Shown: positions 1-64,000 of the stretch, in pieces
How the letters are laid out: every line of letters starts with the position of its first letter
Numbering within the stretch: position 1 is the first letter of the stretch
Source of the DNA: Variovorax boronicumulans NBRC 103145
GTDB taxonomy: Bacteria > Pseudomonadota > Gammaproteobacteria > Burkholderiales > Burkholderiaceae_C
DNA: 64,000 bases
Direction of reading: 5' to 3'
Assembly (NCBI RefSeq): GCF_001591345.1
Contig: NZ_BCUS01000019.1
Coordinates: 1 to 64,000 of the forward strand
The notes under the pieces: generated by a model
The model's input: the letters and a program-made list of their open reading frames with translations, nothing else
Told to the model about the DNA's origin: nothing
The model's database searches: none
Made by a program: the position numbers and the translations under genes

Positions 1-775
<775 letters not shown>

Positions 776-815
776 GTTTTCTTTCCCTTTTCTCCTTTTT
801 CAACCGACCGCTTTC

Positions 816-1739
816 ATGACCCATCGACGCCTTCTCCTGTCCGTTCTCCTGGCGGCCTTGCTGCCGATCGCCGCGACGGCCCAGACCGCCCCGGCGCCCG
901 ACCTGAGCCCCGAGCAACCCGGTCGCCCGCGCGCGCAGAAGATCGACGAGGCCGTGCGGCTCGCGAAGGACTTCAAGTTCCTCAAGGAAGGCGTGCTCGT
1001 CGTGGGCACCACCACCGGCCGGCTGCCGTTCGCGGCCTACGCCACCGACACCAAGACACCCGTGGGCAACGCGCCCGACATCGCGCAGCTCGTGGCCGAC
1101 AGCCTGGGGCGCAAGCTGGAGCTGGTGTCCACCGCCTGGGCCGACTGGCCGCTGGGCCTGCAGTCGGGCAAGTTCGACGTGGTGGTGTCCAACGTGACCG
1201 TCACCGAGGAGCGCAAGGAGAAGTTCGACTTCTCGACCTACCGCAACGACCAGCTGGGCATCTACGTGAAGTCGGACAGCAAGCTCGGCGCCATCAAGGA
1301 GCCGAAGGACATCGCGGGCCTGAAGCTCATCGTGACGGCCAGCACCAACCAGGAGCAGATCCTGCTGCGCTGGAACAAGCAGAACATTGCCGCCGGCCTC
1401 AAGCCCATCGAGATCCAGTACTACGACGACGATGTGGTGCAGCGCCTGGCCATCCAGTCGGGCCGCGCCGATGCGTACGTGGGCCCCAATGCCATCGCGG
1501 CCTACGAGGCGCGCGACGGCAAGACCCGGCTCGCGGGCCTGGTGTCGGGCGGCTGGCCGCTCAACGCCGAGATCGCCGTCACCTCGCGCAAGGGCTCGGG
1601 CATTGCCGAGGCCGTGACGCTCGCGCTGAACACGCAGATCAAAAACGGCAACTACGGCAAGGCGCTGTCGCGATGGAACCTGGCGTCCGAGGCCATCGAG
1701 GTGGCGCGCACCAACCCGCCCGGCCTGCCGAAGAACTGA
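816..1739 (+). CDS. ABC transporter substrate-binding protein (polar amino acid type), copy 1
   Basis: Periplasmic binding protein of 307 aa. The ATG at 816 gives a clean Sec signal (RRLLLSVLLAALLPIAATAQ) with cleavage near residue 21. The body has the SBP_bac_3 pattern: an early strand KEGVLVVGTT, then AWADWPLGLQSGK and a middle block TEERKEKFDFSTYR. It lies 40 bp after the ATPase gene and 12 bp before a close paralog, so all three are probably one transcript. By eye the paralogs share more than half their residues, with long identical blocks around EKFDFSTYR and IQYYDDDV. The substrate is unknown; a sulfur-containing amino acid is an inference from the neighbours. Confidence 0.9.
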   Translation: MTHRRLLLSVLLAALLPIAATAQTAPAPDLSPEQPGRPRAQKIDEAVRLAKDFKFLKEGVLVVGTTTGRLPFAAYATDTKTPVGNAPDIAQLVADSLGRKLELVSTAWADWPLGLQSGKFDVVVSNVTVTEERKEKFDFSTYRNDQLGIYVKSDSKLGAIKEPKDIAGLKLIVTASTNQEQILLRWNKQNIAAGLKPIEIQYYDDDVVQRLAIQSGRADAYVGPNAIAAYEARDGKTRLAGLVSGGWPLNAEIAVTSRKGSGIAEAVTLALNTQIKNGNYGKALSRWNLASEAIEVARTNPPGLPKN

Positions 1740-1751
1740 GGGGAGGGGACC

Positions 1752-2678
1752 ATGTCGCTCAAGAAGACACTGGGGGCGCTGGCCGCCCTCGGGCTGATGG
1801 CGTTCGCGCCGGCGCACGCCGCCGACGCCTTCGACTTCAGCCCCGAGCAGAAGGGCCGCCTGCACACCGGCAAGGACGCCGAGGCCGTCAACGCCATTCC
1901 ACCGAGCTTCAAGTTCGTGAAAGAGGGCGTGCTCACCATCGCCATCGCGCCGTTCGCGCCGCCGATCTCCACCTATGCCACCGACGCGAAGACGGTGGTG
2001 GGCTTCGACCCCGACTTTGCCCATCTCATCGCCGAAGCGCTGGGCCTGAAGCTGGAGCTGCGGCCCGTCGCCTGGGCCGACTGGCCGCTGGGCCTGAGCT
2101 CGGGCAAGTACGACGCCGTGATCTCCAACGTGGGCGTGACCGAGCAGCGCAAGGAGAAGTTCGACTTCTCGACCTACCGGCTCGGCCTGCACGGCTTCTA
2201 CGTGCGCACCGACAGCGCCATCCAGTCGATCAAGGAGCCGAAGGACGTGGCGGGCCTGAAGCTCACCACCGGCGCGGGTACCAACCAGGAGCGCATCCTG
2301 CTCGAATGGGACCGGCAGAACGTGGCCGCGGGCCTGAAGCCGGTGTCGATCCAGTACTACGACGACGATGTGACGCGCTGGCTGGCGGTGACGACGAAGC
2401 GCGTCGATGCCAACTTCAACCCCAACGCACCGCAGGCCTACGAGGCCGCGAAGAACGGGCAGCTGCGGCTGGCCGGCACCGTGAACGCGGGCTGGCCGCT
2501 GAAGTCGGACGTGGCCGTGGCCACGCGCAAGGGCAGTGGCCTGGCGGTGGCGCTGAGCACCGCGGCCAACAACCTGATCCGCAACGGCACCTACGCCAAG
2601 GCACTCGCGCGCTGGCGCCTCGCGGAAGAGGCGCTGCCGAAATCGGAGGTCAACCCGCCGGGGTTGCCGAAGTTCTGA
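1752..2678 (+). CDS. ABC transporter substrate-binding protein (polar amino acid type), copy 2
   Basis: Second binding protein, 308 aa, starting 12 bp after copy 1 with a good ribosome site (ggggagggg) 5' of the ATG. Signal peptide: LGALAALGLMAFAPAHA, cleaved near residue 24. It matches copy 1 over its whole length, including AWADWPLGLSSGK, the EKFDFSTYR block, the YYDDDV motif and the final NPPGLPK. Differences cluster in the probable ligand pocket (for example TRWLAVTTKRVDANFNPN here, VQRLAIQSGRADAYVGPN in copy 1). This suggests tandem duplication followed by change of specificity. Both probably serve the same permease/ATPase pair. Confidence 0.9.
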   Translation: MSLKKTLGALAALGLMAFAPAHAADAFDFSPEQKGRLHTGKDAEAVNAIPPSFKFVKEGVLTIAIAPFAPPISTYATDAKTVVGFDPDFAHLIAEALGLKLELRPVAWADWPLGLSSGKYDAVISNVGVTEQRKEKFDFSTYRLGLHGFYVRTDSAIQSIKEPKDVAGLKLTTGAGTNQERILLEWDRQNVAAGLKPVSIQYYDDDVTRWLAVTTKRVDANFNPNAPQAYEAAKNGQLRLAGTVNAGWPLKSDVAVATRKGSGLAVALSTAANNLIRNGTYAKALARWRLAEEALPKSEVNPPGLPKF

Positions 2679-2697
2679 CCCTGCGAGCGACACGACC

Positions 2698-3741
2698 ATG
2701 ACCATCCAACACATCGGTTTTCTCACGCCCGGCAATTACGACGAGGCCGACCCGCACGCGGGCCTCGAGGCCGCGCTGCGGCTGTTCGAATTCGGCGAGC
2801 GGCGCGGCTTCGACAGCGCCTGGGTGCGCCAGCGCCACCTGGAGCGCGCCGTGTCGTCGGCACCGACCTTCCTGGCTGCCGCCACGCAGCGCACGCGCCG
2901 CATCGAACTCGGCGCGGCCGTGATCCAGATGGGCTACGAAAACCCGTTCCGGCTCGCCGAAGACCTGGCCACCGTCGACGTGCTCTCGCGCGGGCGCCTG
3001 CAAGTGGGCCTGAGCGCGGGTGCGCCGCCGCACGGCGCCTTGCTGGGCGGTCGCTTCCAGGACGCACCGCCGGCCACGGTCGACTTCACGCACAAGCGCG
3101 TGGCGCGGCTGCGCGCCAACCTCGAAGACGTGCTGCTGGGCGATGAAGACACGGTGGTCGAATCCGCCGGCGGGCGCGTGCGTCCGCGTGTGCAGCCTTA
3201 TGCGCCCGGGCTGGTGGGGCGGCTCTGGTACGGCGGCGGGTCGCTGCGCTCGGCCGAATGGGCGGGGCGCAACGGCTTTCACTTGCTGCTGGGCAATGTG
3301 CTCACGGGCGAGACCACCGACGACTTCCTCGAGGCGCAGACCGGCCTGGTCGAACGCTACCGCGCCAGCGAAGTGCCGGGCGCGCGACGCGGACGGATCG
3401 CGCTGGGCCGCGTGATCGTGCCGCTCGACGGCGCCGATGCGGCCACGCGACGCCGCTACCGCGCGTTCGCCGCGGGCCGCGTCGAGCGCACGCTGTCGCC
3501 GCAGGGCGAACGCCGCACGCTGTTCGCCGGCGACCTCGTGGGCAGCGCCGACGAGATCCTCGAGCACCTGCACCGCGACCCGGTGCTGCCGCTGGTGAGC
3601 GAGCTGCGCGTGGAGCTGCCCTACAACTTCGACAGCGAGGCCTACGAGCAGATCCTGGACGACCTGGCGGTGCGCATCGCGCCCGAACTGGGCTGGCGCG
3701 TGCGCGCCGAGCTGCCACACGAAGCGCTCGCACTCGCCTGA
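2698..3741 (+). CDS. LLM-class flavin-dependent monooxygenase
   Basis: 347 aa protein of the bacterial luciferase/SsuD superfamily, which uses FMNH2 and O2 to oxidise small organic molecules, often by C-S or C-N cleavage. Visible family features are the opening strand IQHIGFLTPGNY, FDSAWVRQRHLE early in the barrel, the RIELGAAVIQMGYENP strand, the LATVDVLSRGRLQVGLSAG block, and the late stretch GDLVGSADEILEHL typical of the C-terminal helix. Cytoplasmic, no signal peptide. It begins 19 bp after the second binding protein and probably belongs to the same operon, so the imported solute may be its substrate (inference). No flavin reductase is in the window. Confidence 0.85.
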   Translation: MTIQHIGFLTPGNYDEADPHAGLEAALRLFEFGERRGFDSAWVRQRHLERAVSSAPTFLAAATQRTRRIELGAAVIQMGYENPFRLAEDLATVDVLSRGRLQVGLSAGAPPHGALLGGRFQDAPPATVDFTHKRVARLRANLEDVLLGDEDTVVESAGGRVRPRVQPYAPGLVGRLWYGGGSLRSAEWAGRNGFHLLLGNVLTGETTDDFLEAQTGLVERYRASEVPGARRGRIALGRVIVPLDGADAATRRRYRAFAAGRVERTLSPQGERRTLFAGDLVGSADEILEHLHRDPVLPLVSELRVELPYNFDSEAYEQILDDLAVRIAPELGWRVRAELPHEALALA

Positions 3742-3752
3742 GCCTCAGACGC

Positions 3753-3775
3753 TTTGCGCATGCGCTTATCGCAAA
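3753..3775. promoter_or_regulatory. Inverted repeat upstream of the rhodanese gene
   Basis: TTTGCG and CGCAAA separated by 11 nt, in the 119-bp gap before the exported sulfurtransferase. Size and spacing fit a LysR-family operator, such as a sulfur-starvation regulator, but no regulator gene is adjacent and no -35/-10 pair is convincing. Only the repeat is seen; its role is a guess. Confidence 0.3.
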
Positions 3776-3860
3776 CGCTTCGTTGGTGATCGCGTGCTGC
3801 CTGCCTAGAGTTCGCTCTGATCTGTTTCTGATGTCTTCCATTCAACACAAGGAGTCCCGC

Positions 3861-4811
3861 ATGTCGATCTTCAGCAGATGGTGGCGCGCCGCGTCCCTCG
3901 CCACGCTGACCTTCCTGGCCACCGCACCGTCGGCCTTCGCGCAGGCCTCGGCCGACGGCAGCGGTCCGCTGGTCTCCACCGACTGGCTCGAGAAGAACCT
4001 GCGCAACCCGAAGCTGCGCGTGATCGAGGTCAGCGTGAACCCGGGCCTGTACGAGCGCGGCCACATCCCGGGCGCGGTGAACTTCTCGTGGCACAACGAC
4101 CTCAACGACCGCGTGCGCCGCGACATCGTGAGCCAGGCGGAATTCGAGAAGCTGCTGTCGGCGGCCGGCGTCGACAAGGACACCACCGTCATCCTCTACG
4201 GCGACACCAACAACTGGTTCGCGGCCTGGGGTGCCTGGGTGTTCGACCAGTACGGCGTGCAGAACGTGAAGCTGCTCGACGGCGGGCGCAAGAAGTGGGA
4301 GGCCGAGAACCGCGTGCTCGACAACCGCGCGCCCGAGCATGTCGCCACGCGCTTCAAGGTGACGCAGCCCAACCCGCAACTGCGCGCGCGGCTGGCCGAC
4401 GTGCTGGCCGTGGCCGAGGGCCGCTCCGATGCGAAGCTGGTCGACATCCGCTCGGCCGACGAGTACAGCGGCAAGATCTTCGCGCCGGCCGGCGCCGCCG
4501 AGCTGGCGGTGCGCGCGGGCCACGTGCCCGGCGCGGCCAACGTGCCCTGGGGCCGCGCGGTGAACGAAGACGGCACCTTCAAGTCGGCCGCCGAGTTGAA
4601 GGCGATCTACGCGGCCGTGGGCATCGACGGCAGCAAGCCGGCCATCACCTACTGCCGCATCGGCGAGCGCTCGAGCCACACCTGGTTCGCGCTGCACAAG
4701 ATCCTGGGCTACAAGAACGTGCGCAACTACGACGGCTCGTGGACCGAGTACGGCAACGCCGTCGGCGTGCCGGTCAACAACCCGGCCGGCACGGTGTGGG
4801 CGTCCAAATGA
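3861..4811 (+). CDS. Exported sulfurtransferase (tandem rhodanese domains)
   Basis: 316 aa. The ATG at 3861 follows a strong ribosome site (aaggag, 3849-3854) and gives a signal peptide ending ATAPSAFAQA, so the enzyme acts in the periplasm. Two rhodanese modules: an inactive-looking N-terminal one (TDWLEKNLRNPKLRVIEV, RGHIPGAVNFSW) and a C-terminal one carrying the catalytic Cys in the loop TYCRIGERSSHTWF. That is the thiosulfate sulfurtransferase layout at normal family length. It would move sulfane sulfur from thiosulfate or a similar donor. The next gene is a YeeE/YedE transporter, a natural partner for taking up the product or the donor. Confidence 0.93.
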   Translation: MSIFSRWWRAASLATLTFLATAPSAFAQASADGSGPLVSTDWLEKNLRNPKLRVIEVSVNPGLYERGHIPGAVNFSWHNDLNDRVRRDIVSQAEFEKLLSAAGVDKDTTVILYGDTNNWFAAWGAWVFDQYGVQNVKLLDGGRKKWEAENRVLDNRAPEHVATRFKVTQPNPQLRARLADVLAVAEGRSDAKLVDIRSADEYSGKIFAPAGAAELAVRAGHVPGAANVPWGRAVNEDGTFKSAAELKAIYAAVGIDGSKPAITYCRIGERSSHTWFALHKILGYKNVRNYDGSWTEYGNAVGVPVNNPAGTVWASK

Positions 4812-4887
4812 ATGAGTTGAGGTGAGATGAGTTCGAGGTGAGTCGGCGTTGGAGGGACCTCGCGGCCTCTCTGATGAGCGACATTGG

Positions 4888-4913
4888 GCGAGCCCTCGGG
4901 CTCGCTTTTTTTT
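4888..4913 (+). terminator. Rho-independent terminator after the rhodanese gene
   Basis: Perfect stem GCGAGCCC/GGGCTCGC (4888-4895 with 4898-4905) followed by eight T (4906-4913). It ends the rhodanese transcript, yet the next start codon is only 25 bp further on. It may therefore work as a partial terminator or attenuator for the transporter gene. Confidence 0.8.
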
Positions 4914-4937
4914 GACCCAAAAAAGAGGAACCGGGGC

Positions 4938-6149
4938 ATGTCCGCTTCGTCAATCCATGCGCCGCCCGCGCCGCTTTCTCGCACGGGCCTGGCCGCTGCA
5001 GTCGTCGTGTCGTTGCTGATCGCCGCCGGTGTTCATCTGCTCGGCGAGCGCAGCGGTGGCCGCGCGCTGGCTTTCGCGCTCGGGCTGGGCGCGGTGCTCG
5101 GCGTGGTGCTGCAGCGCTCGCGTTTCTGCTTCTACTGCCATGCGCGCGACTACTTCGAAGGCGGCGATGCACGCGGCCTGCTGGCCATCGTGGCCGCGCT
5201 GGCGGTCGGCACCGTGGGCATGCACGTCGTCATGACCGGCTGGCTGCCGGTGCCGCAGCCGGGCCGGCTGCCGCCCGATGCGCACATCGGGCCGGTCAGC
5301 GGCGCGCTGGTGCTCGCGGGGCTGGCCTTCGGCGCGGGCATGGTGGTGTCGGGCTCGTGCATCAGCGCGCACTGGTACCGGCTGGGCGAAGGTTCGCCGA
5401 CCGCACCCTTTGCACTGCTCGGTGCCGGCGCGGGATTCCTGTTGGGGTTCAGCAGCTGGAACTGGCTCTACAGCGCCACCATCGCCACCGCGCCCGTGGT
5501 GTGGTTGCCGCATCACCTGGGCTATGCGGGCTCGGCGGCGCTGCAACTGGCCCTGCTCGCGGCGCTGAGTGCCTGGCTCTGGCGAAAGCTGCCGGCGGGC
5601 GAGGCACCGTCGCCCACGCCGCGCCGCTTCATCGACGCCGCGCGCCGCCTGCTGCACGGGCGCTGGCCGTATGCCTGGGGCGGCCTCGCGGTCGGCGCCA
5701 TCGCCGTGATCGTGGTGCTGCGGCTGCGTCCCCTCGGCGTCACCGCCGCGTTGGGCAGCGCCGCGCGTGACTTCGGCAACGCGCACAGCCTGCTGCCTCA
5801 GCGCCTGGACGGGCTCGACGGCTTCGGCGGCTGCGTCACGGCGGTGGTCGAAAGCCTCTGGCAGACGCCCAACGCGTTGCTGGTCGGCGGCCTCGTGGCG
5901 GGTGCACTGGCCGCGGCGCTGGCGAGCGGGCAGTTCAGGCCCGCGTGGCCGACCGGAGGGCAGGTGGTGCGTGGCCTCGGCGGGGGTCTGCTGCTGGGGT
6001 GGGGCGCGATGACCGGGCTGGGCTGCACGGTCGGCAACCTGCTGTCGGGCACGATGGCCGGCGCGCTGTCGGGCTGGGTGTTCGGTGCGAGCGTGCTGCT
6101 GGCGGTGTGGGGCGGGCTGCGATTGAAGCGTCTTGCTGTGAGGGCGTGA
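4938..6149 (+). CDS. YeeE/YedE family (thiosulfate/sulfur) transporter
   Basis: Polytopic inner-membrane protein of 403 aa. The ATG at 4938 has a ribosome site (agagga) just upstream; an earlier in-frame start at 4884 would overlap the terminator and is rejected. The family's cysteine motifs are present: FCFYCHARDYF near residue 60, SGSCISAHWYRLGEG near 145 and GLGCTVGNLLSG near 360. In the characterised member TsuA such cysteines line the thiosulfate path. The two-halves layout and length fit the family. Together with the exported rhodanese before it, this points to assimilation of inorganic or sulfane sulfur. Thiosulfate as substrate is known for the family, not shown here. Confidence 0.88.
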   Translation: MSASSIHAPPAPLSRTGLAAAVVVSLLIAAGVHLLGERSGGRALAFALGLGAVLGVVLQRSRFCFYCHARDYFEGGDARGLLAIVAALAVGTVGMHVVMTGWLPVPQPGRLPPDAHIGPVSGALVLAGLAFGAGMVVSGSCISAHWYRLGEGSPTAPFALLGAGAGFLLGFSSWNWLYSATIATAPVVWLPHHLGYAGSAALQLALLAALSAWLWRKLPAGEAPSPTPRRFIDAARRLLHGRWPYAWGGLAVGAIAVIVVLRLRPLGVTAALGSAARDFGNAHSLLPQRLDGLDGFGGCVTAVVESLWQTPNALLVGGLVAGALAAALASGQFRPAWPTGGQVVRGLGGGLLLGWGAMTGLGCTVGNLLSGTMAGALSGWVFGASVLLAVWGGLRLKRLAVRA

Positions 6150-6176
6150 CCGCCATTCATCGCCGCGCGGCAGGCA

Positions 6177-6194
6177 CCGCATTTCCATATGCGG
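6177..6194. promoter_or_regulatory. Inverted repeat upstream of the peptide ABC operon
   Basis: CCGCAT, 6 nt, ATGCGG: a perfect 6-bp dyad in the 164-bp gap before the binding-protein gene at 6314. It could be an operator for the importer operon. No matching promoter elements were convincing and no adjacent regulator is present. Confidence 0.25.
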
Positions 6195-6313
6195 AGTCCT
6201 TCTTTCGGGACGACGCGGGGCAGGGCACAGTCCCTCACGCACAGGCACAGGACAACGCCGCCCCGCGCGGTCGTCCGCCTGTCTTCTCTTCCAAAGAACA
6301 CCCGAGGGATTCC

Positions 6314-7903
6314 ATGCTCCGACCACTCCTGACCGCGGCCCTGCTGGCCGCCGGCCTGCTGCAGGCGCCTGTTGCCGCCGCCGAAACCGTGCGCTGGGCA
6401 CGCAGCGCCGACCCTGCCACGCTCGATCCGCATGCGGTCAACACCGGCACCAACTTCGGGTTGCTGCACCAGATCTACGAACCGCTGATCCTGCGCGGCG
6501 CCGACAGCAAGCTGCAGCCCGCGCTCGCCACCTCGTGGAAGCTCACGGCCGACCCGACGGTGTGGGAGTTCAAGCTGCGCCCCGGCGTCAAGTTCCATGA
6601 CGGCGCGCTGCTCACGGCCGACGACGTGGTGTTCTCGCTGCAGCGCGCACAGGCGCCGAGCTCGGCGCTCAAGTCGCTGCTGTCGTCGGTGGCCGAGGTG
6701 AAGAAGGTCGATGCGCTCACCGTGCAGGTCAAGACCAAAGGGCCGAACCTGATCTTCCCGAACAACCTCACGAACCTCTTCATCCTCAACGAGGCCTGGG
6801 CCAAGGCGAACAAGGCCGAGCAGTCGCAGGACGTGGCCAGCAAGACCGAGAACTTCGCCACCCGCAACGAGAACGGCACCGGCCCGTACGTGCTGGCCTC
6901 GCGCGAGGTCGATGCGCGCACGGTGCTCAAGCAGTTTCCGCAGTACTGGGGCCGCGGCCAGTTTCCGCTGGACGTGACCGAGCTGGTCTACGTGCCGATC
7001 AAGTCGCCCGCCACGCGCGTGGCCGCGCTGCTGTCGGGCGAGGTCGATTTCGTGCAGGACCTGCCGGCGCAGGACGTGGGCCGGCTCAAGGCCGACAAAC
7101 GCCTGCGCGTGACCGAAGGGCCCGAGAACCGCTCGATCTTCCTGGGCCTGAACGTGGGCGCGAAGGAACTCAAGTACGCCGACGTGAAGGGCAGGAACCC
7201 GCTGGCTGACCCGAAGGTGCGCGAGGCCATCGGCCTGGCCATCGACCGCGACGCGATCAAGGCGGCGGTGATGCGCGGGCTGTCGAACCCCTCGGGCATC
7301 ATCGCGCCGCCTTTCGTGCACGGCTACGAGAAGGGCTTTGCAGCCTACCCGAAGGCCAATGCCGCGCAGGCGAAGAAGCTGCTGGCCGAGGCCGGCTACC
7401 CGAACGGCTTTGCGATCACGCTGCACACGCCGAACGACCGCTACGTGAACGACGAGGCCATCAGCACGGCGGTGTCGGGCTTCCTCGGGCGCATCGGCAT
7501 CAAGACCACGGTGGCGGCGCGCCCGATTGCGCTGCACAGCACGGCCATCAACTCGGCCGACACCGACTTCTACCTGTTCGGCTGGGGCGTGCCGACCTAC
7601 GACTCGGCCTACATCTTCGATTACCTGGTGCACACGCGCGGCAAGGACGGCCGCGGCCCGACCAACGCCACCGGCTACAGCAACGCCGAGGTCGACGCGC
7701 AGATCGCATCGCTCGCGGCCGAGAGCGACAAGGCCAAGCGCGACGCCACCATCAAAGCTATCTGGCAGACGGTGCAGAAGGAGCGCATCTACATCGCGCT
7801 GCACGACCAGGTGCTCAACTTCGCCTCGACCCCGAAGCTGGACATTCCCGTCAGCCCCGACGGCAGCGTGTTCTTCAAGAACGTGAAGGTGGCGAAGCCC
7901 TGA
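6314..7903 (+). CDS. ABC transporter substrate-binding protein, family 5 (peptide/glutathione type)
   Basis: 529 aa periplasmic protein. The ATG at 6314 follows a ribosome site (gaggga) and gives a signal peptide LLTAALLAAGLLQAPVAAAE. SBP family 5 hallmarks: DPATLDPHAVNTGTN at the mature N-terminus, KLRPGVKFHDGALLTADDVVFSLQRA, the DFVQDLPAQDV segment, the EAIGLAIDRDAI helix and a C-terminal hinge strand. Length is normal for DppA/OppA/GsiB. It heads a four-gene importer operon. The fused ATPase at the end of that operon resembles GsiA organisation, so glutathione or another thiol peptide is possible given the preceding sulfur genes (inference). Confidence 0.92.
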   Translation: MLRPLLTAALLAAGLLQAPVAAAETVRWARSADPATLDPHAVNTGTNFGLLHQIYEPLILRGADSKLQPALATSWKLTADPTVWEFKLRPGVKFHDGALLTADDVVFSLQRAQAPSSALKSLLSSVAEVKKVDALTVQVKTKGPNLIFPNNLTNLFILNEAWAKANKAEQSQDVASKTENFATRNENGTGPYVLASREVDARTVLKQFPQYWGRGQFPLDVTELVYVPIKSPATRVAALLSGEVDFVQDLPAQDVGRLKADKRLRVTEGPENRSIFLGLNVGAKELKYADVKGRNPLADPKVREAIGLAIDRDAIKAAVMRGLSNPSGIIAPPFVHGYEKGFAAYPKANAAQAKKLLAEAGYPNGFAITLHTPNDRYVNDEAISTAVSGFLGRIGIKTTVAARPIALHSTAINSADTDFYLFGWGVPTYDSAYIFDYLVHTRGKDGRGPTNATGYSNAEVDAQIASLAAESDKAKRDATIKAIWQTVQKERIYIALHDQVLNFASTPKLDIPVSPDGSVFFKNVKVAKP

Positions 7904-7912
7904 GCACACGCC

Positions 7913-8878
7913 ATGTGGGTTCATCTCTTGCGCCGGCTCGGCCAGTCTGTGCTGGTGCTGCTGGCGGTGTCGTTCGTGTCCTTCCTGGTGTTCCGTCACA
8001 TCGGCGACCCGACCATCAGCCTGCTCGGCGAGGACGCCACGCTGGAAGAGCGCGCCGCGCTGACGGCCGAGCTGGGTTTCGACCGCCCGGTGCTGGTGCA
8101 GTACCTGCGCTACGTGGGCCATGCCCTGCAGGGCGACCTGGGCGTGTCGTACCGGCTCAAGCGGCCGGTGGTCGAGCTCATCGCCGAGCGCCTGCCGGCC
8201 ACGCTCGAACTGGCGCTGGTGGCGGCCGTGCTGGCGGTGGCGGGCGGCGTGGCGCTGGGCGTGTACACCGCGATCCGGCGCGACAGCGTGGCCAGCCGCG
8301 CGGTCATGGCGGTGTCGCTGGTCGGCGTGTCGCTGCCCACCTTCCTGATCGGCATCGGGCTCATCTACCTGTTCGCGGTCGAGCTGCGCTGGCTGCCCTC
8401 GTTCGGACGCGGCGACACGGTGCAGCTGGGCGGCTGGAGCACCGGGCTGCTCACGGCCTCGGGTTGGGCCTCGCTGCTGATGCCCGCGTTGACGTTGGGC
8501 CTGTACAAGATGACGCTGATCATGCGGCTGGTGCGCGCCGAGATGCTGGAGGTGCTGCGCGCCGACTACATCCGCTTCGGCCGCGCGCGCGGGCTGCGCG
8601 AGCGCGACCTGAACTACGGCCATGCGCTGCGCAACACGCTGATCCCGGTCATCACCATCACCGGACTGCAGATCGGCTCGCTGGTGGCCTTTGCCATCGT
8701 CACCGAGACGGTGTTCCAGTGGCCGGGCGTGGGCCTGCTGTTCATCACGTCGATCCAGGGGGTGGACGTGCCGGTGGTGGCGGCCTACCTGCTGCTGATC
8801 GCGCTGCTGTACGTGGCGATCAACTTCATCGTCGACCTGCTGTATGTGCTGGTCGATCCGCGCCTGCGACGCGCCTGA
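7913..8878 (+). CDS. Peptide-type ABC transporter permease (DppB-like)
   Basis: 321 aa inner-membrane permease with six predicted helices. It begins LLRRLGQSVLVLLAVSFVSFLVF, has the large periplasmic loop after the first helix with GEDATLEERAALTAELGFDRP, and an EAA-type coupling region around DYIRFGRARGLRERDLNYGHALRNTLIPV, all standard for DppB/OppB/GsiC. The start lies 9 bp after the binding-protein stop. It pairs with the next gene to form the translocation pore. Confidence 0.93.
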   Translation: MWVHLLRRLGQSVLVLLAVSFVSFLVFRHIGDPTISLLGEDATLEERAALTAELGFDRPVLVQYLRYVGHALQGDLGVSYRLKRPVVELIAERLPATLELALVAAVLAVAGGVALGVYTAIRRDSVASRAVMAVSLVGVSLPTFLIGIGLIYLFAVELRWLPSFGRGDTVQLGGWSTGLLTASGWASLLMPALTLGLYKMTLIMRLVRAEMLEVLRADYIRFGRARGLRERDLNYGHALRNTLIPVITITGLQIGSLVAFAIVTETVFQWPGVGLLFITSIQGVDVPVVAAYLLLIALLYVAINFIVDLLYVLVDPRLRRA

Positions 8879-8898
8879 CTCCTTTCTTGTTTTTCCGA

Positions 8899-9836
8899 AT
8901 GACGTTTCCTTCCCCGACGGGCGCCCCCGCGCCGCGCCGCTGGCGCAACGCCGAGTCGCCCGTGCTGCGCGCCTTCGCACGCTCGCGCACCGTGCAGCTG
9001 GCCGCCTTCGTGCTGTTGCTGGTCGCGCTGGCCTCGCTGTTCGCGCCGTGGATCGCACGGCAGGACCCCTTCGACCCAGCCGTGCTCGATCTGATCGACG
9101 CCTTCACGCCGCCGGGGCAGCAAGGCGCCTCGGGTGCGTTCTACCCATTGGGCGCCGACGACCAGGGGCGCGACGTGTTCTCGGCCATCCTCTACGGGCT
9201 GCGCATGTCGCTGCTGGTGGGCGTGAGCGCGGTGGGGTTGTCGCTGGCCATCGGCGTGCCGCTCGGGCTGGCCGCCGGTTATGCGGGCGGCTGGTTCGAC
9301 ACGCTGGTGATGCGCGTGGCCGACGTGCAGTTGACCTTTCCGGTGCTGCTGGTGGCGCTCTTGATCTTCGGCATTGCGCGCGGCCTGCTGCCCGAGGGCT
9401 ACCGCGACGACATGGCGGTGTACGTGATCGTGGCGGCCATCGGGCTGTCGGAATGGGTGCAGTACGCGCGCACGGTGCGCGGCGCCGTGATGCTCGAGAA
9501 GCACAAGGACTACGTGGCCGCCGCGCAGATCATCGGCCGTTCGCGCACCGGCATCCTGGTGCGGCACATCCTGCCGAACCTGCTGGCGCCGGTGCTGGTG
9601 ATTGCCACCATCAGCTTCGCGCTGGCCATCGTGGCGGAGTCGACGCTGTCGTACCTGGGCGTGGGGCTGCCGCCCACGCAGCCGTCGCTGGGCACGTTGA
9701 TCCGCATCGGACAGGGCTTCCTGTTCTCGGGCGAGTGGTGGATCCTGCTGTTTCCGGCGCTGGTGCTGCTGGCGCTGGCGCTGTCGGTCAACCTGACGGG
9801 CGACTGGCTGCGCGACGCCTTGAACCCGAGGCTGCA

Positions 9837-9840
<4 letters not shown>
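8899..9840 (+). CDS. Peptide-type ABC transporter permease (DppC-like)
   Basis: 313 aa. The ATG at 8899 is chosen because it precedes the conserved OppC_N segment (ARSRTVQLAAFVLLLVALAS) with a short cytoplasmic tail. The motif LGADDQGRDVFSAILYGLRMSL and the EAA loop (KDYVAAAQIIGRSRTGILVRHILPN) are typical of DppC/GsiD. The gene lies 20 bp after the first permease and overlaps the ATPase gene by 4 bp (ATGA at 9837), so their translation is probably coupled. Confidence 0.93.
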
Positions 9841-11597
<1,757 letters not shown>

Positions 11598-11604
11598 AGT
11601 GCCC

Positions 11605-13503
11605 TCAGGGCACGCGCTGCAGCTGCTCGCGCAGGATGCGCCGGATTTCCAGGATCGCCAGCGGGTGCTCCTGCACGCTGTGCGCCGACGGGATCACCAG
11701 CTCCGACACCGCGCCGTCGAGGTGCGCGCTGGTGTAGGGCACGATGCCGTCGCTCGACTCGGCCAGCGGCAGGCCCGGCGTGTCGTTGCCGATGATCGAG
11801 TGGTAGCGCACCTTCGGACTCAGCGGCAACCCGGACGACAGGCGCACGAACGCATCGCGGTCGCTGAGGTTGTCGATGCTGTTGGGAATGCGCAGCGGGC
11901 CCATGTCCTGCGAGCTGGGCGCCACGCGCATCAGCTCGCGCGAGATGTCGTTGAGCTGGCCCAGCATGGCCACCGGCAGCGTGATGAGATTGGCCACCCA
12001 GCGCGAGATGCGCTTGTTGGCGAACGAGGTGCCGCGGTGCGGCGACGCGATGAAGATGGCGTCGCTGACCTGGGGCAGCGGCTCGAAGCGCAGGTAGGGC
12101 CCCAGCCCTTCCTCGATGCGGCGGCGCTGCGCGGCGGGCATCGGGTAGCTCTCGCGCAGCGCGTCCCACAGCACGTCGCCCGACGACGACACCAAGAGGC
12201 GCGAGAGCACGCCGCCCATGCTGTGGCCGATGAGCGTGACGTTGCGCGAGGCCTCGGCGCGGCCCTGCGGATCGAAGTGCGCCAAGGTCTGCGTGATGGC
12301 TTCGCGGATGGCCAGGTTGTTCAGCGGCAGCGGCGCATTCGTGGGGTAGTACACCTGCCAGATCTGGTAGCGGCGGCGCAGCGTCTCGTCGCCCAGCACT
12401 TCGTTCGCCACGTTGATCCAGGCCTCGGGGCTGCTGGCCAGGCCATGCAGCATGACGATGGTGCGGCGCTTCGGGTCGTAGGGCTGCATCAGGTAGATGT
12501 GCGGCCGGGTCAGGCCCTCGGCGCCGCCGAACAGGCTGCGCAGCGCCTGCAGCGCGAAGTCGGAGCGGGCCAGCCACAGGCCGTAGCCCGAGGTGAAGTT
12601 GGCGGCCAGCGGAATCTCCTCGCCGGCCAGCTTGATCGTGCTGGTGCGGTAGGGGTCGAACACGGCGATGCGCAGCGTGCGCGTGGCCAGCACGTCCTGC
12701 AGGGTGGCGCCGTCGAACTGCAGCAGCGCGGTGAGGGCGGGGAAGGGCGTTTCGCTGAAGGGCGGGGCGTCTTCGTCGGCCTGTGCCGCGGTCGGACGGT
12801 CGTCGCCCGCAGCGACCAGCTCGGCGCCGAAGCCGTCGCGGCGGTAGATGTTGCGCAGGCCCGAGAAGGTCAGCGAGGCGGCGGGAATCAGCTCTTTGGG
12901 CGGGGGCGCGTCGGGTGCGAGCTGCAGTGCCGACAGGTCGGCGTCGATGCGCCAGCCGCTCACCTGCGGAATGGCGGCCACCGGCATGTCGCTCTTGCGG
13001 TAGCGGCTGAACAGGCCGGTGATGGCGCGCTGCACCGCGTAGTTGTAGTAGTCGCGCACCTGCGTCTGGCGGTCTTCGAAGGCGCGGTCGCGCGGCTTGC
13101 GCGCCGTATGGAACAGGTAGGCGTAGGCGTGGCGCGCGGTTTCCAGCCAGGCCTCGATGGCCTCGGGCGCCATGGGCTGCGCGGCCGAGCCGCCGTCGCC
13201 GCCCGCCAGCGCGAGCTGCAGCCACACCTCGGACAGCGCCGACATGCGTTGCTCGTCGTTCAGGCCGGCGGAGGTGGCGAGGTTCTGGCGGCAGGCGCGG
13301 CCGTCCTTGCGGCACTGGTCGGCATCGGAGCCGATGACGCGAAGCACCTCCTGCGCCGAGCTGCTGAGCTGGCCCGTGGTGAGCACGTCGCCGCGCCGCT
13401 GCGCCAGGTAGTCGGCCGGCGAGATGGTGCCGACCGTGACGCCGGCGCAGCCGGTGAGCAGCGACAGCGCCAGCAGCAGCGCGGAGAAGCCGATGCGCCT
13501 CAT
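11605..13503 (-). CDS. Lipoprotein with alpha/beta-hydrolase (lipase-like) domain
   Basis: 632 aa. The ATG at 13503 gives a lipoprotein signal with lipobox LLTGC (Cys19), so it is membrane-anchored in the envelope. An N-terminal half without recognised domain (residues 20-340) precedes a hydrolase fold: oxyanion segment IVMLHGLASSP, nucleophile elbow GHSMGG (Ser428), FIASPHRGTSFANK, and a late DGIVPYTSAHLDGA and SAHSVQEHP that could supply the acid and His. This resembles PGAP1/triacylglycerol lipase-like proteins. The start overlaps by 4 bp the stop of the DUF4105 gene upstream, suggesting a joint role at the envelope. Substrate unknown. Confidence 0.8.
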   Translation of the reverse strand: MRRIGFSALLLALSLLTGCAGVTVGTISPADYLAQRRGDVLTTGQLSSSAQEVLRVIGSDADQCRKDGRACRQNLATSAGLNDEQRMSALSEVWLQLALAGGDGGSAAQPMAPEAIEAWLETARHAYAYLFHTARKPRDRAFEDRQTQVRDYYNYAVQRAITGLFSRYRKSDMPVAAIPQVSGWRIDADLSALQLAPDAPPPKELIPAASLTFSGLRNIYRRDGFGAELVAAGDDRPTAAQADEDAPPFSETPFPALTALLQFDGATLQDVLATRTLRIAVFDPYRTSTIKLAGEEIPLAANFTSGYGLWLARSDFALQALRSLFGGAEGLTRPHIYLMQPYDPKRRTIVMLHGLASSPEAWINVANEVLGDETLRRRYQIWQVYYPTNAPLPLNNLAIREAITQTLAHFDPQGRAEASRNVTLIGHSMGGVLSRLLVSSSGDVLWDALRESYPMPAAQRRRIEEGLGPYLRFEPLPQVSDAIFIASPHRGTSFANKRISRWVANLITLPVAMLGQLNDISRELMRVAPSSQDMGPLRIPNSIDNLSDRDAFVRLSSGLPLSPKVRYHSIIGNDTPGLPLAESSDGIVPYTSAHLDGAVSELVIPSAHSVQEHPLAILEIRRILREQLQRVP

Positions 13504-14513
13504 GGCGCAACGCCCGGCAGGCCGTTGCGGATCGCCTGCGAGAAGTTCACGCCGGGCTGCTGGTCGGTGGCAATGGCCCGGTCGGTGATGCGGCCGCCGG
13601 CGCGCAGCGCGTCCATGCTCAGGCCGGGCGTCAGGCCGCCCACGTCGTGCAGGTACTCGGGCAGGTAGCCCGAGGCCAGCAGGCGGTAGTCCATCGGCAG
13701 GCCGGGCACGACGTGCCTGGCGAGGCTGTAGACGATGGTCGTGCAGTTGGCGGTGAGCGTGTTGTAGAAGCTCGGCGCGCGCGCCAAGGCGTTGGCCTCG
13801 CCGACGTAGCCCAGGAACAGCGAACGCATCTCGGCCTGCGGCAGGTGCACGCGGTACATGTAGACGTCTTCGCCGCGCACGTTGGTGCGCACGCGCAGGA
13901 TGTCGTGCTCGTCGGCGGCCACGAGGCTGTTCTCGAACTGCTTGAAGAAACCGCCCACGGACGAGAAGCTCTCGCCGCGCTCCTTGCGGATTTCGATGGA
14001 AAAGGTGACGTACTTTCCGTCGTCGAAGCCGAAGGACACCAGCGTGTGGGCGATGGCCGGGCCGGTCCAGTACGACAGCGACACGTCGACCGAGCGCAGG
14101 CGGTCCAGGTCGTAGCGGCGCGTGTCCCAGCGCACGGTGTAGTCGGTGTCGCTGCGCCAGTCGAAGTTGCGCACGTTCTCCATCGTGACCACGCTGCCCT
14201 CGACGCGCGGCGTCAGGTAGCGCGCCACGTCGTCGGCCCATTCGCGATGCTGGGAGGGCGCGATGGTGCCCCACCACTCGAGCAGCACGACGAAGCCGAT
14301 GGCGTAGGCCAGCAGCGAGCGGCCGGCCTTGCCGCGCCACAGCAGCACGATCGCCGCCAGGCCGAAGAGGCCCCACAGCACCATCGCGCCGACCTTGACC
14401 GGCAGCGTCGCGGGCAGCTGATACCAGAGGGCCGCGCAGGCCCAGGCGGCCGACAGCAACACGGCGAAGCTCACCAGCAGACGGCCGAGGGAGCGCAGGA
14501 GGATTCGGAGCAT
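13500..14513 (-). CDS. DUF4105 (Lnb N-terminal periplasmic-type) membrane protein
   Basis: 337 aa. The N-terminus has about three membrane helices (residues 5-95), then a soluble domain. Family landmarks are EWADDVARYLTP and VRNFDWRSDTDYTVRWDTR early, FSIEIRKERGESFSSVGGFFKQFE in the middle, and a conserved Cys in LTANCTTIVYSLARHV. This is the DUF4105 pattern, related to a domain found in the lipoprotein N-acyltransferase Lnb, in which Cys and His residues are proposed as catalytic. It is translationally coupled to the lipase-like lipoprotein downstream. Enzymatic function here is an inference. Confidence 0.75.
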   Translation of the reverse strand: MLRILLRSLGRLLVSFAVLLSAAWACAALWYQLPATLPVKVGAMVLWGLFGLAAIVLLWRGKAGRSLLAYAIGFVVLLEWWGTIAPSQHREWADDVARYLTPRVEGSVVTMENVRNFDWRSDTDYTVRWDTRRYDLDRLRSVDVSLSYWTGPAIAHTLVSFGFDDGKYVTFSIEIRKERGESFSSVGGFFKQFENSLVAADEHDILRVRTNVRGEDVYMYRVHLPQAEMRSLFLGYVGEANALARAPSFYNTLTANCTTIVYSLARHVVPGLPMDYRLLASGYLPEYLHDVGGLTPGLSMDALRAGGRITDRAIATDQQPGVNFSQAIRNGLPGVAP

Positions 14514-14573
14514 GAAGAAACGCGGAGGTGGAGGGCGGCCGATTCTCGTCGAGTTGCAGCCGCCGCCGTCGGG

Positions 14574-17267
14574 CTACAGCGGGTAGGTCACGAGCTTGAA
14601 GTCCGGGTCCTCGGGGAAGGACTTCACCGAGAAGCCCAGCCGCCGCACCAGCTTGAGCATGTCGGGGTTGCCGGCCAGCACCAGCCCGTCCATCTCGGAA
14701 AGGCCGCGGTCGCGCGCCACGTCGATGATGCTTTCCATCAGGCGCGAGCCGATGCCCTTGCCGCTGAACTCGTCGGCCACCACGAGCGAGAACTCGCAGC
14801 TGGTCTGGTCGGGGTTGGTGATGTAGCGCGACACGCCCACGATGCGCTCGCTCTCGAGGATGCTGCCGTCGGGCGCGGTGCTGCGCTCCATCACGGTGGC
14901 GACCAGCGCCATCTCGCGGTCGTAGTCGATGAGCGTGAAGCGCGACAGCATCGACGGCGGCAGTTCGTGGAAGCGCGAGACGAAGCGGAACCACCGGCTC
15001 TCGGGCGACAGCCCCTGCACCAGCGCCTGCAGCATCTGCGCGTCGTTCGGATGCACCGGCCGCACGACGTACGCGCCGCCACCGGGCAGCGGCCATTCGC
15101 GCCGGTAGCGCGCGGGGTACGGCATGATGGCCAGGTGCTGGTAGCCGTTGCCCACCGGGCCCGCCACGGCCTGCGTGCTGCTGTCGACCACGATGCGCGC
15201 ATCGACCGACACCGCGCCGTGCTCGTCCACGATGATGGGGTTGATGTCCATCTCGCGCAGCTCGGGAAGCTCGCACACCATTTCGGACACGCGCAGCAGC
15301 ACGTCCTCGATGGCTTCCATGTTCACGGCGTTGGCGCCGCGCCATTCGCCCAGCGTCTCGGCCACGCGCGAGCGCTCGATGAGGTGGCGCGCCAGGAACT
15401 GGTTCAGCGGCGGCAGCTCCATCGCGCGGTCGTTCATGAGCTCGATCATGGTGCCGCCCGCGCCGAAGACGATCACCGGGCCGAAGGGCTGGTCGGTGAC
15501 CAGGCCCACGTAGATCTCGCGCCCGCGCCGCGCGCGCACCATCTTCTGCACGGTCACGCCGTTGATGCGGGCATCGGGTGCCAGGCGCGCCACGCGCTCC
15601 ATCATCTCCAGGTAGGTGTCGCGCGCGCTGGTGCCGTTCATCACGTTCAGCGCCACGCCCTCGACGTCGGACTTGTGCGAGATGTCGGGCGAGTCGATTT
15701 TCAGTGCCACCGGAAAGCCCAGCTGCGTGGCGATCATCATGGCCTCGTTGGCGCTGCGCGCAAGCAGGGTGCGCGTGATCGGGATGTGGAAGCACGACAG
15801 CAGCGACTTCGATTCCATCTCGGTCAGCACCTTGCGCCGCTCGGCCAGCACGCTCTCGATGAGCAGGCGCGCGCCGTCGATGTCGGGCTTGGCCAGTGCC
15901 GACAGCGGCGGCGGCGTCTGCTGCAGCAGCTGCTGGTTCTGGTAGAAGGCCGCGATGTTGCCGAAGGCACCGACGGCCGCCTCGGGCGTGCGAAAGCTCG
16001 GAATGGTGGCCTCGGCCAGCACGGCCCGCGCATTGCCCACCGAGGCATCGCCCATCCAGCACGACAAGAGCGGCTTGGGCATGGGGCGCGGAATGTCGGC
16101 CAGCGCGCGCGCCGTGGCGGCTGCGTCGACGCCGGCCTTGGGCGAGAAGATGGCGAGCACGCCGTCGATCTGGCTGTCGGCCGAGGCCGTGTCGATGGCG
16201 GCGCGAAAGTGCGCGGGCGTGGCGTCTTCCGACAGGTCGATGAGGTCGGTGAGCGAAGCCAACGCCGGCAGCGAGGGCTGCAGCGAGCGCTGTGCGGGGG
16301 CCGAGAGGCGGCCCAGGTCGAGCCCGATCTCGTTGATCCAGTCGGCCGCGAGCACGCCGGGGCCGCCGCCGTTGGTGACCACCGCCAGCCGCTTGCCCAC
16401 CGGCCGGTAGCGCGAGGCCAGGCACTTGGCGGCCGAGAACAGCTCGACGAAGGAGCGCACCCGCACCGCGCCCGCGCGGCGCAAGGCGGCGTCGAACACG
16501 TCGTCGCTGCCCACGATGGCGGCGCTGTGCGTCTGCGCGGCCTCGTTGCCGGCCGGCTTGCGGCCCGCCTTGAGCACCACCACCGGCTTGGCGTGCGAGG
16601 CCGAGCGCAGCGCGCTCATGAAGCGGCGCGCATCGGCAATGCCTTCGAGGTACACGATGATGCTGTGCGTGCTCGAATCGTTGGCCAGGAAGTCGAGCAC
16701 CTGCGGAATGTCGACCGAGGTGTGCGGGCCGAGCGACACCACGCTGGAAAAGCCCACGCCGTTCTGCCGCGCCCAGTCGAGCATCGAGGCCGTGAGCGCA
16801 CCCGACTGCGACACCAGTGCCAGCGGCCCGGTGCGCGCGAGCGGGCCGGCCACGCTGGCGTTCAGGTGCAGCGGCGGGCGCTGGAAGCCCAGCGAATTCG
16901 GGCCCAGCAGGTGCACGCCTTCGCGGCGCGCGATCTTGCGCCACTGCGCGGCCTGCTCGGCGGCGATGCCGGTGGAGATGACCACCGCGGCCTTGCAGCC
17001 GATGCGCCCCGCAATCTCGAGGGCAGCCGCCACGTCGTGCGGCGCCAGCGCGATCAGCGCCAGGTCGGCATGCGTCTGCGCCAGCTCTTCGAGCGTGCCC
17101 TGGGTGCGCACGTCCAGAAAGCGCAGCGTGCCGTCGAAGCGGTCGGCCCGGAAGGCTTCGCGCAGCGTGCGGCCCAGGGCGGTCTGGCCCCCCGGATCGC
17201 TGGGCTGGCCGACGAAGGCCACGATCGACGCCGGGGCGAACAGGGGGGTCAGGAAATGCTTGTCCAT
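14574..17267 (-). CDS. Bifunctional acyl-CoA synthetase (NDP-forming)-like / GNAT protein acetyltransferase (Pat family)
   Basis: 897 aa, very near the length of enteric Pat/YfiQ. Domains in order: CoA-binding (about 10-105, with CKAAVVISTG), succinyl-CoA-ligase-like (145-290, QSGALTASMLDWA), ATP-grasp (about 460-690, GFPVALKIDSPDISHKSD) and a C-terminal GNAT domain (about 720-897, with VADEFSGKGIGSRLMESIID). A His in the phospho-His region (AAQTHSAAIVG, residue 247) is retained; in some Pat proteins this His is lost and the synthetase half is only regulatory. The expected role is Nepsilon-lysine acetylation of metabolic enzymes such as acetyl-CoA synthetase. It is divergent from hom. Confidence 0.88.
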   Translation of the reverse strand: MDKHFLTPLFAPASIVAFVGQPSDPGGQTALGRTLREAFRADRFDGTLRFLDVRTQGTLEELAQTHADLALIALAPHDVAAALEIAGRIGCKAAVVISTGIAAEQAAQWRKIARREGVHLLGPNSLGFQRPPLHLNASVAGPLARTGPLALVSQSGALTASMLDWARQNGVGFSSVVSLGPHTSVDIPQVLDFLANDSSTHSIIVYLEGIADARRFMSALRSASHAKPVVVLKAGRKPAGNEAAQTHSAAIVGSDDVFDAALRRAGAVRVRSFVELFSAAKCLASRYRPVGKRLAVVTNGGGPGVLAADWINEIGLDLGRLSAPAQRSLQPSLPALASLTDLIDLSEDATPAHFRAAIDTASADSQIDGVLAIFSPKAGVDAAATARALADIPRPMPKPLLSCWMGDASVGNARAVLAEATIPSFRTPEAAVGAFGNIAAFYQNQQLLQQTPPPLSALAKPDIDGARLLIESVLAERRKVLTEMESKSLLSCFHIPITRTLLARSANEAMMIATQLGFPVALKIDSPDISHKSDVEGVALNVMNGTSARDTYLEMMERVARLAPDARINGVTVQKMVRARRGREIYVGLVTDQPFGPVIVFGAGGTMIELMNDRAMELPPLNQFLARHLIERSRVAETLGEWRGANAVNMEAIEDVLLRVSEMVCELPELREMDINPIIVDEHGAVSVDARIVVDSSTQAVAGPVGNGYQHLAIMPYPARYRREWPLPGGGAYVVRPVHPNDAQMLQALVQGLSPESRWFRFVSRFHELPPSMLSRFTLIDYDREMALVATVMERSTAPDGSILESERIVGVSRYITNPDQTSCEFSLVVADEFSGKGIGSRLMESIIDVARDRGLSEMDGLVLAGNPDMLKLVRRLGFSVKSFPEDPDFKLVTYPL

Positions 17268-17433
17268 GCCCTAGTTTGCCCGGATCGGGGCGTGCCGCAA
17301 GCACCGCGTGTACACTCGCCGGCTCATGTCGTGCCTTTCACTTTCCCCCGTTGCAGCATCCAGCGCCGCCGTTGTCGGCCGCACGATGCCGTTCGCCGCC
17401 TGCGTGCGAACAAGCGACGCAGTGAATGCACGA

Positions 17434-17466
17434 ATGATTACCACCATGACCGCCGCGGCCCCCTGA
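17434..17466 (+). CDS. Putative leader peptide MITTMTAAAP of the hom attenuator
   Basis: Ten-codon open frame ATG ATT ACC ACC ATG ACC GCC GCG GCC CCC TGA, 120 bp before hom. It carries three Thr, one Ile and two Met codons, and these three amino acids are exactly the products made from homoserine. Its stop codon lies inside the first stem of the attenuator (17455-17465), as in classical leader peptides. No strong ribosome site is visible, and an overlapping short frame (ATG at 17426) also ends here. The peptide is inferred from layout, not from homology. Confidence 0.6.
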   Translation: MITTMTAAAP

Positions 17467-17550
17467 GCACGCGCAGGGTGGCCGCTCCGGCAGCCACCTG
17501 GTGTCTCTTCTCCCGAATGAACGAAACCCAGCTGGCAGCTGGGTTTTTTT
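17455..17550 (+). promoter_or_regulatory. Predicted transcription attenuator controlling hom
   Basis: Three mutually exclusive pairings can be drawn by hand. Stem 1:2 joins GCGGCCCCCTG (17455-17465) to CAGGG-T-GGCCGC (17474-17485), eleven pairs with one bulged T. Antiterminator 2:3 joins GCCACCTGG (17493-17501) to CCAGCTGGC (17528-17536), eight of nine pairs. Terminator 3:4 joins AAACCCAGCT to AGCTGGGTTT, followed by T7. A ribosome stalled at the Thr/Ile/Met codons (17437-17451) would block 1:2 and favour 2:3, allowing read-through into hom. This is the thr/his/trp attenuation logic; no experiment supports it here. Confidence 0.65.
17524..17550 (+). terminator. Intrinsic terminator in the hom leader
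   Basis: Perfect 10-bp stem AAACCCAGCT/AGCTGGGTTT (17524-17533 with 17537-17546) with a GGC loop, running into seven T (17544-17550) and, after one G, five more. It stands 36 bp before the hom start codon and has no gene end just upstream on this strand, so it must act within the hom leader. Confidence 0.85.
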
Positions 17551-17586
17551 GTTTTTGTCCTGTTCGTTCGTTGTTTGGAGAAGCCC

Positions 17587-18948
<1,362 letters not shown>

Positions 18949-18955
18949 AGGGCGC

Positions 18956-19663
18956 TCAGGGGTCGGACGCGGGTGCGCGCAGCCGCGGCTCCCAGTCTTC
19001 GACGCGCCTCGCATCCACGCGCTTGCGAAACGTGGCACGCCAGCGCTCGGCCAAGGCGGGCAGGGCGGCGGCCTGTTCCCATTCGGGGGCGAAGCGCGCG
19101 TCGCGCGAGAACAGCAGCGCGATGAGGCGCGACAGCGGCCAGTCCGGGTGCGGGCGTTCCACGCGCGTGGCCATCGCGCCGGCCCGCACCCAGCCGGGTT
19201 CGAGCACGCGGTAGTACCAGCCCGTGCAGCCGCGCGCCTGCATCTCGCGCGCCATGCCGGGCCGGCCGAAGTGCGCGTCGAGCTTCCAGCAGGGCTGGCG
19301 GCCCTGCGACACCTGCACCCGCGCATCGCCGAGCTGCACGACGTCGCCGATGCACACGGTCGATTCGTCCCAGCCCGTGGTCGAGATGTTCTCGCCGAAG
19401 GCGCCCGCGTGCGCCAGCTGTTCGGTGCAGTGACCGCCCGCCGCCCAGCCGGCGTAGTGCTCGCGCGGGTAGTGGTGCACGGCCTTCTCGACACCGCCGT
19501 GGATGCGCAGGTCGGCCTGCGCGTCGCCCTGCAGGCCGGTGGGCGACAGCCACAGCGCATCGGCCGTAGACGTCTTGCGGATGCCGCTGCGTGTGCGGCC
19601 GTCGGGCAGAAGGGCCACGAGGCCGACCAACAGCGCGTCGATGGGCAGGACGGAGGGCGTCAT
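18956..19663 (-). CDS. MOSC domain protein (YiiM-like)
   Basis: 235 aa. MOSC proteins bind or transfer molybdenum cofactor/sulfur; YiiM-type members detoxify N-hydroxylated bases and related compounds. Landmarks: GLQGDAQADLRIHGGVEKAVHHYPREHY near the N-terminus, GAFGENISTTG, VCIGDVVQLGDARVQVSQGR, and the conserved Cys in QPCWKLDAHF, followed by the C-terminal helical tail WYYRVLEPG and onward. The ATG at 19663 overlaps by 4 bp the stop of the amidotransferase gene, so the two are co-translated. Confidence 0.88.
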   Translation of the reverse strand: MTPSVLPIDALLVGLVALLPDGRTRSGIRKTSTADALWLSPTGLQGDAQADLRIHGGVEKAVHHYPREHYAGWAAGGHCTEQLAHAGAFGENISTTGWDESTVCIGDVVQLGDARVQVSQGRQPCWKLDAHFGRPGMAREMQARGCTGWYYRVLEPGWVRAGAMATRVERPHPDWPLSRLIALLFSRDARFAPEWEQAAALPALAERWRATFRKRVDARRVEDWEPRLRAPASDP

Positions 19664-20352
19664 GCGAGCTGATCCAGCCATGCCGCCAGCATGCGCGTTG
19701 CAGCATCGGAGCGCTTGTTGGCCAGCTCGGCGCTGCGGGCGCGCAGCGCGGGAATGTCGACGCCGGACGCGGCCAGTTCGTGGTGGTGCCCGATGAGCCA
19801 GGGTTCGATGCGCGCGGGGTCGGCCTCGGGGTGGAACTGCAGCGCCAGCGCATGGCGGCCGTGGCTGAAAGCCAGGTGCGGCGTGCGCGCGGTGCTGGCG
19901 AGCAGTTCGGCGCCGGGCGGCAGGTCGAAGGTGTCGCCGTGCCAGTGCAGCACAGGTTCGCCGTCCAGCGTCGCGAGGCACGAGGCCTGGCCCGCCGCGC
20001 TCAGGTCGACCGGCGCCCAGCCGATCTCCGTGTGCCCCGACGGGTACACGCGCGCGCCGAGCGCACGGGCCATGAGCTGCGCCCCCAGGCACAGGCCCAG
20101 CGTGGGGCGCTGCAGCGCCAGCCGTTCGCGCAGGCCGGCGATCGCTTCGGCGAGCCAGGGGTAGGTCGCCGTGTCGTAGGCCCCGATGGGGCCGCCGAGC
20201 ACCACGACGAGGTCGGCGTGGCGCCACTCGTCGTCGCTGAGCGCGGACGGGCCCGCCTGCCGGTAGTCGATGGCGTGGCCGGCCTGGGTGAGCACGTTCG
20301 CGAAGCGCCCGAGGTCTTCGAAGGCGAGGTGTTGCAGGGCGATGCATGGCAT
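19660..20352 (-). CDS. Class I glutamine amidotransferase-like protein
   Basis: 230 aa single-domain GATase1. The nucleophile is in the elbow LGLCLGAQLMARALGA, and the His/Glu of the triad are in ALQFHPEAD; the N-terminal VVVLGGPIGAYD oxyanion segment is also present. Such stand-alone proteins resemble GMP synthase glutaminase halves and gamma-glutamyl hydrolases of polyamine or glutathione breakdown; substrate not known. The ATG at 20352 (MPCIALQHLAF) is chosen over an upstream in-frame ATG at 20439 because the extra 29 residues lie outside the domain. Confidence 0.85.
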   Translation of the reverse strand: MPCIALQHLAFEDLGRFANVLTQAGHAIDYRQAGPSALSDDEWRHADLVVVLGGPIGAYDTATYPWLAEAIAGLRERLALQRPTLGLCLGAQLMARALGARVYPSGHTEIGWAPVDLSAAGQASCLATLDGEPVLHWHGDTFDLPPGAELLASTARTPHLAFSHGRHALALQFHPEADPARIEPWLIGHHHELAASGVDIPALRARSAELANKRSDAATRMLAAWLDQLA

Positions 20353-20374
20353 GCGGCGAGTGTCCTTTCTTCGT

Positions 20375-20830
20375 TCAGGCGCGGCAGGCGGTGTCGTCGC
20401 ACGGGCCGTCTGGCGATGCATCGTCTGCCGGTTGTGCAATGAGGTGCGCGGGCGCCTCTTCGGCCGCGAGCTGCCCGATGGCGGCGCCCAGCGCCATGTC
20501 GTCGAGCAGGCCGAAGTGGCTCATGCGCAGGCGCCCCTGCCGGTCGACCAGCACCGTGCTCGGCGTGCCCTGCCACTGGTAGTCGCGCATCGTGGCGGGG
20601 ATGCCGCCGGTGGGCGAGGGCTGGTCGATGCCGATGGGAAAGCCCAGGCGGTACTCGCGCACGAAGGCGTCGAGCGCAGCGGGCGTCATGACGTCGTGGT
20701 GCTCGAACACCGAGTGCAGGCCGATCACCGCCACGTCTTTCGCAGCGAAGAGCTGCCGCGTCTTCTTCGCCTGCGGCAGGCCGTGCGACACGCAGGCCGG
20801 GCACAGCATCTGGAACGCGTGCAGCACCAC
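20375..20830 (-). CDS. TlpA-like redoxin, 5' end disrupted by an amber codon
   Basis: Thioredoxin-fold protein with active site LCPACVSHG, VFEHHD, and the cis-Pro region QGTPSTVLVDRQGRLR. The listed coordinates start at the only usable internal start (GTG 20830) and give 151 aa. Homologous-looking sequence continues upstream (APELQVARWLNTDTPVTL, then ASLRGRVV) to an ATG at 20926, placed 1 bp after the stop of the upstream CMD gene. That ATG is followed by GCC and then TAG (20918-20920), an amber at codon 3. Either the gene is newly broken, it uses a non-standard start such as CTG, or the base is a sequencing error. The Cys pair would reduce or oxidise disulfides. Confidence 0.75.
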   Translation of the reverse strand: MVLHAFQMLCPACVSHGLPQAKKTRQLFAAKDVAVIGLHSVFEHHDVMTPAALDAFVREYRLGFPIGIDQPSPTGGIPATMRDYQWQGTPSTVLVDRQGRLRMSHFGLLDDMALGAAIGQLAAEEAPAHLIAQPADDASPDGPCDDTACRA

Positions 20831-20927
20831 GACCCGGCCGCGCAGCGACGCGAGCGTGACGGGCGTGTCGGTGTTGAGCCAGCGGGCGACCTGCAGCTCG
20901 GGCGCCTCGGGGCGCGGCTAGGCCATG

Positions 20928-21476
20928 TCAGGCCGCCTCGGTGCGCAGCTTCACCTGCGGGAAATCCACCGGCACCTGGAACGCCACGTTCACGTAGTTG
21001 GTGAACAGGTTCAGCGCGACGTGAGCCAGGATCTCGACGATGTGCCGGTCATCGAAGCCCACGGCGCGCAGGGCCTGCACGTCGGCGTCGTTGACCTGGC
21101 CGCGTGCATCGACGAGCTTGAGCGCAAAGCGCAGCGCCGCCGCCGTGCGCGGGTCGGCCGATTCGCCGGCCTGCGCGGCGGTCATGTCGGCCGCCGACAC
21201 GCCCGCCTTGCGACCCAGTGCGGTGTGCGCCGCGAGGCAGTAGTGGCAGGCGTTGCGGTCGGCGACGGCCACGGCGATCTGCTCGCCGAGCTGCGCCGGA
21301 ATGACGCCGCCGCCGAGCGCGCCGAACGATCCCCACAGGCTGCGCAGCGCTGCGGGCGAGTTGGCGACGGCGCGGAACATGTTGGGCGTGGCGCCGAAGG
21401 CACCGTGGATGTCGGCGAGCAAGGACTGGGCGTCGCCGGTGGCGGCGGTGTCGGTGACGAGGTTGACGCGGGGCAT
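20928..21476 (-). CDS. Carboxymuconolactone decarboxylase (AhpD-like) family protein
   Basis: 182 aa, all-helical peroxidase-related CMD protein. The redox motif is in ADRNACHYCLAAHTALGRKAG (CxxC plus His, about residues 72-80), as in AhpD alkylhydroperoxidases. Chosen ATG at 21476 follows a strong ribosome site (aaggaagt on the minus strand); an upstream in-frame ATG at 21551 is unlikely. The gene is divergent from an AraC regulator 95 bp away and is followed, with 1 bp spacing, by the redoxin gene. Together they look like a small peroxide or organic-oxidant defence operon. Confidence 0.88.
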   Translation of the reverse strand: MPRVNLVTDTAATGDAQSLLADIHGAFGATPNMFRAVANSPAALRSLWGSFGALGGGVIPAQLGEQIAVAVADRNACHYCLAAHTALGRKAGVSAADMTAAQAGESADPRTAAALRFALKLVDARGQVNDADVQALRAVGFDDRHIVEILAHVALNLFTNYVNVAFQVPVDFPQVKLRTEAA

Positions 21477-21571
21477 GAAGACTTCCTTTCGGTGATGACG
21501 ATGGAGGCAGTGTCTTCCGGAAATCCGTATGATTTGAACGCTTTCATCCATTCAACATACCTTTTCGTCCA

Positions 21572-22456
21572 ATGCCGAGCGCTCCGCCACCGCCGCCCAT
21601 CGACAGGCTCTCGTCCCTGCTCGAACGCTTCCGCGTCCGGGCGCACCTGTTCCACACGGGGCCGCTGTGCGGCGTGACGCACTTCGCGGCGAAAGAGGGG
21701 CGCAGCTTCCTGCATGTGATGCGGCGCGGCGAGATGGTGGTCACGCATTCGGCGCCGTCGGTGCGCGCGGCCGGCGTGCCGCGCAAGCTGGTCGTGAAGG
21801 AGCCCAGCCTGCTGTTCTACCCGCGTCCGCTGGCGCACGACTTCCATAACGCGCCCACCGAAGGCTCGGATTTCGTCTGCGCCACGGTCGACTTCGACGG
21901 CGGCGAGGCGCATCCGCTGGTGCGCGCCTTGCCGCCGCTGGTGCAACTGCCGCTGCATGCGGTCGACGGCCTCGAAGCTTCGCTGGCGCTGCTGTTCGCG
22001 GAAACCGGGCGCGCGCTGTGCGGACATCGGCTGCTGGCCGACCGGCTGTTCGAGGTGGTGCTGATCCAGCTGCTGCGCTGGCTGCTCGACCATCCGCAGG
22101 AGAGCGGCGTGCCCGCCGGCCTGCTGACGGGCCTGGGCGATCCGCAGCTGGCGCGCGTGCTGGTCGTGCTGCACGAGCGCCCGGGCGAGCCGTGGCCGCT
22201 CGAACAGATGGCCACCGAGGCCGGCATGTCGCGCAGCGCGTTCGCGGCGCGCTTCAAGTCGGTGGTGGGCGCGACGCCCGCCGACTACCTGGCGCAGTGG
22301 CGCCTGACGATCGCGCAGGCCGAGCTGCGCACGGGCGCGTCGGTCAAGACGATTGCCGACAGCCTCGGCTACGCCAACGCTTCGGCGCTGTCGCGTCTGT
22401 TCGCGCAGAAGGTGGGCGTGTCGCCGCGCGAATGGCTCGCGCGGCAGTCGGCTTGA
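21572..22456 (+). CDS. AraC family transcriptional regulator with cupin_6 N-terminal domain
   Basis: 294 aa. The N-terminal ligand domain (about 10-185) has the cupin_6 opening RLSSLLERFRVRAHLFHTGPLCG, and LFYPRPLAHDFHNAP. The C-terminal double helix-turn-helix (about 195-290) reads LEQMATEAGMSRSAFAARFK, then TPADYLAQWRLTIAQAEL and DSLGYANASALSRLF. Regulators of this subclass usually sit divergent from the oxidoreductase genes they control, which here means the CMD-redoxin operon. Confidence 0.9.
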   Translation: MPSAPPPPPIDRLSSLLERFRVRAHLFHTGPLCGVTHFAAKEGRSFLHVMRRGEMVVTHSAPSVRAAGVPRKLVVKEPSLLFYPRPLAHDFHNAPTEGSDFVCATVDFDGGEAHPLVRALPPLVQLPLHAVDGLEASLALLFAETGRALCGHRLLADRLFEVVLIQLLRWLLDHPQESGVPAGLLTGLGDPQLARVLVVLHERPGEPWPLEQMATEAGMSRSAFAARFKSVVGATPADYLAQWRLTIAQAELRTGASVKTIADSLGYANASALSRLFAQKVGVSPREWLARQSA

Positions 22457-22460
22457 GCGC

Positions 22461-23648
22461 TCAACCCTCCGCGCGCAGGAAGCGCTCGGTCAGCAGCACC
22501 CAGTAGGCGCCGCCCACGGCAACGTTGCTGTCGTTGAAGTCGTAGCCCGGGTTGTGGACCATGCAGGCGCCATGCGCGTCGCCGTCGCCATTGCCGATGA
22601 GCAGGTAGCAGCCGGGCACGCGCTCCAGCATGAAGGCGAAGTCTTCGCTGCCCGGCAGCGGCGGCGTCTGCCAGGTGACCTGCGCGGGGCCCACGAGTTC
22701 TTCGGCCACGGTGCGCGCGAAGGCGGTTTCTTCAGGCGTGTTGACCAGCACCGCGTAACCGGGCCGCCAGTCGATCTGCGCCTGCACGCCGAAGCTCTCG
22801 GCCTGCGCGGCCACCAGTGCCTTGATGCGGGTTTCGATCTTCTTGCGCACCTCGCGGTCGAGGGCGCGCACGCTCACCTCGAGCACGGCGCCTTGCGGGA
22901 TCACGTTGTTGGCCTTGCCCGCGTGGATGGCGCCCACCGTGACCACCGCCATCTGCAGCGGGTCGATGTTGCGCGAGACCACGCTCTGCAGCGCCATCAC
23001 GATGCTGGCCGCGGCCACGATGGGGTCGGCCGCGCGGTGCGGCATGGCGCCGTGGCCGCCCACGCCGGTGAGGGTGATGGTGGCGTAGTCGGACGAGGCC
23101 ATGGCCGGGCCTTCGCGCATCGCCAGCCGGCCCTGCGCCATGCCGGGCATGTTGTGCATCGCGAAGATCGCGTCGCAGGGGTAGCGCTCGAACAGGCCGT
23201 CGTCGATCATGCGCACCGCGCCGCCGCCGCCTTCCTCGGCGGGCTGGAAGATCAGGTTCAGCGTGCCGTCGAAGCGCCCGCGTTCGGCCAGGTGCTGCGC
23301 CGCCGCCAGCAGCATCGCCGTGTGGCCGTCGTGGCCGCAGGCGTGCATCACGCCCGTGTGTTCGCTGGCGTAGGCCAGGCCCGTGGCTTCGTCGATGGGC
23401 AGGGCGTCCATGTCGGCGCGCAGGCCGAGGCGGCGCGTGCCGCTGCCGCGCACCAGCCGGCCCACCACGCCGGTGCCGCCCACATGGCGCTCGACGGTGT
23501 AGCCCCAGGCCTGGAGCTTCTCGGCCACCAGCGCCGAGGTGCGGTGCTCGTCGAAGCCGAGTTCGGGGTGCTGGTGGATGTCGCGGCGGATGCCGATGAA
23601 GGTGTCGGCGCTGGCGTGCAGGTCGTTCAGGAGGGCGGTGGTGCTCAT
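22461..23648 (-). CDS. M20 family amidohydrolase (hippurate hydrolase/IAA-amino acid hydrolase type)
   Basis: 395 aa dinuclear metallo-amidohydrolase that removes acyl groups from amino acids. Motifs: LGLRADMDALPI, HACGHDGHTAMLL, QPAEEGGGGA, the dimerisation domain with GVGGHGAMPHRAADP, and a C-terminal SEDFAFMLE metal-ligand region. The start overlaps the Bug receptor stop by 4 bp (23645-23648). A Bug receptor paired with a hydrolase suggests uptake or sensing of a carboxylated substrate that is then de-acylated (inference). Confidence 0.92.
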   Translation of the reverse strand: MSTTALLNDLHASADTFIGIRRDIHQHPELGFDEHRTSALVAEKLQAWGYTVERHVGGTGVVGRLVRGSGTRRLGLRADMDALPIDEATGLAYASEHTGVMHACGHDGHTAMLLAAAQHLAERGRFDGTLNLIFQPAEEGGGGAVRMIDDGLFERYPCDAIFAMHNMPGMAQGRLAMREGPAMASSDYATITLTGVGGHGAMPHRAADPIVAAASIVMALQSVVSRNIDPLQMAVVTVGAIHAGKANNVIPQGAVLEVSVRALDREVRKKIETRIKALVAAQAESFGVQAQIDWRPGYAVLVNTPEETAFARTVAEELVGPAQVTWQTPPLPGSEDFAFMLERVPGCYLLIGNGDGDAHGACMVHNPGYDFNDSNVAVGGAYWVLLTERFLRAEG

Positions 23649-24643
23649 TGGGGTTCCAGTCGGATGGACTTGGCGATGTCGCGGTAGCGCGCGGTCTCGG
23701 CTTCGTAGAACTTCGCCGATTCGGCCAGCGTCGTCTGCGGCGAGGCCAGCTGCGTCTGGGCGGCGAGCTGCTCGCGCACGCTCGTTTCCTTCAGCGCCGC
23801 GCCGACGGCCTGGTGCAGCTTCTGCACCACGTCTTCGGGCGTGTTCTTGCGCACGAAGAAGCCGCTCCAGGTCTTGTAGTTGACGTTCTTCAGCTCCTTG
23901 CCTTCGCTGGCGGTGGGCACGTTCTTCAGCAGCTCCGAGCGCTGCCCGCCGAGCTGGCCGAGGATCTTCAGCCGGCCCTGGTCGGCCAGCGCGCCCATGG
24001 CGGCGCTGTAGACCAGCACGGCAAAGTCGACCTGGCCGCCGCCGATGTCCTGCAGCAGCGGCGCGTTGCCCTTGTAAGGCGCGTGCATGAGCTTCACGCC
24101 GGTGTCCAGCTGCACCTTCTCGAGGATCAGGTGGTACAGCGAGCCGATGCCCACGCTGCCGTACGACAGCGGCTTGTCGGGCGACTTGCGCGCCAGCGCA
24201 ATGAGCTCGTCGACGCTGTTGGCCGGCAGGTCCTTGCGGGCGACGAAGACCATCACGGCCTCGGCCACCGGATGCACCATGCGGAAGTCTTCGGCCTTGA
24301 GCTTCACGGCCGCATTGGCCAGCGGCGCAAGAATGATCTCGTTGGGCGAACCCTGGAAGAGGTAGTAGCCGTCGGCCGGCGCGGCCAGCACCTTCTGCGC
24401 GGCCATGGCGCCGCTCACGCCACCCAGGTTCTCCACGACCACCTGCTGGCCCAGCGCCTTGCCCAGCGGCACGGTGAAGATGCGCGCGGTGGCGTCCGAG
24501 GGGCCGCCGGCCGGGTAGGGAACCATCAGGTTCACGGGCTTGGCGGGAAAACCGTCGGCACGGGCAGGGCCCGCGGCCGCCAGCATCAGCCCGCAGCCGA
24601 GCAGCAGCGCGGATCGGAAGAGCGAAGTCGTCGTCAAAGTCAT
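23645..24643 (-). CDS. Bug family tripartite tricarboxylate transporter substrate-binding protein
   Basis: 332 aa periplasmic receptor. The ATG at 24643 gives a signal peptide LFRSALLLGCGLMLAAAGPARA; longer in-frame starts are rejected. Bug hallmarks: FPAKPVNLMVPYPAGGPSD at the mature N-terminus, GKALGQQVVVENLGGVSGA and a late YKTWSGFFVRKNTPEDVV. No TctA/TctB membrane genes are nearby, which is usual for the expanded Bug family in Burkholderiales, where receptors may share transporters. Coupled to the amidohydrolase and controlled, probably, by the divergent LysR gene. Confidence 0.92.
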   Translation of the reverse strand: MTLTTTSLFRSALLLGCGLMLAAAGPARADGFPAKPVNLMVPYPAGGPSDATARIFTVPLGKALGQQVVVENLGGVSGAMAAQKVLAAPADGYYLFQGSPNEIILAPLANAAVKLKAEDFRMVHPVAEAVMVFVARKDLPANSVDELIALARKSPDKPLSYGSVGIGSLYHLILEKVQLDTGVKLMHAPYKGNAPLLQDIGGGQVDFAVLVYSAAMGALADQGRLKILGQLGGQRSELLKNVPTASEGKELKNVNYKTWSGFFVRKNTPEDVVQKLHQAVGAALKETSVREQLAAQTQLASPQTTLAESAKFYEAETARYRDIAKSIRLEPQ

Positions 24644-24710
24644 GTCTCCTGGGGTGGTGCCGGCTCGTGGGGCCGGATGCAGGGGAATGCTAGGAGCGGC
24701 CCGACGCAAC

Positions 24711-24753
24711 GTCCAATGCATTGTTGGCTGCATTAGCATGAGTCCAATGCATT
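24711..24753. promoter_or_regulatory. Direct repeat, probable LysR operator between Bug receptor and LysR gene
   Basis: GTCCAATGCATT occurs twice, at 24711-24722 and 24742-24753, start to start 31 bp apart (about three helical turns). Inside lies the dyad ATGCA, 8 nt, TGCAT. It is placed in the 131-bp divergent gap, 22 bp before the LysR start. Two half-sites on one DNA face fit a LysR tetramer controlling both directions. Confidence 0.6.
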
Positions 24754-24774
24754 CATGAAAACGAGGTTTTCGCC

Positions 24775-25662
24775 ATGACGCTGGTTCAACTGAGGCACCT
24801 GATTTCGCTGGCCCACACGGGCTCGTTCAGCCAGTCGGCGCAGGCGCTGCACCTGACGCAGCCCGCGCTCAGCCGCAGCGTGCGTGCGCTCGAGGACGAG
24901 CTGGGCATGCCGCTGTTCGACCGCATCGGCCGGCGCAACGAGCTCACGGTCTTCGGGCGTGAGGTGCTGGAGCGCGCGCGGCTCTTGGTGTCGGAGGCCG
25001 AGGCGCTGCGCGACCGTGGCCGGCAGATGCGCGAAGGCGAGGGCGGCACGGTGCGCATCGGGCTGGGCTCGGGGCCGGGCGCGCTGCTGATGACGCCCTT
25101 CTTGCTGCACATGGCAACGCACCATCCGGCCGTGCGCACCGTGATCGCGCGCGGCAGCACCGACCTGCTGGCGCAGGCGCTGCGCGAGCGCAGCCTGGAC
25201 GCGCTGGTGGTCGATGCGCGCGCGCTCAAGCCCGCGCCCGACCTGGTGCTGACCCACGTGTACGAGCTGCGCGGCGCCTTCCTGTGCCGCCGCGGCCATC
25301 CGCTCACGCGGCTGCGCAAGGGCGTGAGTTTCGAGGCGGTGCAGCGCTACCCGATCGCCTCGACGCCGCTGAGCGACGAGGTGGCGCGCGGGTTGGTCGA
25401 AACCTACGGCCCGCAGGCGCATCCAGCCAACTGCGTGACCCTGCAGTGCGAGGAGCTGCCCAGCATCGCCGACGTGGTGCGCCAGAGCGACACGGTGCTG
25501 CTCGCGGTGCACGAGTCGGCACCCGACCTGGTCGAATTGCGGATGGAGCCGCCGATGCGCGGCACGGCGCGCTTCGGGCTGGTGACCTTGCGCCAGCGCA
25601 CCGAGGCGCCGGCGCTGGCGATTCTTCGCCGGTTGATGAAGGAGCGGATGGCAGGGTCGTAG
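24775..25662 (+). CDS. LysR family transcriptional regulator
   Basis: 295 aa. N-terminal winged helix-turn-helix MTLVQLRHLISLAHTGSFSQ and LTQPALSRSVRALEDELG (1-60), then a LysR substrate-binding domain (about 90-290) with RIGLGSGPGALL and LVVDARALKPAPDL. Divergent from the Bug receptor-amidohydrolase pair and therefore the likely regulator of it. The 3' end converges on the histidine kinase gene with 11 bp between stops. Confidence 0.92.
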   Translation: MTLVQLRHLISLAHTGSFSQSAQALHLTQPALSRSVRALEDELGMPLFDRIGRRNELTVFGREVLERARLLVSEAEALRDRGRQMREGEGGTVRIGLGSGPGALLMTPFLLHMATHHPAVRTVIARGSTDLLAQALRERSLDALVVDARALKPAPDLVLTHVYELRGAFLCRRGHPLTRLRKGVSFEAVQRYPIASTPLSDEVARGLVETYGPQAHPANCVTLQCEELPSIADVVRQSDTVLLAVHESAPDLVELRMEPPMRGTARFGLVTLRQRTEAPALAILRRLMKERMAGS

Positions 25663-25673
25663 GGCGCCGTCGC

Positions 25674-28042
<2,369 letters not shown>

Positions 28043-28046
<4 letters not shown>

Positions 28047-28720
28047 GTCTTGTCCAGCTGGTGGCGGATCTTGAACAGCTCGTTGTCCGTGCGGATGCCC
28101 AGCTTGCGGAATGCCGCGTGTTTCTGCGTGCTGATGGTGTTCACGTTGCGAGAGAACTTCGTGGCGATCTGCGTGACCGACAGGCCTTCGAGGCAGCAGC
28201 GCAGCACCTCGCGCTCGCGCGGGGACAGCTGCGGGTTCTTCGTGAGCGCCTCGGCGTCGGTGTGGGGCGACGCGGCCTCGGAAAGTGTGGCGATGTCCGC
28301 CGCCATGTCGGGATGCAGGTGGATGCGGCCCTTGCTCACTGTGCGCACGGCCGCCACGAGCTCGTCCAGTTCCTGGCTCTTGCCGACATAGCCGCGCGCG
28401 CCAGCCTTCAGCGCCAGTGCCACGGTGGCCGCGCTGTAGTGCGCGGAGATGACGATCGTCCGGCTGCGCGGGTGCCGGACCTTCAGCGCCCGCAGGAGGT
28501 TGAGCCCGTCGATGTCCGAAGGGCCGAGCGAGAAATCCACGAGCACGACATCGGCCGCCACGGCGGCCAGGGCATCGAGCAGTTCGCGGCTGGTGGCATG
28601 GCTGCCGACCACCGACAGGTCGGGCTCGTCCGCCAATCTTGCGATCAGGCCATGCCGGACGACCGCGTGGTCATCGAGCAGCATCAGGCGAAGCGGCTGC
28701 GCGGTGAGGTGGTGTGCCAT
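28043..28720 (-). CDS. NarL/LuxR family response regulator (BvgA-like)
   Basis: 225 aa. Receiver domain with acidic pair D16 D17, phospho-acceptor Asp62 in VVLVDFSLGP, and the Lys in GYVGKSQ; C-terminal LuxR helix-turn-helix LSPREREVLRCCLEGLSVTQIA with SRNVNTISTQKHAAFRKLGI. The ATG at 28720 follows a good ribosome site (gggagg); a longer start at 28777 is unlikely. It is the first gene of the pair with the hybrid kinase and is divergent from the pilin genes 409 bp away. Confidence 0.92.
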
Positions 28721-28825
28721 GAGGACCCTCCCAGTGGGCGAATCGTAGGCGGCTCGCCCCCACGTCGACACCATCACAACGAGGGGATGCGTGAGCGCAC
28801 GCCGCGCGAGCCCGCGCCGCCCCGG

Positions 28826-28841
28826 GTTCGAATTTTCGAAC
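28826..28841. promoter_or_regulatory. Perfect inverted repeat, candidate operator of the BvgA-like regulator
   Basis: GTTCGAATTTTCGAAC: two 7-bp arms around TT, about 105 bp before the response regulator start. NarL-family regulators often bind such short dyads. Its place between the two-component genes and the pilus genes they may control makes it a reasonable operator, without proof. Confidence 0.45.
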
Positions 28842-29077
28842 GATCCCTAAGTCGACCTCCCGGTTTTTCGTTGTATTTCTATATCGGGAAAAGCACCCGA
28901 AAAGAACAATCCATCGGAAGAAAACACGCCGCCGCTCACACGCTTTTCGTGCGCACTTTCAAGGGCACTCGCTGCCAGAGGCGCAAGGCCCTTGTAACGC
29001 GAAACCCGACGCATCGGCGGTTGGATTGGGTTCGTTGCGGTGCAGTCCAACGCATCGTTTCGAGGCCATGGGTGGGT

Positions 29078-29108
29078 TTCAACGAATCCTTCGTTGAACC
29101 TTTTTTTT
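29078..29108 (+). promoter_or_regulatory. Hairpin plus T8 leader module before pilin 1
   Basis: TTCAACGAA, tcc, TTCGTTGAA forms a 9-bp stem with a 3-nt loop, followed by CC and eight T (29101-29108). The T tract ends 21 nt before the GTG start; the rest of the leader (gaagttcttgaggaaatac) holds the ribosome site. The form is that of a weak intrinsic terminator or an operator next to a homopolymer tract. The same module stands before pilin 2. Confidence 0.6.
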
Positions 29109-29129
29109 GAAGTTCTTGAGGAAATACCA

Positions 29130-29792
29130 GTGAAGAAAATTGCAACCCTTGCCGCTGTCACCTGCGCGGCTGCCGTGATGTTCGTGCCCGGCCAGGCGAG
29201 CGCCGAAAGCGCCGAACTCCGGATCGCCGGCACCATCATTCCGGCCGCCTGCACGCCCGTTTTCACAGGCGGCGGCGTGGTCGACTACGGCAACATTCCC
29301 TCCGGCTCGCTGAATCCGACGGCCCAGACCACGCTCGCGGACAAGTCGACCCAGCTGACGCTGACCTGCGATGCGCCTGTGCTGTTCGGCTTCAAGGTGA
29401 TCGACGAACGCGCTGCGACGGCGGTCGCCGCGTTGGAAACCATCCCGGGGTATGCCACGAATGCGAAGTTCGGCCTGGGCGCCGTGGATGGCAAGAACAT
29501 CGGCGCCTATTCGTTGCAGATCACGAAAGAGACGGCCGATCAAGGCAGCACCAAACACATCAACAGCGTGGACGGCGGAGCCACCTGGTCGGACTTTGCC
29601 GGCGGCATGACCGGCGACGGCGGCACGCTCGTTGCGTTCGCCGCCAGTGCCACGGGAACGGTGCCAGGCGCCCACACCGCCATCACGGCCGACATCCGCG
29701 TGGTGACCGCCATCGACAAGGGCAGCAACCTGCCGCTGACCCAGCAGATCCCGCTGGATGGCCTGTCGACGTTCGAACTCGTCTACCTGTAA
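29130..29792 (+). CDS. DUF1120-type fimbrial subunit (pilin 1)
   Basis: 220 aa. The GTG at 29130 has a ribosome site (gagga, 29118-29122) and gives a signal peptide IATLAAVTCAAAVMFVPGQASA. The mature protein begins ESAELRIAGTIIPAACTP, with a Cys pair (PAACTP and LTLTCDAP), the motif VVDYGNIPSGSLNPTAQTTL between them, and a C-terminal strand STFELVYL that fits donor-strand pilin folds. Likely a major or minor structural subunit exported and assembled by the chaperone and usher downstream. The second pilin is a close paralog. Confidence 0.85.
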   Translation: MKKIATLAAVTCAAAVMFVPGQASAESAELRIAGTIIPAACTPVFTGGGVVDYGNIPSGSLNPTAQTTLADKSTQLTLTCDAPVLFGFKVIDERAATAVAALETIPGYATNAKFGLGAVDGKNIGAYSLQITKETADQGSTKHINSVDGGATWSDFAGGMTGDGGTLVAFAASATGTVPGAHTAITADIRVVTAIDKGSNLPLTQQIPLDGLSTFELVYL

Positions 29793-29877
29793 GCGGCGAC
29801 TGACGAACAGTCCGTCGATTCATTTCCATTCCTGTTGCCTCTGCCGTCAAGGGCAGCGTTTCGGGATGGGGAGGATC

Positions 29878-29905
29878 TCAACGAATCCTTCGTTGAAACT
29901 TTTTT
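29878..29905 (+). promoter_or_regulatory. Hairpin plus T6 leader module before pilin 2
   Basis: TCAACGAA, tcc, TTCGTTGA (8-bp stem, 29878-29896) followed by AAC and six T (29900-29905). The distance from the T tract to the GTG start is 21 nt, the same as before pilin 1, and the following leader gaagttcttgaggaaatac is identical. The T tract differs in length (six against eight). Confidence 0.6.
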
Positions 29906-29926
29906 GAAGTTCTTGAGGAAATACGT

Positions 29927-30592
29927 GTGAAGAGAATTGCAACCCTCGCCGCCATCGCTGGCGCGGCCGCCGTGGCGATCGCGCCTGTCCCGGCGAGCGC
30001 CGAAAGCGCCGAACTGCGGATCACCGGCACCATCGTTCCTGCCGCTTGCACGCCCGCCTTTGCAGGCGGTGGCGTGGTCGACTACGGCACGATCCCCGCC
30101 AGCTCGCTGAACCCGACGGCCCAGACCACGCTTGCGCAAAAGTCGATCCAGCTGACCATGACCTGCGATGCGCCTGTGCGGTTCGGCTTCAAGGTGATTG
30201 ACGAACGCGCCGCGAGCGCGGTCACTTCGCTTGAAACGATCCAGGGGGCCACCCCGAACATGAAGTTCGGCTTGGGCACTTCGGATGGCAAGAACATCGG
30301 CGCATATTCATTGCAAGTTGTGCGTGAGACCGTCAATGGTGGAGGCTTCTCGATTGCCCTTGAGAGCGGGGACGGCGGAATCAGTTGGGGGTTCCTCAAC
30401 CAAAGGGGCCTGTGGGCTGATGGGAGCAAACTTGTTTCATTCAGCAACACCTCGTCAAATCAGCCGGGTGCCAACACGTCTGTCACGGCCGATATCCGTG
30501 TGACGACCGCCATCGACAAGAGCAGCAACCTGCCGTTGACCCACGCGATCCCGCTGGATGGCCTGTCGACCTTCGAACTCATCTACCTGTAA
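29927..30592 (+). CDS. DUF1120-type fimbrial subunit (pilin 2)
   Basis: 221 aa, GTG start at 29927 with the same ribosome site as pilin 1. Signal peptide ATLAAIAGAAAVAIAPVPASA. Same layout: ESAELRITGTIVPAACTP, VVDYGTIPASSLNPTAQTTL, LTMTCDAPVRFGFKVIDERA, and C-terminal LPLTHAIPLDGLSTFELIYL. It differs from pilin 1 mainly in residues about 125-175 (GGGFSIALESGDGGISWGFL), whose DNA is also AT-richer than the rest (30300-30480). That looks like a diversified surface loop or a recombined segment. Role: pilus subunit, second of a tandem pair. Confidence 0.85.
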   Translation: MKRIATLAAIAGAAAVAIAPVPASAESAELRITGTIVPAACTPAFAGGGVVDYGTIPASSLNPTAQTTLAQKSIQLTMTCDAPVRFGFKVIDERAASAVTSLETIQGATPNMKFGLGTSDGKNIGAYSLQVVRETVNGGGFSIALESGDGGISWGFLNQRGLWADGSKLVSFSNTSSNQPGANTSVTADIRVTTAIDKSSNLPLTHAIPLDGLSTFELIYL

Positions 30593-30603
30593 GCCGCTCG
30601 GCT

Positions 30604-30630
30604 GTATCGGGCGGACCTTCCGCCCGATAC
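30604..30630 (+). other. Strong intercistronic hairpin between pilin 2 and chaperone genes
   Basis: Perfect 12-bp stem GTATCGGGCGGA/TCCGCCCGATAC with a CCT loop, 12 nt after the pilin 2 stop. There is no T tract after it, so it is not a standard terminator. Hairpins placed here in pilus operons commonly protect the abundant pilin mRNA or lower downstream expression. The 275-bp gap to the chaperone otherwise shows nothing recognisable. Confidence 0.55.
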
Positions 30631-30867
30631 GGGGTTGTGCCGGGCAGGGCGCCTGGCGCAACCCTTTCCAGGACATCCCGTTCTCGAGCCCGCTGCGGCA
30701 TTGAGCACCGGCCGGCATCGCGTCCGGACCGTTCGGGATCGACGCGGAGCCACCCCTGGGGCCACGGCTGGCGAACGGCCCGTCGGTCCCTCCCCATTTT
30801 TGATTCTTCTCGAAAGCGCCCCTTTCGAGACGGCGGACGCGCTCGTCCGACCACAGGAAAGAGAACC

Positions 30868-31584
30868 GTGAACTTCATCCCCGCCAGATTTGTTTTCGCA
30901 CTGACCGCCTCGACCGCATGGATCGCGGGCCTTGCCCCGTTGCCGCTGCATGCCGCGGGCATGCTGCCGGAGACCTCGGTCGTCATCGTCAACGAGAGCG
31001 ACGGCGAGGCCAGCATCAACGTCAAGAACACCGATGCCAAGCCGGCGCTCATGTTCACGTCGCTGACGGGCATTCCCGGGGACGACGACACCCTGCTGAT
31101 CGTGACCCCGCCGGTCGCCCGGGTCGAGCCGGGTGAGACACAGCTGGTGCGTTTTCTGCTGCAGACCAAGGAGCCGCTGAAGACGCAACGCCTGCGGCGC
31201 GTCATCTTCGAAGGCATCCCGCCAAAGAACACCGAACCGGGCCTGCGCGTGACCATGAACGTGCGCCAGAACCTGCCGGTGCTCATCCACCCCAAGGGCC
31301 TGGCCAAGGACGACCAGCCATGGAAGCGACTGAAGTGGTCGGTCGGGACCGGCACGCTGCGTGTCGTGAACGACAGCCCGTACGTGGTGCGCCTGGCCAC
31401 CGCGGTCCAGTTGCTCCCGTCGACCGCGACGGTCGACTTGCCGCGCCCCCACGTGCTGCCCGGCGAGACGGTGGAAGTGCCGCTGCCGGCCACGGCGAAG
31501 GGTGCCGCCACGGTGCGGATGGTGCCTGCGACGGTGTACGGCTTCACCGTGGCCAGCTACGACGTCAGGCTCGCGGCGCACTGA
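30868..31584 (+). CDS. Fimbrial periplasmic chaperone (PapD family)
   Basis: 238 aa, GTG start at 30868 with ribosome site aggaaagag. Signal peptide LTASTAWIAGLAPLPLHA. Immunoglobulin-like PapD fold: early strand LPETSVVIVNESDGEASINVKN, the G1/F1 region ETQLVRFLLQTKE with RLRRVIFEGIPP (the chaperone signature), RQNLPVLIHPKGL, and a second domain ending TVASYDVRLA. It caps pilin subunits in the periplasm by donor-strand complementation. The usher gene starts 2 bp after its stop. Confidence 0.92.
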   Translation: MNFIPARFVFALTASTAWIAGLAPLPLHAAGMLPETSVVIVNESDGEASINVKNTDAKPALMFTSLTGIPGDDDTLLIVTPPVARVEPGETQLVRFLLQTKEPLKTQRLRRVIFEGIPPKNTEPGLRVTMNVRQNLPVLIHPKGLAKDDQPWKRLKWSVGTGTLRVVNDSPYVVRLATAVQLLPSTATVDLPRPHVLPGETVEVPLPATAKGAATVRMVPATVYGFTVASYDVRLAAH

Positions 31585-31586
31585 CG

Positions 31587-34124
31587 ATGGCTGGGCTGTC
31601 GTCCTTGCGCACCGTGGCCCCGGCGGCCGTCACGGGCGAGCGCGCGAAAGGCACTTCGGCCGGCCTGCCGGCGATGCTCTGCGTGCTGTTGGCTTCTCCG
31701 TCGGCCTTTGCGCTGGCCGGCGAGGATCGCGCCGACGTCATCGAGCAGTTCATTAAGGAAAAGCAGGGCGCCGGCTTCGACCTGGACGTGCTCAGGCAGC
31801 GCGGTATCGACCCGAAGCTGGCGGACTACTTCCGGCACGAGGCCCGCTTTCGCGCGGGGACGAGCGTGGTGACGCTGTTCGTCAACGGCGAGCGGCGCGG
31901 GCTGGTGCCCGCCACCTTCGATGCGGACGGCCGCCTGTGCTTCGACGAGACGTTGCGGGACAAGGCCGGCCTCGTCACGGGCCGCGGGGCGGACGACGCA
32001 GGTGCGGGCGCCACGGCCTGCGATGAATTCCAGCGCCAGTTCCCCGGCACGATCGTCGAGCTGCGCCCCGGCAGGGACGAGGTCCGCCTCATCGTGCCGA
32101 CCGACGCGTTCCGGGCCCGCGAGCGCGCCGACACCTTCAGCAGCGGCGGCGTCGCCGGCCTGCTGAACTACGACCTGCTGACGATGGACAGCCGCCATGC
32201 CGGCGGCACCAGCAGCTTCCATTCGCTGGGCACCGAGGCCGGCCTGAACGTCGGCGACTGGATCTTTCGAAGCCGCCAGAGCTACACGTCGAACAACGGC
32301 AAGGAGAAGCTCCAGCACCTGTACGCCTACGGCCAGAAGACGCTGACTGGCCTGGGCTCGACGGTGCAGGGCGGCCAGATCACCATCGCCAGCTCGATCT
32401 TCCCGGGCGATCCGATCCTGGGCGTGCAGATCGTCCCGGAGGAGGCCCTGCGCGCGGACGCACGCGACAACGGCGCCGTGGTCGAAGGCATCGCCCACAC
32501 GCAGGCCCGCGTCGAGGTGCGGCAGAACCAAGCGCTGATCTACTCGACGGTCGTCCCACCGGGGCCGTTCTCGCTGACGGGCCTGCCGTTGCTCAGCGGC
32601 GCGAGCGACCTGGAAGTCACGGTCATCGAGGCCGACGGTTCCCGGCGGCCGTTCACCGTGCCCGCCGCCGCCCTGGGCGCGACCGCGCTTCGCACGACGG
32701 CGGGCTATTCGTTCGCGGTCGGCCGCTACCGCCTGTACGGCCACGGCGAGCGGCAAGACAAGCCCTGGGTCGCGACCGGCACCGGCACCTGGGCACTGGA
32801 CAAGCGCACGCACCTGACGGCAGGTGCCATGGCGGCCACGCGCTACCAGGCCGCGGCATGGGCCGTGAACCGCATGGTGGTGCCGGGCACGATGGCGGGG
32901 TTTCGCCAGGCTGTGTCCAACGCCACGGGCGAGGGCGTGCGTGGGACGCAGGTCGATGCCTCGCTGAGCAGCGTGATCTCGCCCGCCTTGTCGGCGTCGG
33001 TGAGTGCCACGCAGCAGACCCGGGGCTACCGCGCCCTGGCGGACACGATCAATCCGAACCTGTTCGACACCACCTGGACGCGCCAGCGCTACAAGGGCCA
33101 GTACACGGGCTCTGTCGGCTGGACCCACGCGAGCCTTGGCGGTTTCCGGCTGGCCTATTCGGCCTCCTCGAGCTTCGACGGACGCCACATCCAGCGCCTC
33201 ATCGGCTCGTGGGTGAAGTCGTTCCCGCACGCCACGGTGTCGCTCAACCTGGAACGCAGCACCGGCGACCTGGGGCGCTTCGACAACCGGCATGCGGCCT
33301 ATGTCACCGTGAGCATTCCGCTGGGGTCGAAGACGGTCAAGACGTACGTCAACCGCTACGACGACCGGACCCGCGCTGGCGTCACGCTCAACGAGCGCAT
33401 CAACGACACCACGAGCTACCAGGTCTCGGCCGAGCGGGACAGCCGCGACGGGCGCAACGACTTCGCGGGGCGCCTGAGCCTGCTGCCGCGCTACACGCAG
33501 GCCAACCTGGGCTTCTCGCGCAACGGCGCGAGCACCACCTACAGCGGGCAACTGCAGGGCGGCATCGTCGCCCACAAGGACGGCGTCACGTTCTCGCCGT
33601 ACCCCGTGCAGGACACCTTCGGCATCGTCTCGGTGGGGGGCGTGTCCGGCGTGCGGATCGGCACGCCGCAAGGCCCGGTCTGGACCGATGCCTGGGGGCG
33701 CGCGGTGGCCCCGCAGCTGTTCCCGTACCACACGAGCCGGCTGGAGGTCGCGACCCGGTCGCTGCCTCGCAACGTCGACCTGGTGAACGGCTACCAGGAG
33801 CTCGATGCGGGCCGCGGATCGGTGAACCACATCCGCTTCGGCGTGGTCAACGCCCGCCGGGTGCTGCTGAAGGCCGTCGGTCCCGCAGGGCAAGCGCTCG
33901 AGAAGGGCGGGGCGGTGGTCGATGGCGACAACCAGTACGTCACCTCGGTCGTCGACGGCGGGCAGGTCTTTCTGCCCGACGTGCGGGACGGCGCAGACCT
34001 GCGGGTCACGCTGTCGAATGGGGACACCTGCAGGCTCGTGTTTTCGCTGCCGGAAAAGCCAGACGCCTCCGCCTACTTTGAATCGGCCGATGCCACCTGC
34101 ACGGCCATGGGAGCACACGAATGA
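31587..34124 (+). CDS. Fimbrial outer membrane usher protein
   Basis: 845 aa. Signal region LPAMLCVLLASPSAFALA, then the PapC N-terminal domain (DLDVLRQRGIDPKLADYF; LFVNGERRGLVPATFD; a Cys pair near LCFDET and ATACDEF). The 24-strand barrel and plug follow (GLNVGDWIFRSRQSY, IVPEEALRADARDNGAVVEGIA, PPGPFSLTGLPLLSGASDLEVTV), and C-terminal domains end with TCRLVFSLPEK and ATC. Slightly short but complete. It secretes and polymerises subunits delivered by the chaperone. Its stop overlaps the next gene by 4 bp. Confidence 0.93.
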   Translation: MAGLSSLRTVAPAAVTGERAKGTSAGLPAMLCVLLASPSAFALAGEDRADVIEQFIKEKQGAGFDLDVLRQRGIDPKLADYFRHEARFRAGTSVVTLFVNGERRGLVPATFDADGRLCFDETLRDKAGLVTGRGADDAGAGATACDEFQRQFPGTIVELRPGRDEVRLIVPTDAFRARERADTFSSGGVAGLLNYDLLTMDSRHAGGTSSFHSLGTEAGLNVGDWIFRSRQSYTSNNGKEKLQHLYAYGQKTLTGLGSTVQGGQITIASSIFPGDPILGVQIVPEEALRADARDNGAVVEGIAHTQARVEVRQNQALIYSTVVPPGPFSLTGLPLLSGASDLEVTVIEADGSRRPFTVPAAALGATALRTTAGYSFAVGRYRLYGHGERQDKPWVATGTGTWALDKRTHLTAGAMAATRYQAAAWAVNRMVVPGTMAGFRQAVSNATGEGVRGTQVDASLSSVISPALSASVSATQQTRGYRALADTINPNLFDTTWTRQRYKGQYTGSVGWTHASLGGFRLAYSASSSFDGRHIQRLIGSWVKSFPHATVSLNLERSTGDLGRFDNRHAAYVTVSIPLGSKTVKTYVNRYDDRTRAGVTLNERINDTTSYQVSAERDSRDGRNDFAGRLSLLPRYTQANLGFSRNGASTTYSGQLQGGIVAHKDGVTFSPYPVQDTFGIVSVGGVSGVRIGTPQGPVWTDAWGRAVAPQLFPYHTSRLEVATRSLPRNVDLVNGYQELDAGRGSVNHIRFGVVNARRVLLKAVGPAGQALEKGGAVVDGDNQYVTSVVDGGQVFLPDVRDGADLRVTLSNGDTCRLVFSLPEKPDASAYFESADATCTAMGAHE

Positions 34125-34702
34125 TCACGATGAAAAGCCTGCGCCGGGAAAGCGCTTTGTTCAGCATGGCGCTTGCCGCACTCTTCGCCCTTGCAGGAAC
34201 GCCGGCGCATGCACAAGCCTCGGCACGCTGCGACGCGCAGCTGAGCGAGTCGCTCGTCGACTACGGACGGATGACCCGCGGACAACTGCTGGAGCGCCAG
34301 CCCGACCCCGCCCGGACCTCGCTGGGCAAGCGCCTCGTGACGCTCACGGCGGTGTGCGCCGAACGCACGGCGATGGCGCTGTCGTTCCAGGGCGCGGCGG
34401 CGGACGACACGGGTTTCCGGTTTGCCGCGAACGACCGCTTCACCCTTCGGGTCGTGCAGGCGCAGCTCGACGGCAAGCCGGTTCGCCTGGCCGCATCGCA
34501 TGCGGATGCCACGGGCGCGGCCCCTTCGTCGTTCCTTCGGCCCGGCGACCGGATGTCGCCCATGGACGGCGGAGGCCTGGCCCAGGGCCAACGCCTGACG
34601 GTCCAGCTCGAGATCGAGCCCTTCGTGGGAACCGCCGCCACGCGCGTCGCGGCCGAAAGCACCTGGGAAGGCGCGGGGCGTTTCGAAGTTCTGGGCCGCT
34701 AG
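34121..34702 (+). CDS. Third pilin-like subunit (minor/tip or anchor candidate)
   Basis: 193 aa, ATG at 34121 overlapping the usher stop. Signal peptide ALFSMALAALFALAGTPAHA. Though diverged, it keeps the pilin 1/2 pattern: Cys, then VDYGRMTRGQLLERQ, then TSLGKRLVTLTAVCAERTAMALSFQG, so the Cys pair and the DYG...T.L..K...LT..C spacing match. The C-terminal half is different and ends WEGAGRFEVLGR. Position at the end of the cluster fits a tip, adaptor or terminating subunit; no separate lectin domain is visible. Confidence 0.7.
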   Translation: MITMKSLRRESALFSMALAALFALAGTPAHAQASARCDAQLSESLVDYGRMTRGQLLERQPDPARTSLGKRLVTLTAVCAERTAMALSFQGAAADDTGFRFAANDRFTLRVVQAQLDGKPVRLAASHADATGAAPSSFLRPGDRMSPMDGGGLAQGQRLTVQLEIEPFVGTAATRVAAESTWEGAGRFEVLGR

Positions 34703-34789
34703 CCCGCCGTCCGGCGCACAGGCCACCCCGTCGACTTGCCCACAAGGCGATTCGACATCCGATCCATCCATCCACCTCTGGAGTGATCC

Positions 34790-35662
34790 TTGAAGCAGAG
34801 TCATTGCACAGTCCCTACCGCCATCCCTTCCACGCTGCGGCTGCCCATCCTGTGGGATGAGCCCGTGTGCGCCACCATTGCGGTGATCGACCCGGAACTG
34901 CGGCCCCGACAGCAGATGGGGCGGGCCATCCGCAGGCTCGGCCATTGGCCGCTGGTCTTCACCAGCGCACTGGAACTGATGCAGGCGTGCCGCTACCTCC
35001 ACCTTCGCTTCGACGCCGTGGTCGTGGCCTGCCCGGTGGACGCCGGCGCCGCGGGCGCACTGATCGCCCAGGTGCGGGAGCAGGTGGGCCCGGCGTGCCC
35101 CCTGGTCCTGAGCGGCGGCAAGCGCGGTCTGCGTGAACTGGCGGTCCTGCATGCGCGCGAATCCGACCACGTGGAGGTGACGCCGGCTTCGTTCGAAGAG
35201 GCGTACCTCCTGATGCGGTGCTTCCTGCAATGGCACCGGGCACGGGTGGCGGGCCAGTTCGTCGAATGGGGTGCGTTCCGCTTCGACCTGTCCGCGGACA
35301 GCGCACAGGTGGCCGGCATCCGGGTCGAATTGACCCCCAATGAGTTCGACCTGGCCATCGTGCTGTTCAGGAACGTCGATCAGGTCTTGACCCACCACGC
35401 ACTGCGCGCGCTGGTCTGGGACAGCGGCCACCGCTGCGGCTCCGGGGTGCTCTCCACGAACGTGTGCGGCCTGCGGCGCAAGCTCGGCCTGGGCGCCGGA
35501 CGCCATGGGTTGGAACTGCAGGCCGTTCCGGGGCAGGGCTACCGGCTGAGCACCACGGCCAGCGCGCCGGAAGAGAACAGGCGCCGGCAGCGGGAACCCG
35601 TCCGAAGGGCAGGGGAACGCGCGTGGGGGAGCGCAGCCGCTGCGCCGGGTTCGGCCGCCTGA
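34790..35662 (+). CDS. OmpR-type regulator with degenerate receiver domain
   Basis: 290 aa, TTG start at 34790 with ribosome site ctctggag. N-terminal receiver-like region (about 28-140): it keeps the AVIDPE start but the expected phospho-acceptor strand reads DAVVVACPVDAG with no Asp at the end, and the Lys position reads EVTPAS. The C-terminal winged helix (about 150-255) is intact: FRFDLSADSAQVAGIRVELTPNEFDLAIVLF, SGVLSTNVCGLRRKLGL, LQAVPGQGYRL. It probably binds DNA without phosphorylation control. It lies 87 bp after the pilus cluster and may regulate it. The last 35 residues are Arg/Ala-rich. Confidence 0.8.
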   Translation: MKQSHCTVPTAIPSTLRLPILWDEPVCATIAVIDPELRPRQQMGRAIRRLGHWPLVFTSALELMQACRYLHLRFDAVVVACPVDAGAAGALIAQVREQVGPACPLVLSGGKRGLRELAVLHARESDHVEVTPASFEEAYLLMRCFLQWHRARVAGQFVEWGAFRFDLSADSAQVAGIRVELTPNEFDLAIVLFRNVDQVLTHHALRALVWDSGHRCGSGVLSTNVCGLRRKLGLGAGRHGLELQAVPGQGYRLSTTASAPEENRRRQREPVRRAGERAWGSAAAAPGSAA

Positions 35663-35678
35663 GCGAAAGGCAGTGAGC

Positions 35679-36641
35679 CTAGGCGCTTGCGGGTGCGGCA
35701 GCTTCCGCCGCGTCGGGCCGCGCCAGCCCCGACGCCACCGCCGCCAGGATGCCGCGCAGCCATCGGTGCGCCGGCTCGTGCTGCGAGCGGTCGTGCCACA
35801 GCTGGTAGAAGCGCATGCGCGGAAAGCCCTGCGGCGCGGGCACCGCCACCAGCGGCAGCGTGTGCACGAACTGCATCGCGAAATGGCGCGCGGTGGTGAA
35901 GACCAGGTCGGTGCCCACCAGCAGGTGCGGCGCCACGGTGAAGTAGGGCACGGCAATGCAGGCCTCGCGCGTCTGGCGCAAGGTGGCCAGGTGCGTCTCG
36001 ACCACGCCGCGCTGCGACGCCGCATACGGCGTGGGCACCACGTGGCGCGCGGCGATGTAGCGCTCCATCGTCATGGCGCCCTTGGCGGCCAGCGGGTTGT
36101 TCTTGCCCATGAGGCACATCAGGTCGTCTTCGAGCAACAGCGACAGGTGCAGGCGGTCGGGCGGCTGCGGCCAGTTGCCGATGACGATGTCGAGCTCGCC
36201 CTGGGCCAGCGCGCGCTCGTAGTCGTAGGTGACGCTCAGCGGGTGCACCACCAGCCGCGCATGCGGCGCCTCGGCGCGGAACCGCGTGGTCACGTCGGCC
36301 AGGAAACTCATCGCCAGGTAATCGGGCAGCGCGAGGTGGAAGGTCATCGCGCTGGAGGCGGGCTCGAACTGCTCGGGGCCCGAGAGCATGCGGTCGATTT
36401 CGAGCAGCGCGCCACGCGCGCGGTCGCGCAGCTGCAGCGCCCGCTCGGTGGGCACCATGCCGCTGCGCTCGCGCACCAGGATGGGGTCGGCGAAGACCTC
36501 GCGCAGCCGGCGCAGGGCGGTGCTGATGGCGGGCTGGGTCTGGTTCATGCGCACTGCCACCCGGGAGACGCTGCGTTCGGCCACCAGGGCGACCAGCACG
36601 CGCAGCAGGTAGGTGTCGACGGGAGCGTGGGAGCGTGACAT
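35679..36641 (-). CDS. LysR family transcriptional regulator (divergent from purine/urate cluster)
   Basis: 320 aa. Helix-turn-helix in the first 65 residues (YLLRVLVALVAERSVSRVAV and NQTQPAISTALRRLREVFADP), then the effector domain with LALPDYLAMSFLADVTTRFRAEAP and ELDIVIGNWPQPP. The ATG at 36641 is chosen over 36689 because the extra 16 residues are not part of the domain. It lies 199 bp from, and divergent to, the MFS-uraD-uraH operon and is the likely regulator. Confidence 0.88.
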   Translation of the reverse strand: MSRSHAPVDTYLLRVLVALVAERSVSRVAVRMNQTQPAISTALRRLREVFADPILVRERSGMVPTERALQLRDRARGALLEIDRMLSGPEQFEPASSAMTFHLALPDYLAMSFLADVTTRFRAEAPHARLVVHPLSVTYDYERALAQGELDIVIGNWPQPPDRLHLSLLLEDDLMCLMGKNNPLAAKGAMTMERYIAARHVVPTPYAASQRGVVETHLATLRQTREACIAVPYFTVAPHLLVGTDLVFTTARHFAMQFVHTLPLVAVPAPQGFPRMRFYQLWHDRSQHEPAHRWLRGILAAVASGLARPDAAEAAAPASA

Positions 36642-36840
36642 GGCGGAGAAAAGGGCCTCTGAGGGCGTTGCCGGCGGCAAGACCATCATGGCAAACCGTT
36701 ATGCCGCACATTCTAGAGAGCGTGATCCGGGGCCGCGATATCTGCCTACAGTTCGCCACCAGCGGGAACGGCAGCCGCAAGCGGACCCACAGAAGGTCCC
36801 AGGCGGCGCGTCCCGTCCACACCTAGAAATGGAGACAACC

Positions 36841-38172
36841 ATGAGCATGGACGCCACGATGGCGCCAGTCCGGGAACACACCGCCACGGCGGAACTGGAC
36901 GGCATCTACCGCAAGATCATCTTCCGCCTGATTCCCTTCCTGATGCTGCTGTGGGTGCTGGCCTGGATCGACCGGGTCAACATCGGCTTCATCAAGCTGA
37001 CGATGCTGGACGACCTGAAGTGGAGCGAAGCGGCCTACGGGCTGGGCGCGGGCATCTTCTTCCTGGGCTACTTCTTCTTCGAGGTGCCCAGCAACCTGCT
37101 GCTGCAGAAGATCGGCGCCAAGAAGACCATCATGCGCATCACGATCGGCTGGGGCCTGACCTCGATCGCCACGATGTTCGTGAAGAGCACCGAGATGTTC
37201 TACCTGCTGCGCTTCCTGCTGGGCGTGTTCGAGGCGGGCTTCTACCCCGGCATCATCCTGTACCTGACCTACTGGTTCCCCGACAGCCGGCGCGCCAAGG
37301 CCTTCGGCATGTTCATGTCGGCCTCGGCTTTCGCGGGCGTGATCGGCGGGCCGCTGGCCGGCACCATCATGAACAGCATGCATGGCGTGAACGGCTGGGC
37401 CGGCTGGCAATGGGTGCTGCTGCTCGAGGGCATTCCCTCGGTGCTGGCCGGCATCGCCACCTACTTCTACCTGACCGACCGGCCCGAGCAGGCCCACTGG
37501 CTCACGGCGCGTGAACGCCAGCTGGTGCACGACGACCTGGAACGCGACCGCAAGACCCTGGGCCACCGCGAGCACAGCATGCTGGCCTCGCTGAAGAACG
37601 GCAAGTTCTGGCTGCTGATCCTGATCTTCTTCTGCATCATCGCGGCGAACTCGTCGCTCACCTTCTACGGCCCGACGCTGGTGAAAGAGATCGGCTTCAC
37701 CAACCCGCTGACCGTGGGCTGGATCATGGCCGGCGCCTACCTGTGCGGCGCGGCCGGGATGATCTGGAACGGCTTCCACTCCGACCGCCACCAGGAGTCG
37801 CGCTACCACTGCGCGCTGGCCGCGGCGCTGGGTTCGGGTGCGTTGCTGGTGGTGGCATTGTTCCTGCGCCAGAGCCCGGCCCTCGTGCTGGCGGGCCTCA
37901 CGCTGGCCATCGTCGGCACCATGAGCGCGATCCCCGTGTTCTGGCAGATGCCCAACCGCTTCCTGGCCGGCACCGCGGCCGCCGGCGGCGTGGCGCTGAT
38001 CAACTCGATCGCCAACCTCGCGGGCTTCGGCGCGCCGTGGATGCTGGGCCTCATCAAGACCGCCACCGGCAGCCTGGCACCGGGCCTGTACGTGGTCGCG
38101 GCGGTCGAGATCTGCGCCACCGTGCTGATCCTGCTGTTCGTGCCGCGCCTGCACAAGACGCCTGCGCGCTGA
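36841..38172 (+). CDS. MFS transporter, anion:cation symporter family
   Basis: 443 aa, twelve membrane helices. ATG at 36841 with ribosome site tggaga. Family features: RKIIFRLIPFLMLLWVLAWIDRVNIGFIKLTM in helix 1, GAGIFFLGYFFFEVPSNLLLQKIGAKK between helices 2 and 3, and RFLLGVFEAGFYPGIILYLTYWFP, typical of the ACS/phthalate-like permeases. At the head of a urate-degradation operon it probably takes up a purine breakdown product such as urate, allantoate or a related acid (inference). Confidence 0.9.
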   Translation: MSMDATMAPVREHTATAELDGIYRKIIFRLIPFLMLLWVLAWIDRVNIGFIKLTMLDDLKWSEAAYGLGAGIFFLGYFFFEVPSNLLLQKIGAKKTIMRITIGWGLTSIATMFVKSTEMFYLLRFLLGVFEAGFYPGIILYLTYWFPDSRRAKAFGMFMSASAFAGVIGGPLAGTIMNSMHGVNGWAGWQWVLLLEGIPSVLAGIATYFYLTDRPEQAHWLTARERQLVHDDLERDRKTLGHREHSMLASLKNGKFWLLILIFFCIIAANSSLTFYGPTLVKEIGFTNPLTVGWIMAGAYLCGAAGMIWNGFHSDRHQESRYHCALAAALGSGALLVVALFLRQSPALVLAGLTLAIVGTMSAIPVFWQMPNRFLAGTAAAGGVALINSIANLAGFGAPWMLGLIKTATGSLAPGLYVVAAVEICATVLILLFVPRLHKTPAR

Positions 38173-38221
38173 TTCCTTCCCCCCTTCGTCCGACTGTCTG
38201 AATACAAAGGAGATGCTCTCC

Positions 38222-38776
38222 ATGCCTTCCCACGCCCATCGTTTCGATCTCCAGGCGCTCAACGCCATGGACTGCGACGCGTTCGTCGCCGCACTCGGGC
38301 CGACTTTCGAGAACTCGCCCTGGGTCGCACGCTCGGCCTGGTCGCTGCGGCCCTTCGCCACCATCGACGCGCTGCATGAAGCCATGCTCGACGTGGTGCG
38401 CCGTGCGCCCGACGCCCAACAGCTGGCCTTCCTGTGCGGCCACCCCGAGCTGGCGGGCCGCGAAGCCCAGGCCGGCACGATGACCGTCGAGTCGGTCGGC
38501 GAGCAGGGCAGTGCGGGCCTGAATGCCCTGAGCCGCGAAGAGATGGCCGAGATCCAGCGGCTGAACCGCGTGTACCGCGAGCGGCACGGCTTTCCTTTCA
38601 TCATCGCGGTGCGGCGCAGCACCAAGGGCCAGATCTTCGAGGCGCTGCGCAGCCGCGCCGCCGAGTCCACCGAAGCCGAGCGCCGCGCGGCGCTGACGCA
38701 GATCGGCCTCATCACCCGCGGGCGCATCGACACGCTGCTGGGTGCGTCCACCTCCCAAGGAGCGGTCCATGCCTGA
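38222..38776 (+). CDS. uraD: 2-oxo-4-hydroxy-4-carboxy-5-ureidoimidazoline (OHCU) decarboxylase
   Basis: 184 aa. Catalyses the third step from urate, decarboxylating OHCU to S-allantoin. Motifs: MDCDAFVAALGPTFENSPWVA, the catalytic His in LCGHPELAGREAQ, EQGSAGLNALSREE, and RHGFPFIIAVRRSTKGQIFEALRSR. Two ATGs are possible, 38213 and 38222. The ribosome site aaaggag (38206-38212) abuts the first but is nine bases from the second, so 38222 is chosen. It overlaps the next gene by 8 bp. Confidence 0.92.
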   Translation: MPSHAHRFDLQALNAMDCDAFVAALGPTFENSPWVARSAWSLRPFATIDALHEAMLDVVRRAPDAQQLAFLCGHPELAGREAQAGTMTVESVGEQGSAGLNALSREEMAEIQRLNRVYRERHGFPFIIAVRRSTKGQIFEALRSRAAESTEAERRAALTQIGLITRGRIDTLLGASTSQGAVHA

Positions 38777-39281
38777 GAAAGAAATTTCCCTGCCCGCACG
38801 CCGTCGCTTCGCGCTGTCGGGCCTCGCGCTCGGCGCCGCGGCCCTGGCGCCCCACGGGGCTGTTGCGCAAACGGCGGCACCCGCCGGCCCGGCCCAGGCC
38901 AGCGGCCCGATCGTGCTGCACGGCGTGAGCCCGCGCCTGACCGTGCATGCGCTGGACACCTTCCACGGCGCCGCGGCGACCAGCCTGCGCATCGACTTCT
39001 CGGTGCGCGAGGGCGACGGCTTCAAGCTGCTGCGCACCGTGACCATGAACGGCAACGGCCGCTCCGACGAGCCGCTCTTGATCGGCGACAGCTACCGCGC
39101 CGGCGACTACGAGCTGCTGCTGCACGTGGACGAGTACTTCGCGCGCAAGCAATCGCGCCTGCCCACGCCGCCCTTTCTGTCGAAGCTGCCGGTGCGCATC
39201 CGCGTGGCCAACGTGGCCGAGCGCATCCACCTGCCGATCCAGTTCGGCCCGTGGAGCTACACCTACTCGCGCGGCAGCTGA
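38769..39281 (+). CDS. Exported transthyretin-like / 5-hydroxyisourate hydrolase-like protein
   Basis: 170 aa. The N-terminus PARRRFALSGLALGAAALAPHGAVAQ is a signal peptide with consecutive arginines (possibly Tat), so the protein is periplasmic. The rest is the transthyretin fold of HIU hydrolase: LTVHALDTFHGAAATSLRID, MNGNGRSDEPLL, YELLLHVDEYFARK, IHLPIQFGPWSYTYSRGS. His, Arg and the C-terminal RGS are kept, though the usual YRGS end reads YSRGS. A cytosolic uraH follows at once, so this is a second, exported copy. Whether it is active on 5-hydroxyisourate is not known. Confidence 0.8.
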   Translation: MPEKEISLPARRRFALSGLALGAAALAPHGAVAQTAAPAGPAQASGPIVLHGVSPRLTVHALDTFHGAAATSLRIDFSVREGDGFKLLRTVTMNGNGRSDEPLLIGDSYRAGDYELLLHVDEYFARKQSRLPTPPFLSKLPVRIRVANVAERIHLPIQFGPWSYTYSRGS

Positions 39282-39329
39282 ACAAGCAGGCCCCGTTCGT
39301 TCCCATCGTCTGCAAGGAGTTTTGTTCTC

Positions 39330-39665
39330 ATGACCGGCATCACGACCCATGTGCTCGACATCACCACCGGCCGCCCGCTCGTCGGGCTGAAGGTCGACCT
39401 CTACGACGTGGCGACCACGCCGCCGACGCGCCTGAACAGCACGCGCACCAACGCCGACGGCCGCACCGACGCGCCCATGCTGGCCGCCGCCTCGGCGCGC
39501 ACCGGGCAGTTCGAGCTGCAGTTCCACGTCGGGGACCACTTCAAGGCGGCCGATGCGCTGTCCGACGTGGTGCCCGTGCGCTTTGCCATCGCCGACGCCG
39601 CGCAGCACTACCACGTGCCGATGCTGTGCGCCCCCTGGTTTTTTTCCACCTATCGCGGCAGCTGA
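39330..39665 (+). CDS. uraH: 5-hydroxyisourate hydrolase
   Basis: 111 aa, normal length for the bacterial enzyme that opens 5-hydroxyisourate to OHCU, the substrate of UraD. Signature residues: MTGITTHVLDITTGRPL (His7), NADGRTDAP (Arg), QHYHVPMLCAPW (His) and the terminal STYRGS. Cytosolic. Ribosome site aaggag lies upstream of the ATG. It sits between the exported homolog and the deaminase, all same strand. Confidence 0.95.
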   Translation: MTGITTHVLDITTGRPLVGLKVDLYDVATTPPTRLNSTRTNADGRTDAPMLAAASARTGQFELQFHVGDHFKAADALSDVVPVRFAIADAAQHYHVPMLCAPWFFSTYRGS

Positions 39666-39684
39666 CCGCGGGAGCTTTTCCTGA

Positions 39685-40176
39685 ATGACAACATCCCATG
39701 ACCCCCACGCAGGCGCGTACCTGCTCGACTCCATCCGCCTCGCCATGGGCAACATCCGCGAGCGCAAGACCTGGCCTTTCGGCGCCGTGATCGCGCGCGA
39801 CGGCAAGGTGATTGCCACCGCCGTCAACGAGGTGGACGCCCTGTGCGACCCCTCGGCCCACGCCGAGATGCAGGTCGTGCGCGCCGCCGCCAAGGCCCTG
39901 AAGAGCACCGACCTGTCGGGCTGCACCGTGTACGCCAGCGGCTACCCGTGCTCGATGTGCCTGACGGCGATGTACCTGTCGGGCGTGAAGGAGGTCTTCT
40001 ACGCCTACTCGAACCAAGACGGCGAGCCCTTCGACCTGTCGGCCGCACGCGGCTACGTCGAGATCGCCCGGCCGCTGGAGCAGCGCGAGATGAAGCTGCA
40101 TTCGCTGCCGGTGCGCGATGAGGCCGATGAGGACTTGTACGAGGCCTGGAGCAAGGTGACACAGCCGGCGAGCTGA
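39685..40176 (+). CDS. CDA-fold nucleoside/guanine deaminase
   Basis: 163 aa zinc deaminase. Metal and catalytic motifs: HAEMQVVR (His and Glu) and PCSMCLTAMYLSG (two Cys), with FGAVIARDGKVIATAVNEV before them. In this setting a guanine deaminase (guanine to xanthine), feeding the urate pathway, is the most natural reading. Bacillus GuaD is of this fold. A cytosine or tRNA adenosine deaminase role cannot be excluded from sequence alone. It is the last gene of the operon, 19 bp after uraH. Confidence 0.88.
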   Translation: MTTSHDPHAGAYLLDSIRLAMGNIRERKTWPFGAVIARDGKVIATAVNEVDALCDPSAHAEMQVVRAAAKALKSTDLSGCTVYASGYPCSMCLTAMYLSGVKEVFYAYSNQDGEPFDLSAARGYVEIARPLEQREMKLHSLPVRDEADEDLYEAWSKVTQPAS

Positions 40177-40276
40177 CCCGGAGACGGCGCTGCGCCCGGG
40201 CCTGCCGGGCCGATGCTGCGTGCCATACTGCCCGCGTGTTCACGTGGCGCAGCAGCCATCGAGGAGAAAGACGCAC

Positions 40277-41023
40277 ATGGTCCAGCAGGCCAAGCGCAGC
40301 GCAACCACCGTCGGGGCCATCCTCGCCTCGGCGCGGCAGCTGTTCATCGAGCGGGGGTTTGCGGCGGTCAGCATCGACGACATCGCGGCCGGCGCGGGGA
40401 TCGCCAAGGGCGGCCTGTATCACCACTTCCGCGCCAAGCACGATGTCTTCGAAGCCGTGCTCGATGCGGTGCAGGCCGAGCTCGCAGCGGAGCTCGGCAC
40501 GCGCATCCAGCGCATCGAAGGGCACCGCTCGCCCCACACCATCGCGACCAACCTGCGCATCTACCTGGAAGCAGCCACGCAGGAAGGCCTGCGCCAGCTG
40601 ATCCTGGTCGACGGGCCCGTGGTGCTCGGCTGGGAGCGCTGGCGCGGCATCGACGATCGCCACTTCATGGACTCGATCCGCACCGGGCTCGTGGCGATCA
40701 TGCCGGCGGGTACGCCACCCGAAGAGATCGAGGCCGCCACGCGGCTCATCGCCGGCGCGGTGGCCGAAGCAGCGCTGGCGATCCAGGAGGCGTGCGTGAT
40801 CGCGACACGGGACGCCTACCGCGGCGAATCGGTCAAGGCGCTGGTGGTGCTCAGGCCCGCGCAAGCGCCGGTGAGCGCGCAGGACATCATCGACTGGTGC
40901 GCCGCGAACATGGCGGCGTACAAGGCGCCGCGCGTGGTGCAGTTCGTCGACGCGCTGCCCAAGAGCGGCAGCGGCAAGGTGATGTGGCGGGCGCTGCAGG
41001 AAGCAGAGGCTGCGTCAACGTGA
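40277..41023 (+). CDS. TetR regulator fused to the C-terminal domain of an acyl-CoA synthetase
   Basis: 248 aa, ATG at 40277 with ribosome site gaggaga. Residues 8-60 are a normal TetR helix-turn-helix (ATTVGAILASARQLFIERGF; SIDDIAAGAGIAKGGLYHHF). The ligand domain runs to about residue 177. From about 178 the sequence changes to the tail of an AMP-binding enzyme: RDAYRGESVKALVVLRP, IIDWCAANMAAYKAPRVVQF, then LPKSGSGKVMWRALQE, including the Lys of the GK(V/I) adenylation motif. About 70 synthetase residues replace the usual TetR C-terminus. This looks like an in-frame gene fusion by deletion. The end overlaps the convergent LysR gene by 9 bp. Confidence 0.85.
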   Translation: MVQQAKRSATTVGAILASARQLFIERGFAAVSIDDIAAGAGIAKGGLYHHFRAKHDVFEAVLDAVQAELAAELGTRIQRIEGHRSPHTIATNLRIYLEAATQEGLRQLILVDGPVVLGWERWRGIDDRHFMDSIRTGLVAIMPAGTPPEEIEAATRLIAGAVAEAALAIQEACVIATRDAYRGESVKALVVLRPAQAPVSAQDIIDWCAANMAAYKAPRVVQFVDALPKSGSGKVMWRALQEAEAAST

Positions 41024-41953
41024 ACCCGACGGGCCCGGGCGAACGACGACCGGCGCATGCTGCGCCATGAGCCCGGGGACCCACTCGATGAACGCGCGCA
41101 GCTTGGCGCTCACATGCCGGTTCGGCGCGAACGCCACGTACAGCGGCATCGGATCGAGCTGCCAGTCTTCGAACAGCGGCACCAGTTCGCCGCGCGCCCG
41201 GTGCGGCGCGGCCATGTAGTCCGGCAGCCAGAGGATGCCCAGGCCCGCCAGGCCCGCTGCGAGGTAGGCGTTGCCGTCGTCGACCGAGAGCACGTAGCGG
41301 CCCTGCACGTCGACGCGCTCACCGCCCCGGCGCATGGCGTATGGAAAGGTCTTGCCGTGGCGCGACCACAGGAAGCCGACGATGCGGTGGTGCGTGTCTT
41401 CCAGCTCGCGCGGGTGCGTCGGCGTGCCGGCCAGTTCGAGATACCCCGGCGCCGCATAGACCCCGAGCTGCAGGTCGCCCACGCGGCGGGCCATGAGCGA
41501 GGGGTCGGTGAGTTCGCCGCCGCGCACCACGCAATCGACGTTCTCGCCGATCACATCGACCATGCGATCGCTCACGCCCATGTCGAGCTGGATGTCGGGG
41601 TAGCGCGCATGAAAGGCCGGCAGCGCGGGCACCAGGATCATGCGGGCCAGCGGGCTGGGCACGTCCACGCGAAGGCGGCCGCGGGGCAGGGCGGCGGCGC
41701 TCGACAGGCTGGTCTCGGCATCGTCCAGGTCGGCCAGCAGCCGCACCGCACGCTCGTAGTACGCCGCGCCATCGGCCGTGACGTTCACCTTGCGCGTGGT
41801 GCGATTGAGCAGCTTCACGCGCAGCCGGGCCTCCAACTGCTGCACGAGCTGGGTCACGCTGGTCTTGCTCATGCGCAGCGTGTCGGCGGCCTTGGTGAAG
41901 CTGCCGGCTTCGACCACGCGGGTGAAGGCCTGCATTGCATCGAAACGGTCCAT
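41015..41953 (-). CDS. LysR family transcriptional regulator (CrgA/DhcR-like group)
   Basis: 312 aa. Begins MDRFDAMQAFTRVVEAGSFT, with KTSVTQLVQQLEARLRVKLLNRTTRKV, the typical opening of the single-gene-neighbour LysR subgroup. The effector domain has GRLRVDVPSPLARMILVPALPAF and NVDCVVRGGELTDPSLMARRV. The ATG at 41953 removes a 44-residue unrelated extension. It is divergent from the RidA gene and probably controls it and itself. Confidence 0.92.
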   Translation of the reverse strand: MDRFDAMQAFTRVVEAGSFTKAADTLRMSKTSVTQLVQQLEARLRVKLLNRTTRKVNVTADGAAYYERAVRLLADLDDAETSLSSAAALPRGRLRVDVPSPLARMILVPALPAFHARYPDIQLDMGVSDRMVDVIGENVDCVVRGGELTDPSLMARRVGDLQLGVYAAPGYLELAGTPTHPRELEDTHHRIVGFLWSRHGKTFPYAMRRGGERVDVQGRYVLSVDDGNAYLAAGLAGLGILWLPDYMAAPHRARGELVPLFEDWQLDPMPLYVAFAPNRHVSAKLRAFIEWVPGLMAQHAPVVVRPGPSGSR

Positions 41954-41975
41954 GGGAGGGCTCCTGCGCGGCGAT

Positions 41976-41994
41976 TGTTTGGGATCTGCAAACA
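41976..41994. promoter_or_regulatory. LysR-type operator between LysR and RidA genes
   Basis: TGTTTG, 7 nt, CAAACA: a perfect 6-bp dyad containing the T-N11-A LysR core, 22 bp upstream of the LysR start codon and about 90 bp before RidA. Site and spacing fit autoregulation with divergent activation. Confidence 0.55.
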
Positions 41995-42083
41995 GTGATT
42001 GTTGGCTTTGCCCGTTTATCGATGGCGCGTGGCTTCCTAAAGTCCCTGCATCGTCCTCACTCACCGCAGAAAGAAAGCATCCC

Positions 42084-42494
42084 ATGGCCTCCTCACGCGA
42101 CGTCGTTTTTCCACCCGGGCGCCAGGCGCTCTACGAACGCAACCGCTATTCGCCGGCCGTTCGCTCCAACGGCTTCCTGTTCGTGTCGGGCCAGGTCGGC
42201 AGCCGCGAAGACGGTTCGCCGGAACCTGAACTGGAGGCGCAGGTGCGGCGCGCCTTCGACAACCTGAACGCCATCCTGAAAGCCGCGGGCTGCACCTTCG
42301 ACGACGTGGTCGACGTGACGGTCTTCATCGTCGATCCGGAATCGAACTTCGAAACGATCTGGAAGCTGGTGCCCGAGTACTGGGGCGAAGCGCCGCACCC
42401 GACGCTGACCGGGATCGGCGTGACGTGGCTGTATGGCTTTCAGTTCGAGATCAAGGTGATTGCGAAGCTGCCGGATGGGAGCACGCCGAACTGA
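42084..42494 (+). CDS. RidA family protein
   Basis: 136 aa. RidA/YjgF proteins hydrolyse reactive enamines and imines, or act as specialised deaminases in catabolic operons. Motifs: RYSPAVRSNGFLFVSGQVGS, LEAQVRRAFDNLNAILKAAGC, FDDVVDVTVFIVDPES, and LTGIGVTWLYGFQFEIKVIA. The canonical catalytic Arg near the C-terminus (R-V-E in RidA itself) is replaced by F-E-I, so it belongs to a divergent subgroup. Ribosome site aagaaag lies upstream. The gene stands alone, under the divergent LysR. Confidence 0.88.
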   Translation: MASSRDVVFPPGRQALYERNRYSPAVRSNGFLFVSGQVGSREDGSPEPELEAQVRRAFDNLNAILKAAGCTFDDVVDVTVFIVDPESNFETIWKLVPEYWGEAPHPTLTGIGVTWLYGFQFEIKVIAKLPDGSTPN

Positions 42495-42641
42495 TTCGAC
42501 TCAGGGCAACTTCGCTCAGGCCTGAAATGAAGGGCTGTGCGCGAAGGCTGGAAGGGCATTTGGCTCGGGTCGAGGACTGCCAAGACTCTCTGGTTCATAG
42601 CGCCAAACGGTCCGCATCCACACAAGTAATTTTACATAATG

Positions 42642-42659
42642 CACATTGTGTTCAATGTG
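42642..42659. promoter_or_regulatory. Palindrome next to a -10-like element
   Basis: CACATTGTGTTCAATGTG, two perfect 7-bp arms around TGTT, directly after CATAAT (42635-42640), which is one base from the -10 consensus. No good -35 is visible. An operator overlapping the start of transcription of the following membrane protein is a plausible reading. Confidence 0.45.
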
Positions 42660-42746
42660 AAGGGGCTACCGTACAGTCGACGGAACTCAAGAAACCCAGG
42701 CAAGCATCTCGCAAGCCCAACCCGTCAAAAAAAGGAACGCCCACAA

Positions 42747-43349
42747 GTGACATCGAACGTCCTTGCCGGCCAGGAAGAAATGAGCCGCTGCTTCTGCTGG
42801 CGATCGAGCACGGAAGGATCGACCGCTTGTTCTTCCTTGCTGTTGGCAACCGCTGCCTCTCTGGCGGTACTCGCCATGGCCGCACCCGTCTATCTCCTCG
42901 GGCTCGGCTTGGCGAGCCTTGCCTCGCTCGCGAACGGCGTGAACCCGTTTTCATCCGGTGTGTTCGCAGATCCGGCAATTTGGATCCCGCTGTTCGGAAC
43001 GAGCGGCCTCGCGGGTCTCATGCTGCTGGTCGCGACCTCAAGAAAAACAGTGATCGCTTTCAGCTTCAATTCGGAAACCAGGCAGCTCAGTTATGTCGAG
43101 ACGGCGCCACTGCGAAAGCTGCGCACCACCGTGGTCCCGTTTGAGTCCATTCGCGCAGTGAACCCCACAGTGCTCACCAGCTATGCCACGGCGGGCTATC
43201 TGAGCGTGATCACGCGCGTGCCAGGACAGGATGAGAAGTCCCTATGGCTGGGCAACGATATTCCGGTGGAGAGCCTTCAGGCGCACTGCGCATGGTTGTC
43301 CAGATACCTGGGCGACCGTGTTCAACCTCTGCTGCGTCAGGATTGCTGA
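42747..43349 (+). CDS. Hypothetical membrane protein
   Basis: About 200 aa, no family recognised. Two membrane segments: SLLLATAASLAVLAMAAPVYLLG and, further on, IWIPLFGTSGLAGLMLLVAT. After them comes a soluble C-terminal domain rich in beta pattern (VIAFSFNSETRQLSYVETA; VPFESIRAVNPTVLTS) that resembles PH-like membrane-associated domains in general form only. Start uncertain: GTG 42747 has a ribosome site (aaagga), ATG 42780 is also possible, and a frame from 42639 would begin inside the palindrome. Base composition here is visibly poorer in GC than the neighbours, a possible sign of transfer. Confidence 0.6.
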   Translation: MTSNVLAGQEEMSRCFCWRSSTEGSTACSSLLLATAASLAVLAMAAPVYLLGLGLASLASLANGVNPFSSGVFADPAIWIPLFGTSGLAGLMLLVATSRKTVIAFSFNSETRQLSYVETAPLRKLRTTVVPFESIRAVNPTVLTSYATAGYLSVITRVPGQDEKSLWLGNDIPVESLQAHCAWLSRYLGDRVQPLLRQDC

Positions 43350-43362
43350 GGCCTGCGGGCGC

Positions 43363-44043
43363 TCACCACTTCCCATCCTTCGGCACCGCCTTCACCCCGT
43401 TCGCCTTCGCATCCCCAGCCGCCTTGATCAGCTCCGCAGACTCAGCCCGATTGGCCTTCACTGCAAAGTCGACCGCAGTCATGCCAAGCTGGTTCTTCAT
43501 CGCCGTGTCCGCGCCTTCGGCCAGCAGCAGCTTCACGGCGTCGTTCGATCCGTACATCGCGGCCATCATCAGCGGCGTGGTGCCGTTGGGCGACTGGGCG
43601 TCGATGAAAGCGTGGTTCTCGAGCAGCAGCTTCATGATCGACAGTTGCCCGCTGCTGGCCGCGTAATGCAGCGGTGCCCAGCCGGTCTTGTTGACGGCAG
43701 CGTCGCGCTTGAGCAGTTGCACCACCAGGTCCTGCTGGCCCTTGATCGACGCCAGCATCAGCGGCGTTTCGTCCTTGGCATTGGCCAGATCGACGTTGAG
43801 CTGCGGCGACTCCATCAGCACCTGGATGACCTTCGGCGACGGCTCGCGCAGCGCGAGCATCAAGCCGGTCTGGCCGTGTTCGTCGCGCGTGTTCGGGTCG
43901 AAACCGCGGTTCAGCAGGGTGCGCACACCACTGGCGTTGTCGCCGCGCACGGCGCGGAAAAAGTCTTCGAACGAACCGGCATGCGCTGCAAAAGATGCAG
44001 CCATGACAACAAGATATATCGACTTCTTAAAGTGGTTTTTCAT
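43363..44043 (-). CDS. Exported ankyrin repeat protein
   Basis: 226 aa. The ATG at 44043 gives a signal peptide KKSIYLVVMAASFAAHA, so the repeats are periplasmic. About five ankyrin repeats fill the mature part: DNASGVRTLLNRGFDPNTRD, HGQTGLMLALREPSPKVIQV, DETPLMLASIKGQQDLVVQL, WAPLHYAASSGQLSIMKLLL, GTTPLMMAAMYGSNDAVKLL. Such proteins mediate binding; some periplasmic ones support catalase or heme handling. The partner is unknown. The start overlaps the TatD stop by 4 bp (ATGA), so it is co-translated with it. Confidence 0.85.
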   Translation of the reverse strand: MKNHFKKSIYLVVMAASFAAHAGSFEDFFRAVRGDNASGVRTLLNRGFDPNTRDEHGQTGLMLALREPSPKVIQVLMESPQLNVDLANAKDETPLMLASIKGQQDLVVQLLKRDAAVNKTGWAPLHYAASSGQLSIMKLLLENHAFIDAQSPNGTTPLMMAAMYGSNDAVKLLLAEGADTAMKNQLGMTAVDFAVKANRAESAELIKAAGDAKANGVKAVPKDGKW

Positions 44044-44846
44044 GATTTGACTTCCCTGAACAATGTTTCGAAGTTGTCGCTTGTCGCCTTGGCGATGTCC
44101 TCTACGGGCATTTGTCGCAGTTCGGCGATCTGTTGCGCCACGAAGGGCACGTACGACGGGTTGTTGGTCTTGCCGCGGTACGGCACGGGCGCCAGGTAGG
44201 GGCTGTCGGTCTCGATCAGCATGCGGTCCAGCGGCACGAAGGCCGCCACGTCGCGCAGGTCCTGGGCTTTCTTGAAGGTCAGGATGCCCGAAAAGGAGAT
44301 ATAGAAACCCAGATCGAGCGCGGCGCGCGCCACCTCGGCGGTTTCGGTGAAGCAATGGAACACGCCGCCGGCCGCCCTGCCCGCGCCGTCTTCGCCCTCC
44401 TCCTTGAGGATGGCCAGCGTGTCGGCCGAGGCGTCACGCGTGTGGATGATCAGCGGCTTGCGGGTCTGCTGTGCGGCACGGATGTGCACGCGGAAGCGGT
44501 CGCGTTGCCACTCCATGTCGGCGATGCTGCGGCCGCCCTTGCGCTCTTCCATCTGGTAGTAGTCGAGGCCGGTTTCGCCGATGGCCACGACACGCGGGCG
44601 CGCCGACAGGCGCACCAGCTCTTCCACGGTGGGCTCGGCGATGTCCTCGTTGTCGGGGTGCACGCCCACGCTGGCCCAGAAGTTGTCGTAGCTGGCGGCC
44701 AGCGCCTGCACGTCGTCGAATTCCTCGAGCTTGGTGCAGATGCACAGCGCCCGGTCGACCTTGGCGGCGGCCATGGCGGCGCGGATCTGGGGCATCTGGT
44801 CCGCAAATTCGGGAAAGGTCAGGTGGCAGTGGGAGTCGGTGAACAT
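44040..44846 (-). CDS. TatD family metal-dependent hydrolase (3'-5' DNase)
   Basis: 268 aa TIM-barrel metallohydrolase. Metal ligands are visible in MFTDSHCHL, VAIGETGLDYY, PLIIHTRDA, GVFHCFTET and LIETDSPYLAP. TatD proteins degrade single-stranded DNA ends and help in repair and DNA turnover. The ATG at 44846 starts directly at the first metal motif; longer frames are rejected. It lies 85 bp after the pilZ gene, as in many betaproteobacteria, and is coupled to the ankyrin gene. Confidence 0.93.
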   Translation of the reverse strand: MFTDSHCHLTFPEFADQMPQIRAAMAAAKVDRALCICTKLEEFDDVQALAASYDNFWASVGVHPDNEDIAEPTVEELVRLSARPRVVAIGETGLDYYQMEERKGGRSIADMEWQRDRFRVHIRAAQQTRKPLIIHTRDASADTLAILKEEGEDGAGRAAGGVFHCFTETAEVARAALDLGFYISFSGILTFKKAQDLRDVAAFVPLDRMLIETDSPYLAPVPYRGKTNNPSYVPFVAQQIAELRQMPVEDIAKATSDNFETLFREVKS

Positions 44847-44931
44847 CGGAAAGGATGAAGTGCGGCGCGCCTGTGGGAGATCGCGCCGTGTCCGGAGTTC
44901 CGCGTCACGGGGACGGCGGCGGAGAAAGAAC

Positions 44932-45315
44932 TCAGATGGTCTGGGTCGGGCGGTCGGAGGCCATGGAGCCACCGAGCGCGGCTTCGATGCGCGCCTTCAG
45001 CTGGCGCGACTTCTCGTCCGAGGGAAAGCGCACGCCGACGCCCGGCGCCCGGTTGCCGGCGGCGCGGGCCGGCGTGATCCAGGCGACCTTGCCGGCGACC
45101 GGATAGCGCTGCGGGTCTTCGGGCAGCGTGAGCAGCACGTAGACGTCGTCGCCCAGCCGGTATTCGCGCGTGGTCGGAATGAAGATGCCGCCCTCTGCAA
45201 ACAGCGGGATGTAGGCCGCGTAGAGCGCGCCCTTTTCCTTGATGGCGAGCTGGATGACGCTCGGCCGGGCGGGCGTGGCAGACGAAGCGGCGGCGGGAGC
45301 GACAGGTTGGTTCAT
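44932..45315 (-). CDS. PilZ domain protein (type IV pilus/c-di-GMP family)
   Basis: 127 aa. Small PilZ protein with ARPSVIQLAIKEKGALYAAYIPLFAEGGIFIP, the YRLGDDVYVLLTLPEDPQRY strand and GVGVRFPSDE. The RxxxR and DxSxxG c-di-GMP motifs of canonical PilZ are absent, matching the PilZ subgroup encoded next to holB in proteobacteria, which supports type IV pilus assembly without binding the nucleotide. Start at 45315 overlaps the holB stop by 4 bp. Confidence 0.88.
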   Translation of the reverse strand: MNQPVAPAAASSATPARPSVIQLAIKEKGALYAAYIPLFAEGGIFIPTTREYRLGDDVYVLLTLPEDPQRYPVAGKVAWITPARAAGNRAPGVGVRFPSDEKSRQLKARIEAALGGSMASDRPTQTI

Positions 45316-46334
45316 GGGCGGCGAGCGGCAGAGTTTAGGGTGCTTCGCGCCTCGCTCACAAGCGCTTCGAGCATGAGGCCCGCGTTGAACGGGTGCTCGG
45401 CGGTCCGCGCGGCGGCGGCGAGCGACTTCGACCAGCGCGCCAGCGCCAGTTTGTGCGGGGCCGGCGGCAGGTCGGCCGCATCGAAGAATCGGGGTTCGGC
45501 GCCGTGGCCCACGGCCATGAGGTCGTGGCAGAGCTTTTGCAGCGAGACCACGGCCTGGGCCGGCGCCTGGTCGGCCAGCGCGCCCACGTCGCCGCGCGAC
45601 ACGGCCTTGGGCAGCAGCGACCACGCCTTGGGTGACTGGCCTGAGCGCGCCAGCCGCAGCGCATCGCTGGGCCGTCCGCCCGCGGCACGCAGCAGTTGCG
45701 CGGCATCGGCGACGGGCACGTCTTGTGCCGCCAGCCAGGCCTCGGCCTCGGCGGTTTCGGGCCAGGGCAGCGTGAAGCCCAGGCAGCGGCTGCGGATGGT
45801 CGGCAGCAGCTGCCACGCGGCCTCGCTCGCGAGCACGAAGCGCACGTCGCCGACGGGCTCCTCGAGCGTCTTGAGCAGCGCGTTGGCCGTGATGGTGTTC
45901 ATGCGCTCGGCCGGGTACACGAGCACGACCTTGCCGCGGCCGCGCGCGCTGGTGCGCTGGGCAAAGCCGACCGCGTCTCGCATGGCCTCGACGCGGATCT
46001 CGCGGCTGGCCTTGCGTTTCTTGTCGTCGATGTCGGACTGGGCCTTTTCGTCGAGCGGCCAGCCCAGTTCCTGCATCGCGACCTCGGGCATCAGCACGCA
46101 CAAATCGGCGTGGGTGCGGACCTCGATGGCGTGGCAGCTCGCGCAGTGGCCGCAGGCGGCACCGCCCTCCTCCACCGGCTGTTCGCACAGCCAGGCGGCG
46201 GCGAGCGCCAGCGCGAGTTCGTACTGGCCGATGCCCGACGGGCCTTGCAGCAGCCAGGCATGGCCGCGCTGGCGCAGCAGCTCGGCCAAGGGCTGGCGCA
46301 GCCACGGAGTCAGCGTGTTCACCGGCTCGCTCAT
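45312..46334 (-). CDS. holB: DNA polymerase III subunit delta prime
   Basis: 340 aa clamp-loader subunit. Features: [24 protein letters not shown] (a P-loop-like segment with the Lys lost, normal for delta'), the four-Cys zinc site in CGHCASCHA with the earlier Cys residues, [22 protein letters not shown] (sensor 1/SRC region) and [16 protein letters not shown]. Overlaps tmk upstream and pilZ downstream by 4 bp each, so the genes form one coupled operon. Confidence 0.93.
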
Positions 46335-47011
46335 CGCGCGGCTCCCTGCGCCGGCGTCAGCACGCCACGTGCCACCAGCGCCGTGTCGATCTGCTGCCAG
46401 ACCTGGTCGCGGGCCTGGCTCGCGTCGATGCGCACGAAGCGCGAGGCATCGGCGGCGGCGCGGGCCGCATAGCCCTGCGCCACGCGGCGGAAGAACTCGA
46501 CGGGCTGGGCCTCGAACTTGTCGGGCACGCGCGCGCCGGCCAGGCGTTGGGCGGCGATCTCGGGGGCGAGGTCGAACCACACAGTCACTTGGGGTTGCAG
46601 CAGTTGCGACTCAGGCAAACTTGCCCGACCCGCCTGCACCCACTGTTCGAGCGTGGACAGCACAGAGGTGTCGAAGCCGCGTCCCGCGCCCTGGTAGGCG
46701 AAGGTGGCGTCGGTGAAGCGGTCACACAGCACGACCTCGCCGCGCGCCAGCGCCGGTTCGATGACCTGGGCGATGTGATCGCAGCGCGCCGCGAACACCA
46801 GCAGCGATTCGGTCAGCGGGTTCATCGGCTGTTCGAGCACCAGCCCGCGCAGCGTCTCCGCCAGCGGCGTGCCGCCGGGTTCGCGCGTGCGCACCACGGT
46901 GCGACCCTGCGCCTTGAAGCGGGCTTCCAGCGCGTCGAGGTGGCTCGACTTGCCCGCGCCGTCGATGCCTTCCAGCGTCAGAAACAGACCGCCATTGCTG
47001 ATCGAACTCAT
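46331..47011 (-). CDS. tmk: Thymidylate kinase
   Basis: 226 aa. Phosphorylates dTMP to dTDP. P-loop [18 protein letters not shown], the DR(Y/F) motif in [32 protein letters not shown] for dTMP binding and a lid region around [11 protein letters not shown]. Start at 47011 ([15 protein letters not shown]) overlaps the mltG stop by 4 bp. Length is slightly above the E. coli enzyme, normal for the family. Confidence 0.95.
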
Positions 47012-48033
47012 TGGGTCGCCTTGGGTTGGGAGCTGCTGCCACCGCCTCGCTGGTAGCGGTTGACCGCGCGGTTGTGGTCGTCGAGCGAGCTGCTGAACTG
47101 GCTCGTGCCGTCGCCGCGCGAGACGAAGTACAGCGACTTGCTCTGCGCCGGCTGCACGGCCGCCAGCAGCGCGGCCTTGCCGGGCATGGCGATCGGCGTG
47201 GGCGGCAGGCCGCCGCGGGTGTAGGTGTTCCAGGGCGTGTCGGTCTGCAGGTCGCGCTTGCGCAGGTTGCCGTCGAAGGCGGTGCCCATGCCGTAGATCA
47301 CGGTCGGGTCGGTCTGCAGCGGCATGCCGATGCGCAACCGGTTGGTGAAGACGGCGGCAATCTCCGCGCGGTCGTTGGCCTTGCCTGTCTCCTTTTCGAC
47401 AATGCTGGCCAGAATAAGCGCCTCGTCGGCCGATTTGAGCGGCAAATCGGCCGCTCGCGCCGCCCAGGCAGCCTCGAGCTTCTTGTCCATGGCCCGCATG
47501 GCGCGCTGCAGCAGCGCGATGTCGGTCGAGCCCTTCGAGTAGGTGTAGGTGTCCGGGAAGAAGCGCCCTTCGGGGTGCAGGCCCGGCTTGCCCAGCGCGG
47601 CCATCAGCGCGTCTTCGCTCATGCCCACGCTTTCGGGCTTGAGCTGCTCGGCCTTGGCGAGCGCGGCGCGCACCTGGCGGATGTTCCAGCCTTCGACCAG
47701 CACCACGCTGCGCGTGGCTTCCTCGCCGCGCACCAGGACGTTGAGCAGCAGCTTGGGCGTGACACCGCGTTCCAGTTCGTAACTGCCGGCGCGCATCTGG
47801 CGGTCTTGCCCCGAGACGCGGAACCACAGGTACAGCAATTGAGGCTGCACGTCGACACCGGTGTCGGCCACGGCCTGCGCGATGCCGCGCGGCGTGGTGC
47901 CGGGCTCCACCGACAGGTCGACGCTGGGCGTCGGCAACTTGAGCGGCTGGTGCACCCACCAGAGACCGGCGCCGCCGAGCGCCAGGACGGCCAGGGCCAC
48001 GAGCAGGAAGAGCGTGAGGAAGAAGCTGCGCAC
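47008..48033 (-). CDS. mltG: Endolytic peptidoglycan transglycosylase
   Basis: About 341 aa. Cleaves nascent glycan strands at the inner membrane and limits strand length. A membrane helix ([21 protein letters not shown]) precedes a LysM-like and YceG catalytic domain with [25 protein letters not shown], the catalytic Glu in [17 protein letters not shown], and the late [19 protein letters not shown]. The GTG at 48033 is chosen because it gives the usual short cytoplasmic tail. An in-frame ATG at 48159 would add 42 residues (383 aa) that do not look like the family. Head of the mltG-tmk-holB-pilZ operon. Confidence 0.88.
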
Positions 48034-48171
48034 GAATCCGAGGAAAAGACGGAGGAAGAAAAAGGGCTGGCAAGCAGATGGACACCGACCCGCGGGAACG
48101 GCCGGCCCCGTCGCTGCGACGGGGAATCCCTGCCGCCCCGAAGGAACAGGCACGGCCATGATAATTCAGCG

Positions 48172-49098
48172 ATGACCACAGTCGTTCTCAACGGGGTGAG
48201 CACCCTGCCCCACCTCGGCGTGATCCGCGCCGAAGGCCCCGATGCCGCCAGCTTCCTGCACGGCCAGCTCACGCAGGATTTCTCGCTGCTCGGCGCCACC
48301 GAAGCCCGCCTGGCGGCGCTTTGCACGGCCAAGGGCCGCGTGATCGCCAGCTTCATCGGCATCCGGCCGCAACCCGAACTCATCCTGCTGGTGTGCAGCC
48401 ACGACATCCTGGCGGCCACGCTCAAGCGCCTGTCGATGTACGTGCTGCGCGCCAAGGTCAAGCTGACCGACGCCACCGAGCAGTTCGCGCTGCACGGCGT
48501 GGCCGGCACCGCCCTGACCGCCAACGGCCTCGACGCGGCCCTGCCGCCCGGTCGCCGCACGGCCATCGGCGAAGACATCAGCGTGGTGTCGCTGTACCCG
48601 GCCGACGGCGTGCCGCGCGCGCTGTGGATCGCGCCGGCCGACCAGAAGGCGCCCGTGGGCCCAACGCTCGACGCCGCCCTGTGGCCCTGGAGCGAGGTGC
48701 GCAGCGGCATCGTCACGCTGACCACGCCGGTGATCGAGGCCTTCGTGCCACAGATGATCAACTACGAGTCGGTGGGTGGCGTGAACTTCAAGAAGGGCTG
48801 CTACCCCGGCCAGGAAATCGTGGCCCGCAGCCAGTTCCGTGGCACGCTCAAGCGCCGCACCTACCTCGCGCAGACCGATGCCCCGCTGGCCGCGGGCCAG
48901 GAGGTGTTCGCAGCCAACGACGCCGAACAGCCCGTGGGCACCGTGGCGCAGGCCGCGCCCGCGCCCGATGGCGGCTGGTCGGCGCTCATCTCCATCCAGA
49001 TCGCCGCGCTCGAGGCCGGCGGCCTGCATGCGGGGGCGCCCGGCGGGCCGGCGCTGTCGGTCGAGCCACTGCCCTACCCGCTGCTCGAAGACATCTGA
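48172..49098 (+). CDS. ygfZ: Folate-binding Fe-S cluster repair protein YgfZ
   Basis: 308 aa, GcvT-like fold. Helps assemble and repair iron-sulfur enzymes such as MiaB, using folate. The family signature with the essential Cys is in [19 protein letters not shown]; the N-terminus has [22 protein letters not shown], also diagnostic. Divergent from mltG with only 12 bp between the longest possible frames. A terminator follows 36 bp after the stop. Confidence 0.93.
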
Positions 49099-49134
49099 TT
49101 TCCCCTGCGTCCCTGCCTTCTTTCCGGGGGCGCT

Positions 49135-49166
49135 TGGCGCTGTCTCACCGACAGCGCCATTTTTTT
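49135..49166 (+). terminator. Rho-independent terminator after ygfZ
   Basis: Perfect 10-bp stem TGGCGCTGTC/GACAGCGCCA (49135-49144 with 49150-49159), loop TCACC, followed by seven T (49160-49166). Confidence 0.9.
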
Positions 49167-49241
49167 GCGCGACGCTTAACCCCGTTCGCGAGGCCCCGCC
49201 GTAGAAGCCTGCATCGATCCACTCCTGGCAAGGAAGCCACC

Positions 49242-50174
49242 ATGATGCAGCGCAGACTTCTCCTCACCACTGTCCTGGCCCTGACCGCGCTGTCGGCGGG
49301 GGCGGAAAACCCGATGCGGCCGTACCCCTCCGGTGCCAGCCGCATCGGCGGGCTGATGAACATCAGCATCGTCGACCGCACGAGCGGCGCCGAGCTGCCG
49401 ATCTACCGCCACCGCGGCGAGTACTGGGTGGCCGGCCGCCCTGGCGCGCGCTATGCGATCCGGGCGCGCAACGCGATGGGCGAACGCATCATGGCCGTGA
49501 TGTCGGTGGACGGCGTCAACGTCGTCACGGGCGAAACCGCCGGCGTCGGCCAGAACGGCTACGTGTTCGGCCCGCGCGAGCGCAGCGACATCGCGGGCTG
49601 GCGCAAGAGCGATTCGCAGATCGCGGCCTTCGAGTTCGCCGCCGCCGGCAACTCCTACGCGAGCCGTACGGGCCGCCCCGACGACGTGGGCGTGATCGGC
49701 GTCGCGATGTTCCGCGAGCGCCGGCCGGAACCGCCGCCGCCGGTCGTGACGCCCTATCCGTCGCGCGACGAGTACAGCGGCGGCAACAGCAGCCGTGAAC
49801 GGCGCAGCGAGGCGCCGCCGGCACCGTCGTCGATGGGCGATGCGCGCGTCAAGGCGGCCCCACCCGCAGGCAGCGCCGGCAATGCCGACATGGCCGCCGA
49901 GTCGTCGGCCAGCGCCATGGCCCGCCAGTCGGCGCCCAGCCCGAGCCTGGGCACGGCCCACGGACGGCGCGAGACCTCCTACGTCGGCAAGACGACCTTC
50001 GAGCGCGCCAGCTCGCAGCCTGACGAGGTGATCCGCATCCGCTACGACAGCCGCGAGAACCTGGTCGCCGCGGGCGTCATCCCGGTGCCGCAGCGCTGGC
50101 CGCGCCCCTCGGGCCCGTCGCCGTTCCCCGGCTCGGACCCCGGCTACGTGCCGGACCCGCCGGCCCGCTACTGA
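49242..50174 (+). CDS. Exported hypothetical protein
   Basis: 310 aa, no family named with confidence. ATG at 49242 with ribosome site aaggaag; signal peptide LLTTVLALTALSAGA. The mature N-terminal half is a compact domain: IGGLMNISIVDRTSGAELPIY, VAGRPGARYAIRARNAMGERIMAVMSVDGVN, GQNGYVFGPRERSDIAGWRKS, FEFAAAGNSYASRTGRP. The other half is a Pro/Ser/Ala-rich low-complexity tail, with a short conserved-looking segment TFERASSQPDEVIRIRYDSRENLVAAGVI near the end. The layout suggests an envelope protein with a flexible linker. It stands alone between a terminator and convergent genes. Confidence 0.8.
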   Translation: MMQRRLLLTTVLALTALSAGAENPMRPYPSGASRIGGLMNISIVDRTSGAELPIYRHRGEYWVAGRPGARYAIRARNAMGERIMAVMSVDGVNVVTGETAGVGQNGYVFGPRERSDIAGWRKSDSQIAAFEFAAAGNSYASRTGRPDDVGVIGVAMFRERRPEPPPPVVTPYPSRDEYSGGNSSRERRSEAPPAPSSMGDARVKAAPPAGSAGNADMAAESSASAMARQSAPSPSLGTAHGRRETSYVGKTTFERASSQPDEVIRIRYDSRENLVAAGVIPVPQRWPRPSGPSPFPGSDPGYVPDPPARY

Positions 50175-50184
50175 TCGGGAGCGC

Positions 50185-51069
50185 TCAGCGCAGCGCGCGC
50201 CGCATCTCGATGTGCGCGATGCCGGCTTCCTCGAAAGGCTGGCCGTGCACTGCGTAGCCCAGCCGTGCATAGAAGCGCTCGGCGCTGCGCTGCGCATTAA
50301 GCGCCACCTCGCGGTCGCCGCGTGCGCGGGCCGCGTCTTCCAGCGCCTGCACCACGGCCGCGCCGTGGCCACCGCTGCGCAAGGTGCGGTGCACCGCCAT
50401 GCGGCCGATGTGCGAGACGCCGTCCTCGGCGGGCAGCAGCCGGCCGGTGCCGATGACCTGGCCGAGCCGGTTGCGCGCCACCGCATGCAGCACGACCGCG
50501 TCGTGCGCGTCCCACTCCAGTTCCTTGGGAATGTTCTGTTCCTCGATGAACACGGCGCGGCGCAGCGCGCTCGCGCCTTCGCCGAGCGTGGCCCAGTCGC
50601 CGGTCTCGACGGTGCGCATCGGCTCGCCGGCCTCGAAGGCCGTCAGCGTCTCGCGCAGGGCCGCGGGCACCGGCTTCGAGGTCTGCGTGGCCGGGTCGGC
50701 GAACACGTAGACGAGCTCGCAGCCCACCAGGAACTCGTCCTGGCGGAACAGGCCGCCCTGGAAAATGATCGACGAGTTGCCGATGCGCGCGCACTTCATG
50801 CCCACGTCGATCACGTCGTCCATGCGGGCCGAGGCGCGGAAGTCGATGGTCGCCTTGCGCACGTACAGGTCGCCGCCCAGCGAATGCATCGCCTCTTCGT
50901 AGGGCAGCGCCATCGCGCGCCAGTAGTCGGCGATGGCGGTGTCGAAGTACATCAGGTAGTGCGCGTTGAAGACGATCTTCTGCATGTCCACCTCGGCCCA
51001 GCGCACGCGCAGGCGGTGGAAGTAGTGGAAGTCCTCGCGGTGGACCGGGGTGTTGTTGTTCTCGCTCAT
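50185..51069 (-). CDS. YbgC-type acyl-CoA thioesterase fused to GNAT acetyltransferase
   Basis: 294 aa. Residues 1-140 are a hot-dog thioesterase: DFHYFHRLRVRWAEVDMQKIVFNAHYLMY (active-site Asp in EVDMQ), IDFRASARMDDVIDVG and VGCELVYVF. Residues about 150-294 are a GNAT domain of ElaA type: RRAVFIEEQNIPKELEWDAHD, GRLLPAEDGVSHIGRMAVH, and AERFYARLGYAVHG. The join is clean and in frame. Coupled by overlap with the alpha/beta hydrolase upstream. It may release acyl groups from CoA and acetylate a small product; substrates unknown. Confidence 0.88.
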   Translation of the reverse strand: MSENNNTPVHREDFHYFHRLRVRWAEVDMQKIVFNAHYLMYFDTAIADYWRAMALPYEEAMHSLGGDLYVRKATIDFRASARMDDVIDVGMKCARIGNSSIIFQGGLFRQDEFLVGCELVYVFADPATQTSKPVPAALRETLTAFEAGEPMRTVETGDWATLGEGASALRRAVFIEEQNIPKELEWDAHDAVVLHAVARNRLGQVIGTGRLLPAEDGVSHIGRMAVHRTLRSGGHGAAVVQALEDAARARGDREVALNAQRSAERFYARLGYAVHGQPFEEAGIAHIEMRRALR

Positions 51070-52034
51070 GGATTCAATGCCTCTTTCAGTGCGCGGGCCG
51101 CGTCGTTCTGCGCTTGCAGCGCCTCGGGAATCGCGCGGCCCATCTTGATGAATTCGTGGATCACGCCACGGTAGATTTCCAGGTCGACCGCCACGCCCGC
51201 GGCGCGCAGCTTGTCGGCGTAAGCGATGCCTTCGTCCACCACCGGGTCGGCCTCGGCCAGCCCGATCCAGGCCGGCGCCACATCGTCGACGTCGTCGGCC
51301 AGCAAGGGCGCGAAACGCCAGTCGTCGCGGTCGGCGGGCGTGTTCACGTACTGGGCGAAGAAGAAGTCGATCATGGCCTTGGTCAGCAGCGGGCCGTCGA
51401 CGTGGCGTCGGTGCGACTCGGTGTCCTGGTGCGCGGCCATGCCCGGGTAGATGAGCAGCTGCAGCGCCACCGGCAGGCCGGCATCGCGCGCCAGGATGGC
51501 GCACACGGCCGCCAGCGTGCCGCCCGCGCTGTCGCCGCCCACCGCCAGGCGCGTGCCGTCGAGGTCGAGGCTCGCGCCCTGCGTGGCAACGAACTGGAAC
51601 GCGTCCCAGGCATCGTTCGACGCGGTCGGAAACTTGTGCGCGGGCGCGAGCCGGTAGTCGACCGACACCACCGCGCAGCCGCTCTTGAGGCTGAGCACGC
51701 GGCACAGCGTGTCGTGCGTGCGGATGTTGCCGACCGTGAAGCCGCCGCCGTGAAAGTACACGAGCACCGGCAGCACCTCGGCCGACGGCGCGTACAGCCG
51801 CGCGGGCATCGCGTGGCCGTCGCGCGCGGCGATGTGGAAGTCTTCGATGCGCGCCAGTTCGGGCTTGGGCACCTCGAGCACGCCCGCGCCCTTTTCGTAC
51901 GAAGCCTTGGCTTCGTCGGGCGTGAGCTGGTCGAGCGGCGGATGGCCCGCGCGCGCCATGCGCTCGACCACGCCGGCCATCTTCGGGGTGAGCGCGGGTT
52001 GCGCGAGGCGGTTCGCTGTCGTGGTCGTGCTCAC
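51066..52034 (-). CDS. Alpha/beta hydrolase (hormone-sensitive lipase family)
   Basis: 322 aa esterase of the HSL group. Oxyanion motif VYFHGGGFTVG, nucleophile elbow GGDSAGGTLAAV, catalytic Asp in EADPVVDEG and His in GVIHEFIKMG. GTG start at 52034 overlaps the hydratase stop by 4 bp (GTGA), and its own stop overlaps the thioesterase start. Cytosolic. Likely substrate is an ester or lactone in the pathway served by this operon (inference). Confidence 0.92.
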   Translation of the reverse strand: MSTTTTANRLAQPALTPKMAGVVERMARAGHPPLDQLTPDEAKASYEKGAGVLEVPKPELARIEDFHIAARDGHAMPARLYAPSAEVLPVLVYFHGGGFTVGNIRTHDTLCRVLSLKSGCAVVSVDYRLAPAHKFPTASNDAWDAFQFVATQGASLDLDGTRLAVGGDSAGGTLAAVCAILARDAGLPVALQLLIYPGMAAHQDTESHRRHVDGPLLTKAMIDFFFAQYVNTPADRDDWRFAPLLADDVDDVAPAWIGLAEADPVVDEGIAYADKLRAAGVAVDLEIYRGVIHEFIKMGRAIPEALQAQNDAARALKEALNP

Positions 52035-52903
52035 TTGAAAGACACCACCACCGGTTGCATGCGCGACAGCCCTTCGTAGCTCACCACCACCGTCTGCCCG
52101 GCCTTGGGCGGCAGCAGCGGCGAGAACGAGCCCAGGCTGATCAGGTCGCCCGGCTTCAGCGCGATGCCTTCCTTGGCCAGCGCGCCGGCCAGCCACACCA
52201 CCGCGTTGAGCGGGTGCTCGAGGATGTCCGAGCCCTTGCCGGTCGCCAGCTCCTTGCCCTGCCCGTCCTTCATGACCACGCGCATGTCGCGCAGGCTTTC
52301 GAGCATCCAGGACTGGCCGTCGGCCGTGGTCGGCACATCGACCGGCAGCCCGCGCACGCCGAGCCGCGCGCCGACGTTGATCGCCGCCACGCCCGGGCCG
52401 TTGAGCTTCGAGGGCGTCTGCACCGCGAGGTCGGGCAGCTCGATGAAGGGAATGAGCTGGTCGATGTTGGCCAGCACCTCGGCCGGCGTCTTCGCCTTGT
52501 GGATGTCGGCGCTCTTCACGCGCACCAGCATGTCGGCTTCGAACAGTGGCCGCGCGCCGAAGGCCGCATCGACCACCGCGCCGCTGTCCAGCAGCATGCG
52601 CTGGTAGAGAACGCCCCACACCGGCTGGTCGTAGTTGAAGCGCTTCTGCACCGCGGGGTTGGTCAGGCCCGCCTTGTAGCCGACCACGTCACCGAGGTTG
52701 CGCGCATGCAGCACGTTGAGCTTGGCGCGCGTGCAGGCCGCGTCGGCCTCGCTGAGGTTCTCGATGTCGGCGGCGGGCGTGCGCGCCGCCTGCGCGGCGG
52801 CGAAGTCGGCCACCTGGGTGTCGCTGAGGCAGGCGGCCTGGGCCGAGGCGGCCAGCAGCGCTGAGCCCAGTGCGACAGACGCAAGGGTTTTGTTGGTGGG
52901 CAA
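52031..52903 (-). CDS. 2-keto-4-pentenoate hydratase-like protein with signal peptide
   Basis: 290 aa. The fold is that of MhpD/fumarylacetoacetase hydratases: YKAGLTNPAVQKRFN, PVWGVLYQRMLLDSGAVV, FEADMLVRVKSADIHKAKT, FIELPDLAVQTP, and VVWLAGALAKEGIALKPGDLISLGSFSP. Unlike the cytosolic enzymes it starts with a clear signal peptide (TLASVALGSALLAASAQAAC), predicting a periplasmic location; a Cys at the cleavage site would allow a lipoprotein, but the lipobox is poor. Family acidic metal ligands (E-A-D and E-L-P-D) remain. Head of a three-gene operon, divergent from an alcohol dehydrogenase 63 bp away. Confidence 0.85.
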   Translation of the reverse strand: MPTNKTLASVALGSALLAASAQAACLSDTQVADFAAAQAARTPAADIENLSEADAACTRAKLNVLHARNLGDVVGYKAGLTNPAVQKRFNYDQPVWGVLYQRMLLDSGAVVDAAFGARPLFEADMLVRVKSADIHKAKTPAEVLANIDQLIPFIELPDLAVQTPSKLNGPGVAAINVGARLGVRGLPVDVPTTADGQSWMLESLRDMRVVMKDGQGKELATGKGSDILEHPLNAVVWLAGALAKEGIALKPGDLISLGSFSPLLPPKAGQTVVVSYEGLSRMQPVVVSFK

Positions 52904-52966
52904 GAATGTCCCCTCTTGTTAGATTCGAACGGTCAGCAATCGTACTGCCCTCGGGCGTTCCCCCTC

Positions 52967-54103
52967 ATGGCCCTCATCCAATACCTCACCCAGATCCAGT
53001 TCGAATTCGGCGCCATCAAGCTCCTGTCGAGCGAGTGCGCGCGCATCGGCATCAACCGCCCCCTGATCGTCACCGACGCCGGCGTGCGCGCGGCCGGCGT
53101 GCTGCAGAAGGCGCTCGACGCCATCGCCGATCTTGAGGTCTCGGTGTTCGACCAGACACCTTCCAACCCGACCGAGGCCGCGGTGCGCGCCGCCGTCGAG
53201 CTGTACCGCAGCGGCCGCTGCGACGGCCTCATCGCCGTGGGCGGTGGCTCGGCCATCGACTGCGCCAAGGGCGTGGCCATCGCGGCCACGCACGAGGGCC
53301 CGCTCAAGACCTACGCCACCATCGAAGGCGGCTCGCCCAAGATCACCGAGCGCGCGGTGCCGCTCATTGCCGTGCCCACCACCAGCGGCACCGGCAGCGA
53401 GGTGGCGCGCGGCGCCATCGTCATCGTCGACGACCACCGCAAGCTGGGTTTCCACAGCTGGTTCCTGATGCCCAAGGCCGCCATCTGCGACCCCGAGCTC
53501 ACGCTCGGCCTGCCGCCCCGGCTCACGGCCGCCACCGGCATGGACGCCATCGCGCACTGCATGGAAACCTTCATGTCGGCCGCCTTCAACCCGCCGGCCG
53601 ACGGCATCGGCCTCGACGGCCTGGAGCGCGCCTGGGGCCACATCGAGCGCGCGACGAAAGACGGCAGCGACCGCGAGGCGCGCCTGAACCTCATGAGCGC
53701 CTCGATGCAGGGCGCCATGGCCTTCCAGAAGGGCCTGGGCTGCGTGCACTCGCTGAGCCACAGCCTGGGCGGCGTCGATCCGCGCCTGCACCACGGCACG
53801 CTCAACGCCCTCTTCCTGCCGGCGGTGATCCACTTCAATTCGGGTGCCGAGTCGGTGCAGAAGGAACAGCGCCTGCAGCGCATGGCGCAGGCCATGCACC
53901 TGGACTCGGCCGGCGACCTCGGCCACGCGATCCGCGACATGAACGCGCGCCTGGGCCTGCCCAAGGGCCTGGCCGAGGTGGGCGTGACGCCCGCGATGTT
54001 CGAACAGATCATCGACGGCGCCATGGCCGACCATTGCCACAAGACCAACCCGCGGCTGGCCACGCGCGACGACTACAAGGCGATGCTCGAAGCGTCGATG
54101 TAA
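52967..54103 (+). CDS. Iron-containing alcohol dehydrogenase
   Basis: 378 aa, group III Fe-ADH. Nucleotide site GLIAVGGGSAIDCAKGVA, PLIAVPTTSGTGSEVARGAIV, and metal ligands in GMDAIAHCMETF (Asp, His), CVHSLSHSLGG (His) and RLHHGTLNA (His). ATG at 52967 (MALIQYLTQIQFEFGA) chosen over 52916, as the extra 17 residues do not belong to the family. Divergent from the hydratase-esterase operon; likely oxidises or reduces an alcohol intermediate of the same pathway. Confidence 0.92.
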   Translation: MALIQYLTQIQFEFGAIKLLSSECARIGINRPLIVTDAGVRAAGVLQKALDAIADLEVSVFDQTPSNPTEAAVRAAVELYRSGRCDGLIAVGGGSAIDCAKGVAIAATHEGPLKTYATIEGGSPKITERAVPLIAVPTTSGTGSEVARGAIVIVDDHRKLGFHSWFLMPKAAICDPELTLGLPPRLTAATGMDAIAHCMETFMSAAFNPPADGIGLDGLERAWGHIERATKDGSDREARLNLMSASMQGAMAFQKGLGCVHSLSHSLGGVDPRLHHGTLNALFLPAVIHFNSGAESVQKEQRLQRMAQAMHLDSAGDLGHAIRDMNARLGLPKGLAEVGVTPAMFEQIIDGAMADHCHKTNPRLATRDDYKAMLEASM

Positions 54104-54147
54104 AACCTTTGCGTCACTCCTGCTGCGCAGGCGTGCATTCGCTTTCA

Positions 54148-54173
54148 CAAAAGGCCGTTTCGACGGCCTTTTG
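54148..54173. terminator. Bidirectional-type terminator between Fe-ADH and vgrG
   Basis: Perfect 11-bp stem CAAAAGGCCGT/ACGGCCTTTTG with a TTCG tetraloop (54159-54162). The stem's own A4 and T4 supply short U tracts in both directions. It closes the alcohol dehydrogenase transcript 45 bp after its stop and insulates the vgrG island. Confidence 0.8.
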
Positions 54174-54278
54174 CATGTGACGCGTCATGGATGTGACACG
54201 CGGCGTTTTCATACTGGCTTGGCCCCATCTGCAGAGGCTTCGCATCCGTGAAAGCCCGAGGGGTCAGGGAAGTGTCGA

Positions 54279-56621
54279 ATGCCGCGTACCGTCCAAGTCC
54301 ATACAGTCCTGAGCGCCGAGCAGCTCAAGTTCCGCGCGATGCGGGGACACGAAGGACTCTCGCAACTCTTCGAGTTCGAGGTCGACATGGTCAGCACCAG
54401 CTTCAACCTCGACCTGAAGCGCCTACTCGGCACCTCGCTCACGCTGGCCATTGCCGACGACGGCGCAACGCGCCACCTCAACGGCACCGTGGTGCGCTTC
54501 GAGCTGGTCGGGCGCGCCAACGAGACCGGCCGCCACTACATCTACCGCGCGCTCGTGCAGCCCTGGCTGTGGTACCTCACGCGCACCACCGACTGCCGCA
54601 TCTTCCAGAACCAGAGCGTGCCCGAGGTACTCGACGCGGTGCTGGGCAAGTACGGCTTCCAGTTCGAGAAGCGCCTCACCGGCAGCTACCGTCCGTGGGA
54701 GTACTGCGTGCAGTACCAGGAGAGCGACTTCGCCTTCGTGAGCCGCCTCATGGAGCACGAAGGCATCGCGTACCACTTCGAGCACAGCAACGGCTCGCAC
54801 CTGCTGGTGCTGGCCGACGATGCGGGCGGCTACGCCAAGCTGCCGGGCCACGCCCGCATTCCCTACCGCCCGCGCGACCGCGTGGTGAATGCGCTGGAGC
54901 CCTGCATCGACCGCTGGCGCGTGGCCGAGCAGATCACCTCGGGCCGCGTGATGCTCGACGACTTCGACTTTCGCAAGTCGCGCGCCTCGCTGCAGAGCGT
55001 GCAGCAGGACCCCAAGGGCCACGACCACGCGACCTACGAAGTCTATGAATGGCTCGGCGGCTACAGCGAGCACCAGCAAGGCGACGCCTACGCGAAGATC
55101 CGCCTGCAGGAGCTGCAGTGCGCGCACGAGCTGGCCTCGGGCCACACCAACGTGGTGGGCATGGCGCCGGGCCATCTGTTCGAGATGACGCACTGCCCGC
55201 GCGAGGCCGACAACCGCGAGTACCTCGTCACCGGAACGCGCTACGACCTGCGTGAGCCCGAGTACTCGACCGGCGGCAGCAGCGAATCGGTGTGCGAGTT
55301 CGACTTCACCGTGCTGCCCTCGGCCGTGCCCTACCGCCCCGTGCGCACCACGCCGCGCCCGCGCACCAACGGCCCGCAGACCGCCACCGTGGTCGGCCCC
55401 GAAGAGATCTGGACCGACCGCTTCGGCCGCGTGAAGCTGCAGTTCCGCTGGGACCGCTACGGCCAGTCGGACGAGAACAGCTCGTGCTGGGTGCGCGTGT
55501 CCAGCAACTGGGCCGGCGCCAACTACGGCACCATGCACATGCCGCGCGTGGGCCAGGAAGTGATCGTCGATTTCATCGGCGGCCAGCCCGACCGCCCCAT
55601 CATCACCGGCCGCGTCTACAACAGCGACCAGATGCCGCCGTGGGAGCTGCCCGCCAACGCCACGGCCAGCGGCATCCTCACGCGCTCCAGCACCGGCGGC
55701 GCGGCCAACCAGGCCAACATGCTGCGCTTCGAGGACCGCACGGGCGCCGAGCAGATCCTGCTGCACGCCGAGCGCAACCTCGACGTCGAAGTGGAAGCCG
55801 ACGAGACCCACACCACCGACGGCACCCGCACCACCCTCATCAAGGGCCACGAGTCGGCCACCTACCAGGACGGAGAAACCCGCGACATCACCGCCGGCGC
55901 GACGGAAACCATCACCGGCGGCGACACGCGCGACGTGACGGGCGGCTTCAGCGAAACCGTGAGCGGTGGCGTGACGCAGCGCATCACGGGCGGCAAGACG
56001 CGCACGCTCAGCGGCGGGCTCAGCGACACCATCTCCGGCGGCGTGACGCTCGCCATCAGCGGCGGCTTCAACGGCACCATCGACGGGCAGGAAATCCGCT
56101 TCGTGAGCGCGGGCCGCAACGACACCATCAACACGTCGAACACCGTGCATGTGAACGGTCCGTCGAACACCACGGTGACCGGCCCCACGGTCCACACCTC
56201 GCCGGACGTGACCTTCAACACCACGAACCACATCCACAACACGACGCAGCACGTGATCAACACCAACGTCTACAACACGACGTCCAAGGTCTACAAGAAC
56301 ATCACGAACGACTACACGAACAACTCGAAGACCTACATCAACAACTACGCCAAGAGCAACGACTGGCGCTGGTACCGCGCGGGTGGCGTGGGGGCGCGTT
56401 TTTCGGCGGTCGGGCTGGCGCTCGACCTGTGGGGGCTGCGCCAGCAGAACTACATCCTCAACTCGCAGTTCTCGGGCATCCGGCTCGACGTGGCGGTGTT
56501 CCGCTCGCAGAACTCGGCCACCGAGATCGAGGGAAAGATGCTCAAGGTCGCGAACATCGGCATGAAGATCGCCAGCGGCGGCCTGGCCTTCGCCGCCAAG
56601 GCGATGACCGTCAAGGTCTGA
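54279..56621 (+). CDS. vgrG: Type VI secretion system tip protein VgrG
   Basis: 780 aa spike. Residues 1-330 form the gp27-like base (LKFRAMRGHEGLSQLFEFEVDM, SVPEVLDAVLGKYGFQFEKRL, RPWEYCVQYQESDFAFVSRLMEHEGI). The gp5 OB domain follows (TATVVGPEEIWTDRFGRVK; SSCWVRVSSNWAGANYG; RVGQEVIVDFIGGQPDRPIITGRVYN). Residues about 520-620 are a needle of repeats of the form TxxITGGxTRxVTGG. Then comes an Asn/Thr-rich stretch (about 625-695) and a C-terminal segment with small-residue hydrophobic helices (FSAVGLALDLWGLRQ, MKIASGGLAFAAKAM). The C-terminal 90 residues match no toxin I recognise. It leads a five-gene delivery island. Confidence 0.93.
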   Translation: MPRTVQVHTVLSAEQLKFRAMRGHEGLSQLFEFEVDMVSTSFNLDLKRLLGTSLTLAIADDGATRHLNGTVVRFELVGRANETGRHYIYRALVQPWLWYLTRTTDCRIFQNQSVPEVLDAVLGKYGFQFEKRLTGSYRPWEYCVQYQESDFAFVSRLMEHEGIAYHFEHSNGSHLLVLADDAGGYAKLPGHARIPYRPRDRVVNALEPCIDRWRVAEQITSGRVMLDDFDFRKSRASLQSVQQDPKGHDHATYEVYEWLGGYSEHQQGDAYAKIRLQELQCAHELASGHTNVVGMAPGHLFEMTHCPREADNREYLVTGTRYDLREPEYSTGGSSESVCEFDFTVLPSAVPYRPVRTTPRPRTNGPQTATVVGPEEIWTDRFGRVKLQFRWDRYGQSDENSSCWVRVSSNWAGANYGTMHMPRVGQEVIVDFIGGQPDRPIITGRVYNSDQMPPWELPANATASGILTRSSTGGAANQANMLRFEDRTGAEQILLHAERNLDVEVEADETHTTDGTRTTLIKGHESATYQDGETRDITAGATETITGGDTRDVTGGFSETVSGGVTQRITGGKTRTLSGGLSDTISGGVTLAISGGFNGTIDGQEIRFVSAGRNDTINTSNTVHVNGPSNTTVTGPTVHTSPDVTFNTTNHIHNTTQHVINTNVYNTTSKVYKNITNDYTNNSKTYINNYAKSNDWRWYRAGGVGARFSAVGLALDLWGLRQQNYILNSQFSGIRLDVAVFRSQNSATEIEGKMLKVANIGMKIASGGLAFAAKAMTVKV

Positions 56622-56637
56622 GCCGATCGCCCCATCG

Positions 56638-57075
56638 ATGGCCATCTGGGAACAGGTCCTCTGGAGCGTCTTCGCCGTGATGATGGGCGGGGCGTTGCTG
56701 GCCGGCGTCGCGGTGGTCGTCACCGCCACGCGCGAGCAGCGCAGGTACACGCAGGAGCGACGCATCGGCGAGCGCCTGGGCGGGGCCGGCGTGGCCACGC
56801 ACGGCGTGGTGGCGCAGGTGCGGCGCTCCGAACATCAGCTCACCAGCCCGGGCAGCCATGGCCAGTGCATGGTCGCGCTCGAATTCACGCTGCAGATGCC
56901 GCCGTCGTCCCCGGTGCCTAGCGTGGTGCTGCGCACGCTGGTCGACGAACTGCTGCTGCCCCGCCTCGCGGTGCCGGGCGCGACCCTGCATCTGGTCCAG
57001 GACCCGGCGCACCCCGACGTGGTGGCGGTCGACCGGCAGCGCACGCCGCTCGAAGTGGCACCCGCACGGAGCTGA
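56638..57075 (+). CDS. Small membrane protein of the vgrG island
   Basis: 145 aa, no known family. One N-terminal membrane helix (WSVFAVMMGGALLAGVAVVVTA), then a cytosolic or periplasmic part with RIGERLGGAGVATHGVVAQVRRSEHQ, a beta pattern (QCMVALEFTLQMP) and LHLVQDPAHPDVVAVDRQRTPLEV. The general form resembles DUF3592-like or immunity-type membrane proteins. It lies 16 bp after vgrG and 6 bp before the DUF2169 gene. Position right after vgrG would suit an immunity protein, but no toxin is identified. Confidence 0.75.
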   Translation: MAIWEQVLWSVFAVMMGGALLAGVAVVVTATREQRRYTQERRIGERLGGAGVATHGVVAQVRRSEHQLTSPGSHGQCMVALEFTLQMPPSSPVPSVVLRTLVDELLLPRLAVPGATLHLVQDPAHPDVVAVDRQRTPLEVAPARS

Positions 57076-57081
57076 CCCCCA

Positions 57082-59739
57082 TTGAAAACCGTCAAGCCGC
57101 TGCGGCTGAGCGTCATCACACGCCCCTTCCTGCGGGGCCGCCAGCAACGCCTCGGCGTCACGCTGATGGGCATGGTGTCGATGGACGCCGCGCCCGTGCT
57201 GCTGCCCGAGCCGGAGTTCTGGAAGATCGCCGCCGAAGAGCTCGGCCCCACGGGCGCCATCGACCTGGGCATTCCCAAACCCCACGCCGAGTTCCTGGCC
57301 ACCGGCCACGCTTACACGCACCATCAGGACGACAAGACCGCCTGCGCCGTCGCGATGCGCGTGGGTGAGTTGGCGCGCCAGCTGCTGGTGTTCGGCGACC
57401 GCTTCTGGCTCGACGGCCGCGCCACCGCGCCGCAGCCCTTCGAATTGATGCGGCTCGACGCCACGCGCGCCTACGGCGGCCCCGGCTTTGCCGAGAACCC
57501 GCAGGGCATCGGCCACGCGCACGAGACCGTCAACGGCCTGCAGGTGCAGCGCCTGCCGAACATCGAAGACCCGCAGCAGCGCATCGACCGGCCCGAGCGC
57601 GAGACCGAGCCGGCCGGCTTCGGCCCGATCGAGCTGACCCGGCCCAGCCGCATGCGCCTGATCGGCCGGCAGTACGACGGCCACTGGCGCGAGCATCTGT
57701 TCCCCGGTTTTGCGGAAGACATGGACTGGCGCTTCTTCAACGCCGCACCGTCGCCGCAGCGCTGGCCCGCGCGCGACTACATTCCCGGCGGCACGCCCTA
57801 CGAGATCTGGCACATGCACCCCACGCAGCCGGTGCAGCGCGGGCGCCTGCCCAACTGGCGTGCGCGCGCCTTCATCGCACGCCGAAGCGGAGCCGGCCGC
57901 GAACCCGAGCAGTTCGACGAAGTGCCGATGCGTCTCACCACGGCGTGGTTCTTTCCGCACCGCGGGCAGGTGGCGCTGATCCACCAGGGCGAGATCGACA
58001 TCGTGGAAGACGACGCCGACGACGTGACCCATGTGATGCCGGCCATCGAAGCCGCGGGCGATGCACCGCGTCCGCTGGCGCACTACTTCGCCCTCCTCCA
58101 GCGCCGCTGCGATCCCGAGACCGGCGCGCTGCATGCGGCCCGAGACGACGAGCTGCTGCCCGCGCAGGCCATCGGTCCCTGGCTCGACACGCTGGACGAC
58201 GGCGAGGAATCCGCGTTGGTGCGCAACATGCGCGAGCGTGGTGACCGGCTGCGCGCGGACCTGATGCAGCAGGCGCGCGAGGCCGGCCACGATCCGCGTC
58301 TGCTGCGCGAACGGCCGCTGCCCGAGCCTTTTCGCAAGGCACCGACGCTCGCCGAGCTGCCCGAGTTCATCGAGCGCACGCGGCGCTTCACGCAGGACCA
58401 GCGCCAGGCGCTCGACGACGGGCGGCGCGAGCTGAAACGTGCGGGGCAACTCAATGCGGCCGAGTCACGCCAGGTCGGCTTCGACTCCGCAGAGCTGGTC
58501 TCGAACATCGACCGCACCACGACCAAGGGCCCGCCCGCCTTCGACGCGCAGACCGTGCTGCAGGGCATGTTCGGCATCGCCGCCGCTACGGGCACGTCCG
58601 CGCTGCCGCCCGCGCAGCAGCAGGCCTTCGCGGAGGTCGTCGAGAAAGGCCAGCGCGGGCTGATCGACATGTACCGGATGGGCGCGCAGCACCAGTCGCC
58701 CGCCGACGTGCTCGAAGGCGAACGTGCCGCCGAAGCACGCCGGCGCGTGCAGGAGGCAATGACCACCACGCGCGACCTCTCGGAGATGGACCTCACCGGC
58801 GCCGACCTGTCGGGCATGGACCTGCGCGGTGCGCGCCTGCACCGCACGCTGCTCGAACACGCGAACCTCGAAGGCGCCCGGCTCGATGGCGCGGATGCCA
58901 CCGAGGCCGTGCTCGTGCGTGCGCGCCTTTCGCGGGCCTCGCTCGCGGGCTGCGTGCTGCACCGCGCGAACCTCAGCCTGGCCCGTTGCGTCCGCACCGT
59001 GTTCACCGGCGCGCAGCTGCACCACACCGCGCTCGAGCAGACGCACTTCGACCATTGCGACTTCTCGCAGGCCTCGCTGGAGCATCTGACCGTGCTCGGC
59101 CTGCAGGTCGACCACTGCCGCTTCGATGCAACACGCCTTTCCTACGTGACCTTCCTCGAGCAGACGCGCCTGCAGGACTGCAGCTTTCGCAACGCCGTGC
59201 TCCACAAGGTCGGCCTGATCTCGTGCATCGCCGAGCGGCTCGACTTCAGCGGCGCCCGGCTCGAAGCCTGCGCTTGGGCCCACACGCCGGGCGACACCGG
59301 CATCGTCTTTCGCGGCGCGACCCTGCACACCACCTGCTTCGTCGGCACCAGCAGCCTGCGCACCATGGACTTCGAAGACGCGACGCTGGTGCAATGCGGC
59401 CTGCGCGAGATGCCGCTGGACGGCGCGCGTTTCGTGCGTGCCACGCTCGACACCTGCGACCTGTCGGCCTGCAGCCTCACCGGCGCCGACCTCAGCGGCT
59501 GCGATGCGCCCGAAAGCCTTTTCATCCGCGCCGACTTCACGCAGGCCTCGCTGCGCGGCGCCAACCTCATGCACGCCAGCCTACAAAAAGCCCGCCTGGT
59601 CCGCACCGACCTGCGCGAGGCCAACCTGTTCCGCGCCGACGTCTCGCAGACCCTGATCGACAGCGTGACCGACACGCACGGCGCGCACCTCGAACAGGCC
59701 AAGACCCTCCCGCGCCGCGCCGCGGACCCGGTGCGATGA
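57082..59739 (+). CDS. DUF2169 type VI accessory protein with C-terminal pentapeptide repeats
   Basis: 885 aa, TTG start at 57082. Residues about 10-310 are DUF2169 (VITRPFLRGRQQRLGVTLMG; GPTGAIDLGIPKPHAEFLATGHAY; GFGPIELTRPSRMRLIGRQYDGHW; YEIWHMHPTQPVQRGRLP), a domain found in adaptors that load effectors on VgrG. Residues about 570-870 are pentapeptide repeats, A(D/N)LxG type, forming a right-handed square helix (DLTGADLSGMDLRGARLHRT and on), with an unusual number of Cys. The two modules are joined in one chain. It could be adaptor plus cargo, or an adaptor with a recognition helix. Confidence 0.88.
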   Translation: MKTVKPLRLSVITRPFLRGRQQRLGVTLMGMVSMDAAPVLLPEPEFWKIAAEELGPTGAIDLGIPKPHAEFLATGHAYTHHQDDKTACAVAMRVGELARQLLVFGDRFWLDGRATAPQPFELMRLDATRAYGGPGFAENPQGIGHAHETVNGLQVQRLPNIEDPQQRIDRPERETEPAGFGPIELTRPSRMRLIGRQYDGHWREHLFPGFAEDMDWRFFNAAPSPQRWPARDYIPGGTPYEIWHMHPTQPVQRGRLPNWRARAFIARRSGAGREPEQFDEVPMRLTTAWFFPHRGQVALIHQGEIDIVEDDADDVTHVMPAIEAAGDAPRPLAHYFALLQRRCDPETGALHAARDDELLPAQAIGPWLDTLDDGEESALVRNMRERGDRLRADLMQQAREAGHDPRLLRERPLPEPFRKAPTLAELPEFIERTRRFTQDQRQALDDGRRELKRAGQLNAAESRQVGFDSAELVSNIDRTTTKGPPAFDAQTVLQGMFGIAAATGTSALPPAQQQAFAEVVEKGQRGLIDMYRMGAQHQSPADVLEGERAAEARRRVQEAMTTTRDLSEMDLTGADLSGMDLRGARLHRTLLEHANLEGARLDGADATEAVLVRARLSRASLAGCVLHRANLSLARCVRTVFTGAQLHHTALEQTHFDHCDFSQASLEHLTVLGLQVDHCRFDATRLSYVTFLEQTRLQDCSFRNAVLHKVGLISCIAERLDFSGARLEACAWAHTPGDTGIVFRGATLHTTCFVGTSSLRTMDFEDATLVQCGLREMPLDGARFVRATLDTCDLSACSLTGADLSGCDAPESLFIRADFTQASLRGANLMHASLQKARLVRTDLREANLFRADVSQTLIDSVTDTHGAHLEQAKTLPRRAADPVR

Positions 59740-60860
59740 CACCGGCCGAGCTGGCAGCGAAGATCCGCGGCGGCGACCACATCCAGGACCAGGACTTCCA
59801 GGGCATGGACTTCGATGGCATGGACCTGCGCGGTGGCAGCTTCGGTGCCTGCGACTTCCGCCGCGCGAACCTGCGTGGCGCGCGGCTGGGCGAATCGGTG
59901 TTCGACAGCTGCCGCTTCGACGACGCAGTACTCGATTCCGCCGACCTGCAGCACGCCGCCTTCCACCGCTGCGCCCTGCCCCGCGCGTGCCTGCAATCTG
60001 CGGCGATGGCCCACGCGGTCTTCTCCGAAGCCGACCTGAGCGGCGTCGACATGAGCGCGGCGCAGGCGGGCCAGGCCACCTTTCACCAGAGCACGCTCGA
60101 CGGCGCGGGCTTCGAGCGCGCGGACCTCACGAAGGCGGTGTTCGGCGAATGCCGCCTCGACGGCACGCGCTTCGACGACACGGCGCTGAACACCACCGTC
60201 TTCTACCGCGCGGCGCTGCGCGGCACGCGCTTCAAAGGTGCGAGCTTCCACAACGTGATCTTCGGCGAGGCCGACCTCGCGGGGCAGGACTTCTCGGCGC
60301 AGTCGTTCCATCTGTGCCAGTTCATCGATGCCGACCTCACGGGTTGCAACTTCGCCGGCGCGCGCTTGAGCCAATGCAACTTCAAGGGCGCGAAGCTCGA
60401 AGGCGCGGTGCTGTCGGGCGTGCAGGCGCCGCAGTGCTTGTTTCCCGAAGCCGACCTGCGCCGGGTGGATGCGCGCGGCGGGCACTTCGACCAGAGCCTG
60501 TGGGTCGGTGCCCGGCTCGACGACGCCGACCTGTCGGACGCGCGGCTCGAACAGTGCGTGTTCCACCGCGCGAGCTGCCGCCGCACCGTGTTCGCCCGCA
60601 GCCACCTCGTGTACGCGGATTTCTCGTACGCCGACCTCGCCGATGCCGACCTGCGCGGCGCCACCTTCCACCGCACCCAGATGCACCGCGCGATCGAGAC
60701 CGGCGTGCGCTGGAGCGACCGCCTCGGCGTGCTCGACAGCGACCCGGCGCTGTTCGAGGCCGAGCGCTTTTCCGCCGCCCGCGCGAACCGCCCGCAACGC
60801 GCCGGCCGCGACACCTTCGGCCGGCCGCTGCCGCCCGATCCACAGGACACCCCGCCATGA
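59736..60860 (+). CDS. Pentapeptide repeat protein of the vgrG island
   Basis: 374 aa, ATG overlapping the DUF2169 stop (ATGA). After a short N-terminal segment (TPAELAAKIRGGDHIQDQ) almost the entire chain, residues 20-325, is pentapeptide repeats: FDGMDLRGGSFGACDFRRAN and on to ADLADADLRGATFHRTQM. It ends with a basic, disordered tail (RPQRAGRDTFGRPLPPDP). It resembles the C-terminal half of the gene before it, so the two helices may come from duplication. Pentapeptide proteins can mimic DNA and bind gyrase, but no such activity can be read here. Confidence 0.88.
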   Translation: MTPAELAAKIRGGDHIQDQDFQGMDFDGMDLRGGSFGACDFRRANLRGARLGESVFDSCRFDDAVLDSADLQHAAFHRCALPRACLQSAAMAHAVFSEADLSGVDMSAAQAGQATFHQSTLDGAGFERADLTKAVFGECRLDGTRFDDTALNTTVFYRAALRGTRFKGASFHNVIFGEADLAGQDFSAQSFHLCQFIDADLTGCNFAGARLSQCNFKGAKLEGAVLSGVQAPQCLFPEADLRRVDARGGHFDQSLWVGARLDDADLSDARLEQCVFHRASCRRTVFARSHLVYADFSYADLADADLRGATFHRTQMHRAIETGVRWSDRLGVLDSDPALFEAERFSAARANRPQRAGRDTFGRPLPPDPQDTPP

Positions 60861-61543
60861 ACCACCGCGCCGTTCGCGAAACCGTTTCGCCGCCGTCGAA
60901 TACGCCCGAGACCGAGATGCACGCACTGCTGCGCAAGCCGCTGCCTGCGCAAGCCGCACCGGCCTGGACCGGCAGCGCGCTCGGCACCGTCGTGCAATCG
61001 CTGCCCGACGGCCGCTTCGTCGTCGAGCCGCAGCCGAGCGGCGCGCCCTGGCATTGCCCGCGCGCCGCGAGCTGCCTGTTGCAGCCCGCCGTGGGCGATG
61101 TCGTGCTCGTGGCCGGTCCGCAGCGCGACCAGCTGTTCCTGATCGCCGTCGTCACGCAGGCCGACCCCAGCCAGTCGCAACTCGTGGCCGACGGCGACCT
61201 CACGATCCGCTCGCGCCGCGGCGGCATCGCGCTGCAGGCGTCGTCTTTCGCGCTTCAGGCCGACAAAGCGACCGTCGACATCACCGACATGGCCTACCGC
61301 GGCGCCGAAGTGCGCGTGACCACGCTGGTCGCCCGCTTTGTGGGCCGCACGCTCGAGACCGTGCTCGACCGACTGAGCCTGCTCACGCGCTCGAGCTTTC
61401 GCCTCACCGAAGAGGTCGAGCAGGTGCGCGCGGGCCAGATCGACATGCAGGCCTCGCAGAGCCTGCGACTGCACGCCAAGAACACCTTCGTCACCAGCCA
61501 GGCGCTGGTGAAGGTCGACGCCGAACAGATCCACATGGGTTGA
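60857..61543 (+). CDS. DUF3540 type VI accessory protein
   Basis: 228 aa, ATG overlapping the previous stop by 4 bp. DUF3540 pattern: GTVVQSLPDGRFVVEPQPSG, AASCLLQPAVGDVVLVAGPQRDQLFLIAVV, then a beta-helical region like the VgrG needle (ADGDLTIRSRRGGIALQASS; TLETVLDRLSLLTRSSFRLTE) ending with LRLHAKNTFVTSQALVKVDAEQIHMG. It regularly accompanies DUF2169 and DUF4150 genes and probably forms part of the spike or its loading complex. Confidence 0.85.
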   Translation: MNHRAVRETVSPPSNTPETEMHALLRKPLPAQAAPAWTGSALGTVVQSLPDGRFVVEPQPSGAPWHCPRAASCLLQPAVGDVVLVAGPQRDQLFLIAVVTQADPSQSQLVADGDLTIRSRRGGIALQASSFALQADKATVDITDMAYRGAEVRVTTLVARFVGRTLETVLDRLSLLTRSSFRLTEEVEQVRAGQIDMQASQSLRLHAKNTFVTSQALVKVDAEQIHMG

Positions 61544-61564
61544 TATCGACAAGGAGCCAGAACC

Positions 61565-61951
61565 ATGTTCGCCAACGCACAGATGATGGGAATGGACCTC
61601 GCGTTTCCCGATGTCTGCAAGACACCGCCCGCGCTGCCCGTGCCCTACCCCAACATCGCACTAGGGCCGACGGCCCTGCCCAACGCCTGGAACATCCTGT
61701 ACGGCGGCACGCCCGTGCACAACATGGCGACCACCACGCCGATCACCAACGGCGACAACGCCGGCGTGCTCATGGGCGTGGTGTCGCAGACCGTGATGGG
61801 GCCGTCGCGCCACATCACCGGCGCGTTCACGGTGCTGCTCAAGGGCACGCCCTGCACGCGCATGACCAGCCTGGCGGTGCAGAACCGCTGCAACATCGTG
61901 GGCATGCGCATCGTGCCCAGCCAGTTCAAGGTGCTGGTGCTGGCCCCCTGA
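61565..61951 (+). CDS. DUF4150 PAAR-like spike-tip protein
   Basis: 128 aa. PAAR-like DUF4150 domain: AFPDVCKTPPALPVPYPNIA, TPVHNMATTTPITNGDNAGV, GAFTVLLKGTPCTRMTSLAVQNRCN. It caps the VgrG trimer with a sharp, metal-stabilised cone; the His/Cys residues (H in PVHNM, Cys in KGTPCTR) are candidate ligands. There is no C-terminal toxin extension. Ribosome site aaggag lies 5' of the ATG. Last gene of the island. Confidence 0.9.
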   Translation: MFANAQMMGMDLAFPDVCKTPPALPVPYPNIALGPTALPNAWNILYGGTPVHNMATTTPITNGDNAGVLMGVVSQTVMGPSRHITGAFTVLLKGTPCTRMTSLAVQNRCNIVGMRIVPSQFKVLVLAP

Positions 61952-61966
61952 AACAGCGCTGGAGGC

Positions 61967-62953
61967 TCAGTCGAGCTTGACGCCCGCCGTGCGGATCACC
62001 TTGCCCCACTTGGTGGTCTCGGACGCGACGAAGGCGTCGAACTCCTCGGGCGTGCTGCCCGCGGGGAAGGTGCCCATGGCATCGAGCTTGGCGCGCGTCT
62101 CGTCGCTCTTGATGATGCGCGCCACCTCCTCCGACATGCGCTTGACGATCTCGCGCGGCGTGCCCGCCGGTGCCAGCATGCCGGCCCAGGTGCTGCCGGT
62201 GAAGCCCGCGAAGCCTTGCTCGATGAAGGTGGGCACGTCGGGCACGGCCGGCAGGCGCTTGTCGCCGGCCACGCCGATCAGCCGCACCTTGCCGGCCTTG
62301 CCCTGGTTGATGAGGCCCGTGGGCGCATCGAAGAACAGCTGGATCTGCCCGCCCATCAGGTCGGTCAGCGCAGGCACCGCGCCGCGGTACGGGATGTGGA
62401 TCATGTAGGTCTGCGTGAGCGACTTCCACAGCTCGCTCGTGAGGTGCGCGGCCGAGCCGTTGCCCGACGAGCCGAAACTCACCTTGCCGGGGTGCTTGCG
62501 TGCGTAGTCGATGAGTTCACGCGCGGTCTTGAACGGCGCGTCGTTGTTGACCGCTGCGAGCAGCGGCGACACGCCCATCAACGACACGCCCACGAGGTCC
62601 TTGCGCGGGTCGTAGGGCAGCTTGGGGTACAGCGTGGTGTTGGCCGTGTAGGCCGCGATGACGACACCGAAGGTGCTGCCGTCGGGCGCGGCCTTGGCCA
62701 CGGCATCGACGCCGATCAGGCTGTTGGCGCCGGGCTTGTTGTCGATCACCACCGGCTGGCCGAGGCGCGTCTGCAGGCCCGCCTGCACCAGCCGCGCCAT
62801 CTGGTCGGTGAAGCCGCCCGGCGTGTAGGGCACGACGATGCGGATCGGCTTGCTCGGCCAGGCGCTCTGCGCGAAAGACGGCGCGGCGAGGCTGGCTGCG
62901 GCGGCGGCCGTGGCAAGAGAAAAACGGCGGCGGGAGAGCGTGGCGTGCGGCAT
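61967..62953 (-). CDS. Bug family tripartite tricarboxylate transporter substrate-binding protein
   Basis: 328 aa. The ATG at 62953 gives a signal SRRRFSLATAAAAASLAAPSFAQS with twin arginines, possibly Tat. Bug motifs: WPSKPIRIVVPYTPGGFTDQMAR, GQPVVIDNKPGANSLIGVD, KVSFGSSGNGSAAHLTSELW, and VPYRG-type loop (HIPYRGAVPALTDLMGG). No transporter or enzyme gene adjoins it in the window. It converges on the vgrG island with 15 bp between stops. Confidence 0.92.
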   Translation of the reverse strand: MPHATLSRRRFSLATAAAAASLAAPSFAQSAWPSKPIRIVVPYTPGGFTDQMARLVQAGLQTRLGQPVVIDNKPGANSLIGVDAVAKAAPDGSTFGVVIAAYTANTTLYPKLPYDPRKDLVGVSLMGVSPLLAAVNNDAPFKTARELIDYARKHPGKVSFGSSGNGSAAHLTSELWKSLTQTYMIHIPYRGAVPALTDLMGGQIQLFFDAPTGLINQGKAGKVRLIGVAGDKRLPAVPDVPTFIEQGFAGFTGSTWAGMLAPAGTPREIVKRMSEEVARIIKSDETRAKLDAMGTFPAGSTPEEFDAFVASETTKWGKVIRTAGVKLD

Positions 62954-63057
62954 GGTCGGGAACCCTTCGGATGGCATGGATCGGACCATTCTCGAAGCGC
63001 GCTCCTGCGCCGGCGCTCAGGGTTTGTCCCCGACGGGACAACGGTACTTTGGCGTGC

Positions 63058-64000
63058 TCAGAGCGGCAGGATGTCGCGCGAGCGTCCGTCGTCACCGAGC
63101 CAGGCCTCGAACTCGTCCGACATCCGCATCGCCTCGCGCGTGGCCTGGCCCCAGGCTGTGATGCGCGCCTGCGCGTCGTTCGCGAAGCGGATGAAATCCT
63201 TGCGGTCCGGCAGCTTGCCGTGCGGCAGCGTCTTCACCCACTCGGGATTCGGCGCCAGCACCACCATGCGGTCGAGAAAGCGCGTCGACTTGTGGCGCCA
63301 GCGCAGCCCCTTGTCAAGCCAGCCCGGCACCACGGCCTGCTGGAAGTGCGGGTACAGCACGATGCCTTCGTCGGCGGGCTGGTAGTCCAGGTGCAGGTGG
63401 TAGTCGGTGATGCCGCCGTCCCAGTAGGCGCCGCGCGGCGCGCCCGGAATGTCGTGCACCGCCGCCAGCAGGAACGGAATGGAGCACGAGGCCTGCAGCA
63501 CCCGGTTGAAGTTGGCCTCGCTCAGCGCGTGCTGGCGCGTGCGGAAGTCGGTCGTGCCGAAGGGCAAGGCCGCGCCGGGCGTGGAAAACACGCAGCGCTC
63601 CAGCCAGGCGCCCAGGCTCTTGCGGTGCAGGCTGTTGCTCGCGAAGGCGCCCAGGTAGCCGACCGGCGTGCGCGCCCTGCCCTCGCGCCCCAGGATGTGG
63701 CGCCCGCGCGAGGTCACCACATGCAGCCGGTAGCGCGCATGGCCCAGCACCTCGCCGATGCGTCCGCCATAGAAGGTGTCGAGGCTCTCCGCGAAACGTT
63801 CGCTGAGCTGGTGCGGACTGAGCCGCTTCTGGCCCGGCGGCACTTCGAACTGCTGGCGCACATAGTCGTGCTCGAAGCGCCCGAAGGCCGCCTCGGGGTC
63901 CGACAGGCACGCCGTGGCCAGCCGCCACGCCCCGATCGACGCGCCCACCAGGTCCACCGGCTGGTTCGACTGCGTGAGCCAGCGCCCGAAGATGAAGCGA
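63058..64000 (-). CDS. Patatin-like phospholipase family protein (5' end outside window)
   Basis: The frame is open to the right edge: codons before the GTG at 63957 read RFIFGRWLTQSNQPVDLVG, so the N-terminus (with the oxyanion GGGxxG) lies beyond 64000. Visible: the nucleophile elbow GASIGAW (Gly-x-Ser-x-Gly) and the catalytic Asp in YWDGGITDYHLH (DGG), the Ser-Asp dyad of patatins. The C-terminal part has FLDRMVVLAPNPEWVKTLPHG and a basic helix. Likely a lipid acyl hydrolase. Confidence 0.85.
   Translation of the reverse strand, partial: RFIFGRWLTQSNQPVDLVGASIGAWRLATACLSDPEAAFGRFEHDYVRQQFEVPPGQKRLSPHQLSERFAESLDTFYGGRIGEVLGHARYRLHVVTSRGRHILGREGRARTPVGYLGAFASNSLHRKSLGAWLERCVFSTPGAALPFGTTDFRTRQHALSEANFNRVLQASCSIPFLLAAVHDIPGAPRGAYWDGGITDYHLHLDYQPADEGIVLYPHFQQAVVPGWLDKGLRWRHKSTRFLDRMVVLAPNPEWVKTLPHGKLPDRKDFIRFANDAQARITAWGQATREAMRMSDEFEAWLGDDGRSRDILPL

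Follow-up and report, generated by a model that had tools for sequence, protein, structure and literature searches.

An apparent conserved RNA switch upstream of hom2 in Variovorax and its relatives, with predicted wiring unlike that of textbook attenuators

A conserved RNA switch, which from sequence comparison and folding models would be wired unlike textbook attenuators, appears to be located upstream of hom2, a homoserine dehydrogenase gene, in Variovorax and its relatives. The switch is very probably a ribosome-mediated transcription attenuator, through which hom2 would answer a shortage of Met, Ile or Thr.

The hom2 locus and its leader reading frame

The homoserine dehydrogenase encoded in the window (the whole 64-kb stretch of DNA that was analysed) shares 97% identity with a protein of Variovorax sp. 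Root473. Another full-length hom, hom1, was found on a different contig of the genome and is 56% identical to the window copy; it is located directly behind an upstream gene and, by eye, adjoins an apparent threonine synthase gene. The window gene is the second hom copy (hom2) of a Variovorax-like genome, and the gene 3' of it is on the opposite strand. A divergent gene for a CoA-ligase/GNAT fusion (14574-17267, minus strand) starts ~44 bp from the hom2 -10 box.

All of the sequence elements named in an earlier note on this DNA were found in place. The codons for MITTMTAAAP and the stop codon occupy 17434-17466, the stem formed by 17455-17465 and 17474-17485 comprises 11 pairs with a single bulged U, 17493-17501 is able to pair with 17528-17536 at 8 of 9 positions, and a 10-bp hairpin (17524-17546) runs into T7 (17544-17550). 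The hairpin is the sole terminator-like site in 16900-18100, where shuffles give 0.5, and folding of 17400-17600 beats shuffled sequences (z -3.9; 1 of 200 shuffles equally good). As the Met/Ile/Thr leader, stems and hairpin recur before hom in relatives, the attenuator region goes beyond chance. The features of the region, all on the forward (+) strand, are as follows.

17311..17316, +: putative -10 promoter element TACACT (comparison of 112 rows, i.e. aligned sequences)
17326..17466, +: leader ORF of 46 codons plus stop, probably leaderless (frame open in 112/112 rows)
17434..17451, +: regulatory codons Met-Ile-Thr-Thr-Met-Thr (stop-10 to stop-5)
17455..17465, +: segment A, which includes bases 1 and 2 of the leader stop codon (A:B covariation)
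17474..17485, +: segment B, partner of A or C (A:B covaries; B:C has strong energy but hardly covaries)
17489..17501, +: segment C, partner of B or D (C:D covariation)
17504..17525, +: segment F, anti-Shine-Dalgarno, approximate limits (F:G covariation)
17524..17536, +: segment D, terminator 5' arm and loop, partner of C (terminator scan, covariation)
17537..17550, +: segment E, terminator 3' arm and T7 (terminator scan, D:E covariation)
17560..17583, +: segment G, including the hom2 Shine-Dalgarno sequence GGAGAAG at 17577-17583 (paired in predicted folds)
17587..18948, +: hom2, homoserine dehydrogenase without a detectable ACT domain (Pfam)

The leader ORF had been read in the earlier note as ten codons long, but the frame extends, open and conserved, as far upstream as an ATG at 17326, giving 46 codons. 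Starts were sought in the compared rows as the ATG closest downstream of a -10-like hexamer, with no requirement for frame. The hexamer is TACACT in 98 of 112 rows and TATACT in 9, and 108 rows had an open start in frame under this initial pattern; after inspection of L082, L104, L109 and L113 the pattern was widened to include TATGCT and TAAACT, and all 112 then fit. The distance from hexamer to ATG is 6-12 nt (mode 9). As two collections supplied the same record for at least 8 of the 112 rows, tests were performed on sets of 17 rows (<88% identity) and 32 rows (<90% identity). The frame is open from the -10-linked ATG to the stop, over 31-50 codons, in 112/112 rows and 17/17 non-redundant rows. 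The latter are all in frame at 12 distinct distances, the distance from start to regulatory tract differing only by multiples of three, and in the frame control on these 17 rows the +1 frame contains a stop in 17 and the +2 frame in 5. The leader stop is kept at segment A, as TGA or TAG. A consensus scan found no canonical promoter and no consistent -35 box was seen among the compared rows. The spacing from the -10 element suggests that the leader transcript is leaderless.

Thr, Ile and Met account for 108 of the 119 residues at stop-10 to stop-4 in the 17 non-redundant rows, namely M 14 at stop-10; I 13 and M 4 at stop-9; T 11, I 4 and S 2 at stop-8; T 15 at stop-7; I 11 and M 6 at stop-6; T 15 at stop-5; and T 11 at stop-4. 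Met makes up 26 of 119 residues in the tract compared with 22 of 509 in the N-terminal part of these rows, the positions being homologous and not independent. Codon choice is narrow in the tract part of the 112 redundant rows, where Thr is ACC in 460 of 481 cases and Ile is ATT in 199 of 204, against 11 of 115 for Ile in seven genes of the window. The tract is expanded by whole codons in L071 and is without Met in L109. The Met/Ile/Thr leader proposed earlier stood in part: the Thr/Ile/Met tract is conserved, but the fifth residue of the window tract, Met, is shared by just 6 of 80 rows (window included), most relatives having Ile, and was rejected as a general regulatory codon. As the frame starts upstream at 17326, the first Met of MITTMT (17434) is an elongator codon; Met sensing is thereby retained and the Met part of the proposal strengthened.

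A small G+C-rich hairpin (17400-17422) lies within the leader ORF just 5' of the Met-Ile-Thr tract, and several relatives were seen by eye to have a hairpin of different sequence near the matching place. It is possibly a pause signal.

Distribution of the leader and of the two hom copies

A search for hom in 111 relatives retained 80 loci, and a Met-Ile-Thr-like leader was found before hom in the window and in 79 of these loci (L058, which came without upstream sequence, was excluded from the count); the leader in L059, for example, is MMTTITTAAT. The absence of the frame or stems from relatives, which the earlier note had named as grounds for abandoning the proposal, was looked for and conservation was found. 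The frame, stems and terminator are all conserved, and an attenuator-like region whose leader codons specify the homoserine-branch end products recurs before hom.

A covariance model built on 33 rows was used with strict filters, by which diverged members may be missed, to search 299 genomes of the family and 399 of the order. In the family, 37 genomes match with E values no higher than 0.001, and in 33 the match is strong (E ≤1.3e-17); in the order there are 8 matches, 3 strong, all in the same family, and 5 weak. A hom gene was detected by tblastn in 28 of 30 family loci examined, the exceptions being L106 and L108, and was also present at a further three strong-match family loci. The five weak order matches (L121-L125) and three of the four weak family matches (L129-L131; G186 was left out) had no hom nearby (tblastn, E up to 0.001) and were set aside as chance. 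In a search for further copies of the element in its own genome, the best other place had an E value of 0.055, and the two best were seen by eye to be without a hom leader.

Two hom matches were found in 41 of the 299 family genomes, comprising 31 of the 33 strong-leader genomes versus 10 of the 266 others (hand count; Fisher test run), and two hom copies and the leader thus go hand in hand. That the window gene is a second hom copy had escaped the earlier note. Genomes G047, G164, G143 and G227, which have two hom matches and no strong match to the model, carry a different Thr/Ile/Met leader with its own hairpin before the second copy, and in G227 the model gives a weak match (E 0.056) at this other type of leader. 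By eye, the two matches are fragments of a single gene in G043, G104 and G171, and in G275 and G291 both copies are of the hom1 type; the second match in G098 has 40% identity. Leaders of another kind, e.g. IAITITTTT and STITMITM, each with its own hairpin and without a strong match to the model, were seen in the 330 nt upstream of the second hom in L161, L173, L174 and L175, from two other genera.

The two copies also differ in their protein products. Pfam detected an ACT domain in hom1 of this genome and none in the window hom2, and, more widely, ACT (PF01842, E up to 0.01) was found in 19 of 19 hom1 rows versus 0 of 51 hom2 rows. The hom2 rows are the window, 42 rows of <90% identity drawn from 77 full-length sequences, and 8 from whole genomes, and the hom1 rows were picked from loci examined; rows from whole genomes had been assigned to hom1 or hom2 before the Pfam scan, using identity, upstream region and C-terminus by eye. 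In an unrooted tree of 36 of the 70 rows, which included two long rows, hom1 and hom2 were separated by one branch with support of 100/100. No Met/Ile/Thr leader was seen in the 13 hom1 upstream regions inspected. The C-terminal part of hom2 is still ACT-like by eye, with the usual motif absent.

L106 and L108, both from the same genus, retain the leader, terminator and start region but have lost the catalytic part of hom2. The leader is followed there by an ORF of 114 aa resembling, by eye, the ACT-like C-terminal end of hom2; this ORF may have stayed behind as a relic or may encode a free regulatory protein.

Covarying pairings and the modelled switch

Helices were scored by comparing the duplex energy of the segments' own partners with that of 2000 partner permutations. 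The earlier note had called for compensatory changes to be sought in three stems, and all three were found to covary: A:B (z -3.1, 1/2000 permutations in 17 rows; z -4.8 in 32 rows), C:D (z -3.7 in 17 rows and -5.3 in 32 rows, reached by 0/2000 permutations) and D:E (z -3.3, 7/2000 in 17 rows; z -3.8 in 32 rows). In C:D, exchanges are visible by eye, with GCGGCC facing GGCCGC in L097 and GCTGCC facing GGCAGC in L078 and L083, and the long pairing is altered in L104. Two pairings absent from the note were also identified, B:C (17474-17482 with 17493-17500) and F:G (about 17504-17525 with 17560-17583). F:G is the helix with the strongest covariation (z -5.5 in 17 rows and -6.5 in 32 rows, reached by 0/2000 permutations), which sits in the last 18 nt 5' of the hom start (z -6.0), G outside these 18 nt having no covariation (z -1.1). 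B:C rests mainly on complementarity and hardly on covariation (z -0.15, 827/2000 in 17 rows; z -2.0, 53/2000 in 32 rows). It connects the leader with the terminator, a link from A:B to C:D that the note had not given.

Control pairings showed no covariation in 17 rows (A:C +1.6, B:D 0.07, F:C 0.09) or in 32 rows (A:C +2.4, B:D 0.8, C:G -0.15); A:D in 17 rows (-1.4, 183/2000) and D:G in 32 rows (-1.8, 84/2000) lean the same way as the helices and are not significant. A pairing of the leader codons with GGUG after C was tried and rejected as not significant (179/2000 permutations). In L098, L099, L106 and L110, inspection by eye showed one more hairpin, placed after the terminator and before the Shine-Dalgarno sequence of hom2.

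Alternative folds, which the note had suggested computing, were obtained for the 17 rows by blocking a ribosome footprint in a thermodynamic equilibrium model running from the Met-Ile-Thr codons to the T-run, codon 1 being the Met at stop-10 in most rows. In this model, the probability of the terminator helix, P(D:E), is 0.34 when the A site is at codon 2, 0.25 at codon 3, 0.26 at codon 4, then 0.51 at codon 5, 0.77-0.92 at codons 6-10 and 0.75 at the stop, and it is 0.49 without a ribosome. When A is covered B:C and D:E form, and when the ribosome is stalled at M-I-T-T, A:B and C:D form, the antiterminator C:D sharing D with the terminator D:E. The rise in P(D:E) occurs in 112/112 rows and exceeds 0.2 in 69 of these and in 12 of the 17, so that a ribosome-dependent switch is clear in 12 of 17 rows. 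The rows that do not switch are L005, L025, L076 and L127, which stay at 0.88-1.0, and L078, which stays at 0. At the stall, P(D:E) went from 0.25 in natural sequences to 0.84 once A to C was shuffled, and the rise of 0.64 in natural sequences compares with -0.004 in shuffled ones, being larger in the natural sequence in 15 of 17 rows. When the whole ORF was folded (14 of the 17 rows), P(D:E) was lowest, at 0.47-0.51, at stop-7 to stop-10, where the codons are mostly M, I, T, T; it was 0.74-0.92 at stop-6 and later positions, 0.58-0.72 at stalls upstream of the minimum and 0.68 without a ribosome; the contrast between stall and later positions is thus smaller.

These results are consistent with the following course of events. 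Transcription would start at or beside the ATG at 17326, as the -10 box indicates, and the leader would be translated without a Shine-Dalgarno sequence. With amino acids plentiful, the ribosome would cross the Met-Ile-Thr tract into segment A, B would pair with C, D would be free for E, and transcription would end in the T-run. A ribosome waiting at the Met, Ile or first two Thr codons would leave A free, and formation of A:B would release C so that C:D blocks the terminator and hom2 is transcribed. F:G is probably a second lock: where D:E has formed but the polymerase reads through, F would cover the hom2 ribosome-binding site. In the modelled read-through transcript, all 17 rows have a largely paired Shine-Dalgarno sequence (mean unpaired 0.13, maximum 0.40) and F:G has a mean probability of 0.96. 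As D:E and F:G dominate the full-length transcript at equilibrium, winning in 15 of 17 rows regardless of the ribosome, the ON state must be kinetic, and the second lock would need kinetic persistence of C:D.

The strength of the F:G covariation could also indicate that control is mainly translational, with leader translation setting access to the hom2 Shine-Dalgarno sequence via F:G and the terminator hairpin secondary. This is rather unlikely, though several rows fit it. Three (L082, L104 and L109) keep the leader and C:D and have a poor T-run, which makes termination doubtful, as if control had moved to translation there, and two of the four leaders of the other type (L161 and L175) have folds in which the hom Shine-Dalgarno sequence pairs with a stretch behind the terminator. 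However, a T-run is present in most rows listed, including the window, and C:D is in direct competition with D:E. The modelled ribosome, moreover, shifts F:G strongly in only two of 17 rows, L078 and L082, and at an early stall the Shine-Dalgarno sequence is still mostly paired in both (unpaired 0.18 and 0.31).

An attenuator of the classical trp/thr type, in which the stalled ribosome covers segment 1, 2:3 is the antiterminator, and termination follows when the ribosome is missing or has reached the stop, would have the same parts list (Thr/Ile leader, stop in segment 1, terminator), and the earlier note had drawn a direct analogy with the enteric thr and trp operons. This is improbable, as the terminator is overlapped by C:D and not by B:C, and in the model covering A gives B:C and D:E, i.e. 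termination. With B:C supplying the link from A:B to C:D, the model comes out wired in the opposite sense to trp, and the direct analogy was not supported. A ligand- or protein-binding structured RNA with an incidental ORF, to which the strong nucleotide-level conservation and the covariation of A:B, C:D and F:G might point, is scarcely credible given a start-to-tract distance that changes only in multiples of three, a stop that shifts between TGA and TAG without loss, the whole-codon expansion in L071, a frame open in 112/112 rows and the lack of an Rfam family.

Relation to known systems and significance

The earlier note knew of no described counterpart, and no Rfam family was found to match. 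The 64-kb window has 0 matches at the gathering score in Rfam 15, and the best match in 17300-17700 was P9 (E 0.08, 19.2 versus 43 bits). No description of hom attenuation in Burkholderiales was found in the open-access literature searched, though comparative surveys may still mention one; the word homoserine is absent from PMC2965389, PMC8632094 and PMC10219788, and the word threonine from PMC4833913. The Rfam Thr_leader family gave no match in 17300-17700 even at E up to 10.

The enteric thr leader (thrL) has Thr and Ile codons before homoserine-pathway genes, together with a terminator. The hom2 leader resembles it in its Thr codons (mostly ACC) and Ile codons, the homoserine-pathway gene downstream and the terminator, but differs in that Met codons are included, the gene is a stand-alone second hom, the modelled wiring is inverse, the ORF is probably leaderless, and the Shine-Dalgarno sequence would be covered by a pairing. 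In enteric trp and his leaders, a stalled ribosome covers the first segment and the antiterminator forms, and an untranslated leader leads to super-attenuation. These leaders and the hom2 model have in common a series of hairpins that exclude one another and are read by a translating ribosome; in the hom2 model, unlike in trp and his, terminator probability without a ribosome is intermediate (0.49, or 0.68 with the whole ORF). PMC1183508 gives eight ACC codons for the Escherichia coli thr leader and an additional hairpin for the his leader.

Leader ORFs at or near the RNA 5' end are described in two further papers. The attenuator leader-peptide ORF of Sinorhizobium meliloti trpL starts at the 5' end of the RNA (PMC7298713), as the -10 spacing suggests for hom2. 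The trpL leader has Trp codons, is 14 aa long and is from Alphaproteobacteria. The Corynebacterium glutamicum ilvBNC leader covers several amino acids, and its +1 is a single nucleotide away from the start codon (PMC11857589); an RNA starting nearly at the start codon would be shared by hom2, but the codons of ilvBNC are branched-chain ones. A start-codon change is reported to lower ilvBNC expression by 80%, whereas partial derepression would be predicted for the hom2 leader.

A broader reading is put forward tentatively, as a close call: a leaderless leader peptide would sense the three homoserine-branch end products through reversed wiring with a second lock on the ribosome-binding site, and RNA control would have replaced allosteric feedback in hom2, where ACT decayed, with hom1 keeping ACT and having no such leader. 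It would give a natural case of enzyme feedback in one gene copy and RNA control in the other. The switch would also be a further attenuator, from betaproteobacteria, controlling the enzyme at the point where Met, Thr and Ile synthesis branches, and would show a stall acting by keeping segment 1 free. Its wiring predicts that loss of the leader start codon would lead to partial derepression, whereas trp-type leaders super-attenuate.
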